From positions 1 to 34,275 of the IMG/VR virus record IMGVR_UViG_3300025759_000329: DNA of 34,275 bases; one strand, written 5' to 3'. Below are positions 1 to 34,275 of the stretch, one piece after another; positions within the stretch are counted from its first letter, which is position 1, and each line of letters starts with the position of its first letter. Made by a program: the position numbers and the translations under genes. This DNA comes from a virus. Under the pieces are notes generated by a model that did not search any database, had not been told where the DNA came from, and saw only the letters and a program-made list of their open reading frames with translations.

Positions 1-145
1 GCACTATTTCACCAGCTTTAGGTAGCGATGTAACGGGCTGCATAGCCGCTGCGGCGCCCTGACGCACCAAGTCAGGATCCGTGATGCGCTTTCCGTATTT
101 CCCAAAGATTGAATCTAGGAACATATCAAGTGTGCGATTTGCCAT
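1..145 (-). CDS. Partial hypothetical protein (N-terminal 48 residues)
   Basis: The gene is cut by the left edge, so only the first 48 codons are present. It starts MANRTLDMFLDSIFGKYGKR. The ATG overlaps the stop of the upstream gene by one base (TAATG), which points to translational coupling. I do not recognise the family. The visible part is soluble and helical-looking, with no signal peptide. It ends a run of small genes downstream of the terminase, so it could be a minor virion protein, but that is inference. Confidence 0.7.
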   Translation of the reverse strand, partial: MANRTLDMFLDSIFGKYGKRITDPDLVRQGAAAAMQPVTSLPKAGEIV

Positions 146-576
146 TACTTCAACAACCCTCTATCGAACGCGTCATCTTCACGACGCACGGGTGCCTCGC
201 GTAAATAATCAACCAAACCCTGTATCATTCCAAAGCGCTGGGGGCGTGGCTGCATAATCGCGCCCAAAACCCCTAGTGCGGCAGCTCCCATGCCGTCCTT
301 ACTGTAAGCGTCTAGGATTTTCTCGTTAAAGTAATCGACACCAGCCTCTGGTGTCTGCTCATAAAGATTTCCAAACCCGACACCCGCACGCGGGCCAAAG
401 GTTTCCATCCGATCCACCATGTAAGTGTACTTGTTTTCCGACGCGCCTAATAACGCCTCAACAGCGCGCTGCATTGTTGCGTCAGAATACTTATATCGCT
501 CCGCACCGCTTTCATCGACTGCGTAGGCGCGCTCAAAATCGCCCGTCATATCGGCGTATTTTTGTCTAAAATCCAT
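145..576 (-). CDS. Hypothetical protein, 143 aa
   Basis: This is a complete ORF starting MDFRQKYADMTGDFERAYAV, with stop/start coupling at both ends. The first half is charged and probably helical. A small Gly/Ala-rich hydrophobic patch (GMGAAALGVLGAI, around residues 95-107) might touch a membrane or pack inside a virion protein. There are no recognised catalytic motifs. It lies downstream of the terminase and tiny basic genes, which in this transcription order may lead into further virion genes outside the window. Function unknown. Confidence 0.75.
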   Translation of the reverse strand: MDFRQKYADMTGDFERAYAVDESGAERYKYSDATMQRAVEALLGASENKYTYMVDRMETFGPRAGVGFGNLYEQTPEAGVDYFNEKILDAYSKDGMGAAALGVLGAIMQPRPQRFGMIQGLVDYLREAPVRREDDAFDRGLLK

Positions 577-852
577 TTAACAATTCCACGCCTTACGCGA
601 CCAGTAGTTGGCGCTTAATTTACTCGATTTACCCTTAATGCCACCAGAGCGCGCACAATACGACCTTTTGCGACCCGGCTGGTCTTTCTTGATGCTCATA
701 TTGGGATCGCCAAAGTTAATCTTTTTAACCTGGTCACCCTCAACTGCCAGCACCTCGAACTTCTTAGGGCCACCACGGCGCGGCTTGTTTATCGCCGTAA
801 AACCGTGGCGCTTCTTGGCTGCTGCAATCTTCTCTGCGCGTGTGCGTGCCAT
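577..852 (-). CDS. Small basic protein with DUF6321-like C-terminus, 91 aa
   Basis: This is a very basic protein starting MARTRAEKIAAAKKRHGF. Its C-terminal half has the pattern FGDPNMSIKK-x(n)-RKRSYCARSGG-x(n)-NYWSRKAW. It resembles the small phage domain I know as DUF6321 (GDPN...R..F.AR...YWSCK.W). That assignment is from memory. Two cysteines remain (YCAR and the C-terminal WNC). The role is unknown; nucleic-acid or capsid-interior binding would fit the charge but is inference. The start overlaps the stop of the 41-aa gene upstream by one base. Confidence 0.75.
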   Translation of the reverse strand: MARTRAEKIAAAKKRHGFTAINKPRRGGPKKFEVLAVEGDQVKKINFGDPNMSIKKDQPGRKRSYCARSGGIKGKSSKLSANYWSRKAWNC

Positions 853-977
853 TATTTTTTCTTCTTTTTAGCTTTAGCCTTTTTAACAGCTTTTAAATCG
901 GCGCCCGTAATTTTCTTACGATCACCCGCCATCGCGGCTAACTTCTTTTGCTTTGGGCTGTACTTAGAATATGGCAT
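852..977 (-). CDS. Tiny lysine-rich protein, 41 aa
   Basis: This is a short ORF starting MPYSKYSPKQKKLAAMAGDR and ending in a nearly pure Lys/Ala tail of about 12 residues. It sits exactly between the stop of the 63-aa gene (TAAATG) and the start of the 91-aa gene (TAATG), so it fills what would otherwise be a gap. Comparable lysine-tailed mini-proteins are frequent next to terminase genes in marine phages. A DNA-condensing or RNA-binding role is possible but unproven. Confidence 0.65.
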   Translation of the reverse strand: MPYSKYSPKQKKLAAMAGDRKKITGADLKAVKKAKAKKKKK

Positions 978-1169
978 TTACGACTTCACCTGCTTTTCCC
1001 ATTCGTGGCACCTAACCTGGGCAATCGTGTAAGTTGGATACCGCACCTGCAAAGAAATTACGCCGTTCTGCATAAAATCCGCTATGCACTTGTCCTCAGT
1101 GTCAAACGCAGGCCCGCCGACTGCAAAGCAACCGTTCTGCGCACACAAAAGAACAAACGCGGTAAACAT
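978..1169 (-). CDS. Small cysteine-containing, possibly exported protein, 63 aa
   Basis: The ORF starts MFTAFVLLCAQNGCFAVGGP. A GTG one codon upstream (1172) is an alternative start. The first ~18 residues are hydrophobic and could be a short signal peptide or membrane anchor. The body has regularly placed cysteines (NGCFAV, DKCIAD, VRCHEW) and the segment YPTYTIAQVRCHEWEKQ. This suggests a small periplasmic, disulphide-stabilised protein. No enzymatic motif is seen. Function unknown. Confidence 0.65.
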   Translation of the reverse strand: MFTAFVLLCAQNGCFAVGGPAFDTEDKCIADFMQNGVISLQVRYPTYTIAQVRCHEWEKQVKS

Positions 1170-1173
1170 CACA

Positions 1174-1341
1174 TCACTTCTTGCCTTTCATTTTCTTCTT
1201 CGCTGTTTTCTTCGCCTCTTTGAATGCTTTGGCTGTTGGCGCCCCTTTGCTTCCGGGGGAACGCATTTTCTCGCCACTGCCTTTTTTAATCCGTTCACGT
1301 TTCGCGTGGATATTGGCATACAAACCAGGTTTCTTAGCCAT
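1174..1341 (-). CDS. Small basic conserved phage protein, 55 aa
   Basis: I place the start at MAKKPGLYANIHAKRERIKK because its ATG overlaps the upstream 43-aa gene's stop (TAATG). An in-frame ATG eight codons earlier (1365) would extend it into that gene. The protein is strongly basic, with the pattern GSGEKMRSPGSKGAPTAKAF and a Lys-rich tail. Proteins of this 'PGLYANI.AK..RI..GS.EKMR..GSKGAPTA' type recur in phages of many hosts, but their role is not known to me. Confidence 0.7.
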   Translation of the reverse strand: MAKKPGLYANIHAKRERIKKGSGEKMRSPGSKGAPTAKAFKEAKKTAKKKMKGKK

Positions 1342-1472
1342 TACTTCTTCGCTTTTGCCATACACTTGCCCTTACGAGCACACGCCATAGGCGTCGGACA
1401 ACCCGCGCAAGGCTTGAACTTAGGCGCAGCGCCCATTTTCTTCATTCCACCAGATTTTGACCCGTATGCCAT
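1341..1472 (-). CDS. Tiny four-cysteine basic protein, 43 aa
   Basis: A good ribosome-binding site (GGAGGTG) lies four bases before the ATG. The protein starts MAYGSKSGGMKKMGAAPKFK and continues with four cysteines spaced C-x2-C-x5-C-x5-C before a Lys/Ala tail. The spacing would suit a small metal-binding knuckle. The stop overlaps the next gene's ATG. It is the first gene after the terminase large subunit and is probably co-transcribed with it. Zinc binding is inferred. Confidence 0.65.
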   Translation of the reverse strand: MAYGSKSGGMKKMGAAPKFKPCAGCPTPMACARKGKCMAKAKK

Positions 1473-1506
1473 AAACACCTCCATTGGTTACCATATCCAT
1501 ACCACA

Positions 1507-2910
1507 TTACACGATACCGCGCAAATTCCGTTTCAACTCTCGACGCCAGCTCATCACCGCGCCAGACAACGCAGTCGTGGCCTCGCTTGCCATCGTCAAA
1601 CACAACGCATCCGCCAAGTCCGGGGATCCCAGGCCACGCTTGCGCATTTCATCCTTGCTTTCCGCTTTCATCTTGCCGGAGCTGGTAAAGCTATACTTAA
1701 TCGACGTAAGCTCCGCCATGAGCTGCTCGTTCTCCGGTAACTTACACGATCTATTCTCCAGCCAACCCTTTGTCTTAAACCACAGCTCAGTACGCAAATT
1801 CATGTAAGTTTCCTTCAAGCTAGGCGTTTCACTTACATTCACCCCGCGCACTGGCAAGCCCATCTCGTGCAGTCGGTCAACAACCCCAGCGCCAACACCA
1901 ATACTATCAACTAATATCTCGCGCGGCTGCGCACTTGGCGGTAAACCCTCGTATTCCGCCACAACGCGCCCCACAGTTTGCATCAAGTCCAACCCACGCC
2001 AGGCACGTATTTCAGTCACAATCGGGCCTTGCCGCTTACACAACGCAGTTTTATCCGTTCCAAACCGGGCCACGTCCAAACCCCAAACACTGGGGGTATC
2101 CTCGTGCACCTCTAAATCTCGATGTACCGCCGATTCCACCAAATGATACGGAATAATCGTGTCGTCGTCAGACAACGGGAATTCGCCTAAAACGCGGATC
2201 CGGAACGCGTTGCTTTCCTCCCCGTAACGCTCCCGCATTTCCTGCACAAATTCATCACTCACCAACGGACTGTCAACGCAACTCCAGCGCTGCGTCCACC
2301 AGCTATCCGCCATGCGCGTCTGACTTTCAAAAAATGTCCCACTAGACCGCGTGGGGTTGCTCAAAAGGATCGTCGTGGCGTTATGCCCGGACATAGACCC
2401 AGCCGCCGCCTCAAACACTTTCTCAGGCACACCTGAGGCTTCGTCCACCACCAGAAGCACATTGTCACTATGTACACCAGCCAGCGCCTCTGGAGTTTCT
2501 GCGCGGCTTGTCCTAGCCGAAATAAACGCCTCACTAGGCGCCGCAGTCAGCTCAACCCTGTCCGACTTGACCGTCAACATCTCCTGCAACTGGGGCGGCA
2601 ACTCACTAATCCACCGCTTCAACTCCGCAAACAACGCGTCAAACAACTGACCACTGGTGGGCGCCGTAACAACAACCTTATTGGGAAACCTCAACAGCAA
2701 ATACCACAGCATCGCCCAAGACGCGCTTGTAGACTTACCCGTGCCGTGACCAGAGCGAATTGAGATTTTACGCTCGTTCTGCGCGATTGCATTCAAAAAA
2801 TCCTTCTGGTAAGGTAAAGGCTTTGCGCCCAGCACCTCCTCAACAAAACGCACCGGGTCATCCCAATATTCAACCACAAAATCGTCAAAAGGATTGGATC
2901 CGTCACTCAT
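1507..2910 (-). CDS. terL: Terminase large subunit (packaging ATPase/nuclease), 467 aa
   Basis: This is the motor that translocates and cuts concatemeric DNA into proheads. The start is MSDGSNPFDDFVVEYWDDP, which has GGAG seven bases upstream and overlaps the terS stop by eight bases; a longer reading to 2994 adds an unlikely leader. The ATPase domain has Walker A SGHGTGKS (53-60) and Walker B VLLVVDE (151-157). The RNase-H-like nuclease has GLDVARFGTDK (D279), ILVDSIGVG (D335) and DLADALCLT (D431/D434). Length and motif order are normal for an intact TerL. Confidence 0.97.
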   Translation of the reverse strand: MSDGSNPFDDFVVEYWDDPVRFVEEVLGAKPLPYQKDFLNAIAQNERKISIRSGHGTGKSTSASWAMLWYLLLRFPNKVVVTAPTSGQLFDALFAELKRWISELPPQLQEMLTVKSDRVELTAAPSEAFISARTSRAETPEALAGVHSDNVLLVVDEASGVPEKVFEAAAGSMSGHNATTILLSNPTRSSGTFFESQTRMADSWWTQRWSCVDSPLVSDEFVQEMRERYGEESNAFRIRVLGEFPLSDDDTIIPYHLVESAVHRDLEVHEDTPSVWGLDVARFGTDKTALCKRQGPIVTEIRAWRGLDLMQTVGRVVAEYEGLPPSAQPREILVDSIGVGAGVVDRLHEMGLPVRGVNVSETPSLKETYMNLRTELWFKTKGWLENRSCKLPENEQLMAELTSIKYSFTSSGKMKAESKDEMRKRGLGSPDLADALCLTMASEATTALSGAVMSWRRELKRNLRGIV

Positions 2911-3508
2911 CCACAATCTCCGCGTCCGGTATATCGTCAAGGTTCTGACGATCACGGTTAAACTTACGCAACGCATCCAGGTGCATATCGCCAATATTAA
3001 GCGTTATATTGTTTTGCGGGCGTGTACCATATTTTGCCTGGTTTAACGCGCCAGCCATAAACTTGCGGTAATTCACCTTCTCACGCGTGGCTGAGATTTC
3101 GTTACTTGTGCTATCGCCAGTGAGAGTATCCACCATCGTTAGCCCTTCCTCAACAAGAGCGTCTGCCGCCTCAACGCGGGCTTCCTGAAGTATTTTCCGG
3201 TACTCATCATTGGCGTTCAGAGCGCGGCTCAAATATGACCGGGAACAGCCATAATCCCGCGCAAGCTGCGCCACAGTTATGCCAGAGGCGATCTGATCGT
3301 ATAACCAATCAGCGCCGCCCTGACGCTCAACGTCACTAAGGATCCGCTTTCGTAATGCCTTGCCTGCCACTGGTGTCTCCCAATTTTTCAAAATTTTACG
3401 CGCAGGAGCGGTTTTTGGCAATAGGGGTGCAGGGGGGGTGCGGGTGTGTGTGTTTTGTTGCACCAGAACCCGCCCCTCGATCTGCGCGCCGGGGGGGGTG
3501 TTATGCAT
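2903..3508 (-). CDS. terS: Terminase small subunit, up to 201 aa
   Basis: This is the DNA-recognition partner of TerL, immediately upstream and overlapping it. The central helix-turn-helix (GITVAQLARDYGCSRSYLSR, about residues 77-96) fits TerS DNA-binding domains, and the helical part after it suits oligomerisation. The start is uncertain. The ATG at 3508 has no Shine-Dalgarno and is followed within a few codons by a run of eight Cs. A GTG at 3463 has GAGGGG upstream. The first ~45 residues are Pro/Thr-rich and look unlike a folded domain, which supports the shorter form. Confidence 0.88.
   Translation of the reverse strand: MHNTPPGAQIEGRVLVQQNTHTRTPPAPLLPKTAPARKILKNWETPVAGKALRKRILSDVERQGGADWLYDQIASGITVAQLARDYGCSRSYLSRALNANDEYRKILQEARVEAADALVEEGLTMVDTLTGDSTSNEISATREKVNYRKFMAGALNQAKYGTRPQNNITLNIGDMHLDALRKFNRDRQNLDDIPDAEIVDE
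3424..3444 (+). other. G-run cluster with quadruplex potential inside 5' part of terS
   Basis: The plus strand has GGGG, a seven-G run and GGG separated by 3-4 bases. This satisfies a four-tract G3+ N1-7 pattern because the seven-G run can supply two tracts. A further eight-G run lies at 3491-3498. Both fall in the poorly supported N-terminal extension of terS. Actual quadruplex formation is not shown. Confidence 0.35.
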
Positions 3509-3712
3509 AGTCGTATAATGGGAATTATGTTAAATTATTGGTCAATCGTAATGATATCAATGACTTACAGAGGATATGTATTAAGTATAACTTATGCAAT
3601 ACACGCAAACCACAATATGTTGTGTCCTGAACGCTTGTTCAATTAACGATTTTGCAGTATTCGCGCGCGCGTGCAGGCGAGACTGCGTGTATGTGTAAAC
3701 GAGGTTTTAACC
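3509..3712 (-). promoter_or_regulatory. AT-rich intergenic region upstream of terS with several dyads
   Basis: No convincing gene is seen in these 204 bases. The region contains the inverted repeat TGTATT/AATACA (3577-3603) enclosing TAAGT-ATA-ACTTA, a second dyad CACAA-TATG-TTGTG (3611-3624), a CG alternation at 3662-3671, and a hairpin GAGGTT-TT-AACCTC at 3701-3714 on the stop codon of the upstream gene. On the minus strand TTGATA and, 17 bases on, TAATTT form a weak sigma70-like pair. It probably separates early from packaging transcription and could hold the packaging recognition site. Confidence 0.45.
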
Positions 3713-3901
3713 TCAGTGCATTGTCTCAATATCACCGTTACCTTCAGCGACTAACGCCAGCACCACCACTATCGCAGCCATGACTTCTTCAGGTGTAGCG
3801 CCATCCTCGACCCGCTCATCCATGTAGTCAAACAGCATGTCTACTTCGTTTGTTACTTTGTCTGCATCTTCGCTCATACTAACCCGAACCAGTGTATCCA
3901 T
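3713..3901 (-). CDS. Small acidic protein, 62 aa
   Basis: The start MDTLVRVSMSEDADK is chosen because GAGGAG lies seven bases upstream. The protein is strongly acidic, with a helical-looking hydrophobic segment (EEVMAAIVVVLALVAEG, about residues 38-54) that is amphipathic rather than clearly transmembrane. It is the last gene of the early block, separated from the next upstream gene by the structured 143-base spacer. Small acidic early phage proteins often act as inhibitors or mimics, but nothing here proves that. Confidence 0.65.
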   Translation of the reverse strand: MDTLVRVSMSEDADKVTNEVDMLFDYMDERVEDGATPEEVMAAIVVVLALVAEGNGDIETMH

Positions 3902-3928
3902 TGCTGTGCTCCTCAGTGTTACACTTCA

Positions 3929-4009
3929 TCGTACCACTGATACGACAAGAGGCCCAGTGTTTAACTGAGCCTCTTGGAGCGGCACGCCAGGGAGGAACGC
4001 GAACCGCTC
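3929..4009 (-). other. Three abutting stem-loops in intergenic spacer (candidate structured RNA)
   Basis: Three inverted repeats follow one another without linkers: TCGTA/TACGA (3929-3945), a 13-bp stem CAAGAGGCCCAGT / ACTGAGCCTCTTG with a 5-base loop and one G-U wobble (3946-3976), and GAGCGG/CCGCTC (3977-4009). No T-run follows on either strand, so this is not a normal intrinsic terminator. The third loop carries GGGAGGAACGCG, repeated almost exactly at 4019-4030 (GGGAGGAACACG). In the transcribed minus-strand RNA these read as anti-Shine-Dalgarno-like UUCCUCCC. Confidence 0.5.
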
Positions 4010-4044
4010 TAGCGCATTGGGAGGAACACGCTAACATATATTTA

Positions 4045-4536
4045 TCACTTTGTTTCGTCATCGCCAACCTCATGCAGTTCCGGAAGCAGCGTCACGTCGA
4101 ACACGTAGCTTTCTTTCGCGTTACCGTCTGCGCTTCCCATACGCGCCAGATACTCGTGCAAGTGCAGCTTACCCTCCCGCAATAACCGTTGCATCATCCA
4201 GAGGCCCGCATATCGCACCGTGCGATGCTCTGGATAGCGCACGTCGAACACAATCATTATCTCCGGGTACAACTTCGCGTACCGCCGCAAGTCTTTCCGA
4301 TTGATCGACACAGCGTTGCGCGGATCTATCCCCCAAAACTCCATCGACTTCCGCCACGGCGTTGTGATTGTCTTTAGATCGCACGGCCCCTGCATCACCA
4401 TGTCGTACGTGAATGGATCCCCGTCCTTGTCCGGGTTGCGCTTAATCTTCACCCGGTCAAACCTGCGATCCAGGAACACGCGCTCCAGCTCCTCGCCGTG
4501 CTTGCACCACCAAGCTTTATCTTGATTTGATACCAT
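4045..4536 (-). CDS. Hypothetical protein, possible PD-(D/E)XK-like fold, 163 aa
   Basis: The ORF starts MVSNQDKAWWCKHGEELERV. A possible nuclease-like core is E(16) in EELERVF, YDMVMQG, then CDLKTI (a D-x-K pair), followed by an alternating strand/helix region ending in EIMIVFDVRYPEH. That order resembles compact PD-(D/E)XK proteins, but the key residues are inferred and no family is recognised with confidence. It overlaps the upstream 74-aa gene by 20 bases and belongs to the early operon. Confidence 0.75.
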   Translation of the reverse strand: MVSNQDKAWWCKHGEELERVFLDRRFDRVKIKRNPDKDGDPFTYDMVMQGPCDLKTITTPWRKSMEFWGIDPRNAVSINRKDLRRYAKLYPEIMIVFDVRYPEHRTVRYAGLWMMQRLLREGKLHLHEYLARMGSADGNAKESYVFDVTLLPELHEVGDDETK

Positions 4537-4741
4537 CGCGTTTCTCCAGCTCGTACTTCCTCGCCAGTATTAGCCTTGTCTCATTCTCTGTCCATCGCGG
4601 CGCAACTCGATCTGCAAATTCACCGTTAGGCAACCCCAACACTTTCCGCCGATTTGCGAACCCGTACAACTCGTCAAGAGATGATACAGTTGCCAGTTTT
4701 CTCTCTAACTTCACCAACTGGTCATTCCCGTCTTTGGACAT
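4517..4741 (-). CDS. Small hypothetical protein, 74 aa
   Basis: The ORF starts MSKDGNDQLVKLERKLATVS and is charged, probably all-helical and soluble. The middle has GFANRRKVLGLPNGEF and the end WTENETRLILARKYELEKR, which could be a small DNA-binding helical protein, but this is a guess. Its only Shine-Dalgarno candidate (AGGGG, seven bases before the ATG) lies in one arm of a perfect 18-bp palindrome, so translation is likely controlled by RNA folding or by a protein bound there. Confidence 0.7.
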   Translation of the reverse strand: MSKDGNDQLVKLERKLATVSSLDELYGFANRRKVLGLPNGEFADRVAPRWTENETRLILARKYELEKRDGIKSR

Positions 4742-4745
4742 TAGG

Positions 4746-4763
4746 ACACCCCTATAGGGGTGT
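4746..4763 (-). promoter_or_regulatory. 18-bp perfect palindrome covering a ribosome-binding site
   Basis: ACACCCCTATAGGGGTGT is its own reverse complement and ends four bases before the ATG of the 74-aa gene. Further imperfect symmetry (AGG on one side, GTCCT on the other, offset by two bases) extends it to about 4743-4768. As RNA it would sequester the AGGGG Shine-Dalgarno; as DNA it is a good dimeric operator. Confidence 0.6.
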
Positions 4764-4800
4764 GTCCTGACTGTCCAAGATTGACCACCTTAAGACATAC

Positions 4801-4828
4801 CATGTCCAACTCATGTCCAACCATGTCC
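4801..4828 (-). repeat. GGACATG direct repeats (iteron-like)
   Basis: The heptamer CATGTCC (GGACATG on the minus strand) occurs at 4801, 4812 and 4822, spaced 11 and 10 bases, close to one helical turn. Related GGACA cores occur at 4773-4777 and 4763-4767 beside the palindrome. The last copy overlaps the stop of the primase-helicase gene. The arrangement resembles iterons or cooperative protein-binding sites next to a replication gene. Confidence 0.5.
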
Positions 4829-6591
4829 TAACTCCTCGCTAACTTATTGTTCTTAATGATAAACTTATAGTCATCAATGAGCTTCTTGATGTCCCGATCC
4901 GCCTGCCTTTGTGACCTACCTGTCTCTATCGCCACATTGGCTTTTAGGACACTCCTGGACACGTATTTTTCGCCTTCTGACGCCACCAATTTGTCGTATT
5001 CCTCCCAGATCACGTCCATTGAATCTCGCTCGTTTGCACTTGGCGGATCTGTCTCCTCCAGCACGATACTGGTTGTCTCCTGCATGTCATCCGTCAGTAG
5101 ATCGACGCTCACTTGCATGAACGCCATCTTCGCTGGCTCTGGCGCATCCTTCATTTTGGTGAATTCCACGGTTGTCATAAAGTCGCCCACCTTCTCGATC
5201 CTGAACTCACAATCCAGTGCACCCAGAAGCGCGGAGCTGCCTCGTGCGCGCTGCTTTTCTTGCAGGCCAGTGTGGTGCGCCATGAGCACAGTACACCCAA
5301 ACTCATCCTTCAGACCGTCGCACGCCGCAATATATAAATTCATGTCTTTGGTGCTGTTCTCATCCGCGCCCATAGCCCGCGCCAATGTGTCGATTACAAT
5401 AAGCCCCGGCTGCCCGTACTCTTCCACCATCCCGGCGATTGTCTTGTGCAGCTCGTCCACTTGCGCTTCGTCGCTAAACACCACCGCGCGGTTAGACTTG
5501 AAGAACGGCAGGTCATCCAGTGGCGTGTCGTGCACCTTACTCCACGCTCTACAGCGTCGCACGAAACCGTTATGCCCTTCCCCGGCTATGTAGAACACCG
5601 ACGCCTGCTTTACCTTGCGCCCGTGATAGTCTTTGCCTGACGCAATACTGAGCGCCATGTCAAGCATCACAAATGTTTTACCAGCCGCTGGCGCGCCAAA
5701 CCCTGCCGCAAGTGCGTGCTGCTCCAGGATTCCGTCAATGTGCCACTCCGGACGCTTTAGCTCCAGTGCGCCAATTTTACTGAACAGCTCTTTCTTTTGA
5801 CCGCCGCGCAGTATTTGCTTACGCACCTCCGCCAAACCCTTGGTAGCGTGCACGTCGTTCCAATCTAATCCCGGACGTGACGGCATGACGTACTGCAAGC
5901 CCGTTGCCTTGGCGGCTTCTATGCCTTTCTCGTCGTTGTCTGCGGCGATGATTAGCCTGACGTTTGGTCTAACTTCCTGAATTGCCGCGACTGCTTTCGG
6001 TAGGTTTCCTGCGTCTAACGCAAACACGACAGGCACTCCCATAGCCTCGCTAACGCTACACCCAGTAGCCCAACCCTCCGTCACGTAGCAAACACCATCC
6101 AGCGGGCCGTTTATGACGCTAAACGCGCCCTCCTTTTCCATGCCTGAGCTGAACCGTTTTTTACCGTCCGGCATGATCGTCTGCGTGCCGACGCTTTTGC
6201 CTTGCGCGTTGATAATGCGGATCACCAGCATGTCGTCGTTCAACATGGCGCCGTTTAACGCAACGCCCTTCCGTTCGTGGTATGCCTTTGGCGCCACGTC
6301 TGAGAACGGGTTGCTCAATGTCGCGCTCAGGTCAGGCCAATCGTTATTCTTTTGCCCTTTTACGGGCCACACGCAATCCTCCTCCAGGATCGTGCGTATG
6401 TCCTCAAAACTGCAACCCTGGTTGCAATTAAACTTAACCTCGTTATTAATATTGGATATATAAAATCTGTCTCTACCTGAGCACTGTGGGCAAGGGCCGT
6501 TGTAGTGGTCTTTGCCCGTTTTTTTGAGATTGTATCTTGTGATTATGCGCGGCGCGAACTCATCCCAATGCGCCTTTGGAAAATCGGTCAT
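4828..6591 (-). CDS. Primase-helicase (zinc finger, Toprim, RecA-like ATPase), 587 aa
   Basis: This is a replication protein that combines a primase-type front half with a RepA/DnaB-like ATPase. The start MTDFPKAHWDEF has GGGAG just upstream; an earlier ATG at 6609 is less likely. A zinc finger uses C34, C37, C56 and C60. The Toprim core has VTEGWATG (E172) and AADNDEKG (D218/D220). Walker A is GAPAAGKT (299-306) and Walker B GLIVIDTLARA (396-406), followed by MAHHTG and RGSSALLGA. The last ~60 residues look like a winged helix. No DNA polymerase accompanies it, so it probably recruits the host replisome. Confidence 0.92.
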   Translation of the reverse strand: MTDFPKAHWDEFAPRIITRYNLKKTGKDHYNGPCPQCSGRDRFYISNINNEVKFNCNQGCSFEDIRTILEEDCVWPVKGQKNNDWPDLSATLSNPFSDVAPKAYHERKGVALNGAMLNDDMLVIRIINAQGKSVGTQTIMPDGKKRFSSGMEKEGAFSVINGPLDGVCYVTEGWATGCSVSEAMGVPVVFALDAGNLPKAVAAIQEVRPNVRLIIAADNDEKGIEAAKATGLQYVMPSRPGLDWNDVHATKGLAEVRKQILRGGQKKELFSKIGALELKRPEWHIDGILEQHALAAGFGAPAAGKTFVMLDMALSIASGKDYHGRKVKQASVFYIAGEGHNGFVRRCRAWSKVHDTPLDDLPFFKSNRAVVFSDEAQVDELHKTIAGMVEEYGQPGLIVIDTLARAMGADENSTKDMNLYIAACDGLKDEFGCTVLMAHHTGLQEKQRARGSSALLGALDCEFRIEKVGDFMTTVEFTKMKDAPEPAKMAFMQVSVDLLTDDMQETTSIVLEETDPPSANERDSMDVIWEEYDKLVASEGEKYVSRSVLKANVAIETGRSQRQADRDIKKLIDDYKFIIKNNKLARS

Positions 6592-6646
6592 TGTTCTCCC
6601 TATCATCATATTTTAATGCGCCCCGGTTACCCAGGGCGCTCCCTCA

Positions 6647-6835
6647 TTAAAAACTGTTTCTCTTTTCATCTGACTTGCCCGTCAACTTATCAATCAAATC
6701 GTTTAGCGTCTTAGAGCGCTTACTAGGCGGCACCTGACGGTGTATATCACGCCCCTGCGGCACCCACCCTTTCTTAGTAAACATATGTCTCTTTGATTGC
6801 TGCACGGGTGATGATCCTCTTGATTTGCTAGTCAT
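6647..6835 (-). CDS. Small basic hypothetical protein, 62 aa
   Basis: The ORF starts MTSKSRGSSPVQQSKRHMF, and its ATG overlaps the SSB stop (TGATG). It is highly basic, with many Lys/Arg/Ser, a short hydrophobic-poor N-terminus and a helical C-terminus (KTLNDLIDKLTGKSDEKR). It lies between the SSB and primase-helicase genes, so it may assist replication, for example as a loader or nucleic-acid-binding factor. No family is recognised. Confidence 0.7.
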   Translation of the reverse strand: MTSKSRGSSPVQQSKRHMFTKKGWVPQGRDIHRQVPPSKRSKTLNDLIDKLTGKSDEKRNSF

Positions 6836-7482
6836 CAGAACGGTATCTCATCGTCAAAATCTACGGACGCTTTCGGCGCCTCTTTTGGCTTTTCTGCTAC
6901 TGGCGGCAGACCAAACGGGTCATCCTGTTTCGCCGCTGGCGCTGCGCCAAAAGGGTTAGCCTCCTCAGACGTGAAACCATCAACGGCGCTAAAGGGGTTA
7001 TCTTCCGCCATTTCGACGTATTTTACCACCTGTACGGCACGCAGACGCAGTGACACGCCAGCCTCGCGCATGTTGTACGGCACAAACTGCACCTGCACGT
7101 TGATCGTGCTGCCAGTTGTTAGCATGAAGTCTGCGTCCAGCTTATTGCCTTTGGCGTCGTATTGCTTTGGCGGCGCAGTTGGATCGCCGTTGTAGTTGCC
7201 ACGCAATTTTGCTTTGGCGATGTACTTGCCGCTATCCTCATCCTTTTTGAACGGGTTGTTGGGCTGCGCAGGCCAATCCGGCTGTTTTGATTCTGTGTAC
7301 GCGCTTAACATTGCGTTCCACAAATCCTTAGCTTGGGTTGCGTCTAGTTTGAACGATAGTTCGTAAGATGCTGCTGGATCATTTGCGTCACACGGCACGC
7401 TTTTGCGCTCCATCGAATCAAACTTGTAAGTGCGATTTATGCGAGGCCACAGTGCCTCGACGTTGTTAACTATGTGCGTCAT
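6835..7482 (-). CDS. ssb: Single-stranded DNA-binding protein (Enc34/gp2.5-like), 215 aa
   Basis: This protein protects ssDNA and recruits replication and recombination partners. The N-terminal ~150 residues are a beta-rich OB-like domain with the segment KLRGNYNGDPTAPPKQYDAK, typical of the DUF2815/Enc34 phage SSB family. A Pro/Ala-rich linker follows. The C-terminus ends in the acidic tip DFDDEIPF, the hallmark partner-binding tail of SSBs. The gene overlaps the exonuclease gene by 17 bases, and this exonuclease-SSB pairing is common in phages with the Enc34-type SSB. Confidence 0.88.
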   Translation of the reverse strand: MTHIVNNVEALWPRINRTYKFDSMERKSVPCDANDPAASYELSFKLDATQAKDLWNAMLSAYTESKQPDWPAQPNNPFKKDEDSGKYIAKAKLRGNYNGDPTAPPKQYDAKGNKLDADFMLTTGSTINVQVQFVPYNMREAGVSLRLRAVQVVKYVEMAEDNPFSAVDGFTSEEANPFGAAPAAKQDDPFGLPPVAEKPKEAPKASVDFDDEIPF

Positions 7483-8263
7483 TGTTTTCCTCCATATACG
7501 CGGGTAGATGAACCATGTTTAACTCAGGCCAATCAGTTGGGTAATGATCCTCCTCAATAGCCTGAGCGATACGCCGCAAAATGTTCATCAGTCTTTTGTG
7601 GGCGTGTTCCATAACAGTACCTGATAGCACATGCAGGCACTGCGCATAAGGCGGTGTCTTTTCTACCGCAGCAAACGCAAAATATGTGATCGGAAGCTCC
7701 GCAAGGCGCAAGACATAGGTGTAGAACGCTCCCTGCAAATCGTACTTGTAGCGCCAGATGTGTGACGGAAAATCACGATCTCCCGGCCCCGCATCTGTCG
7801 TGCTTTTCAAGTCTAGACAAACCTGTTTTTCTCTTAGATAAGCATCCGGGCGGCACTTGAGTTCCAGCCCAGTTTCAGGGCAAGTGACGAATATACTTTG
7901 TTCGATCATGGCCTCAGGGTGCCGCACGATTGCCTCCACCCTTGGATTACTTAAACAGCTCTTAGCCATAGCCTCGCACATCGCGTAATCTTGCTCAGTG
8001 AGCAGCACTTTACCCTGCGTCAATGCGTCATCGTATGCATCGCTCCAGGCTTTGCCGCGACGCGTTTCCGGCCCACAGATAGTGTTATTTCCACCCTCCA
8101 ACACCATATCGTGAAAGCCTGTGCCAATGTCAAAGTGTGTGCCGCCGGAAAAACTCTGGCCTTTCCAGTGCGCCAGTGACTTAGCCGCTGCCTTTACTGA
8201 CGAGCTACCCAGCGCTGGGTGCGCGTGATAGTCGGCGTTACTCATGTCAGGTATTATCTTCAT
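7466..8263 (-). CDS. RecE/Cas4-type PD-(D/E)XK exonuclease, 265 aa
   Basis: This is a probable 5'-3' dsDNA exonuclease acting in recombination with the adjacent SSB. The order of motifs fits the exonuclease VIII / DUF3799 group: YHAHPALGSSSVK near the start, GTHFDIGTGFHDMVLE (H44/H51), MIEQS (E121), KCRPDAY (D140), CLDLKSTT (D151-x-K153) and YDLQGAFY (Q177). The length is typical of the compact phage form. No RecT-like annealing protein is seen nearby; the SSB may do that job. Confidence 0.9.
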   Translation of the reverse strand: MKIIPDMSNADYHAHPALGSSSVKAAAKSLAHWKGQSFSGGTHFDIGTGFHDMVLEGGNNTICGPETRRGKAWSDAYDDALTQGKVLLTEQDYAMCEAMAKSCLSNPRVEAIVRHPEAMIEQSIFVTCPETGLELKCRPDAYLREKQVCLDLKSTTDAGPGDRDFPSHIWRYKYDLQGAFYTYVLRLAELPITYFAFAAVEKTPPYAQCLHVLSGTVMEHAHKRLMNILRRIAQAIEEDHYPTDWPELNMVHLPAYMEENNDAHS

Positions 8264-8265
8264 TC

Positions 8266-8541
8266 CTAATCCTCCCTATCAAAACTTTCTGGCATCAACG
8301 TTGCAGTTGCAAAACCACCTGTTAAGAAAGTTGTCCCCATTTTCCCAAATGCCCTGCGATCTGTCATTGTTTTACGCAGCCGTGGCATCCAACCTTTTCG
8401 ATTGCACACGTAACCTACTTCCGCACGCGTCAAGTTTAACCTGTCCGCCAGTTCAGTCACTGTAATATCCCAGCCTAGCGGTTCAGCAATTTGATATATC
8501 TGCAACGCTATCCGCTCACGCCGGGGGTGCATGTTAGTCAT
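8266..8541 (-). CDS. Small HTH-like DNA-binding protein, 91 aa
   Basis: The ORF starts MTNMHPRRERIALQIYQIAE. The segment DITVTELADRLNLTRAEVGYVCNRKGW (about 24-50) reads as a helix-turn-helix, so DNA binding is likely. The C-terminal part is short and Gly/Phe-containing. The start overlaps the upstream stop (ATGA), and the stop lies two bases before the exonuclease gene. It could be a local transcription regulator or a replication accessory factor. Confidence 0.72.
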   Translation of the reverse strand: MTNMHPRRERIALQIYQIAEPLGWDITVTELADRLNLTRAEVGYVCNRKGWMPRLRKTMTDRRAFGKMGTTFLTGGFATATLMPESFDRED

Positions 8542-8786
8542 AACTTTTCCTCCAGCTCCGCAACTCGATGCGCAAGCTGGCGCAACTGTATTGCCATACC
8601 CTTATTTATGTGACCGCTGAACAGTGGGCGCTGGTCTTTTGCTTGCGCCGCCTCACCCGCTATAAGGGCGAATGTAGTGCCGTTCTTGGCGGTAGTGGAT
8701 AGTTCAAAGGTTATGTGCGAAACCTGATAGCGTTCGCGCTTAGTTTCAGGATGGCGACGTTTCGCCCGTAGTGTATGTGAACTCAT
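8538..8786 (-). CDS. Hypothetical protein, 82 aa
   Basis: The ORF starts MSSHTLRAKRRHPETKRERY and has a basic N-terminus, a beta-like middle (SHITFELSTTAKNGTTFALI) and a helical, coiled-coil-like end (QLRQLAHRVAELEEKL). It overlaps the nuclease gene upstream by 41 bases and the HTH gene downstream by four. No family is recognised; the coiled coil suggests oligomerisation. Confidence 0.6.
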   Translation of the reverse strand: MSSHTLRAKRRHPETKRERYQVSHITFELSTTAKNGTTFALIAGEAAQAKDQRPLFSGHINKGMAIQLRQLAHRVAELEEKL

Positions 8787-9180
8787 TGTTCCAAATCTCC
8801 CTTGTTAAGTACATGAAAGTCTCCCACGACACCTCGACCCATAAATCATCGTCAAAGTCTGCGTCGCCCATTACTGTGGCGAGGTGCAGCCGGACGCATA
8901 TTGGTCTGCGGTCAAACTTATAGACCAGTGCCGCAAATTTCCCCTGCTCTTTGGCAGACGTTGTGGATTGCTTCCACCAGGATGCGCTAAACGAGTTGCC
9001 CGCGTAGCGTTTGCATTCGATGACGAACGGGAACGAGCTGGCATTACATATAATGTCTCCCCGATCCCCGGCGCGGTATTGTTCTAAGTCACGGCGCCAG
9101 TTGTAGTCTCCCAGATCGTCGTGCAACATCTTGCACACTAATCGTTCAAATGCGGCGCCTTTTTGTCTGCCATTAGCCAT
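8746..9180 (-). CDS. Holliday-junction-resolvase-like PD-(D/E)XK nuclease, 144 aa
   Basis: This compact nuclease probably resolves branched replication or recombination intermediates before packaging. The start MANGRQKGAAFERLVCKML has GAGGA eight bases upstream. The core has E12 (GAAFERLV), then GDRGDIICNASSFPFVIECKRYAGN, giving the D...E-x-K catalytic set (GD, ECK). This order matches archaeal Hjc-like and phage PDDEXK resolvases. A basic segment (NWRRDLEQYRAGDRGD) can contact DNA. It forms a recombination set with the exonuclease and SSB. Confidence 0.85.
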   Translation of the reverse strand: MANGRQKGAAFERLVCKMLHDDLGDYNWRRDLEQYRAGDRGDIICNASSFPFVIECKRYAGNSFSASWWKQSTTSAKEQGKFAALVYKFDRRPICVRLHLATVMGDADFDDDLWVEVSWETFMYLTREIWNNEFTYTTGETSPS

Positions 9181-9347
9181 GTTTTTGGTTCCTCAATATG
9201 AATGCCCTTTTTCACCATAAAGTCGCGTAGTGCGATCTCAACGGCGTGGCGCTTACTAACGCCTGTCGTATCCTTATACACTGTGAGCGCGCTGGATAGT
9301 GGCTCCGTGATTTCTACCAATAATTTTTTCAACTCTACTTCTCCCAT
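9138..9347 (-). CDS. Small hypothetical protein, possible ribbon-helix-helix, 69 aa
   Basis: The ORF starts MGEVELKKLLVEITEPLSSA. A short strand followed by two helices (LLVEITEPLSSALTVYKDTTGVSKRHAVEIALRDFM) would suit a ribbon-helix-helix DNA-binding fold, but this is inferred by eye. It overlaps both neighbours (13 and 43 bases). The long overlap with the resolvase makes the C-terminal part less certain. Confidence 0.58.
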   Translation of the reverse strand: MGEVELKKLLVEITEPLSSALTVYKDTTGVSKRHAVEIALRDFMVKKGIHIEEPKTWLMADKKAPHLND

Positions 9348-9709
9348 AACTCACCTAATCCGTGGTTGTTGATAAACTTTAGGGTTGTTTGCATACTCAA
9401 CCCAAGGATCACCGAAACCTGCTTTTTGGTGTAGCCTTTACCCGCTAGGTCAATGATCCTAAGTACCCTTTTCTGGCGTGCCTCTGCCCTAACCTCGACC
9501 GCCTTTTTCCAGGCGACGCGTCTTTGCTCCGCCTTTGTTAAACCCAATCTATTTTTCTTAGCTGCTTGCGCACCGATTGCGCTTGCACCGCCAATGCGTG
9601 GGAATAACCTGCGGTTACATTCTTTAGCGTCAGCTTTGATGTAGTCGATGCACTGTAGCCAAAAATCTTCTGTGGGTGTTAACCCCTCAGGCCATTCTAA
9701 GTTACCCAT
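9335..9709 (-). CDS. HTH-containing hypothetical protein, 124 aa
   Basis: The ORF starts MGNLEWPEGLTPTEDFWLQC. A basic central region (KKNRLGLTKAEQRRVAWKKA) precedes a clear helix-turn-helix, GKGYTKKQVSVILGLSMQTT (about 90-109). DNA binding is therefore likely. It overlaps the methyltransferase gene by eight bases. It could control the early operon, but no targets are visible. Confidence 0.72.
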   Translation of the reverse strand: MGNLEWPEGLTPTEDFWLQCIDYIKADAKECNRRLFPRIGGASAIGAQAAKKNRLGLTKAEQRRVAWKKAVEVRAEARQKRVLRIIDLAGKGYTKKQVSVILGLSMQTTLKFINNHGLGELWEK

Positions 9710-10556
9710 CTGTAATATCCTCTACCATCTGTATTTTCTCCCCGATCCACCGCATCACTGGCACCGCCATGGAGTTGCCCATCGCCTTGTATCGAGGCCC
9801 GTCAGGGCAATTCTCTGGTGCTTTGTTGCGCCACGGGATTTGCGTGTAATTGTCGGGGAAGCCTTGCAGGCGCTCGCACTCAATGGGTGTCAGGCGTCTA
9901 ATTGACCTACTATAAACAGTATCTACTGGCTCTCCGATAAACCCGCTGTACTGATTAGCGCCGACCGTAATTGTGTCGGCAATTCTTTCCCACGCTTCTC
10001 TGCTCGGCGCAGGATGCCCTGACAGGCTTTCGCGCTCAAATAGAACCGCTGCGGCACGTCTCCAGTCTCCAAGGTATCCGACAACAAACACACGTCTGCG
10101 TCTCTGGGCCACTCCGAAATATTGAGCGTCAAGCACTCTGTAGGCGAACCCATACCCGAGCGCCCCCAGCGCCCCGAGGAAGGTTCCAAAGTCCCGTCCT
10201 TTGTTACTTGACAAGACACCGGGGACGTTTTCCCAGACAAGCCATTTGGGCTTATATCTGTCAGCAATTCCAAGATAGGTAAGCATGAGGTTACCACGCG
10301 GGTCATCCAATCCTTTTCGCAACCCTGCGACGCTGAATGATTGGCATGGGGTTCCTCCGACAAGAAGGTCAATTGGGTCATCGCTCCACTCCTTAAATTT
10401 TGTCATATCGCCAAAGTTAGGCACGTCTGGGTAGTGATGTTGCAACACCTCTGAAGGGAATTTCTCAATTTCACTAAACCACTGCGGCGCCCACCCAATC
10501 GGGTGCCACGCAACTGTCGCGGCTTCGACGCCTGAGCATACGCTGCCGTACTTCAT
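9702..10556 (-). CDS. DNA cytosine-5 methyltransferase, 284 aa
   Basis: This enzyme transfers a methyl group from S-adenosylmethionine to C5 of cytosine in a DNA target. All major C5-MTase motifs are present: SAM-binding YGSVCSGVEAATVAW (I), catalytic GGTPCQSF with C71 (IV), WENVPG with E109 (VI), AQRRRRVF (VIII), RRLTPIECERLQGFP (IX) and YKAMGNSMAVPV (X). The target-recognition stretch (about 158-219) is only ~60 residues, so the enzyme is compact. No cognate restriction gene is visible, so it is probably solitary, protecting phage DNA from host nucleases or marking it. Confidence 0.95.
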   Translation of the reverse strand: MKYGSVCSGVEAATVAWHPIGWAPQWFSEIEKFPSEVLQHHYPDVPNFGDMTKFKEWSDDPIDLLVGGTPCQSFSVAGLRKGLDDPRGNLMLTYLGIADRYKPKWLVWENVPGVLSSNKGRDFGTFLGALGALGYGFAYRVLDAQYFGVAQRRRRVFVVGYLGDWRRAAAVLFERESLSGHPAPSREAWERIADTITVGANQYSGFIGEPVDTVYSRSIRRLTPIECERLQGFPDNYTQIPWRNKAPENCPDGPRYKAMGNSMAVPVMRWIGEKIQMVEDITDG

Positions 10557-10765
10557 TGCGTTGCCTCCGGACGCAGGCGTGGCCTGATCGACTTTGAGAT
10601 ACGCCCAGTGTCGATGCAGAACAGATCCGCGCCTAACATCGTTGCCACACCTTCATTGGCGCGTATTGCAGTATTACACTGCGCAGAGCTTTCCAGAAGC
10701 AACGTGCGCTCCACTGGGTAGCCTTGTAGTGTGTAGCTGAATAGCAAGACATAGAATGTTTCCAT
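10553..10765 (-). CDS. Small hypothetical protein, 70 aa
   Basis: The ATG start (METFYVLLFSYTLQGYPVER) overlaps the upstream stop (TGATG) and has GAGGGG eight bases upstream; a GTG one codon earlier is possible. The N-terminus is hydrophobic (FYVLLFSYTL) but interrupted, and two cysteines (QCNTA, FCIDT) could form a disulphide. It resembles small exported Cys-pair proteins but is not assigned. The stop overlaps the methyltransferase ATG. Confidence 0.6.
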   Translation of the reverse strand: METFYVLLFSYTLQGYPVERTLLLESSAQCNTAIRANEGVATMLGADLFCIDTGRISKSIRPRLRPEATQ

Positions 10766-10953
10766 CACTTCTGCCCCTCTATCCAGACGCCCTGCACCAT
10801 GTCGTAAATCTTATTGAGGTTTTGCTTGGCAACATGCACCTCGTACTCGCGCTGCATTACCTCTAACGCCTGTTCTTTTTGCTCCAATTCCATGCGTAGG
10901 ATTCGGATGCTATCCTTTAATTCTGCAATTGCTGCTTTATGCCCGCTCGTCAT
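10765..10953 (-). CDS. Small coiled-coil protein, 62 aa
   Basis: The start MTSGHKAAIAELKDSIRILR is chosen because its ATG overlaps the preceding small gene's stop (ATGA); an in-frame ATG at 11025 would overlap that gene heavily. The middle is a long amphipathic helix (RMELEQKEQALEVMQREYEV) that probably forms a coiled coil. No catalytic residues are seen. Function unknown. Confidence 0.6.
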   Translation of the reverse strand: MTSGHKAAIAELKDSIRILRMELEQKEQALEVMQREYEVHVAKQNLNKIYDMVQGVWIEGQK

Positions 10954-11048
10954 TGTACCACCATTAAATGATCTATGTTGTGTGCCGCCACGTATAAAAC
11001 TACAGCGGCGATAATGAAAATCCAAACGTCCTCGCGCCAGCTATTCAT
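10950..11048 (-). CDS. Tiny single-pass membrane protein, 32 aa
   Basis: This short ORF starts MNSWREDVWIFIIAAVVLYV, with a charged N-terminus and a clear hydrophobic helix of about 17 residues (VWIFIIAAVVLYVAA). It overlaps the upstream gene by eight bases and the next by four (ATGA). The tight packing supports it being real, and it would insert in the host inner membrane. Possible roles, such as superinfection control, are speculative. Confidence 0.5.
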   Translation of the reverse strand: MNSWREDVWIFIIAAVVLYVAAHNIDHLMVVQ

Positions 11049-11256
11049 TACCCAACGCCTCCAGTTTGGCCTGCAATGCGGCAATGCGCTCGTTTGCGTT
11101 GTTAATTGATATTTGAAACATTGCGAGATCAGTGCTGATGTCACTTGATCTAACGCCTGTTTCCAAGCTGCGCATGCGATCCATCTTCTCGCGCTGCTTG
11201 GTGATGAACCGCTCCTCAGATGCGATGTCGCTTTTCAATTCGTCTGTTGTTTTCAT
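11041..11256 (-). CDS. Small coiled-coil hypothetical protein, 71 aa
   Basis: The ORF starts MKTTDELKSDIASEERFITK and is almost entirely helical and charged, with two likely coiled-coil segments (DELKSDIASEERFITKQREK and NNANERIAALQAKLEALGNE). A GAGGGAG lies ten bases before the ATG. It belongs to the early leader cluster. No family is recognised. Confidence 0.65.
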   Translation of the reverse strand: MKTTDELKSDIASEERFITKQREKMDRMRSLETGVRSSDISTDLAMFQISINNANERIAALQAKLEALGNE

Positions 11257-11313
11257 TTTGTGTTTTCTCCCTCTGCAACTGTTTCAGCATAAGCGATGTT
11301 ACTGGGCCACATT

Positions 11314-11529
11314 CTATGAGTTAAACGCTGCGGCAAGCGCAATCTTCTTTGCCTCCGCAAGAGTTTTTGGGAAAGCTAAGTCTTTAACTACATCTCCTAA
11401 ATCTTCAGTGACTGCGTAAAATCCGCAATAATGCTTACAGTCTTGAATGCTAATATTAGAGTCTGGAATGCGCCATGCGCCATCTTCAATCTCTTCAAAC
11501 TCTGGTGCTTCATATACAAATTGTGTCAT
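11314..11529 (-). CDS. Small hypothetical protein with duplicated N-terminus, 70 aa
   Basis: The gene starts MTQFVYEAPEFEEIEDGAWR. Its first 28 codons are identical, base for base, to the start of the gene just upstream (11526-11783). After that the sequences diverge completely; here the unique part is QDCKHYCGFYAVTEDLGDVV and a helical tail. Its ATG overlaps the upstream stop (ATGA). The acidic shared segment may be a targeting or interaction module. Confidence 0.7.
   Translation of the reverse strand: MTQFVYEAPEFEEIEDGAWRIPDSNISIQDCKHYCGFYAVTEDLGDVVKDLAFPKTLAEAKKIALAAAFNS
11446..11529 (-). repeat. 84-bp perfect direct repeat, copy 1 (gene start)
   Basis: These 84 bases match 11700-11783 without mismatch and encode codons 1-28 of the 70-aa gene. 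The match stops exactly at the ATG on one side and after codon 28 (Ile) on the other. The copies are 254 bases apart. Confidence 0.95.
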
Positions 11530-11783
11530 GTGTCTAAACCTTCCCAATCTGTGATAAACTCAGTGACGAATTGTCGTTGCGCGGCGGTTAAATCATCGTG
11601 CAATATGGCTTCTTGTGCATCCCATTCCGCGGGCAAGTTCTCGCGGTCAAGAAATGCCGCCCATTTGTTGCAAAGGTTATCAAAGGTTATTAATTCCACA
11701 ATGCTAATATTAGAGTCTGGAATGCGCCATGCGCCATCTTCAATCTCTTCAAACTCTGGTGCTTCATATACAAATTGTGTCAT
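11526..11783 (-). CDS. Small acidic early protein, first gene of early operon, 85 aa
   Basis: The gene starts MTQFVYEAPEFEEIEDGAWR with an excellent ribosome-binding site (AAGGAGGA, seven bases upstream). It is the promoter-proximal gene of the early block. The body (DNLCNKWAAFLDRENLPAEW and onward) is acidic and helical. The first 28 codons are duplicated in the next gene. Being first, acidic and strongly translated suggests an early host-interaction role, which is inference. Confidence 0.75.
   Translation of the reverse strand: MTQFVYEAPEFEEIEDGAWRIPDSNISIVELITFDNLCNKWAAFLDRENLPAEWDAQEAILHDDLTAAQRQFVTEFITDWEGLDT
11700..11783 (-). repeat. 84-bp perfect direct repeat, copy 2 (gene start)
   Basis: This is the second copy of the 84-bp repeat, encoding codons 1-28 of the 85-aa gene. 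Bases flanking the repeat differ from copy 1 on both sides, so the repeat boundaries are sharp. Confidence 0.95.
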
Positions 11784-11892
11784 ATCGCGTTCCTCCTTAA
11801 CGATAACTAATATATAAAAACCTATATAATCATATACAAGGCATGTCTACAAAAAAGTTACATAATTTTGTATAAGATTCGGAGGGGGGCAA
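11784..11892. promoter_or_regulatory. AT-rich divergent promoter region
   Basis: This 109-base spacer separates the minus-strand early operon from the plus-strand HNH gene. On the minus strand, TTGTAT (11839-11834), 17 bases, then TATATA (11816-11811) forms a plausible sigma70 promoter followed by AAGGAGGA. On the plus strand there is an exact TATAAT (11825-11830) and TATAAG (11871-11876), both with poor -35 boxes, and GGAGGGG before the HNH start. Strength is not known. Confidence 0.55.
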
Positions 11893-12246
11893 ATGGAGTT
11901 AGCCATGCCATATGCCGATAAGAAGAAACAACAAGAGTACAATAAACAGTACCGAAAAGAATACTATAAAAAGAACAGAGAGAAAGTAAATAAGAGGGTC
12001 TACGCGCGCAAGCGTCGGAAAGTACAGGATTACCGTGACTACAAAGCCTCACTGGAGTGTGAGCGATGTGGCTATAATGAACATCCCGACGCGTTAGATT
12101 TTCACCACGTTGTGAAGCACCCGGACAACGAACGCGTTAACGTGCTTATCCGGGGCGGTTATTTTAGTCGCGCCAATGATGAAATGAACAAGTGCGTTGT
12201 GCTTTGCTCAAACTGCCATCGGCGCCATCACGCGCTAAACGATTAA
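11893..12246 (+). CDS. HNH endonuclease, 117 aa
   Basis: This is the only plus-strand gene. A very basic Lys/Arg/Tyr-rich N-terminus (about 10-45) precedes a zinc-finger HNH core: CERCG (C56, C59), LDFHHVVK (H71, H72) and CSNCHRRHH (C105, C108, H109). GGAGG lies seven bases before the ATG; a second ATG at 11905 with GGAG is an alternative start. It overlaps the convergent endolysin gene by 12 bases. Solitary HNH genes of this shape are often homing-type nucleases inserted between phage modules; a packaging-nicking role is less likely because it is far from terminase. Confidence 0.88.
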   Translation: MELAMPYADKKKQQEYNKQYRKEYYKKNREKVNKRVYARKRRKVQDYRDYKASLECERCGYNEHPDALDFHHVVKHPDNERVNVLIRGGYFSRANDEMNKCVVLCSNCHRRHHALND

Positions 12247-12711
12247 CTCAAAGTGTGGCATGTCGTTGAAGCCTTTGCGGCCCTGGTCACGCCGTAGCTG
12301 GTGGTATGCTTCCCAGCATGATTCCATGTCACCTTCCCACATACGGCAGTCGTATGGGTATTTGTGATCCGGCACTGCCCAAGCTGCACCCCAGCACAGC
12401 GACACGTCGCACACCTTTGCCGCTTGCTGCATGGCGTCGGCAATGGGGAAGTACGCAGCCTCCTCCCAGCGGATCCCCGTAACACTGTCATATGCGCCTA
12501 GGTCAACGGCTAGACCGTCAATGTGCTTGGACTTCATGGTTTGGCTGTTACCCTTCTCCACCAGCTCTCTCTGGCGCTCGATGGATCTCAAACCTTCCAG
12601 CACTGTGAAGTCGGTTTTCGATATGCCGATTGCATACTTGACGACAGCAACCAAACGCTCGTCTACACCTTCCAGGCGTGACAAGCTGCGTTTTCCTAAT
12701 TTAAAGCTCAT
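12235..12711 (-). CDS. Endolysin, M15-type peptidase (L-Ala-D-Glu/D-Ala-D-Ala), 158 aa
   Basis: This enzyme cleaves peptide bonds of peptidoglycan to lyse the host. The zinc site is SKHIDGLAVDLG (H63, D70) plus PHFEL near the end (H153), the order seen in VanY/T5-endolysin-like M15 peptidases. There is no signal sequence, so it needs the holin upstream. The start overlaps the holin stop (ATGA). The C-terminus overlaps the opposite-strand HNH gene. This is a normal-size single-domain enzyme. Confidence 0.93.
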   Translation of the reverse strand: MSFKLGKRSLSRLEGVDERLVAVVKYAIGISKTDFTVLEGLRSIERQRELVEKGNSQTMKSKHIDGLAVDLGAYDSVTGIRWEEAAYFPIADAMQQAAKVCDVSLCWGAAWAVPDHKYPYDCRMWEGDMESCWEAYHQLRRDQGRKGFNDMPHFELIV

Positions 12712-13058
12712 TTCTTACCTCCTAAGCCTCTCATAGTTCTTATGCCAAACGAGGCGGCAATGGACGCATACATCCCCCACTGTACCCAGAGGGGGGTAGT
12801 CTCAAGGTTGGCAAATCCTCGTGCCATAGTTTCTTGTAAAGAAGGCACGAAATTAGCAGCAAGGATAAGAACGAAAACAACCGTCCATAGCTCATCCTTC
12901 CAGCTATTCTGAGCTGAACGTATAGCTTCCAGCTCCCAATCAATCTCGCCAGTGGCCTGTTTGAGTTTGATTTCTGCATTGGCTTTTTGTACCGCCGTTT
13001 TTCCGTCAACCCAAGCAGTCGCCAAACCGCCAAGGCTAGATATAATCTGACCAATCAT
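12708..13058 (-). CDS. Holin, 3-TM (GTA-type) family, 116 aa
   Basis: This protein probably makes the inner-membrane lesion that releases the endolysin. It starts MIGQIISSLGGLATAWVDGK after AGGGGG. A short amphipathic/TM N-terminus, a soluble stretch with many Ala/Gln/Glu, then two clear TM helices (LWTVVFVLILAANFVPSL about 57-74, and WVQWGMYASIAASFGI) and a basic tail GLGGKK fit the 'holin of 3TMs, for gene-transfer release' family. It is adjacent and coupled to the endolysin gene. Confidence 0.85.
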   Translation of the reverse strand: MIGQIISSLGGLATAWVDGKTAVQKANAEIKLKQATGEIDWELEAIRSAQNSWKDELWTVVFVLILAANFVPSLQETMARGFANLETTPLWVQWGMYASIAASFGIRTMRGLGGKK

Positions 13059-13279
13059 ACAGACCCCCTATCTGTCTTTGCTTCCTTATTCATCCAGATG
13101 CCGAAACACCCGGTCAATGCACCCATGCAAACACTAACAAGTCCCGCTGCTTGCGTTATGTTTGGAAAGTCTGGCGGCAAAGACATATACCAATGCACTG
13201 CCTGGTAAGTTAAGATTGTCACGACCAACATCATCAGTCGCGGAAAGATTTTGTATTCATCGATTACTGTTGCTGGCAT
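13055..13279 (-). CDS. Two-TM small membrane protein, putative second holin/antiholin, 74 aa
   Basis: The ORF starts MPATVIDEYKIFPRLMMLVV. It has two TM helices (LMMLVVTILTYQAVHWYM and AAGLVSVCMGALTGCFGIWM) and a charged C-terminus (NKEAKTDRG). Similar two-TM proteins are often found next to marine phage lysis genes, and a class-II-holin or holin-partner role is likely from context. The stop overlaps the 3-TM holin ATG. Confidence 0.75.
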   Translation of the reverse strand: MPATVIDEYKIFPRLMMLVVTILTYQAVHWYMSLPPDFPNITQAAGLVSVCMGALTGCFGIWMNKEAKTDRGSV

Positions 13280-13355
13280 AGTGTTCTGCTATCCTCTTGT
13301 TGGACGTTATGATTATGATTTTCCCTTTTGAATCATACACAACGTACTTGTTCAC
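13257..13355 (-). CDS. Tiny GTG-start protein, 32 aa
   Basis: This short ORF uses GTG (GTGA overlap with the upstream stop) with GGGGA five bases upstream. It reads (V/M)NKYVVYDSKGKIIIITSNK and then RIAEHYASNSNR. The alternating hydrophobic strand and helical end look like a mini beta-beta-alpha fold, and I recall similar mini-proteins in other marine phages. It overlaps the following gene by 23 bases and fills an otherwise empty 72-base gap. Confidence 0.45.
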   Translation of the reverse strand: MNKYVVYDSKGKIIIITSNKRIAEHYASNSNR

Positions 13356-13819
13356 CACTTCCCCATGTAAACGCCTAAATAATAGATGGCTAAACAGACC
13401 CCAGACACGCCAAAGATAACGCCCAGCGCGATCTGGATTTTCTCCATCATTTCTTCTTGTCTTTTTTCTGCTGCCTTACGCGCAGCTTGACGCTGTTTAC
13501 GCGCCTCATTTTGCCACTGGATCCACCTATCCCATTGGCCAGGTTGCCCATACAAACGGATATGTGACTCTAATTCCTTGCGTTTTTCTCTAATGTTTTC
13601 AAGGGCTTGGAACTCTTCCCAATCGCCCTCTTCACCCCCAGTTATTGCCGTGAGCGGGCTGTTTTTCTTCTTTTGTACGGCTTGTTTTATATCTTCTTCG
13701 GCGGTGAGAAACTTACCTACAGCCCCAATAACGCCCGCAGTTTCTTTGCCATTACCAATAGCAGTTTTGATAATCGAATAAGCGGCATTCGCAGCAGCAA
13801 TGCTCTCGAGTATAGCCAT
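13352..13819 (-). CDS. Coiled-coil membrane-anchored protein, 155 aa
   Basis: The ORF starts MAILESIAAANAAYSIIKTA. The N-terminal ~45 residues are Ala/Gly-rich and amphipathic, then EEGDWEEFQALENIREKRKE and IRLYGQPGQWDRWIQWQNEA. A basic coiled coil (ARKQRQAARKAAEKRQEEMM) and a C-terminal TM helix (IALGVIFGVSGVCLAIYYLG) follow. The GDWEEF...RLYGQPGQWDRW block is a recurrent marine-phage pattern. The position in the lysis cluster suggests a membrane or envelope role, possibly spanin-like, but no lipobox or paired gene is seen. Confidence 0.75.
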   Translation of the reverse strand: MAILESIAAANAAYSIIKTAIGNGKETAGVIGAVGKFLTAEEDIKQAVQKKKNSPLTAITGGEEGDWEEFQALENIREKRKELESHIRLYGQPGQWDRWIQWQNEARKQRQAARKAAEKRQEEMMEKIQIALGVIFGVSGVCLAIYYLGVYMGKW

Positions 13820-13820
13820 G

Positions 13821-14051
13821 TCATTTTTCCGCCATCTTCTCTAACGTCAGGCGGATTTGTTGGATGTTTTCATCTATACGGGCTGACATGATCGCCTGAG
13901 TTTGTGTTGTATCTTCTAACTTTTGGATCATAATTTCATGGCGCGCTATGTTGCGGGTGTTTTCATCTACACCTGACGCCATAGTGGACACATACCACAC
14001 GACACCTACAGCTTGAGCGAACACTGCAAAAACAACGCCAATCTTTTCCAT
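13821..14051 (-). CDS. Single-TM coiled-coil protein, 76 aa
   Basis: The ORF starts MEKIGVVFAVFAQAVGVVWY, an N-terminal TM helix, followed by a periplasm- or cytoplasm-facing coiled coil (NTRNIARHEIMIQKLEDTTQ and onward). The shape resembles XhlA-like or inner-membrane-spanin-like accessory lysis proteins. The assignment is by topology only. Its ATG overlaps the upstream stop (TGATG). Confidence 0.68.
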   Translation of the reverse strand: MEKIGVVFAVFAQAVGVVWYVSTMASGVDENTRNIARHEIMIQKLEDTTQTQAIMSARIDENIQQIRLTLEKMAEK

Positions 14052-14353
14052 CAGTATTTACCTTCCCATACTCGTAAGGCTGAAAACTCGCTACTCATTA
14101 GCTTCTTTTTTATCACATCTTTGACGGCTTGTGTATCCGTCCAGGCGACTCCAGCCTCTTTTAACCAGTTACCCAGCATCGCCATATCTACATTTCCGAC
14201 GTGCTTGTAATCTGATCCAAAAGAGTTTGGCGCAAGCTCACGCGCTTGCTGCGCGTCTTTTAGCGCAACTGACGCGTCGTGTGTTTTCTTGATGATAATT
14301 TTATCATCTTCAAACTTGATGGTTTCTTTAATCTTAGTTGAGGTGTTTACCAT
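14051..14353 (-). CDS. Hypothetical protein, 100 aa
   Basis: The ORF starts MVNTSTKIKETIKFEDDKII. A beta-hairpin-like start (KFEDDKIIIKKTHD) is followed by helices and the phrase GDWL-like NWLKEAGVAWTDTQAVKDVI. It has no TM helix or catalytic motif. It lies downstream of the capsid gene and overlaps the preceding gene by 20 bases. It may be a minor head or completion protein; unproven. Confidence 0.68.
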   Translation of the reverse strand: MVNTSTKIKETIKFEDDKIIIKKTHDASVALKDAQQARELAPNSFGSDYKHVGNVDMAMLGNWLKEAGVAWTDTQAVKDVIKKKLMSSEFSALRVWEGKY

Positions 14354-14615
14354 CTTCCCAAGCCTCGTTGATGTCAGGTGTTGATGGATCGTCAGCTTTC
14401 AGAGTGCCATCTGCCTTACGTGCGCGCTTGCGCTTCACAGGCGCTTTTTTCTTTGGCGCAGGTTTTTCCAGCGGTAACTCAGGTAAAATTTCTAGTGCGC
14501 GTGGCTTAGTCGTTAGGATGCGGCGCACTTCCTCTTCCGGCAGATCCACAATATCACCAGCTCTGACGCGACCTACGCATGTAGACATGCTGCGGTATGT
14601 AACTAAAACTCTCAT
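14334..14615 (-). CDS. Hypothetical protein with basic tail, possible head-associated, 93 aa
   Basis: A GAGGGAG lies four bases before the ATG. The first ~42 residues (MRVLVTYRSMSTCVGRVRAG onward) look like a small beta-barrel (GDIVDLPEEEVRRIL). The rest is a Pro/Lys/Ala-rich basic segment (KPAPKKKAPVKRKRARKADG). It is the first gene after the capsid gene and its terminator, the position where head-completion or decoration proteins commonly sit. The family is not recognised. Confidence 0.68.
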   Translation of the reverse strand: MRVLVTYRSMSTCVGRVRAGDIVDLPEEEVRRILTTKPRALEILPELPLEKPAPKKKAPVKRKRARKADGTLKADDPSTPDINEAWEDGKHLN

Positions 14616-14628
14616 TTTGCTCCCTCAT

Positions 14629-14662
14629 ATAAAAAGAGAGTGAGGGCGTTAGCCGCCCCCAC
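14629..14662 (-). terminator. Intrinsic terminator after major capsid gene
   Basis: On the minus strand GTGGGGGCG-GCTAA-CGCCCTCAC forms a 9-bp stem with one G-U pair (14662-14640), followed directly by TCTCTTTTT. It lies 17 bases past the capsid stop and just before the Shine-Dalgarno of the next gene. Strong transcription of the capsid gene with partial read-through is likely. Confidence 0.75.
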
Positions 14663-14678
14663 CTGTAGCGTTATGACG

Positions 14679-15632
14679 TTATGACGTTGTGTTGTCGAAA
14701 ACGCCGCCGTTTGCAGCTTCGTTTTTCGCGCACAATGTCAGTTCTGTTACGACTTGACGTTTTGTCGCGTCGCCTGTTTTCGCCAACTCAATGTTTTTAG
14801 TTGGACGTAGTGTCGCAACTTCCCACATATCGTCTTGGATTATTAGAACGTCCCGCGAACGGTTCTCACGACTTGGCAACATCTCGACTGTACCCCACGG
14901 AGTGACGTACACCGCCAGTGATTTGATCACACGCTCGTCACCAGCTTGTACATTTGAACGCTGGTTGTTGTTACCTGTGAAGGACAACGCCTTGTTCATT
15001 TGGAACGCTGATAGGTAAACAGTGTCAGGGTTGCCACCATTTTCCCAGATTGACTGCATGACTGTGTCAAAACGTGTTTGGTCAAACGCTTGAAGAGTTG
15101 TTGTCTCGTCAGTACGCGCGTCTGTACCATCACCAGTTGGGTCTGCACCTTCGTTGTCACCAAAGTCAGTGTTTGATGTCAGCCACGCTGGAACACCCGC
15201 CAATTCACGCGCTGAACCGTTTGTGTTCACTTTTGCGTTATTGTCAAAAAGCGCCTTTTCAATATCGAGCTTTTGCTCTTTGGCGATTTTTAGCGTTTGG
15301 TAGGCAATCTCTTGCGAACGCCCAGCTTTGTCCAATCCTTCGTCGGTGTCTGCAATAACCACAGCGTTCTTGAAAATCTGGGTTGCATTGTTCAAACGTA
15401 CTGTCGCAGTGACGCTATCGAATGAAGTTTCATCCCCCTCCAAGTGGGCATTTGCGCCACTAGCGCGTAAGGAATCAGTCTGCCATTCTACCAAAGTATT
15501 GCGCGCAGTTGTCTTGCGACACTTCGTGTAAAATGGGGTGGATTCAGGTGAAATATTTGTGATGATATCTGACAAATCTTCACGAATGCCTACTGCATCG
15601 TAACTGTCAAATGTTCCGGATACTTGTGCCAT
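14679..15632 (-). CDS. Major capsid protein (SU10/DUF5309-type), 317 aa
   Basis: This is the shell protein of the icosahedral head. It starts MAQVSGTFDSYDAVGIREDL and has the pattern ISPESTPFYTKCRKTTARNT...EWQTDSLRA near the front, typical of the SU10/DUF5309 capsid family with an HK97-like fold. Later blocks (ARTDETTTLQAFDQTRFDTV and WGTVEMLPSRENRSRDVLII) also fit. It follows the scaffold gene and precedes a terminator, a standard capsid position. It appears complete. Confidence 0.92.
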   Translation of the reverse strand: MAQVSGTFDSYDAVGIREDLSDIITNISPESTPFYTKCRKTTARNTLVEWQTDSLRASGANAHLEGDETSFDSVTATVRLNNATQIFKNAVVIADTDEGLDKAGRSQEIAYQTLKIAKEQKLDIEKALFDNNAKVNTNGSARELAGVPAWLTSNTDFGDNEGADPTGDGTDARTDETTTLQAFDQTRFDTVMQSIWENGGNPDTVYLSAFQMNKALSFTGNNNQRSNVQAGDERVIKSLAVYVTPWGTVEMLPSRENRSRDVLIIQDDMWEVATLRPTKNIELAKTGDATKRQVVTELTLCAKNEAANGGVFDNTTS

Positions 15633-15641
15633 GATTTACTC

Positions 15642-16613
15642 CTAAGGCTTTAACATTAGACTGAGGGCGTCCTCAATCCGACCAGATTTACGGAGCTTCT
15701 GCTCCTGCTTCTTTCTAGTCGCAGACTGACCTTCGCTTGCCCTACGCTTGGCGCCAGCTTTTACAACTGTCTTTGCTGGTTCACCTCTAGTTGCCGCACG
15801 CTTCTTATCCTGCAAACGGCGCCACTTCATAGCGTCGTTCAAAGCCCGTACATACCGGGCGTCAGTCACACCTTGAATTTCAGCTTCACTGAAACCGTAG
15901 TGAGTGCCAGTTTTAACCAGATCAGCCTTGATCGCCGCGCCCTTCTCAGGATCCGCGATGTCAGGGATGTGCTGTTTTAAAACTTCAGCTTGCTGCGCTA
16001 GGAACTGCATTCTCTGCTGCTCTGTCGCCGCCTGCTGTTGGCGTTGAAGTTGCTGCACTTGTTGAACCTGGGCATCGTATTGCTGCTTGGCCTCGTCGTA
16101 CTTAATCTTCTGTTCCATATACCCAATTGGGTCTTTATCGAACAGCTCAGTCGTCGGGGGTACAGGCGGCGTGACGCCAACTTGTTGTGCTTGCTGGTAC
16201 ATGCGCAAAACTTGCTGTTGTTGCTGCGCTAGTTGCTGGGCTTGCTCTTTATACTGCTTTTCAACTTGAGCAATCTCCTGCATACGCTGATTGATGTACC
16301 CCTGTCCGGCGGCAGATTGTTTCAACTGGTCAAGTGTCCACATCTCTTCTTTGCCGTTAACTTTAACGGGGATGAGATTGGTTTCCTCAGGAACCTCTGC
16401 TTCGATTTCAGTGTCATCTAATTCAACGTCGTCGTAGTCCACGTCATCGTCATAGCTCTCTGCTTCCAGAGTTGGCTCTTCTGATTCAGTGTCCTCAATA
16501 ACAACCTCTTCAGCTTCCGCCTCGGCCTCAACGGCTTCGGGTTCTGCTTCCGGCTGCTCTTGCGGTGCAGTCATTAACTTTACCGCTTCCTCAATAGTAG
16601 TCGCATTTTCCAC
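15642..16613 (-). CDS. Scaffold protein, 323 aa
   Basis: This protein guides prohead assembly and is then removed. The start is GTG (MENATTIEEAVKLM), with AAGGAAG eight bases upstream. An acidic first third (many E/D, about 15-80) is followed by a Gln-rich coiled coil (about 110-215) and a basic C-terminus (KRRASEGQSATRKKQEQKLR). This acidic/coil/basic layout and the place between portal and capsid are diagnostic, although scaffolds share little sequence. Confidence 0.85.
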   Translation of the reverse strand: MENATTIEEAVKLMTAPQEQPEAEPEAVEAEAEAEEVVIEDTESEEPTLEAESYDDDVDYDDVELDDTEIEAEVPEETNLIPVKVNGKEEMWTLDQLKQSAAGQGYINQRMQEIAQVEKQYKEQAQQLAQQQQQVLRMYQQAQQVGVTPPVPPTTELFDKDPIGYMEQKIKYDEAKQQYDAQVQQVQQLQRQQQAATEQQRMQFLAQQAEVLKQHIPDIADPEKGAAIKADLVKTGTHYGFSEAEIQGVTDARYVRALNDAMKWRRLQDKKRAATRGEPAKTVVKAGAKRRASEGQSATRKKQEQKLRKSGRIEDALSLMLKP

Positions 16614-16617
16614 GGTG

Positions 16618-16860
16618 CTACTTCCTTTGTTTTCGGTCTAACAGTGTCTCTGCCGCTATTACGGCGTCGAGGTACACTTCGACCGCGTTTAACGCGCGCA
16701 GGATTGCGTGCGCCTCTTCTCGCACCTCAGATTGCTCCTTGGTGCTGCTGGCAAATATGCTCATTTGAGCTTGCCGAACCTCTTCGAAAAACTGCGTGAA
16801 CGCAGTATCTTCTTTTAACCTTTTTGCGTCATCCGCTTTGACGCGTACTGATGTACTCAT
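16618..16860 (-). CDS. Small hypothetical head-module protein, 80 aa
   Basis: The ORF starts MSTSVRVKADDAKRLKEDTA and is entirely helical and soluble by eye. Its ATG overlaps the portal stop (ATGA), and it precedes the scaffold gene. A role in head assembly is implied only by position. There are no motifs. Confidence 0.68.
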   Translation of the reverse strand: MSTSVRVKADDAKRLKEDTAFTQFFEEVRQAQMSIFASSTKEQSEVREEAHAILRALNAVEVYLDAVIAAETLLDRKQRK

Positions 16861-18938
16861 TGTCTACCCTGCGCGATGTTTGCGACCTGACGTACTTTAT
16901 CTTGTTCTGCCTTGATGCGCGCCACGTCAACATTAGTTCCGTACTGACCCGCAATTTTAGCTGCATCCACCAAGAGATCCTGTGCCATCTGGTCACGTTT
17001 TAGATCGTTGTCTGCCGCTGCTTTCTGTGCTTCAAATTGCAGCTTCGCCATGTCTGTCTGCATTTTAGCCTGAGCCTTCATTTGCTCTGCCTGCAAGATC
17101 GCCGCGTTAGGATCAGGCATTGGCTGCTGTTGTGCCTGCGCTTGTGCCTGTTGCGCTTGCTGCATCATCTGCTGTTCTGCCTCAGGCGTCATTGGCGCAA
17201 AGTAGCGTTCCGCGTTTCTGATACCTGACGCTGCCAAAATATCCGCCAAAGTGTTACGGATGTTTGTAAGTGAAACCAAACCGTTTGTCGCGCCGTACTG
17301 CTGGTAAACTTGCTGCTGGATTTGCAACATACCGTTTAGCGCTGCGGCTTTCTCCTGCTCACGTCCGGTGCCTAACCCGACATTAATTTGCACGTCCATT
17401 TCAGAATTCCACACGTCAGGGCGAACTGGGATGTACTGACCGTTGAGCTGCATCAACTGCTCTTCGTCTACATTCTTGACGTGCAATTTTAACATCAACG
17501 CAAATAGTTGGCGCATACCTTCCGCCAGGTTACGAACCATCACCTCAACTTGCGCAGCCGCTGCGTCTACCGTCGCCTGTACGCCCGCCGCAGTGGTGGA
17601 CTGCATCGCATTCGGGTTGAGTGCCACGTTTTGTGATACACCTGTTTTCTGCTCAACTAGGGCGTCCATGTACTGTAATGCGCCAAGTGTTTGGCCCGCC
17701 GTAAATGGCACGGCTAAGTCTTGGATCGCGCCAGCCTGACGCATACGCACGATTGCGCCAATTTCGTTGTTAAGCACGTCGTCAATATTAACCGCGCCGT
17801 CAACGATCCCGATACGTGGGTTATTCGTCATGGCGACGTTATCGAGGATCCCACGAATAATCGCTGTGCTTGCGTCCTGGTCATCCATGATTAACTCTGC
17901 AAGCGAACGCCCGTAGATTGTGTGTGGCTCCGGGTCTACCTCGAACACCGCAAACGGAATCTCGTCAACCAACTCGTAGTCCAGCAATTTGTACTTACTG
18001 CCGCCGCAGATAAATTTATGCAAAGTTGGCACGCCTGTACCCTCTACATCTAAACGCATGTAGGCTTCGGTGATCGCCACGTTGCGCATTGCGGGATCAC
18101 CGGACTGATCCTCGTAATCGTCTTGGCTGTAGCCCCGGCGCTCTATTTCTTCTGCCTCGCTGATGTCTGACGCGCCGTATAAGCTGTCTAAGTCGTAAAC
18201 CTGCTCGAACGGGTAACCCATCGCCACCAAGTCGCCAACGCGCATTTCTGTACGGTGCGCCACCACATAGGCGTCCTGTAAAGTGCGCGCCTGAGAATTA
18301 ACAAAGAATTCTTCCGGTGGTACGCTTTCAATACGCAACGCACCCTCCGGGGTAACCCGGCTAACTTTCAAGTCATATGACGGCAGCTCCACCTCCGCGC
18401 CAGTTTGGTCAACGGTGATGCTCGATGTCATTGTCTCTTCAATCAGCGAAATATCTAGCTCGTTCAGAAGTGCGTCACGCTCCTCCTGAGTTAGCCCGGT
18501 GATCGTGTAAGTTTCGCTGTTATATCTTGTTTCCCAGTACGCCTTTACGACGCCCTGCTTTTTGATAAGAGCGTCGTGGAATGCGTCATTAAGAACTCGG
18601 AACCCGTTGTTCTTTTGGAACACGTAGTGCATGTAATCTGACGCCTGCTCCGCAAACGCTACATCCTCTGGGCCTTTCGGGATAAACTCCACCGGGCGCG
18701 CAGTAGACATAAACACACGCATCAGACTTGGTTTTACCGCACGTACAACATCACGTACTTTTGTGGCGACAACGCTGGATCTTCCATTCTCGTACCCAAT
18801 ATCAACTTCGCCGTCAAAGTAGCGCTGGGCCTTGATACGTTCGTGCGTTATTTCGCTTTCAACAAAATCAACAGCCTGGGCAATCGCGTCTTGCACGATA
18901 CCCTCAATTTCGGTGAAACTCTTTTCTTTAGGTTCCAT
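16857..18938 (-). CDS. Portal protein (P22-type), 693 aa
   Basis: The portal forms the dodecameric ring at the packaging vertex. It starts MEPKEKSFTEIEGIVQDAIA. Familiar portal blocks include KPSLMRVFMSTARPVEFIPK, EPHTIYGRSLAELIMDDQDA and the NNPRIGIVDGAVN / TGVSQNVALNPNAMQSTTA region (wing to clip). The last ~110 residues are a Gln/Ala-rich barrel-like coiled coil (EAEQQMMQQAQQAQAQAQQQ). Length is normal for the long podoviral portals. It is upstream of scaffold and capsid. Confidence 0.93.
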   Translation of the reverse strand: MEPKEKSFTEIEGIVQDAIAQAVDFVESEITHERIKAQRYFDGEVDIGYENGRSSVVATKVRDVVRAVKPSLMRVFMSTARPVEFIPKGPEDVAFAEQASDYMHYVFQKNNGFRVLNDAFHDALIKKQGVVKAYWETRYNSETYTITGLTQEERDALLNELDISLIEETMTSSITVDQTGAEVELPSYDLKVSRVTPEGALRIESVPPEEFFVNSQARTLQDAYVVAHRTEMRVGDLVAMGYPFEQVYDLDSLYGASDISEAEEIERRGYSQDDYEDQSGDPAMRNVAITEAYMRLDVEGTGVPTLHKFICGGSKYKLLDYELVDEIPFAVFEVDPEPHTIYGRSLAELIMDDQDASTAIIRGILDNVAMTNNPRIGIVDGAVNIDDVLNNEIGAIVRMRQAGAIQDLAVPFTAGQTLGALQYMDALVEQKTGVSQNVALNPNAMQSTTAAGVQATVDAAAAQVEVMVRNLAEGMRQLFALMLKLHVKNVDEEQLMQLNGQYIPVRPDVWNSEMDVQINVGLGTGREQEKAAALNGMLQIQQQVYQQYGATNGLVSLTNIRNTLADILAASGIRNAERYFAPMTPEAEQQMMQQAQQAQAQAQQQPMPDPNAAILQAEQMKAQAKMQTDMAKLQFEAQKAAADNDLKRDQMAQDLLVDAAKIAGQYGTNVDVARIKAEQDKVRQVANIAQGRQ

Positions 18939-18947
18939 GTTTTATCC

Positions 18948-20882
18948 TTACTGTTGACCGCCAAATAAGCCTAGCACGCCCTCTGGATTTTGTGATGCGC
19001 CATAAATAGCACCTGATCTACCGCCAGCATACAACGCTTCCGACGCTCTTTGAATCACGTTTTGCAATTGTGCAGCTCCGCTCTCGTCGCGCAGCATGTT
19101 TTTGATAAACTCTGGATCCCTAGACAGTAGCGCCTGCACGACTTCTTCACGCTGCTTGTCCGTTAAGTCTGGGCGGGTGCGCCCTGCGATTTTCCGCAGG
19201 ATGCGCACCAAGCCCAAGGTTGTACCCGCCTCAAGTACATCCTCAACTCCAATATCCATACCCTGACGCGCTTGCTGCGCCGCAGACGACGCTGTTGGCG
19301 ATTTGCTCAGGATAGACTTAGCAAATGCGTCTGCACCTTCTTGGGTTTGTAGTTTTGTCGCCAAGTCTGCAATATCTTCGCCGGGGAAGATAATGCGCAA
19401 CATATTACCTAACGGTGATTCCTCACTTGCTAGATCCGCAACGATAGCCGCAGAACGCTTACCTGTCATGGCAATACGCATTTTCTGCCAGATACCTGTG
19501 CGGTATGCTGCAAGTGCGTCGTCGCCAAGTGCGGCAAAGCGATCAACGTCTAGCTCAATTTGGTCAACGTCTGGGTTAGCCTTAAACGCTTTCTGACCCG
19601 CCTGGAACGCGCGGTCTTGATCCATCATCTTGTTGTATGTTGCGCGGGCTTGTTGTGTTTCGTCGCTCAACATATCAATTGTTTGGCGCAGCTCGTTTTC
19701 AGCTCTACCGTAAGCCTGGGCAGTACCGCCCTCGCCAGCTTTGTAATACTTGCTCCGCAGATCGGCTAAGGCGCGACGTACAATTTCAGCTTCCTCAATC
19801 GTTGGCGCACGCAATAACTGAACCGCCCCATCTTCGCCAATCTCAAAGAACATATCGCGTCCTTCAACGCCAAGCTCACGCCTTACCGCGCCAAACGCTT
19901 CAGGAATTCGTCGGAAAATGTCTTGGAACATCGGCATAGCATTTGGCGAAATTGGACGCTGCATCGCCGGGGATGAATACAAGTCCTGAGCTGTTTTCTT
20001 CAGATCTTCCATTTTCTTAGCTTGACCCGCCAATACGTTACCGCCGGGGGCAACGTCTGTCAGGTATTGCTGCATATCCTCAACCAGATCGCCGCGTAGT
20101 TCACCCGGACGCTGTTTTGCTGCCTTTTGTAATAATGTTGCGCCAGGCCCGCCCGCATCGAAATATCCGCGAACCACCTCACGCAACGTGGCGTTCTCCG
20201 CCATCAACTTACCTTCAGCAACTTGAATATATGCTTCCTCAGGTGTAATCCCAGCTTCCTTGGCGATACGCTGTAGTTCCTGCTCTACCGCGCTGCCGGC
20301 TTTATTCCCAAACTTGCGGCGCGCAAAATCCATGAAGTTTCCGACAGTGCCTTGTAGCGCACGGCTAAATAGATCCGCACCTAGCCCTGTCGCGCCACCT
20401 AAGCCCGCACCAGAGACTAAACCCTTGATTCTGTCCTCAGTTTCCTCTGCGGATAAAAAGCCCGTTGCCGCACCTTGTAGAGCGCCGTAGCCTACGCCGC
20501 CAGCTAATGTCTCTGGCGCTACAATCCCAGTGGCTTTACCTAACCTCACCAAGTTAGGGTAACGCGCAGCCATAGTTGCTATACCGCCTGTCCCACCTGT
20601 GAAAAGCGATGCAATGATAGCGGGCAGTACAGCGCCGCCAATTTCTGACCCTAGTGAAAGACCGGGGCGCTCAGTGCCAAACTGCTTAACCTGACCGCGT
20701 ACCTCCTCAAGTATCTCGTCGTATTCGCGTGTACCCAGAATGCTGCGTATATACGCCTCAGCTTCATCTGCCCCGCCAAAGGTTAAACCTTGCGCCGCTG
20801 CCCTTGCTACACCGCCGACAACGCCAACTTGGTTTTCCTGGTCAAACTGTGCTTTTAGTCGTTTCTGTTCTTCAGTCGCCAT
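18948..20882 (-). CDS. Internal/ejected virion protein, 644 aa
   Basis: The ORF starts MATEEQKRLKAQFDQENQVG. The N-terminal third has several Gly/Ala-rich membrane-active-looking stretches (VGGVARAAAQGLTFGGADEA, GGAVLPAIIASLFTGGTGGI, GYGALQGAATGFLSAEETED). The rest is helical and soluble. Such proteins packed under the portal are ejected with the DNA. The gene sits between the lytic transglycosylase and the portal, which supports that role; the precise function is unknown. Confidence 0.78.
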   Translation of the reverse strand: MATEEQKRLKAQFDQENQVGVVGGVARAAAQGLTFGGADEAEAYIRSILGTREYDEILEEVRGQVKQFGTERPGLSLGSEIGGAVLPAIIASLFTGGTGGIATMAARYPNLVRLGKATGIVAPETLAGGVGYGALQGAATGFLSAEETEDRIKGLVSGAGLGGATGLGADLFSRALQGTVGNFMDFARRKFGNKAGSAVEQELQRIAKEAGITPEEAYIQVAEGKLMAENATLREVVRGYFDAGGPGATLLQKAAKQRPGELRGDLVEDMQQYLTDVAPGGNVLAGQAKKMEDLKKTAQDLYSSPAMQRPISPNAMPMFQDIFRRIPEAFGAVRRELGVEGRDMFFEIGEDGAVQLLRAPTIEEAEIVRRALADLRSKYYKAGEGGTAQAYGRAENELRQTIDMLSDETQQARATYNKMMDQDRAFQAGQKAFKANPDVDQIELDVDRFAALGDDALAAYRTGIWQKMRIAMTGKRSAAIVADLASEESPLGNMLRIIFPGEDIADLATKLQTQEGADAFAKSILSKSPTASSAAQQARQGMDIGVEDVLEAGTTLGLVRILRKIAGRTRPDLTDKQREEVVQALLSRDPEFIKNMLRDESGAAQLQNVIQRASEALYAGGRSGAIYGASQNPEGVLGLFGGQQ

Positions 20883-22299
20883 TGTTGTCGCTCGCTTCTA
20901 GGAGTTGTCTTACTTGATCCGCTGATAAGCCGTTCCACTGTTCTTGCGTGTATATGTCTTTTAAATCCTCAGGCACTGGCCCGTTCGCGCCGATCTCAAC
21001 ATTACCGTTCTCAGTTGGCGGTTCAATTTTTGTAAATGTCGGTAGAGGTGTAGGCTTAGGAATTACATCATTAATAATTTCATCAGCTATACCTGCATAC
21101 TGAGCTGTAGCTTTTGCTCTGTTATATTCGCCTTGCGCCTTGTCAAAATAAAACTTAGCGTTTCTCTGCGCTGTGCCTAATATCTGCTGCCGTACTGGCT
21201 CAGGTAAACTACCTGTTCCCCCTATAAAATTCTGCACGCTTGAAACTAACGCTTGAATCCCACTACCAGCGCCAGCAACCGCTTTTTGCTCTTCAGTTCT
21301 AACAACACTTTCAGGATCTAGTATTTTCGAAAACGCAATAGTTAAAACGTAATCCGAAACGCCTGTTTTATTTTCTACAGCCTCTTGGATTAAGCGATAG
21401 CCATTTGCGATCTCATCGTAAATCTTGTAACTTCTGTTTACTAAGTCGTTACTTAAATTACGGACAATCGTAACCTGCTTTTCATCAAGTTTCTTTAAGG
21501 CTTCAGGATCGCCCTCATAAAGCACCTTACCAGTCTCATCCACCAACTTATCGCCAATAACCTTGACGCCTGGAGATTTAATTTTCTCCTGCACGATGCT
21601 ACCCATGACGGTTGCCGCCATCTCAGGGTTTTTTTCAACAACCGCCGCAATTTCAGCGTAACCGTTTTTCTTTAACCACTCGACGGTTTTATTAACCTTA
21701 CCTTGGTCAAGTTGAGTTTGCCCCATTTGACGAATAGCCGTACCAGCCCGCATCTCCGGCATAATCAGTGGATCCAGTGCTGCGGCAAAGCTCTGGAACC
21801 TTGTTAAGCCTGTGTCCGGGCTTTTCTCGCTTGCGTAGTCTAACAGACCGCGCAGCATACCCTTGCCCGGTTTTTGCGTTGTCGTCGTTGCTGACGCGCC
21901 TAGTGGTGCTGATGTCGGTGTCATTGTGTTATTCCCTACATAGCCTTTCATAATGTCTTGCACGTATTTCTTCGTTTCACTGAACGGAGGAATACCGCCG
22001 TACTTGCGAACATTACCCGGCCCTGCGTTGTAAGCCGCCAACGCAATCATTGGGTTTCCAAAAGCCTCAAGTTGCTGTTTATAGTAACGCGCTGCGCCAG
22101 TGAGGTTCTGGATTGGATCGTTTGGGTCTACACCCAAATCAGACGCCGTGCCTGGCATAAGCTGGCCTAAGCCGATAGCGCCCTTTGGGCTAACCGCCGT
22201 AGGATCAAACGCGCTTTCCCGGTTAATCATGCGCACGAATAGATCGGGGTCAATCCCGATCTCTTGTGCTATCCGGCGTGCCTCTGCGCGGTAATCCAT
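20872..22299 (-). CDS. Virion lytic transglycosylase with long C-terminus, 475 aa
   Basis: This enzyme cleaves peptidoglycan glycan strands so DNA can enter. The N-terminal ~120 residues are an SLT (GH23-type) domain with catalytic E28 (INRESAFDPTAVSPKGAIG), GLGQLMPGT (43-51) and AAYNAGPGNV (88-97). A Thr/Ala linker precedes a helical C-terminal part rich in structural-protein-like sequence. Overlaps or abuts both neighbours. It is an internal virion protein by context. Confidence 0.92.
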   Translation of the reverse strand: MDYRAEARRIAQEIGIDPDLFVRMINRESAFDPTAVSPKGAIGLGQLMPGTASDLGVDPNDPIQNLTGAARYYKQQLEAFGNPMIALAAYNAGPGNVRKYGGIPPFSETKKYVQDIMKGYVGNNTMTPTSAPLGASATTTTQKPGKGMLRGLLDYASEKSPDTGLTRFQSFAAALDPLIMPEMRAGTAIRQMGQTQLDQGKVNKTVEWLKKNGYAEIAAVVEKNPEMAATVMGSIVQEKIKSPGVKVIGDKLVDETGKVLYEGDPEALKKLDEKQVTIVRNLSNDLVNRSYKIYDEIANGYRLIQEAVENKTGVSDYVLTIAFSKILDPESVVRTEEQKAVAGAGSGIQALVSSVQNFIGGTGSLPEPVRQQILGTAQRNAKFYFDKAQGEYNRAKATAQYAGIADEIINDVIPKPTPLPTFTKIEPPTENGNVEIGANGPVPEDLKDIYTQEQWNGLSADQVRQLLEASDNNGD

Positions 22300-23247
22300 T
22301 TATTCATACCCAATCGACTTACGTTTCGCGTCCATAAACGGCTTAATGATTGATTTAAGAATTGGCACTTTCTTAACAATCTTAGCGATACGAGCGCCAT
22401 ATTTATCGTATGCATTAAAGAACCAATCTGGTGAGTGACCAACAACCCAATCGCGGAACTCAAGCCAACGTGGATCATCCTCGCCGTAAACCTCACGCGC
22501 CACCCAACACATCTTCATCATCGCCAAAGTCTGTAGGTAGTTAAATAGACCAGGTGTTTGTGATTGTGTCGTTGTGCTTTGGTTTGGCATTGCGCCTAGT
22601 GCAGCCAGTGGTGCTGATAGTGACGCGCCCGGTGCACCAGTAAACCCAGCGTACTGACCCTTCGCTGCGTCAATAAGAGCTTGCTGGACACCTTGCTGTA
22701 GTAAACCCTGCTGCGCTTGTTGTTGTTGAATCTGTGAGCCTATATTGAAGCCTTGCTGGCCTAATCCCCCCAAGCCACTAGCCGCAGCCTGCTGGATCCC
22801 AGCACCAGTAAATTGACCTTGGTAATTAGCTAAGTTTGCCGCTTGCTCAAACTGAGCTTGTTGTAGGGCTTGCTGTTGTGCCTGATTAAACGCCTGTTGA
22901 CGCTGCTGCGCAGCAAAGTCGGCAGCGGTGCGGCCATATTCACCAGCCGCAACGCCCTCTGCCACACCATGGCGCGATCCGCCAAATGCGCCAGCCGCAC
23001 TAGCTTGCGCACCAAGCTGGTTCATCCCCATCTCCTGCTGGCGAGCAATATCCCGCTGACCACGCTCAATAACCTGCTGCGTGTATGGGTTCATGTATTG
23101 ATTTATGTCTGCCGTTGCAAGTTGGGCTGCTTGCATATTTGCTGGCTGGAAGTTTGCTAAATCACCATAAGCACTTTTAGCCTGCCCCATTGCCCCAGCG
23201 GCTTGCCCAAAGATGTTGCCTCCGCCTGCTCCTGCTGCTGCACCCAT
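22300..23247 (-). CDS. Virion protein with cysteine-led C-terminal domain, 315 aa
   Basis: A Gly/Ala-rich start is followed by NPYTQQVIERGQRDIARQQE and GAFGGSRHGVAEGVA (about 86-100) and a Gln/Ala coiled coil (about 110-200), a pattern common in marine-phage internal virion proteins. The last ~70 residues form a distinct domain led by C247: MCWVAREVYGEDDPRWLEFRDWVVG, where CWVAREVYG...FRD resembles the C-F-I-A-T-x-x-Y-G...FRD core of CFI-box C-terminal domains. Its role may be membrane association or protein tethering (inference). The stop is followed directly by the transglycosylase start. Confidence 0.78.
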   Translation of the reverse strand: MGAAAGAGGGNIFGQAAGAMGQAKSAYGDLANFQPANMQAAQLATADINQYMNPYTQQVIERGQRDIARQQEMGMNQLGAQASAAGAFGGSRHGVAEGVAAGEYGRTAADFAAQQRQQAFNQAQQQALQQAQFEQAANLANYQGQFTGAGIQQAAASGLGGLGQQGFNIGSQIQQQQAQQGLLQQGVQQALIDAAKGQYAGFTGAPGASLSAPLAALGAMPNQSTTTQSQTPGLFNYLQTLAMMKMCWVAREVYGEDDPRWLEFRDWVVGHSPDWFFNAYDKYGARIAKIVKKVPILKSIIKPFMDAKRKSIGYE

Positions 23248-23248
23248 T

Positions 23249-24427
23249 TTACGCGTCCTTCTTTATCATACCCACCGCAAAGAATTGAGCGGTGCGCAAT
23301 GTGAATTTAATAGCGCTAAGTAGAGTGCGCTTCTTGCCGTTCGCAAATGCGATGTAATCGCGGAATTCCTGGTAATGTTCGTGTGCTTTGCCTTGCTCAA
23401 TCTTTTGATTACCAAGGTAACGGTAGCCCCGGCGGATTGCCTCACCCCACCACTTGTCATGTAGGTTATGCATACACCAAACAACTGCCTCACGTTTCAT
23501 TTGCGGTGTAAAGCCTCCAGAAGAAACAGCGTGCGTTGCGATTACGCAGCCATCTCCGCCTTCACCGCCTTCACCGACTACATCATCAACCGCTGAAGCA
23601 ACTGAACCGACTACGTCTTGTGCGGCGCCAAAAATCCCCGTTGTGGGATCGTCTTGAGCGTAACCTCCGCCAACACCGCTTACCCCAGCGGCGCCCATAG
23701 ATTGACCCATCAATCCATATTGCTCTGCTTGACTTAGACCGGTAAAGTCGTCAGATGTTATTCCTGCATAATCAGAATTCGCGTTAGCTAGTCCCTCATT
23801 GTATGACGGATTATCCTCCGGACTTGCTGTCCCCGCAGTGATCTGTGCGCCGTAATCAGAGTAAGCGTCGTCTAGCATTCCATGCGCAATATCTTGGCTA
23901 CCGCCGTATGTTGTGAAACCAGAACCTCCAGGCATTCCAGGCATATCATTATTACCATAGCCATCAAAACCTTCTCCCTCTGGGATGCGGCGCTGCGCTG
24001 TCGTCGCCCCTTCAGTGTAGTCAATCGGATCTCCCATCATCGCACCGCGCTCCCCAGTAATTGGGTCAATGAAGAAACCTTGCATATATTCATATTGACC
24101 TGGGCGCCTTGCTTGCAGCTCCTGCAAACTCTGCTCGTACATTGGCGCTGATGAATAACCACGCATACCGCCAGCAAAAGTCTCAGCCTCTGGCATCCCG
24201 GTTAGCTCTGACGCGCCAACTGTTGGCATGCCAAACGCACCCGCAGCCAGGTTAGTTGAACCAAAAGCAGCCTCTTGCATAGGCGTGAACGCAGCCACAT
24301 CCGCGCCGTAATATGGAACATATCCAAGCCCGGCGATACCTTCAGCGCGATTCAAATTACGTTTCGCTGCATCCTCAATATATTTTGGGATTTCAACGCT
24401 TGTTGATGTTGAGCCGCCTTTAGACAT
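23249..24427 (-). CDS. Virion protein with cysteine-led C-terminal domain, 392 aa
   Basis: The start MSKGGSTSTSVEIPKYIEDA has AAGGAG seven bases upstream; the longer reading to 24472 adds an unlikely leader. A conserved-looking front (NLNRAEGIAGLGYVPYYGAD) is followed by a long low-complexity Gly/Ala/Met/Tyr region (about 80-290). A compact basic, aromatic domain of about 100 residues then begins at C294 (GCVIATHAVSSGGF, AVVWCMHNLHDKWWGEAIRR). It is next to the other cysteine-led virion protein. Function unknown; probably internal or tail-associated. Confidence 0.78.
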   Translation of the reverse strand: MSKGGSTSTSVEIPKYIEDAAKRNLNRAEGIAGLGYVPYYGADVAAFTPMQEAAFGSTNLAAGAFGMPTVGASELTGMPEAETFAGGMRGYSSAPMYEQSLQELQARRPGQYEYMQGFFIDPITGERGAMMGDPIDYTEGATTAQRRIPEGEGFDGYGNNDMPGMPGGSGFTTYGGSQDIAHGMLDDAYSDYGAQITAGTASPEDNPSYNEGLANANSDYAGITSDDFTGLSQAEQYGLMGQSMGAAGVSGVGGGYAQDDPTTGIFGAAQDVVGSVASAVDDVVGEGGEGGDGCVIATHAVSSGGFTPQMKREAVVWCMHNLHDKWWGEAIRRGYRYLGNQKIEQGKAHEHYQEFRDYIAFANGKKRTLLSAIKFTLRTAQFFAVGMIKKDA

Positions 24428-24803
24428 TCTCAAACTCCTTAATGTATGACGTGTGCACGGCCTGCCATCCATGCTCCGCTAATGGTTTCTTCCAGCCGTG
24501 GCGCCCCGTCATAGTTAAAGCCTCACAACCTTGCGTCTTGGCCCATGCTATCACATCTTTATGCATTTCCATAATTTGCTGCAATTCGCCACCACCTAGA
24601 AAAACGTGTAGTACCTTTTTTTTAGGATATACCACAATTTCCGTTATTATGCACCCCTTTGGCGCAGGCCACAACTGCATCGCTCCCGAATACAGTGAGC
24701 GCGCTACATCCTCAAAATCATGGGTGCCACCAGAATATTCCAACGCCGCCTCGATCCACCCCCGGCAACGCTCTAATTCACTTATAGGATTATGCGCATT
24801 CAT
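24420..24803 (-). CDS. GNAT-like small protein, 127 aa
   Basis: The ORF starts MNAHNPISELERCRGWIEAA. Strands IITEIVVYPKKKVLHVFLGG, then a helix (HKDVIAWAKTQGCEALTMTG) and GRHGWKKPLAEHGWQAVHTS at the end are arranged like the C-terminal half of a GNAT fold. Small proteins of this type occur in virion modules of marine phages. The acetyl-CoA loop is not clear, so enzymatic activity is doubtful; it may be structural. Confidence 0.65.
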   Translation of the reverse strand: MNAHNPISELERCRGWIEAALEYSGGTHDFEDVARSLYSGAMQLWPAPKGCIITEIVVYPKKKVLHVFLGGGELQQIMEMHKDVIAWAKTQGCEALTMTGRHGWKKPLAEHGWQAVHTSYIKEFENV

Positions 24804-25459
24804 CCGTGCATCCTCGTAATCGCAAGCGTTGTTGCGGGTGCCGCTGGGCTAAACGCAGTCGCCGCAGACGCATCCAAAAAGCCTGATGTACTATCCACTG
24901 CCCACATAACCTGCAAGTAATCGCCAGCCGAAACGTCAAACTTTGCCGCGCGTGACACAACAAGCGTTGCGCCGTTTTGATGCAAGGCGTTCTTCATGGT
25001 TGATCCTTCCGCGTCTGTACCGTTTAATCTGGGCCAGAAATAGAAGTTCACCGTACTAGATGACGTTGAACTAATCTGCGCTGAGAACATTAGCAAGTAT
25101 TCACCCGCCTCCGCAAAGACGATCTTCGTTGGATCAGTGCCGTCTAAGCTGATGCCTACGTTGCCTGTTGGCGTGTCGTACTGGATTGCGTATGCTGTGT
25201 TGATTGCAGCAGCCGTTACATCTGTTGTGCGGATCAAGTTGGCGTGACCATCTTCTAAGATAATCTGCACAAACTCGTTGCCCTTTGAGACAACAGGGTA
25301 GCCATTTACCTCATCCCACAAGATGATGCCGTTCTCCGATGGATTATCGCCAGCGGACTTAAAATACAGGCGCGGCAACTGACGTTGCAAGTACGTTGTA
25401 AGCTCACGCCCCCACGCTTTAAGGTTGTCGGTTATTGGCGGTAATACAGGTGCTGCCAT
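24800..25459 (-). CDS. Virion protein with C1q/TNF-like C-terminal domain, 219 aa
   Basis: The ORF starts MAAPVLPPITDNLKAWGREL, a helical front of ~35 residues. The rest is beta-rich: KIVFAEAGEYLLMFSAQISS and STVNFYFWPRLNGTDA followed by FDVSAGDYLQVMWAVDSTSG, the strand pattern of C1q-like jelly-roll domains in phage fibres and head proteins. A trimeric decoration or tail part is likely. It is coupled to neighbours on both sides. Confidence 0.72.
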   Translation of the reverse strand: MAAPVLPPITDNLKAWGRELTTYLQRQLPRLYFKSAGDNPSENGIILWDEVNGYPVVSKGNEFVQIILEDGHANLIRTTDVTAAAINTAYAIQYDTPTGNVGISLDGTDPTKIVFAEAGEYLLMFSAQISSTSSSTVNFYFWPRLNGTDAEGSTMKNALHQNGATLVVSRAAKFDVSAGDYLQVMWAVDSTSGFLDASAATAFSPAAPATTLAITRMHG

Positions 25460-26952
25460 TACCTACGCCCACCCGCCTTTGCGTCTATGCGCATTGTTCC
25501 AACCTTCCAGTTAGAAAGCGTTTGACCTTCTACCTTCATGCGCACCTGACGACCAGAAAACCGCACAGATGTTGGGTCAGATGGAGTATATGGGCCATGC
25601 GTGTATTCTGTGTCATTGGGATAGTAACGGCTCTTAAAGGTTACGTTTACGTCACCCTGCGTCTGCTCATCTGTAATGAGATCAGTAATTTGCATTATAT
25701 TATCGCCGCTACCTATGCTGATCGGGCCACTCTCCGCATAAACAGATTGACTTGAGTGAGCCAACCCACGCTCATGGTCATAGATATATCCATCAACGTC
25801 AAACAGCATGGGATATGTAAATACATTTCTTTCTGTGCCGCATGTGCGTGAAAGGCTACCTATAAGCCAGTGGTTCTCCTTGTAATCATAGGCAACATAC
25901 CGATCCACCTCGTTTGACCCAGATGAGCAGTAGAACCACCATATCTCGCCAAACTGACCGTTTGCCATTGCCCATGTCTTACTAACTTGTGATGTATTTA
26001 TATCGTTAAAAACATGGTCATGCACTTCGCACGGTATCTCTGTGACTGTGTTACCATTGAATGCAAAGAAGCCACGCTGACCCATCCAGAACGTACCCGC
26101 GTCAACATCAGCCACAGCTTTTCTAGCAATCAGCCCGCAAGACGTTCCCACTCTTTCAAAGCCATAAACATAGGGTGGCCCGATATAACGAGCAGTGTGC
26201 GCTGATGTGGTTGTTAGGATTAGAGTTTGACCTCTGGTTCTAATAGCCGCCTGTATTTCTCCTGAAGTTTGCAACTCAATATCACCAGCTTCATTTGTGC
26301 TTGCCGCTGTCCAAGTTGTATTATCTTCGCGGTCACACCATTGCACCTTGCGAGGATTGCCCCCAGCGCCAAGTGCAAACAAGAAACGCTCCTCAGTTAC
26401 AATAAGCCCAACATTGTCCACTGGCGCGTTTGTGATCGCTACTGCATCTGAGCCAGAACCAAGTTGCCACTCTAGTAAACGGCCATCAGCAGTGGAGCAG
26501 GCTACAAGGTATTCTCCCCAGTTATCTAGCGACCAAGTTGTTGCTTCTGTTAGGTTGCCAGTATCGGAGCGTGGTGTTCCGTATGTTTCCTGACCATAAA
26601 AACCGTAGCCATAGCCCGTTTCAGTCGTTGCGCTCACATAGCCAGCGGTCAAATCAGTGGGGGTAATGTCGTAAGTCGTATTACTTCCTATTGCAGCATA
26701 AAGTTCATTGTGGGTTCCAACCGCAACATATCTTGTGCCATCTATTGACTGCCATGTGTGCATTGACCTTGGGACACTTGTGGTTAAGTCTCCAGATGTT
26801 CCAAAGTCTGTGTTTACAGTCCATCCACCAATTGGTCTAAGCGACCCATTGCGCCAACGCACAAGAGAACCATCACGCCAGCGCCCCGCAGCGTCAAGGT
26901 CAGTGCCTGTTCTGTAAAACCCTGCTGGGAGTTTAAGCGGTATTAGAGCCAT
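25459..26952 (-). CDS. Tail hub / DNA stabilisation-like protein, 497 aa
   Basis: The ORF starts MALIPLKLPAGFYRTGTDLD and contains GRWRDGSLVRWRNGSLRPIG, then many short beta-blade motifs (WQSIDGTRYVAVGTHNELYA, WGEYLVACSTADGRLLEW). This front and propeller-like body match phage 'stabilisation protein'-type tail components that sit below the portal. P22 gp10 belongs to that general class, but orthology is not claimed. It is followed by the C1q-like protein and preceded by the S74 fibre. Confidence 0.8.
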   Translation of the reverse strand: MALIPLKLPAGFYRTGTDLDAAGRWRDGSLVRWRNGSLRPIGGWTVNTDFGTSGDLTTSVPRSMHTWQSIDGTRYVAVGTHNELYAAIGSNTTYDITPTDLTAGYVSATTETGYGYGFYGQETYGTPRSDTGNLTEATTWSLDNWGEYLVACSTADGRLLEWQLGSGSDAVAITNAPVDNVGLIVTEERFLFALGAGGNPRKVQWCDREDNTTWTAASTNEAGDIELQTSGEIQAAIRTRGQTLILTTTSAHTARYIGPPYVYGFERVGTSCGLIARKAVADVDAGTFWMGQRGFFAFNGNTVTEIPCEVHDHVFNDINTSQVSKTWAMANGQFGEIWWFYCSSGSNEVDRYVAYDYKENHWLIGSLSRTCGTERNVFTYPMLFDVDGYIYDHERGLAHSSQSVYAESGPISIGSGDNIMQITDLITDEQTQGDVNVTFKSRYYPNDTEYTHGPYTPSDPTSVRFSGRQVRMKVEGQTLSNWKVGTMRIDAKAGGRR

Positions 26953-26954
26953 CT

Positions 26955-28157
26955 TTATGCCCCTGCTTCAAGAACTTCTACACGTTGTTTTAATTCTTTG
27001 ATTGCATTTACCAACAGTGGGATAAGCGCAGTTTCCTTGATCTTCCACAGATCGTCTTGCTCGTGATCTACGATCACATTGTCTGCAAAGCCTGTGCCAT
27101 TCACTACCTGCTGAACTTCTTGAGCTAAGAACCCAACAAAAGGCTGATCTTCTTTATGAGTGCCATCAGGGGCAGGCTTGCTTGTTATATTGCCATCGTC
27201 ATCATACTCAAAATATTTATGACGCTTATCCCATTTAAAGTGAACAGGGTTTAACTGCGATATAAAGTCAAGCCCATGACTAACTGGAACAACATCAGTC
27301 TTGTCCCTTTCGTCAGATGTAACAGTCCAAGACACCTGTATATAGGCGTTTGTTATGCTGTTATTTCCCATAACAATGCGATTGCTTTCAGTGGTTACTT
27401 GGAATGGGCTTGAACTCCCATACCCAGCATATCGTCCAATTCCAATATTATTATCACCTGAAGATAGGTCAGCTAACGCTAAATTGCCAATTGACGTGTT
27501 TCCATCCCCTGTTACACCAGTTGTTCCATCGCCTTTCATTGCATCTACGCCCACAGCGGTATTGTCTGTGCCAGATGAGCCATGCTCAATAGCATTTGCG
27601 CCAACAGCCGTGTTGCTAGTTCCTCCAGTTGCAACGTCACCCTTCAGTGCGCTTTCCCCAATCGCAGTGCAACTCCAAGAACCAGTTTCCCCCTGCAAAG
27701 CATACGCCCCTACAGCAGTATTCCAATATGCAGTGCTTGTTAAATTTTCACCAGCATCTTCACCAATGATAACACCAAGTAAGCCACCATGTATTCCAGT
27801 TGTCCCGCCCTGCAAGATAACATTAGACGTATGCCCGCCGCGCCCTACTGTAACTCCATTGACAACAATATCTTCACTTGTGGGAAAGCTAACAATATCG
27901 TCACTCAAATTGTTTAGCTGCGTTTGAACATTAGAAGTAACGCCGTCTAACCTATTAATCTCAGCAGCCGTAGCTACAATTGCAGTACCGCCAACCTGCC
28001 ATGACCCTTCAGTGAGGTTAGGCTGGATAGCCGTTGTCCCATCAAGAAGATCGTCAAGGGTGTCTAGGTTTGTATTGAGCTTAGTACCCCAGCTATCGGC
28101 TGATGCGCCCACCTCTGGCTTCGTTAAGCCGAATGTTGTTGTCGTTGTGTCAGCCAT
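26955..28157 (-). CDS. Tail fibre with S74 intramolecular chaperone domain, 400 aa
   Basis: This is a receptor-contact fibre. It starts [20 protein letters not shown], a common fibre N-terminus. The middle (about 146-246) has trimeric-adhesin-head-like repeats of the form NTAVGxxAL / NTSIGNLAL. The C-terminus is a peptidase S74 chaperone domain: SDERDK (S281/K286 as the probable autocleavage dyad), [10 protein letters not shown] and [17 protein letters not shown]. Self-cleavage after trimerisation is expected. The N-terminal gene part continues the fibre after the upstream W-repeat protein. Confidence 0.92.
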
Positions 28158-28166
28158 CTAAGTCTC

Positions 28167-28871
28167 CTATGCAGCTTCTGACCATGTGTCGGTTGGGTCA
28201 GTAACATCAGTCCATATATCTGTTGGCTCCGCAGCTTCTGTCCAAGTGTCGCTACTTGCCGTTTGAGTTGCCCATACACTATCATCATCTGCTTGTTCTG
28301 TCCAACTGTCAGCGACAGGCTCCTGATAATCCCAAGTAAATCGCGCTGGTAGCGTAGGTATGCCAGCGGTTATTTCTACCATTGTTAGCGCGTATTCTTG
28401 GAAGAACGGCAGAGCATCCACTTGTGGTGCGCTTGCAGCAATATCAACTGGCGCAAAGTTAGAGATGACAGAAACAGTCGCGCTGTCTACCGTAGGTTCA
28501 GAAAGCGTAATCTCAACTGGGGCAAAGTTAGATATAACCGCTGCTGTAATATCATCAACAACTGGGGTGCCTGATGTTATTTCTTGCGGCGCAAAGTTGC
28601 TGATGATTGACGCAGCAATGCTGTCAACAACAGGCGTTGTGCTTATGCCACCTGCGCTAAAGTTATAAACAACTGTTACGCTTGCGCTATCTACAACAGG
28701 AGTGCCAGAAGTAATATCAATCGCTGGGATTGTTTCATCTTCAAATACAGAGGCAGTATCAACGACAGGTATTCCTGCCGTAATGCTATCCACGACAATA
28801 GATACTGGCAGACTTAGATTTACATTATCGTCTGCCAGAGGCGTTTTTGAGAGTGCGTTAAAACCTAGCAT
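28167..28871 (-). CDS. Repetitive structural protein, 234 aa
   Basis: The ORF starts MLGFNALSKTPLADDNVNLS, a front seen in marine phage tail-associated proteins. It contains about three repeats of ISNFAPVEITxxxPxVD and looser copies before them (ITSGTPVVDS). The C-terminal ~48 residues carry six tryptophans spaced about 7-10 residues (DTWTEAAEPTDIWTDVTDP). It is probably an elongated fibre or adaptor segment. The role is inferred from repeats and context. Confidence 0.75.
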   Translation of the reverse strand: MLGFNALSKTPLADDNVNLSLPVSIVVDSITAGIPVVDTASVFEDETIPAIDITSGTPVVDSASVTVVYNFSAGGISTTPVVDSIAASIISNFAPQEITSGTPVVDDITAAVISNFAPVEITLSEPTVDSATVSVISNFAPVDIAASAPQVDALPFFQEYALTMVEITAGIPTLPARFTWDYQEPVADSWTEQADDDSVWATQTASSDTWTEAAEPTDIWTDVTDPTDTWSEAA

Positions 28872-28889
28872 ATTGGCAACCGATCAATA

Positions 28890-29537
28890 CTATGAAGCAT
28901 TTATAACACAACTCATCATAATGTTATAGCTTCCATAATCTCCGCTGGCCTGAACAGACCTGTTTGTATTTACGTCATTTTGGATTTCATAATACATTTT
29001 AATTCTATTATTATTTTCGCCAGTTTCTAAGTAATTCCCATCCCAGAAAGTACCATTGATTGATGGCTCTGCTGTATATGACGAGTAGGTTGCAATTAGT
29101 ATGTTTGGCGGGTCATAGGTGCTTGTTGTCAACGTTTGAGTTGAGGGAGTTCCACTTGTTTGATTGCTATTGTTTATTGAAGAAACTTGTATAGTTGTCA
29201 CGGGATTGGTGGGTCTAAATGTAAACATTATTGCTGCGTCATAGCTGTCAGCGCTGCGCGTAAATGTTGTTGTTAAGTCTGACGCTGATAATAGCTTGTA
29301 CTGAAACATATCCTCAAATGTACTATTGACTGATGCTATCTGCGTAAAGCCAGAATATACAGTCGGCGCAGGGCCAGTAGCAGTTGATGAGTATGCTATG
29401 GCAATATCTCCCTCCTGAGTTCCAGATGGGACTTGTATGTTAAGGTTTGTTGTGGCGTAGCTTACGCCGACAAACGTAAACGATTGAGGGGCTCCCGCGC
29501 CAGCCGCCATGCTCATTCTTCGCGCGGTCATGCTCAT
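28890..29537 (-). CDS. Beta-rich virion protein, 215 aa
   Basis: The start MSMTARRMSMAAGAGAPQSF is chosen because its ATG overlaps the upstream stop (ATGA); the reading to 29570 is less likely. Alternating beta strands (TNLNIQVPSGTQEGDIAIAY, FTQIASVNSTFEDMFQYKLL, YDAAIMFTFRPTNPVTTIQV) suggest a jelly-roll or Ig-like fold. Such proteins are common in marine phage tail-fibre clusters. No catalytic residues. Confidence 0.72.
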   Translation of the reverse strand: MSMTARRMSMAAGAGAPQSFTFVGVSYATTNLNIQVPSGTQEGDIAIAYSSTATGPAPTVYSGFTQIASVNSTFEDMFQYKLLSASDLTTTFTRSADSYDAAIMFTFRPTNPVTTIQVSSINNSNQTSGTPSTQTLTTSTYDPPNILIATYSSYTAEPSINGTFWDGNYLETGENNNRIKMYYEIQNDVNTNRSVQASGDYGSYNIMMSCVINAS

Positions 29538-30211
29538 GCCATTGCATCCCCAGCCAAGAAGCCGTACCAAGTAATGCCACCGTCGTGTGTGGCAAATGCA
29601 AGCAAGTCAGTTTCGCCAGAGGCTGGCGCGTCAGGCGCTGTGCCGCCTGCCCAGTCGACAGATGCAGGATAGGTGATTGTATGTGTGCCGCCAGCGGTTA
29701 GCTTGAGTGTAAAGCTATACGCAGTGTTTGTCGCTGGTGGGTTACTGAATGTAAATGTGGTGTTAGCGGATGTTGTTAGCGCAAAGAAATTTCCAGTTTC
29801 GCAATCAATAGCAACTGTTGCGCCAGATAGTGCGCTGTAAGTTTCATTAACGCTGTCGGCAATAAACTCACCATTAACAGTTGCGCTTCCCATGCTGGCC
29901 GCACCAGAGATAGACGCAGAGCCTGAAATAGACGCAGAGCCTGAAACCACCGCACTAGCAAGCGTAGCAACACCAGACACATTGACTGTGCCTGAGACAA
30001 TCGCGCTTGCCATTGTAATATTATTGGAAACAACTACCTGCCCAGTGTGGTCGAACGTGCCTACTGTCGTTAAATCACCAGTTATGCTGACATCGCCAGT
30101 ATGTGTGGGTTGAACAATACCGCTGCGCGGAAACGTGACAGCTGCATCGCCGCTACCATCTTCTCCAGTTACAATGATTGCGCCGTTTGGCGTCTCAAGT
30201 TTTAGTGGCAT
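29534..30211 (-). CDS. Beta-helix/fibre virion protein, paralogue A, 225 aa
   Basis: The ORF starts MPLKLETPNGAIIVTGEDGS. It is a paralogue of the 156-aa gene at 33137-33607: both share MPLK...NG...EDG...PRS at the front, GEFIADS and NTTFTFSNPPA in the middle, and PASVDW...DGG.TW.GF.AG at the end. This copy has an extra repeated segment of about 60-70 residues (VSGSASISGSASISGAASMG) resembling a short beta-helix. Likely a fibre or head-fibre part. The duplication flanks the FG-GAP gene. Confidence 0.78.
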   Translation of the reverse strand: MPLKLETPNGAIIVTGEDGSGDAAVTFPRSGIVQPTHTGDVSITGDLTTVGTFDHTGQVVVSNNITMASAIVSGTVNVSGVATLASAVVSGSASISGSASISGAASMGSATVNGEFIADSVNETYSALSGATVAIDCETGNFFALTTSANTTFTFSNPPATNTAYSFTLKLTAGGTHTITYPASVDWAGGTAPDAPASGETDLLAFATHDGGITWYGFLAGDAMA

Positions 30212-30220
30212 ATCTAGCCC

Positions 30221-30682
30221 CTATTCTGGTTTTACAGGCCAATCTTCGTCATTTAGATGCGGCCAATTTGCATGATTGGTTATATCACGCAGCGCCTGTC
30301 GATAGCTAGTCATTGCCGCATCCATAGTGACGTCGGTCAACGCAAAGTAATCTGTTGCGGCCAGCAATTCATTGCGCTTAAACCTATTCTTATCGGCCAT
30401 GCGCTGATCGTACTGGTCTATTTCATCTTGAGATTTATTCACGGCAACGCACTTTGACACCCAAGCGCCATTTTCAAGCACTGGCTGCTGACGTTCAATT
30501 TTTTGCGTCCTAATGTCAAACTCTGGCGCGGCTTCCTCTGTCACTGGGTAAACACCAAAGTCAGGCAATCCAGCCTCTGGCATCTTTTTGGGGAAACTTG
30601 TGCGGGGGAACTCGTTTTTAAGATTGACGATTGATAGCGGGTACACAACACTGCTATCTTGATTTACCTTTATGAACTGCAT
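30221..30682 (-). CDS. Tail-fibre assembly chaperone-like protein, 153 aa
   Basis: The ORF starts MQFIKVNQDSSVVYPLSIVN. The C-terminal ~60 residues have NRFKRNELLAATDYFALTDV and SYRQALRDITNHANWPHLND followed by WPVKPE, which is the signature of phage tail-assembly chaperone (APC-type) proteins that help fibres fold. It sits beside the long repeat protein, its probable client. The N-terminal part is less conserved-looking. Confidence 0.82.
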   Translation of the reverse strand: MQFIKVNQDSSVVYPLSIVNLKNEFPRTSFPKKMPEAGLPDFGVYPVTEEAAPEFDIRTQKIERQQPVLENGAWVSKCVAVNKSQDEIDQYDQRMADKNRFKRNELLAATDYFALTDVTMDAAMTSYRQALRDITNHANWPHLNDEDWPVKPE

Positions 30683-30694
30683 GGTGTTCCTTTC

Positions 30695-33133
30695 TTACCT
30701 AAATATATACGCTTTTCCGCTAGACGTACTGCCAGCGTCATCTTCCGCATAAGCACCAACTATGGCATAACTGTCTGAGATGGATACGCTGCGGCCAAAT
30801 AAATCGCCTGAGCTTGTACTATAGGCGCTAGGGTTGTCTAGCGTATGAAGCAGAGAGCCAGTGGATGCGTTAAATATGTAGGCTTTTCCGCTAGCCGATC
30901 CGCCAGCGTCATCTTCAAAATAAGCACCAACTATTGCATGGGTATCTGAGATAGATACGCTATAGCCGAAATTATCGCTTGCGCCTGTGTCATAAGCACT
31001 AGGGTTATCTAACGTATGAAGCAGAGAGCCAGTAGACGGATCAAATATGTAGGCTTTTCCGCTATTACCTCCGCTAGCGTCATCTTCTTGATAAGCACCA
31101 ACTATTGCATAACTGTCTGAGATGGATACGCTAAAGCCAAATCGGTCGTTTAAGCTTGTACTATAGGCATTAGGGTTATCTAGCGTATGAAGCAGAGCGC
31201 CAGTAGACGGGTTGAATATGTAAGCTTTTCCGCTAGACGATCCGCCAGCGTCATCTTCAAAATAAGCACCAACTATTGCATAACTGTCTGAGATGGAAAC
31301 GCTGATGCCAAATAAATCGTTTGCGCTTGTGCTGTAAGCATTAGGGTTGTCTAGCGTATGAAGCAAAGCGCCAGTAGACGGGTTGAATATGTAGGCTTTT
31401 CCGCTATTACTTCCGCCAGCGTCATCTTCTAAATAAGCACCAACTATGGCGTAACTGTCTGAGATAGATGCGCTATAGCCAAACCTGTCGTCTGCGCTCG
31501 CGCCGTAAGCGTTAGGGTTGTCTAACGTATGAAGCAAAGCGCCAGTAGACGGGTTGAATATGTAGGCTTTGCCGCTATCACTTCCGCCAGCGTCATCTTC
31601 TTGATACGCGCCAACTATTGCATAACTGTCTGAGATGGATACGCTAAAGCCAAATACATCGTTCGCGCTTGTGCTGTAATCATTAGGGTTGTCTAGCGTA
31701 TGAAGCAAAGCGCCAGTGGACGGATCAAATATGTAGGCTTTTCCGCTAGACGTACTGCCAGCTTCATCTTCCGCATGAGCGCCAACTATTGCATAACTGT
31801 CTGAGATGGATACGCTGCGGCCAAATGAATCATCCTGTGAGCCTCCATATTGAGAGTTTGTTACATTGTTTAATGTGTATTTGTAATTGAATGAGCTATC
31901 ATATACATAAGCCTTGCCGCTAGAAGTTCCCAAAACGTCATCTTCTTGATAAGCACCAACTATTGCACAACTGTCTGAGATAGATACGCTAAAGCCAAAA
32001 TAATCATCTTGGCTTGTGCTGTAAGCATTAGGGTTGTCTAACGTATGAAGCAGAGAGCCAGTGGATGCGTTAAATATGTAGGCTTTTCCGCTAGACGATC
32101 CGCCAGCGTCATCTTCTAAATACGCTCCTACTATAGCATAACTGTCTGAGATGGATACGCTAGCGCCGAAATTATCGCCTGAGCTTGTACTATAGGCGCT
32201 AGGGTTGTCTAACGTATGAAGCAAAGCGCCAGTAGACGGGTTGAATATGTAGGCTTTTCCGCTATCACTTCCGCCAGCGTCATCTTCTTGATAAGCACCA
32301 ACTATGGCATAACTGTCTGATATAGATACGCTAATGCCAAATTGGTCATTTGCGCTTGTACTATAAGCATTAGGGTTGTCTAACGTATGAAGCAAAGCGC
32401 CAGTAGACGGGTTGAATATGTAGGCTTTTCCGCTAGACGATCCGCCAGCGTCATCTTCTAAATAAGCACCAACTATGGCATAACTGTCTGAGATGGATAC
32501 GTTGCGGCCAAAATAATCGCTTGCGCTTGTACTATAAGCATTAGGGTTGTCTAGCGTATGAAGCAGAGAGCCAGTGGACGGGTTGAATATGTAGGCTTTG
32601 CCGCTAGACGATCCGCTAGCGTCATCTTCTAAAAAAGCACCTACTATGGCATAACTGTCTGAGACAGATACGCTATAGCCAAAATAATCATCTTGGCTTG
32701 TGCTGTAATCATTAGGGTTGTCTAACGTATGAAGTAGAACGCCAGTAGACGGGTCAAATATGTAGGCTTTGCCGCTATTACTTCCGCCAGCGTCATCTTC
32801 TTGATAAGCTCCTACTATGGCGTAGCTGTCTGAAATAGATACGCTAAAGCCGAAATTATCGCTTGCGCCTGTGTCATACGCACTAGGGTTGTCTAACGTA
32901 TGAAGCAGAGCGCCAGTGGATGCGTTAAATATATACGCTTTTCCGCTAGATCCGCTAACGTCATCTTCTAAATAAGCTCCTACTATTACATAACTGTCTG
33001 AGACAGATACGCTATAGCCGAAATAATCGTTTTGATTATAAGCTGAAAAAGGGTTTGGGTTGTCCAGCGTTTTAATTCTACCAGACCTAAAACCGCCCTT
33101 TATTGCTTGCAGTAGTTTTTTCTTAGTTGCCAT
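30695..33133 (-). CDS. Giant FG-GAP beta-propeller virion protein, 812 aa, 14 repeats
   Basis: After ~37 residues (basic start MATKKKLLQAIKGGFRSGRI, then a strand like the repeat end), the whole protein is 14 copies of a ~57-residue unit: FGxSVSISDSYAIVGAYxED, DAGGSxSGKAYIFNPSTG, then ALLHTLDNPNAYSTSxxD. This fits FG-GAP_2-type propeller blades. Unit 7 (residues 379-436) is divergent, splitting the array into seven plus seven. The last unit is cut after GKAYIFR, and the N-terminal IKTLDNPNPF can supply the missing strand. A two-propeller adhesin is inferred. A chaperone-like gene follows. Confidence 0.88.
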   Translation of the reverse strand: MATKKKLLQAIKGGFRSGRIKTLDNPNPFSAYNQNDYFGYSVSVSDSYVIVGAYLEDDVSGSSGKAYIFNASTGALLHTLDNPSAYDTGASDNFGFSVSISDSYAIVGAYQEDDAGGSNSGKAYIFDPSTGVLLHTLDNPNDYSTSQDDYFGYSVSVSDSYAIVGAFLEDDASGSSSGKAYIFNPSTGSLLHTLDNPNAYSTSASDYFGRNVSISDSYAIVGAYLEDDAGGSSSGKAYIFNPSTGALLHTLDNPNAYSTSANDQFGISVSISDSYAIVGAYQEDDAGGSDSGKAYIFNPSTGALLHTLDNPSAYSTSSGDNFGASVSISDSYAIVGAYLEDDAGGSSSGKAYIFNASTGSLLHTLDNPNAYSTSQDDYFGFSVSISDSCAIVGAYQEDDVLGTSSGKAYVYDSSFNYKYTLNNVTNSQYGGSQDDSFGRSVSISDSYAIVGAHAEDEAGSTSSGKAYIFDPSTGALLHTLDNPNDYSTSANDVFGFSVSISDSYAIVGAYQEDDAGGSDSGKAYIFNPSTGALLHTLDNPNAYGASADDRFGYSASISDSYAIVGAYLEDDAGGSNSGKAYIFNPSTGALLHTLDNPNAYSTSANDLFGISVSISDSYAIVGAYFEDDAGGSSSGKAYIFNPSTGALLHTLDNPNAYSTSLNDRFGFSVSISDSYAIVGAYQEDDASGGNSGKAYIFDPSTGSLLHTLDNPSAYDTGASDNFGYSVSISDTHAIVGAYFEDDAGGSASGKAYIFNASTGSLLHTLDNPSAYSTSSGDLFGRSVSISDSYAIVGAYAEDDAGSTSSGKAYIFR
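30698..33022 (-). repeat. Tandem ~171-bp coding repeats (14 units)
   Basis: The repeats are ~171 bp, in frame, and very similar in DNA as well as protein. Unit lengths in codons are 56, then five of 57, 58 (the divergent unit), six of 57 and a final partial of 34. Several unit junctions recur at distance (for example the PSAYDTGASDN junction between units 1/2 and 12/13), as expected from recombination within the array. It is coding, not CRISPR. Confidence 0.92.
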
Positions 33134-33136
33134 AAT

Positions 33137-33607
33137 TTACCCCAATGAATAACCAGCGACAAAACCAAGCCAAGTCGTGCCGCCATCACGGGTGTAAAAT
33201 ACAAATAAATCCTTTGCCGACGCATCAACAGTTAGCGCTGGCGTTGCCGCACTTGGCCAGTCAACAGACGCAGGCCAAGTAACAGTAAAGCCAGACGCGG
33301 AAACGTCTTGAATAATCTCGATGCTAAACGTGTAAGCCGTGCCAGATGCTGGCGGGTTGCTAAACGTAAACGTCGTATTCTCAGTCAGCGTGTGGCTGAA
33401 CGAGTTTGCGCTCTCACAGTCAACGGTTGTTGCGTTCGATGTGGATGTAACCGCTGCATAACGCTCATTGTAGCTGTCAGCAATAAACTCTCCAGCGTGG
33501 TCTTGCCCGACAAATTGTGAGCGAGGAACCGTAATATCAACATTACCCACACCATCCTCTGGCGTGAGTGTTACTGAGCCATTTGTTGAGTTAATTTTAA
33601 GGGGCAT
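33137..33607 (-). CDS. Beta-rich virion protein, paralogue B, 156 aa
   Basis: The ORF starts MPLKINSTNGSVTLTPEDGV. Compared with paralogue A at 29534-30211 it keeps the front, GEFIADSYNERYAAV, ENTTFTFSNPPASGTAY and PASVDW...RDGGTTWLGFVAG, but lacks the repeated middle segment. It precedes the FG-GAP gene by three bases. Likely a short fibre or collar component that shares an attachment site with paralogue A. Confidence 0.78.
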   Translation of the reverse strand: MPLKINSTNGSVTLTPEDGVGNVDITVPRSQFVGQDHAGEFIADSYNERYAAVTSTSNATTVDCESANSFSHTLTENTTFTFSNPPASGTAYTFSIEIIQDVSASGFTVTWPASVDWPSAATPALTVDASAKDLFVFYTRDGGTTWLGFVAGYSLG

Positions 33608-33617
33608 TTCCTATCTC

Positions 33618-34070
33618 CTAAAATGGCCTTTTCTCAGTGTATCCATTAATCACAAGCTGCGCGTCTGTCGGGATCGTCAAGGTAACGCCATCTGCAATAG
33701 TAAAACCTTTACCCGTGTCAAACTCAACACCGCTGTCTAACGTGCGATCTGCGTTTAGTGTGCTTGTGACGTAGCCATAAACTTCCTCAACGCCAGCAGT
33801 AATAAACAACTCTGCGCTGCCAGATAAGTTCAACAGCGATCCAGTAGAGCTTTCCATCAACGTGCGCGTCAGAGTTGGCCCAGCAGAGTTGTAAAGACCG
33901 TAGCCGATCTCCCAATCGCTACCATCCTCAATCGTGTAGCGCACAGTATCGCCATCAGCTACACCGCCATCTGCAAATGTCTGATAGCCTGTAGAGGCCG
34001 CGCCAAGCGTTACAGTGCCTGTGCCTGTTGTCGCCGTTGAGACTTTAACGCGATTGGCTAGTACGACCAT
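33618..34070 (-). CDS. Beta-rich structural protein, 150 aa
   Basis: The ORF starts [20 protein letters not shown] and has AAGGTG before the ATG. Strand-rich text ([60 protein letters not shown]) is typical of a small recurrent phage virion protein. The end ([20 protein letters not shown]) looks like the beginning of a fibre beta-helix. It is paired with the partial gene upstream. Confidence 0.75.
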
Positions 34071-34078
34071 GCTGCACC

Positions 34079-34275
34079 TTATGCTGGATCAGGGATTTCT
34101 ACGTCAAACGTGGCTACGGTAAAAGTATTACCAGACACAACTGCCTGTGATGTTGTAAGCGAACCTGTGCAAAGCAGGCGGCTCTCAGATACGTCTGTGA
34201 TTGCGTAATGCGTTGCAGTACCTGAGCCTGTCACTGATCCGTCTGAGATCGCTGCGCAGGCTGTCTTGCGGCCTG
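34079..34275 (-). CDS. Partial structural protein (C-terminal 65 residues)
   Basis: The gene is cut by the right edge; only the end is present. The readable C-terminus includes [40 protein letters not shown] and [14 protein letters not shown] before TAA. This beta-rich, Ser/Thr/Ala-rich text is typical of small phage virion proteins that accompany the 150-aa type encoded next. Family and length unknown. Confidence 0.68.

Follow-up and report, generated by a model that had tools for sequence, protein, structure and literature searches.

Rhizobia and Rhodobacter use anti-Shine-Dalgarno (anti-SD) hairpin RNAs to regulate stress and nutrient responses. Several alphaproteobacterial RNAs, among them SmelA075, SmelA099 and the two-hairpin Rhodobacter RS0680a, are built of adjacent hairpins with variable stems and the anti-SD sequence CCUCCUCCC in the loops (PMC3927594). 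NfeR1/ar14 has three hairpins with anti-SD loops (PMC10746234, PMC7143759), and ntrB is repressed by NfeR1 via the anti-SD motifs (PMC10746234). RNase E releases the CcsR RNAs by cleaving the ccaF1 transcript (PMC10253847). In phages, the C4 antisense RNA of P1 and P7 has been described (PMC12197685). Within the literature we searched, mainly outside subscription journals, no paper was found that ties CcsR1 to prophages or anti-SD small RNAs to alphaproteobacterial prophages, and a review of phage-derived small RNAs made no mention of anti-SD hairpin RNAs.

The window analysed here is a viral DNA stretch of 34,275 nucleotides (IMGVR_UViG_3300025759_000329). It contains a structured RNA element of about 90 bases (4033..3946) on the minus, coding strand, which consists of three abutting hairpins (Table 1). 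The 90 nt from 4033 down folded at -48.6 kcal/mol (z -8.6), and none of 200 dinucleotide shuffles was as stable. Among 2279 90-nt windows on the coding strand, the element had the lowest energy. The earlier note had listed three abutting inverted repeats with 5-bp, 13-bp (including a wobble) and 6-bp stems at 3929-3945, 3946-3976 and 3977-4009. All three exist, but the hairpin at 4010-4033 had been missed, and the one at 3929-3945 is probably outside the RNA because its stretch is unconserved in a divergent relative. The 12-base element said to recur 29 bases apart was also found, with GGGAGGAACGCG at 3990 and GGGAGGAACACG at 4019 identical at 11 of 12 positions. Hairpin 1 encloses the second GGGAGGAAC, and therefore each repeat copy forms the loop of a minus-strand hairpin. 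In shuffles that left both motifs in place, only 14 of 3000 sequences had the two in hairpin loops, and the native energy was never reached. In the isolated RNA, the computed unpaired probability of the loops was 0.89-1.00 in all variants.

Table 1. Positions of the RNA element, neighbouring features and the predicted target in the window.
Feature	Position	Strand	Description
Hairpin 1	4010..4033	-	UAGCGUGUUCCUCCCAAUGCGCUA; stem TAGCGTG/TGCGCTA; from fold and conservation
Hairpin 1 loop motif	4019-4026	-	UUCCUCCC
Hairpin 2	3977..4009	-	GAGCGGUUCGCGUUCCUCCCUGGCGUGCCGCUC; stem GAGCGG/CCGCTC, 6 bp; from fold and conservation
Hairpin 2 loop motif	3990-3997	-	UUCCUCCC
Hairpin 3	3946..3976	-	CAAGAGGCUCAGUUAAACACUGGGCCUCUUG; 13-bp stem CAAGAGGCTCAGT/ACTGGGCCTCTTG with one wobble; without the motif
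Fourth small hairpin	3929..3945	-	TCGTA/TACGA, 5 bp; in the linker; unconserved in the divergent relative
AU-rich leader	4034..4044	-	11 nt from the stop of the 163-aa gene to hairpin 1; candidate processing site
Upstream 163-aa gene	4045..4536	-	No family found; stop 11 nt before hairpin 1
Downstream 62-aa gene (P0001)	3713..3901	-	Phage family without known function
Shine-Dalgarno GAGGAG of the 62-aa gene	3909..3914	-	Pairs with UUCCUC of hairpin 1 in the full-length window fold
Terminase small subunit gene	2903-3508		400 bases downstream of the element
Predicted target	11785..11796	-	GGAGGAACGCGA; perfect complement of hairpin 2 over 12 nt, at the ribosome site of gene 11526-11783

The large terminase of this phage is 56% identical to that of Sinorhizobium phage phiM5, and the primase-helicase is 47% identical to that of Roseobacter phage CRP-406. 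Judged from the terminase and primase only, the host is likely an alphaproteobacterium. The architecture and the likely host together point to the alphaproteobacterial anti-SD RNAs (cuckoo/CcsR/ar14). The phage element shares adjacent hairpins, anti-SD loops and variable stems with the cuckoo group (Rhodobacter RS0680a/CcsR1-4, Sinorhizobium SmelA075/SmelA099), and RS0680a likewise has two motif hairpins. A further likeness is that the CcsR RNAs of this group are processed from a transcript that also carries a small gene upstream. SmelA075 and SmelA099, read from pSymA as positive controls, both contained the module of a hairpin with the anti-SD motif in its loop. Members of the group have two to four adjacent hairpins with CCUCCUCCC in each loop. 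The phage element has three abutting hairpins, two with a motif, but these two loops carry UUCCUCCC, and hairpin 3, an addition relative to the group, carries none. Of the 9 canonical positions, 7 agree in these loops and 8 in those of the divergent relative, so the element falls outside the cuckoo group in the strict sense. It also differs by its location in a phage. The upstream 163-aa gene has no family match and is therefore not DUF1127, the linkage of the Rhodobacter type.

ar14/NfeR1 (Rfam RF02344) likewise consists of three hairpins with anti-SD loops and acts by silencing translation start sites, as for ntrB, but it bears the motif in all three hairpins, whereas the phage RNA bears it in two. 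The ar14 model (gathering score 58.8 bits) found nothing at the locus with E up to 10, and its best-scoring site in the genome (10 bits) was elsewhere and unrelated, at 12440-12572. C4 is similarly phage-encoded with loop sequences complementary around a ribosome-binding site, but it controls one ant gene in enterobacterial phages, and its Rfam model had no match in 3700-4150 at E up to 10. sX13 (RF02232) is a three-hairpin small RNA with C-rich loops, but it belongs to Xanthomonadaceae. Rfam searches at the gathering threshold and at E 10 gave nothing else at the locus, and the sX13 match was rejected as chance level, since it scored 13 bits where the gathering score is 50 (E 5.3). The initial impression that no RNA family could be recognised thus held for Rfam, but not for the literature, in which the element resembles cuckoo/CcsR/ar14. 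By analogy, the phage RNA should be a variant of the cuckoo/ar14 design with a changed seed, and it should work alike.

The RNA recurred in six further phage contigs, five of them close (94-100% identical) and one divergent (L011, which is the same as L021 and L027; IMGVR_UViG_3300017913_000642). The 62-aa protein of the divergent contig is 68% identical. In L011, the RNA was 81% identical, more than the DNA of the flanking 62-aa gene (74%) or the linker (51%). The changes in the relatives largely preserved pairing. In hairpin 3 of L011, two pairs were changed on both sides, from G-C to A-U and from U-A to C-G. Hairpin 1 showed a U-G to C-G change, and also a G-U to C-G change after one alignment gap was shifted by hand. 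Single changes kept pairing as wobbles (U-A to U-G, A-U to G-U and G-C to G-U). Hairpin 2 lost three inner pairs in L009 and L010, where the mismatches included a possible tandem G-A. Across four distinct rows, the three stems were paired in 94% of cells, compared with 32-50% when slid. The covariation check proposed in the earlier note could be run weakly with these four distinct sequences, and its counts did not exceed those of column shuffles. Because the alignment rows are so few, the pattern supports a structured RNA without amounting to proof. Overall, the element is a real, conserved, phage-borne structured RNA. The earlier proposal of a phage structured RNA with two anti-SD loops was borne out by the extreme folding energy, the recurrence in seven contigs including a divergent one, and the compensatory and wobble changes that maintained pairing. 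A peptide encoded through the element was rejected, as the frame is broken in L011 by a 1-nt length change near the hairpin 1 loop.

The terminase small subunit gene lies close downstream, which would suit a DNA-level signal in which the inverted repeats form, for example, a site for packaging or protein binding. The G-U wobbles in hairpins 1 and 3, however, fit RNA pairing and not palindromic DNA, as do the changes in relatives that create G-U pairs, and we regard such a signal as highly improbable. In the noncoding gap before that gene (3509-3712), ACATATCCTCTGTAAGTCATTGATAT is kept in L011, there too following the 62-aa gene, and is a possible promoter or packaging signal.

Outside this clade the RNA could not be traced. 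A covariance model (R1) run over 52 loci gave strong matches confined to the seven contigs, with no further clear homologue. Several weak matches (12.8-21.7 bits) lay on cuckoo/ar14-type sites (L197, L200, L153, L073, L096 and L102). Where the 62-aa gene is more distantly related (60% identity and below), the RNA was absent and the upstream gene was mostly a different one. Primase relatives at 42-57% identity carried no comparable RNA. No second copy was present in the same genome. When phages and plasmids were searched with the RNA at the nucleotide level, the only matches were short and at chance level, and the strict RNA pattern found four matches in genomes, in Collinsella and actinomycetes, which were judged to be chance. 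The 62-aa family was not found in the genome contigs scanned, nor were twin anti-SD hairpins found in phiM5, two Manatee Spring genomes or CRP-406.

Another explanation is a terminator or RNA-stabilising hairpin array that ends the upstream operon, with the anti-SD loops being incidental. The element begins 11 nt past a stop codon and includes a long, GC-rich hairpin (hairpin 3). But there is no U-run. The absence of a T-run had already been pointed out, and our search for a GC-rich hairpin with a U-run likewise called no minus-strand terminator or terminator-like site across 3600-4700. Moreover, both loops keep UCCUCCC in L011 in spite of changed stems and a changed hairpin 3 loop. On the entire 34-kb coding strand, CCTCCC occurs twice, and both copies are the loops of hairpins 1 and 2. 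This reading therefore seems quite improbable. The shorter CCTCC occurs 4 times on the coding strand versus 41 times on the opposite strand, where many copies presumably represent complements of Shine-Dalgarno-like sequences.

The loops might instead act in cis. The GAGGAG before the downstream gene, present as had been described, could pair with UUCCUC of hairpin 1 and close a multibranch junction, so that the start site of the 62-aa gene would be hidden until a signal or the ribosome opened it. In a 151-nt fold of this region the Shine-Dalgarno site was fully paired (z -6.3; unpaired probability 0.00), and the position directly before the 62-aa gene was kept in 7 of 7 contigs. In four close relatives (L002, L007, L009 and L010), however, the unpaired probability of the site was 0.50-0.56, and in L011 the loops stayed free (0.98-1.00 unpaired). 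This half-open site and these free loops show that the pairing is unconserved. In addition, the linker is only 51% identical compared with 81% for the hairpins, and a single Shine-Dalgarno site needs no two equal loops. A 5'-UTR switch is thus unlikely, and as the only function it was rejected, since the pairing is strong in the window alone. The loops had been suggested to pair either with this GAGGAG or with other messages; the first half is not conserved among relatives, and the second is the better supported.

The plausible genes near the site are all on the minus strand, and neither neighbouring protein (163 aa or 62 aa) had a Pfam family match. Among relatives of the 62-aa gene that lack the RNA (L012-L043), a promoter-like TTGTAGACT or TGTACAAT was shared 25-35 bases before the gene; the 62-aa gene may thus be transcribed from a promoter of its own. 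Ahead of the primase gene, the gap at 4735-4830 contains the palindrome GGACACCCCTATAGGGGTGTGTCC followed by several ATGTCC(AAC) copies, possibly operator or origin repeats. Elsewhere in the window, an 812-aa protein (30695-33133, minus strand) shows 14 stretches that match FG-GAP repeats (Pfam E 3e-153) and is a possible adhesion or receptor-binding protein.

Taken together, the computed structure, conservation, loop accessibility and complementarity to Shine-Dalgarno sites make it fairly probable that the element is a small regulatory RNA of the phage, acting in trans as an anti-SD RNA to repress translation initiation. Its transcription, processing, trans action and targets may be pictured as follows. 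The RNA would be transcribed in the same orientation as the phage genes, either together with the 163-aa gene or from a promoter just before it, although no clear promoter was found for the hairpin RNA. If co-transcribed, it would be cut from the 3' UTR of the 163-aa gene by processing in the AU-rich leader. Hairpin 3, which lacks a U-run, is probably a 3' end or stability hairpin, and would most likely form and protect the 3' end. Hairpins 1 and 2 would display the UUCCUCCC loops and pair in trans with purine-rich Shine-Dalgarno sites on phage messages, host messages or both, blocking ribosome binding as in cuckoo/CcsR/ar14. By this analogy, the RNA probably switches off translation of chosen messages. 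The resemblance of the loops to the seed of host regulators would also suit a decoy that mimics host cuckoo RNAs and titrates their messages or binding protein without repressing phage messages, but we give this very little weight.

For the proposed trans-acting repressor, the best duplex among 48 phage gene starts was between hairpin 2 and the predicted site before the 85-aa gene at 11526-11783, with 12 contiguous pairs and -28.7 kcal/mol. With the seed held constant and its flanks shuffled as the null, a match of at least 12 had a P of about 0.008. Close variants in which AGCG replaces CGCG would retain a match of 10 nt. Coevolution of the RNA with this target was uninformative because the two contigs found were >99% identical. 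The predicted-target region also contains an exact 84-bp duplication (11446-11529 and 11700-11783), through which gene 11526-11783 and the next gene (start about 11529) share their first 28 residues, MTQFVYEAPEFEEIEDGAWRIPDSNISI.

Hairpins of the cuckoo type were also present in other viral contigs. A scan for two CCTCCTCCC 12-30 bases apart returned at least 120 stretches, and among the matches listed 55 of 128 folded as two motif hairpins, compared with 8 of 384 with shuffled flanks. Many viral or proviral contigs had canonical twin CCUCCUCCC hairpins (L134-L247, for example L137, L142, L147, L153, L156, L183, L200 and L216), some of which sit between clear phage genes. In L216, a gene for a phage major head protein (phrog_371, E 7e-122) ends 16 nt before the first motif. 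Further copies come from isolate proviruses, where they may lie in flanking DNA and belong to the host. In three isolate proviruses (L073, L096 and L102), ar14-like copies scored 25.8-30.6 bits, under the gathering score. The viral cuckoo loci showed no general preference for 3' UTRs (7 of 44, against a background of 16%).

It is a tentative possibility that phages of alphaproteobacteria commonly carry their own cuckoo-like anti-SD RNAs, which during infection might shut off host or rival messages or time the phages' own genes, and that the present locus might represent a phage-specific lineage with an altered seed. If true, the phage-borne version would be a compact form of viral translation control, with a short seed that lends itself to mutational tests. 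The many viral and proviral contigs with twin hairpins make this idea testable in culturable prophages.

Follow-up and report, generated by a model that had tools for sequence, protein, structure and literature searches.

A putative phage replication origin with exchangeable iterons and a one-sided hairpin downstream of a RepA-family primase-helicase gene

The DNA analysed here (the window) is one stretch of 34,275 bases from a virus, in which the large ORFs around an 18-bp palindrome lie on the minus strand, and the element described below is therefore read on that strand. The gene ahead of it had been labelled a primase-helicase from the letters alone, and PHROG and Pfam matches confirmed the label: the protein combines a zinc-ribbon primase, a Toprim domain, an AAA_25/RSF1010-RepA-like helicase (AAA_25 match, E 4.1e-36) and a predicted C-terminal winged helix. 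In the full-length model (pLDDT 87.6), the helicase domain matched the structure of RSF1010 RepA best (1olo_A; Z 23.5 over 224 residues, rmsd 2.5). The C-terminal domain showed the order H-H-H-E-E both in this model and in a domain-only model (pLDDT 83.3), and its best VIA matches were SAMD1 WH-DNA (Z 10.0) and the archaeal MCM C-terminal WH (Z 9.7 and 9.0); a Foldseek search with the domain returned nothing under E 0.001. By its elements and best matches, the modelled domain is a winged helix. None of the ten window proteins that were scanned was named as a separate DNA polymerase, and the 74-aa protein encoded beyond the palindrome had no PHROG or Pfam match. Elsewhere in the window, an 812-aa ORF (30695-33133) holds twelve copies of a 171-nt (57-aa) repeat and probably encodes a fibre-like protein, and two ORFs share at their starts a perfect 84-nt direct repeat (11446-11529 and 11700-11783, 254 nt apart) that resembles a recent duplication.

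As predicted, ACACCCCTATAGGGGTGT is an exact 18-bp palindrome; it is also the sole perfect palindrome of this length in the window, which holds no second match to it even at three mismatches. Since about 0.13 perfect 18-bp palindromes are expected by chance in 34,275 bases, the palindrome alone carries little weight, and the surprising part is the iteron array that surrounds it. The symmetry, which the original prediction had confined to these 18 bp, extends outward through AGGACA/TGTCCT and then TTGGACA/TGTCCAA, with the surplus bases on one side. The 86-bp gap past the primase-helicase gene contains GGACA iterons and a hairpin of two tiers, in which inverted iterons flank the palindrome, in the minus-strand order TAGGACA, TTGGACA, TTGGACA, a weak inverted copy, and TTGGACA-GTC-AGGACA-(palindrome apex)-TGTCCT-A-TGTCCAA (Table 1). 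Seven of the 45 GGACA/TGTCC motifs in the window fall within the 101 bases from 4735 to 4835, where about 0.13 would be expected if they were spread evenly. The hairpin surplus is a CA at 4763-4764, the register of which is ambiguous within an AC repeat, and the DNA fold of the 56-nt hairpin strand gave z = -3.55. The palindrome is thus the tip of a larger, lopsided DNA element. A promoter and terminator check found no sigma-70-like promoter and no terminator at the site, and the GC skew of the window showed no switch at the hairpin and was uninformative on where replication starts.

Table 1. Features of the element and its neighbours, in window coordinates.
Feature	Position	Strand	Evidence or remark
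Direct iteron TAGGACA	4824..4830	-	Sequence, motif enrichment; overlaps the primase-helicase stop codon
Direct iteron TTGGACA	4814..4820	-	Sequence; 10-11 bp from neighbouring iterons
Direct iteron TTGGACA	4803..4809	-	Sequence
Degenerate inverted iteron (TGTCTTA on minus strand)	4791..4797	+	Sequence; TGTCCTA here in L024 and L026
Outer 5' hairpin arm, iteron TTGGACA	4772..4778	-	Sequence, DNA fold
Inner 5' hairpin arm, iteron AGGACA	4763..4768	-	Hairpin finder: 5'-arm surplus of 2
Apical palindrome ACACCCCTATAGGGGTGT	4746..4763	.	Sequence; same 18-mer in 34 viral stretches vs 3 for control
Inner 3' hairpin arm TGTCCT	4743..4748	-	Sequence, hairpin finder, DNA fold
Outer 3' hairpin arm TGTCCAA	4734..4740	-	Sequence, DNA and RNA folds; overlaps ORF74 start codon
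Two more iteron copies within the primase-helicase gene	4946..4961	+	Motif positions
GAACAATAAGTTA, weak copy of the conserved IHF-like site	4840..4852	-	Element common to relatives
74-aa ORF, LxELxGFANRRxxL family	4517..4741	-	Homologs 3' of the hairpin in 30 of 33 clusters examined
Primase-helicase, 593 aa	4828..6609	-	PHROG and Pfam matches
C-terminal winged-helix domain (residues 530-593), candidate iteron reader	4831..5022	-	Structure models

Relatives were collected by using the primase-helicase and the small protein as queries against viral contigs (one scan being the best 80 of 599 stretches). At least 132 loci had a primase-helicase match, and the 130 with a stop codon and at least 250 nt beyond it formed 43 clusters at 90% helicase identity. 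A hairpin downstream of the primase-helicase gene was present in 34 of the 43 clusters; the nine without one were a distant subclade of seven, together with L019 and L021. For the commonest 6-mer close to the stop codon, enrichment reached p<0.05 in 29 of the 34 hairpin clusters, versus 0 of 9 hairpin-free clusters, a division that was made after the data were seen. The iteron motif itself varied by clade (TTGGACA, GCGGGACA, AGGACA, CGGACA, GGAAGGA, AGGAAAA, ATAGGAA, CGTACCA, GTATGAA, AATGTTA, CGTAACA and ATTATTA, among others). Across relatives, which include many phages and prophages, the layout is kept while the iteron sequence exchanges freely. The element was also found in the cultured phages CRP-406 (iteron GGCTGGAAA), PB15 (TGGTTCA) and 1N2-2 (CGGTACA); CGphi29 has GGGGACA iterons and a less clear hairpin, and Caenibius p1, a 38-kb circular plasmid record with phage genes, carries copies of TGCGGAAG after an AAA-family ATPase gene. 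In L019 and L021, a VapE-type helicase replaces AAA_25 beside a primase N-terminus and neighbours much like those of L022, and GTGCGCA repeats precede the small gene, a natural swap of helicase plus iteron. In Oceanospirillales strain Hp36 (L191, L197 and L202), near-perfect CTCGTC-type repeat stems of about 30 bp, far longer than the phage hairpins, lie right after the primase-helicase gene.

The polarity of the hairpin was examined in 48 regions (the 43 clusters and five named records) with a finder that required an apical and a basal stem of at least 4 each, a loop of 2-5 and a score of at least 7. These rules were tightened after data had been seen and before the 48-region counts were made, and were applied unchanged to the later bacterial-genome set; earlier multi-bulge and one-bulge finders had often picked iteron-iteron pairs over the apex, and the one-bulge version gave a 3' surplus for L068 and L035. 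A hairpin was found in 38 regions and none in 10. Among the 38, a surplus of 1-3 nt lay on the 5' (primase-helicase-side) arm in 31, on the 3' arm in one and on neither in six (binomial p 1.5e-8). These counts were left as the finder gave them, with an iteron pair picked in CRP-406 and in the Caenibius record and L134 missed; by eye, CRP-406 has an apex hairpin with one surplus base. In the set from bacterial genomes (the best 80 of 181, of which 76 were counted, the others lacking a stop codon, having too little sequence or being duplicates), a hairpin followed the primase-helicase gene at 55 of 76 loci, whereas of the remaining gene ends in these loci 35 of 172 had one. The surplus was 5' in 35 of these 55 hairpins, 3' in 8 and absent in 12, and the 35 control hairpins were divided into 11, 6 and 18, respectively. 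At the apex, CCTNNAGG was present in 21 of the 31 hairpins from the 48-region set. The outer stem used all four types of Watson-Crick pair, which indicates variety and is not proof of covariation, as the finder demands pairing. In 6 of 38 hairpins, a G-T or T-G pair occupied the position just beyond the stem. Random mismatches would give roughly one in six, and this lack of a G-T excess gives no indication of RNA.

The apex recurs beyond these loci. The exact 18-mer was present in 34 viral stretches, compared to three for a control palindrome with the same letters reversed and the same composition; many of the 34 are related and several were already in the discovery set, and they are not 34 independent cases. 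In all 34, the flanks lengthen the stem by 4-8 bp one way, provided that an AC surplus is permitted, and by 0-1 the other way. The iterons around it differ (TTGGACA, CGGGACA, CGGTACA, CGGCACA, TGCAACA, CGTAACA and CGTGACA). A primase-helicase match was found in 24 of the stretches, the surplus being oriented along the strand of that gene in 24 of 24, with the palindrome located 50-211 nt past its stop codon in 23 and at 1,798 nt in the exception, L236. In L236, a different primase N-terminus (PHROG 3022/15962 type) is fused to the RepA-like helicase and the 18-mer lies 1.8 kb further on, an arrangement that ties the apex to the helicase half and not to the primase. Among the ten stretches without a primase-helicase match, L254 and L256 resemble truncated relatives of positive loci. 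The other eight (L228, L234, L235, L237, L240, L244, L248 and L255) have iterons and no recognised primase-helicase, and in three of them (L234, L240 and L248), whose records measure 27-34 kb, searches using the helicase alignment, AAA_25 or VapE found no match; because of these eight, the apex element can accompany another or an unseen initiator. The same apex was found with CGTGAC iterons in a Parachlamydia MAG (L196).

Many hairpin-bearing loci also have, among or next to the iterons, a AAACAATGACTTA- or AATCAATGGGTTA-like element that shares the strand of the gene and agrees with the IHF consensus, WATCAANNNNTTR. The fit to WATCAANNNNTTR at hairpin loci was a mean of 1.32 mismatches versus 1.92 in shuffled sequence, with 0 of 40 replicates as low, and at hairpin-free loci 2.11 versus 1.65. 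A looser IHF-like pattern was found on the gene strand in 19 of 34 hairpin clusters, on the opposite strand in 1 of 34, and in one of the nine other clusters. The window's own copy has two mismatches to WATCAANNNNTTR and is weak, not being significant alone.

Iteron similarity among relatives was compared with similarity along the primase-helicase. With the core controlled for, it was not significantly related to the C-terminal domain (partial Mantel r 0.107, p 0.11), and the winged helix was accordingly rejected as the sole iteron reader; with the C-terminus controlled for, it did follow the core (partial Mantel r 0.457, p 0.0005). In sliding windows, it tracked residues 260-520 best, with r up to 0.66 in region 301-400, and tracked the zinc-ribbon N-terminus least (r 0.09-0.24). 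Since iteron similarity follows the helicase region best, the helicase half probably matters for the choice of iteron.

The original prediction had offered two readings of the palindrome. One, a symmetric DNA element that binds protein and lies just behind the primase-helicase gene, is broadly supported; the other, an RNA hairpin that hides the Shine-Dalgarno sequence and start of the 74-aa gene and thereby acts as a translation switch, found no such support. In the window, the palindrome does end 4 nt ahead of the ATG at 4741, but AGGGG (4749-4753, minus strand), which had been placed at that distance, is 7 nt ahead. Both lie inside a predicted RNA stem (z = -3.54), the hairpin there offers no start candidate besides this ATG, and in the window's own clade an RNA hairpin could mask the start. 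This arrangement looks incidental. The window's own cluster is the only one with a sole ATG candidate right at the hairpin and SD-like bases in the stem; in L048 and L088, a GTG at the hairpin is an alternative to ATGs further on. A homolog of the small gene, a family with the core LxELxGFANRRxxL, follows the hairpin in most clusters examined (Table 1), and its product is perhaps a replication cofactor; among named phage genomes, CRP-406 was the only match to this family. In most relatives, however, its start lies about 20-60 nt past the hairpin, often with an SD-like sequence of its own (as in L004, L024, L026 and L072, with the ATG 23-27 nt past it), and in L040 and L041 the gene is 533 nt from the helicase stop codon, near which the hairpin stays. 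Relatives that lost the symmetry and kept the start had been named as evidence against a switch; what we found is the reverse, symmetry kept and start moved. ATGTCC is kept after the hairpin in L004 and L024 although it is not the start there, which fits a DNA site. The occurrence of iterons in both orientations and the absence of a G-U excess likewise fit DNA rather than an RNA switch, the 18-mer forms a hairpin apex beside unrelated genes, no Rfam family matched at gathering score anywhere in the window, and the hairpin is not linked to a regulated start in relatives. With the start of the small gene moving relative to the hairpin, a translation switch was rejected as the general function, and we regard it as highly improbable; an effect on translation in the window's cluster is possible and cannot explain why the element exists.

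Three further readings treat the element as a DNA site. An operator array, bound by a dimeric repressor or activator that controls transcription downstream of the primase-helicase gene, would fit the intergenic copies of a single short motif in direct and inverted orientation, and in L234 the element lies ahead of a gene block on the strand along which its surplus points. A simple dyad, however, leaves unexplained both the mostly one-arm surplus and the single apex common to many iterons, and with no sigma-70-like promoter at the site we consider an operator as the main function improbable; an operator role (autoregulation) could coexist with origin function. To a packaging (pac/cos) or other terminase-recognition site we give only a very slight chance: a terminase small subunit gene is found at a distance of 1.2 kb in the window, and L235 and L234 also have one near the 18-mer, but the element keeps its place behind the primase-helicase gene in 34 clusters and, among the loci counted from bacterial genomes (from the best 80 of 181), in 55 of 76, and iteron similarity correlates with similarity in the helicase half, a comparison that did not include terminases. 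The attC site is a recombination hairpin with extrahelical bases that is recognised as a single strand. The one-arm extrahelical bases found here resemble hairpins of this kind and would suit a recombination site recognised in this way; the usual neighbour of the element is nevertheless the primase-helicase, no partition or matching recombinase gene was seen beside it, and such a site, or a centromere/segregation-type iteron site, has in our judgement the slightest chance of all.

We propose instead that the element is a putative phage replication origin located just downstream of its own initiator gene, which we consider quite probable, because a repeat array, an IHF-like site and a single hairpin after an initiator-type helicase gene are the look expected of one. 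Counting against this reading are the distant seven-cluster subclade of primase-helicases, in which a coding gene follows directly and no such element is present, and, in the bacterial-genome set (best 80 of 181), the 8 reversed hairpins and 21 hairpin-free loci. Also counting against it are the GC skew without a switch at the site, the weak IHF-like copy of the window, the iteron similarity that does not track the C-terminal domain with the core controlled for, and the eight 18-mer stretches in which no primase-helicase was recognised. In the mechanism that we infer, the primase-helicase would bind the GGACA iterons, probably with the help of a DNA-bending host protein at the IHF-like site, would melt the region and would load as the helicase. 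The lopsided hairpin would then form on one exposed strand, its polarity determining which strand or direction is used, and the primase domain of the same protein would synthesise the first primer at the hairpin for a host polymerase, in the manner of RSF1010 RepB' at ssi stem-loops. The iterons would thus serve recruitment, and the hairpin strand-specific priming by the fused primase. More tentatively, and with more doubt than confidence, we suggest a widespread, unrecognised class of phage origins, in which freely swapped iterons are combined with a portable apex (ACACCCCTATAGGGGTGT or CCTNNAGG) and a one-arm strand code is read as ssDNA by a RepA-family helicase-primase, setting the direction of replication. 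If the origin reading is true, the sequence signature would show, for many uncultured phages and prophages with a RepA-family primase-helicase, where the origin lies and how it is oriented, the relatives would provide a natural matched set of initiators and iterons for studying how such initiators choose DNA, and the hairpin would be a test case for strand-specific recognition at a dsDNA phage origin.

An iteron origin beside a helicase gene is of a known kind; a polar hairpin with a conserved apex and changing iterons is unusual, and we did not find it described. No copy of CCCCTATAGGGG occurred in the text of the searchable literature, and the origin class was not described in the literature searched, in both cases a body of text mostly without subscription papers. 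A term search of the CRP-406 paper (PMC12629253) gave no mention of primase, repeat or hairpin, and the portions consulted of PMC7145576 and PMC2647930 contained no description of this hairpin-iteron element. Known systems nevertheless share parts of it. The helicases of SaPI Rep and SCCmec Cch2 belong to other families than this primase-helicase, and phage P4 alpha has an SF3 helicase and an ori at which no such hairpin is known. As at iteron origins, short direct and inverted repeats lie beside the putative initiator gene in the window and in relatives, and, as in SaPI and SCCmec, the repeats are directly downstream of a helicase with a modelled C-terminal domain of DNA-binding type. According to parts of PMC7581432, the origin of a SaPI follows the rep gene directly and is recognised via the C-terminal domain of the protein, and the C-terminal domain of SCCmec Cch2 binds direct repeats downstream of its operon; these same parts mention neither a polar surplus nor a shared apex. 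Portions of PMC4234260 describe for phage P4 alpha protein a Toprim primase and a helicase with a winged-helix origin-binding domain, a build like that predicted here, and for pRN1 a stem-loop downstream of the primase-helicase gene that is needed for replication. In pRN1 and phage BIP-1, the primase-helicase next to this stem-loop likewise ends in a winged helix and has the stem-loop on its 3' side (PMC4234260, in part), but the stem-loop is about 100 nt long, is without iterons, and accompanies an archaeo-eukaryotic primase and an SF3 helicase. In RSF1010 (IncQ), as set out in sections of the same paper, RepC is the iteron-binding protein and RepA the helicase that unwinds, and exposed ssi stem-loops are where RepB' primes. 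The likeness to RSF1010 oriV lies in the RepA-family helicase, for which RepA is the best structural match, and in the iterons and short stem-loops. The stem-loop found here is polar and might serve for priming. In contrast to the three separate proteins and two ssi sites of RSF1010, with its distinct RepC and RepB', the present system has one protein, with the Toprim primase fused to the helicase, and one hairpin built from the iterons themselves.
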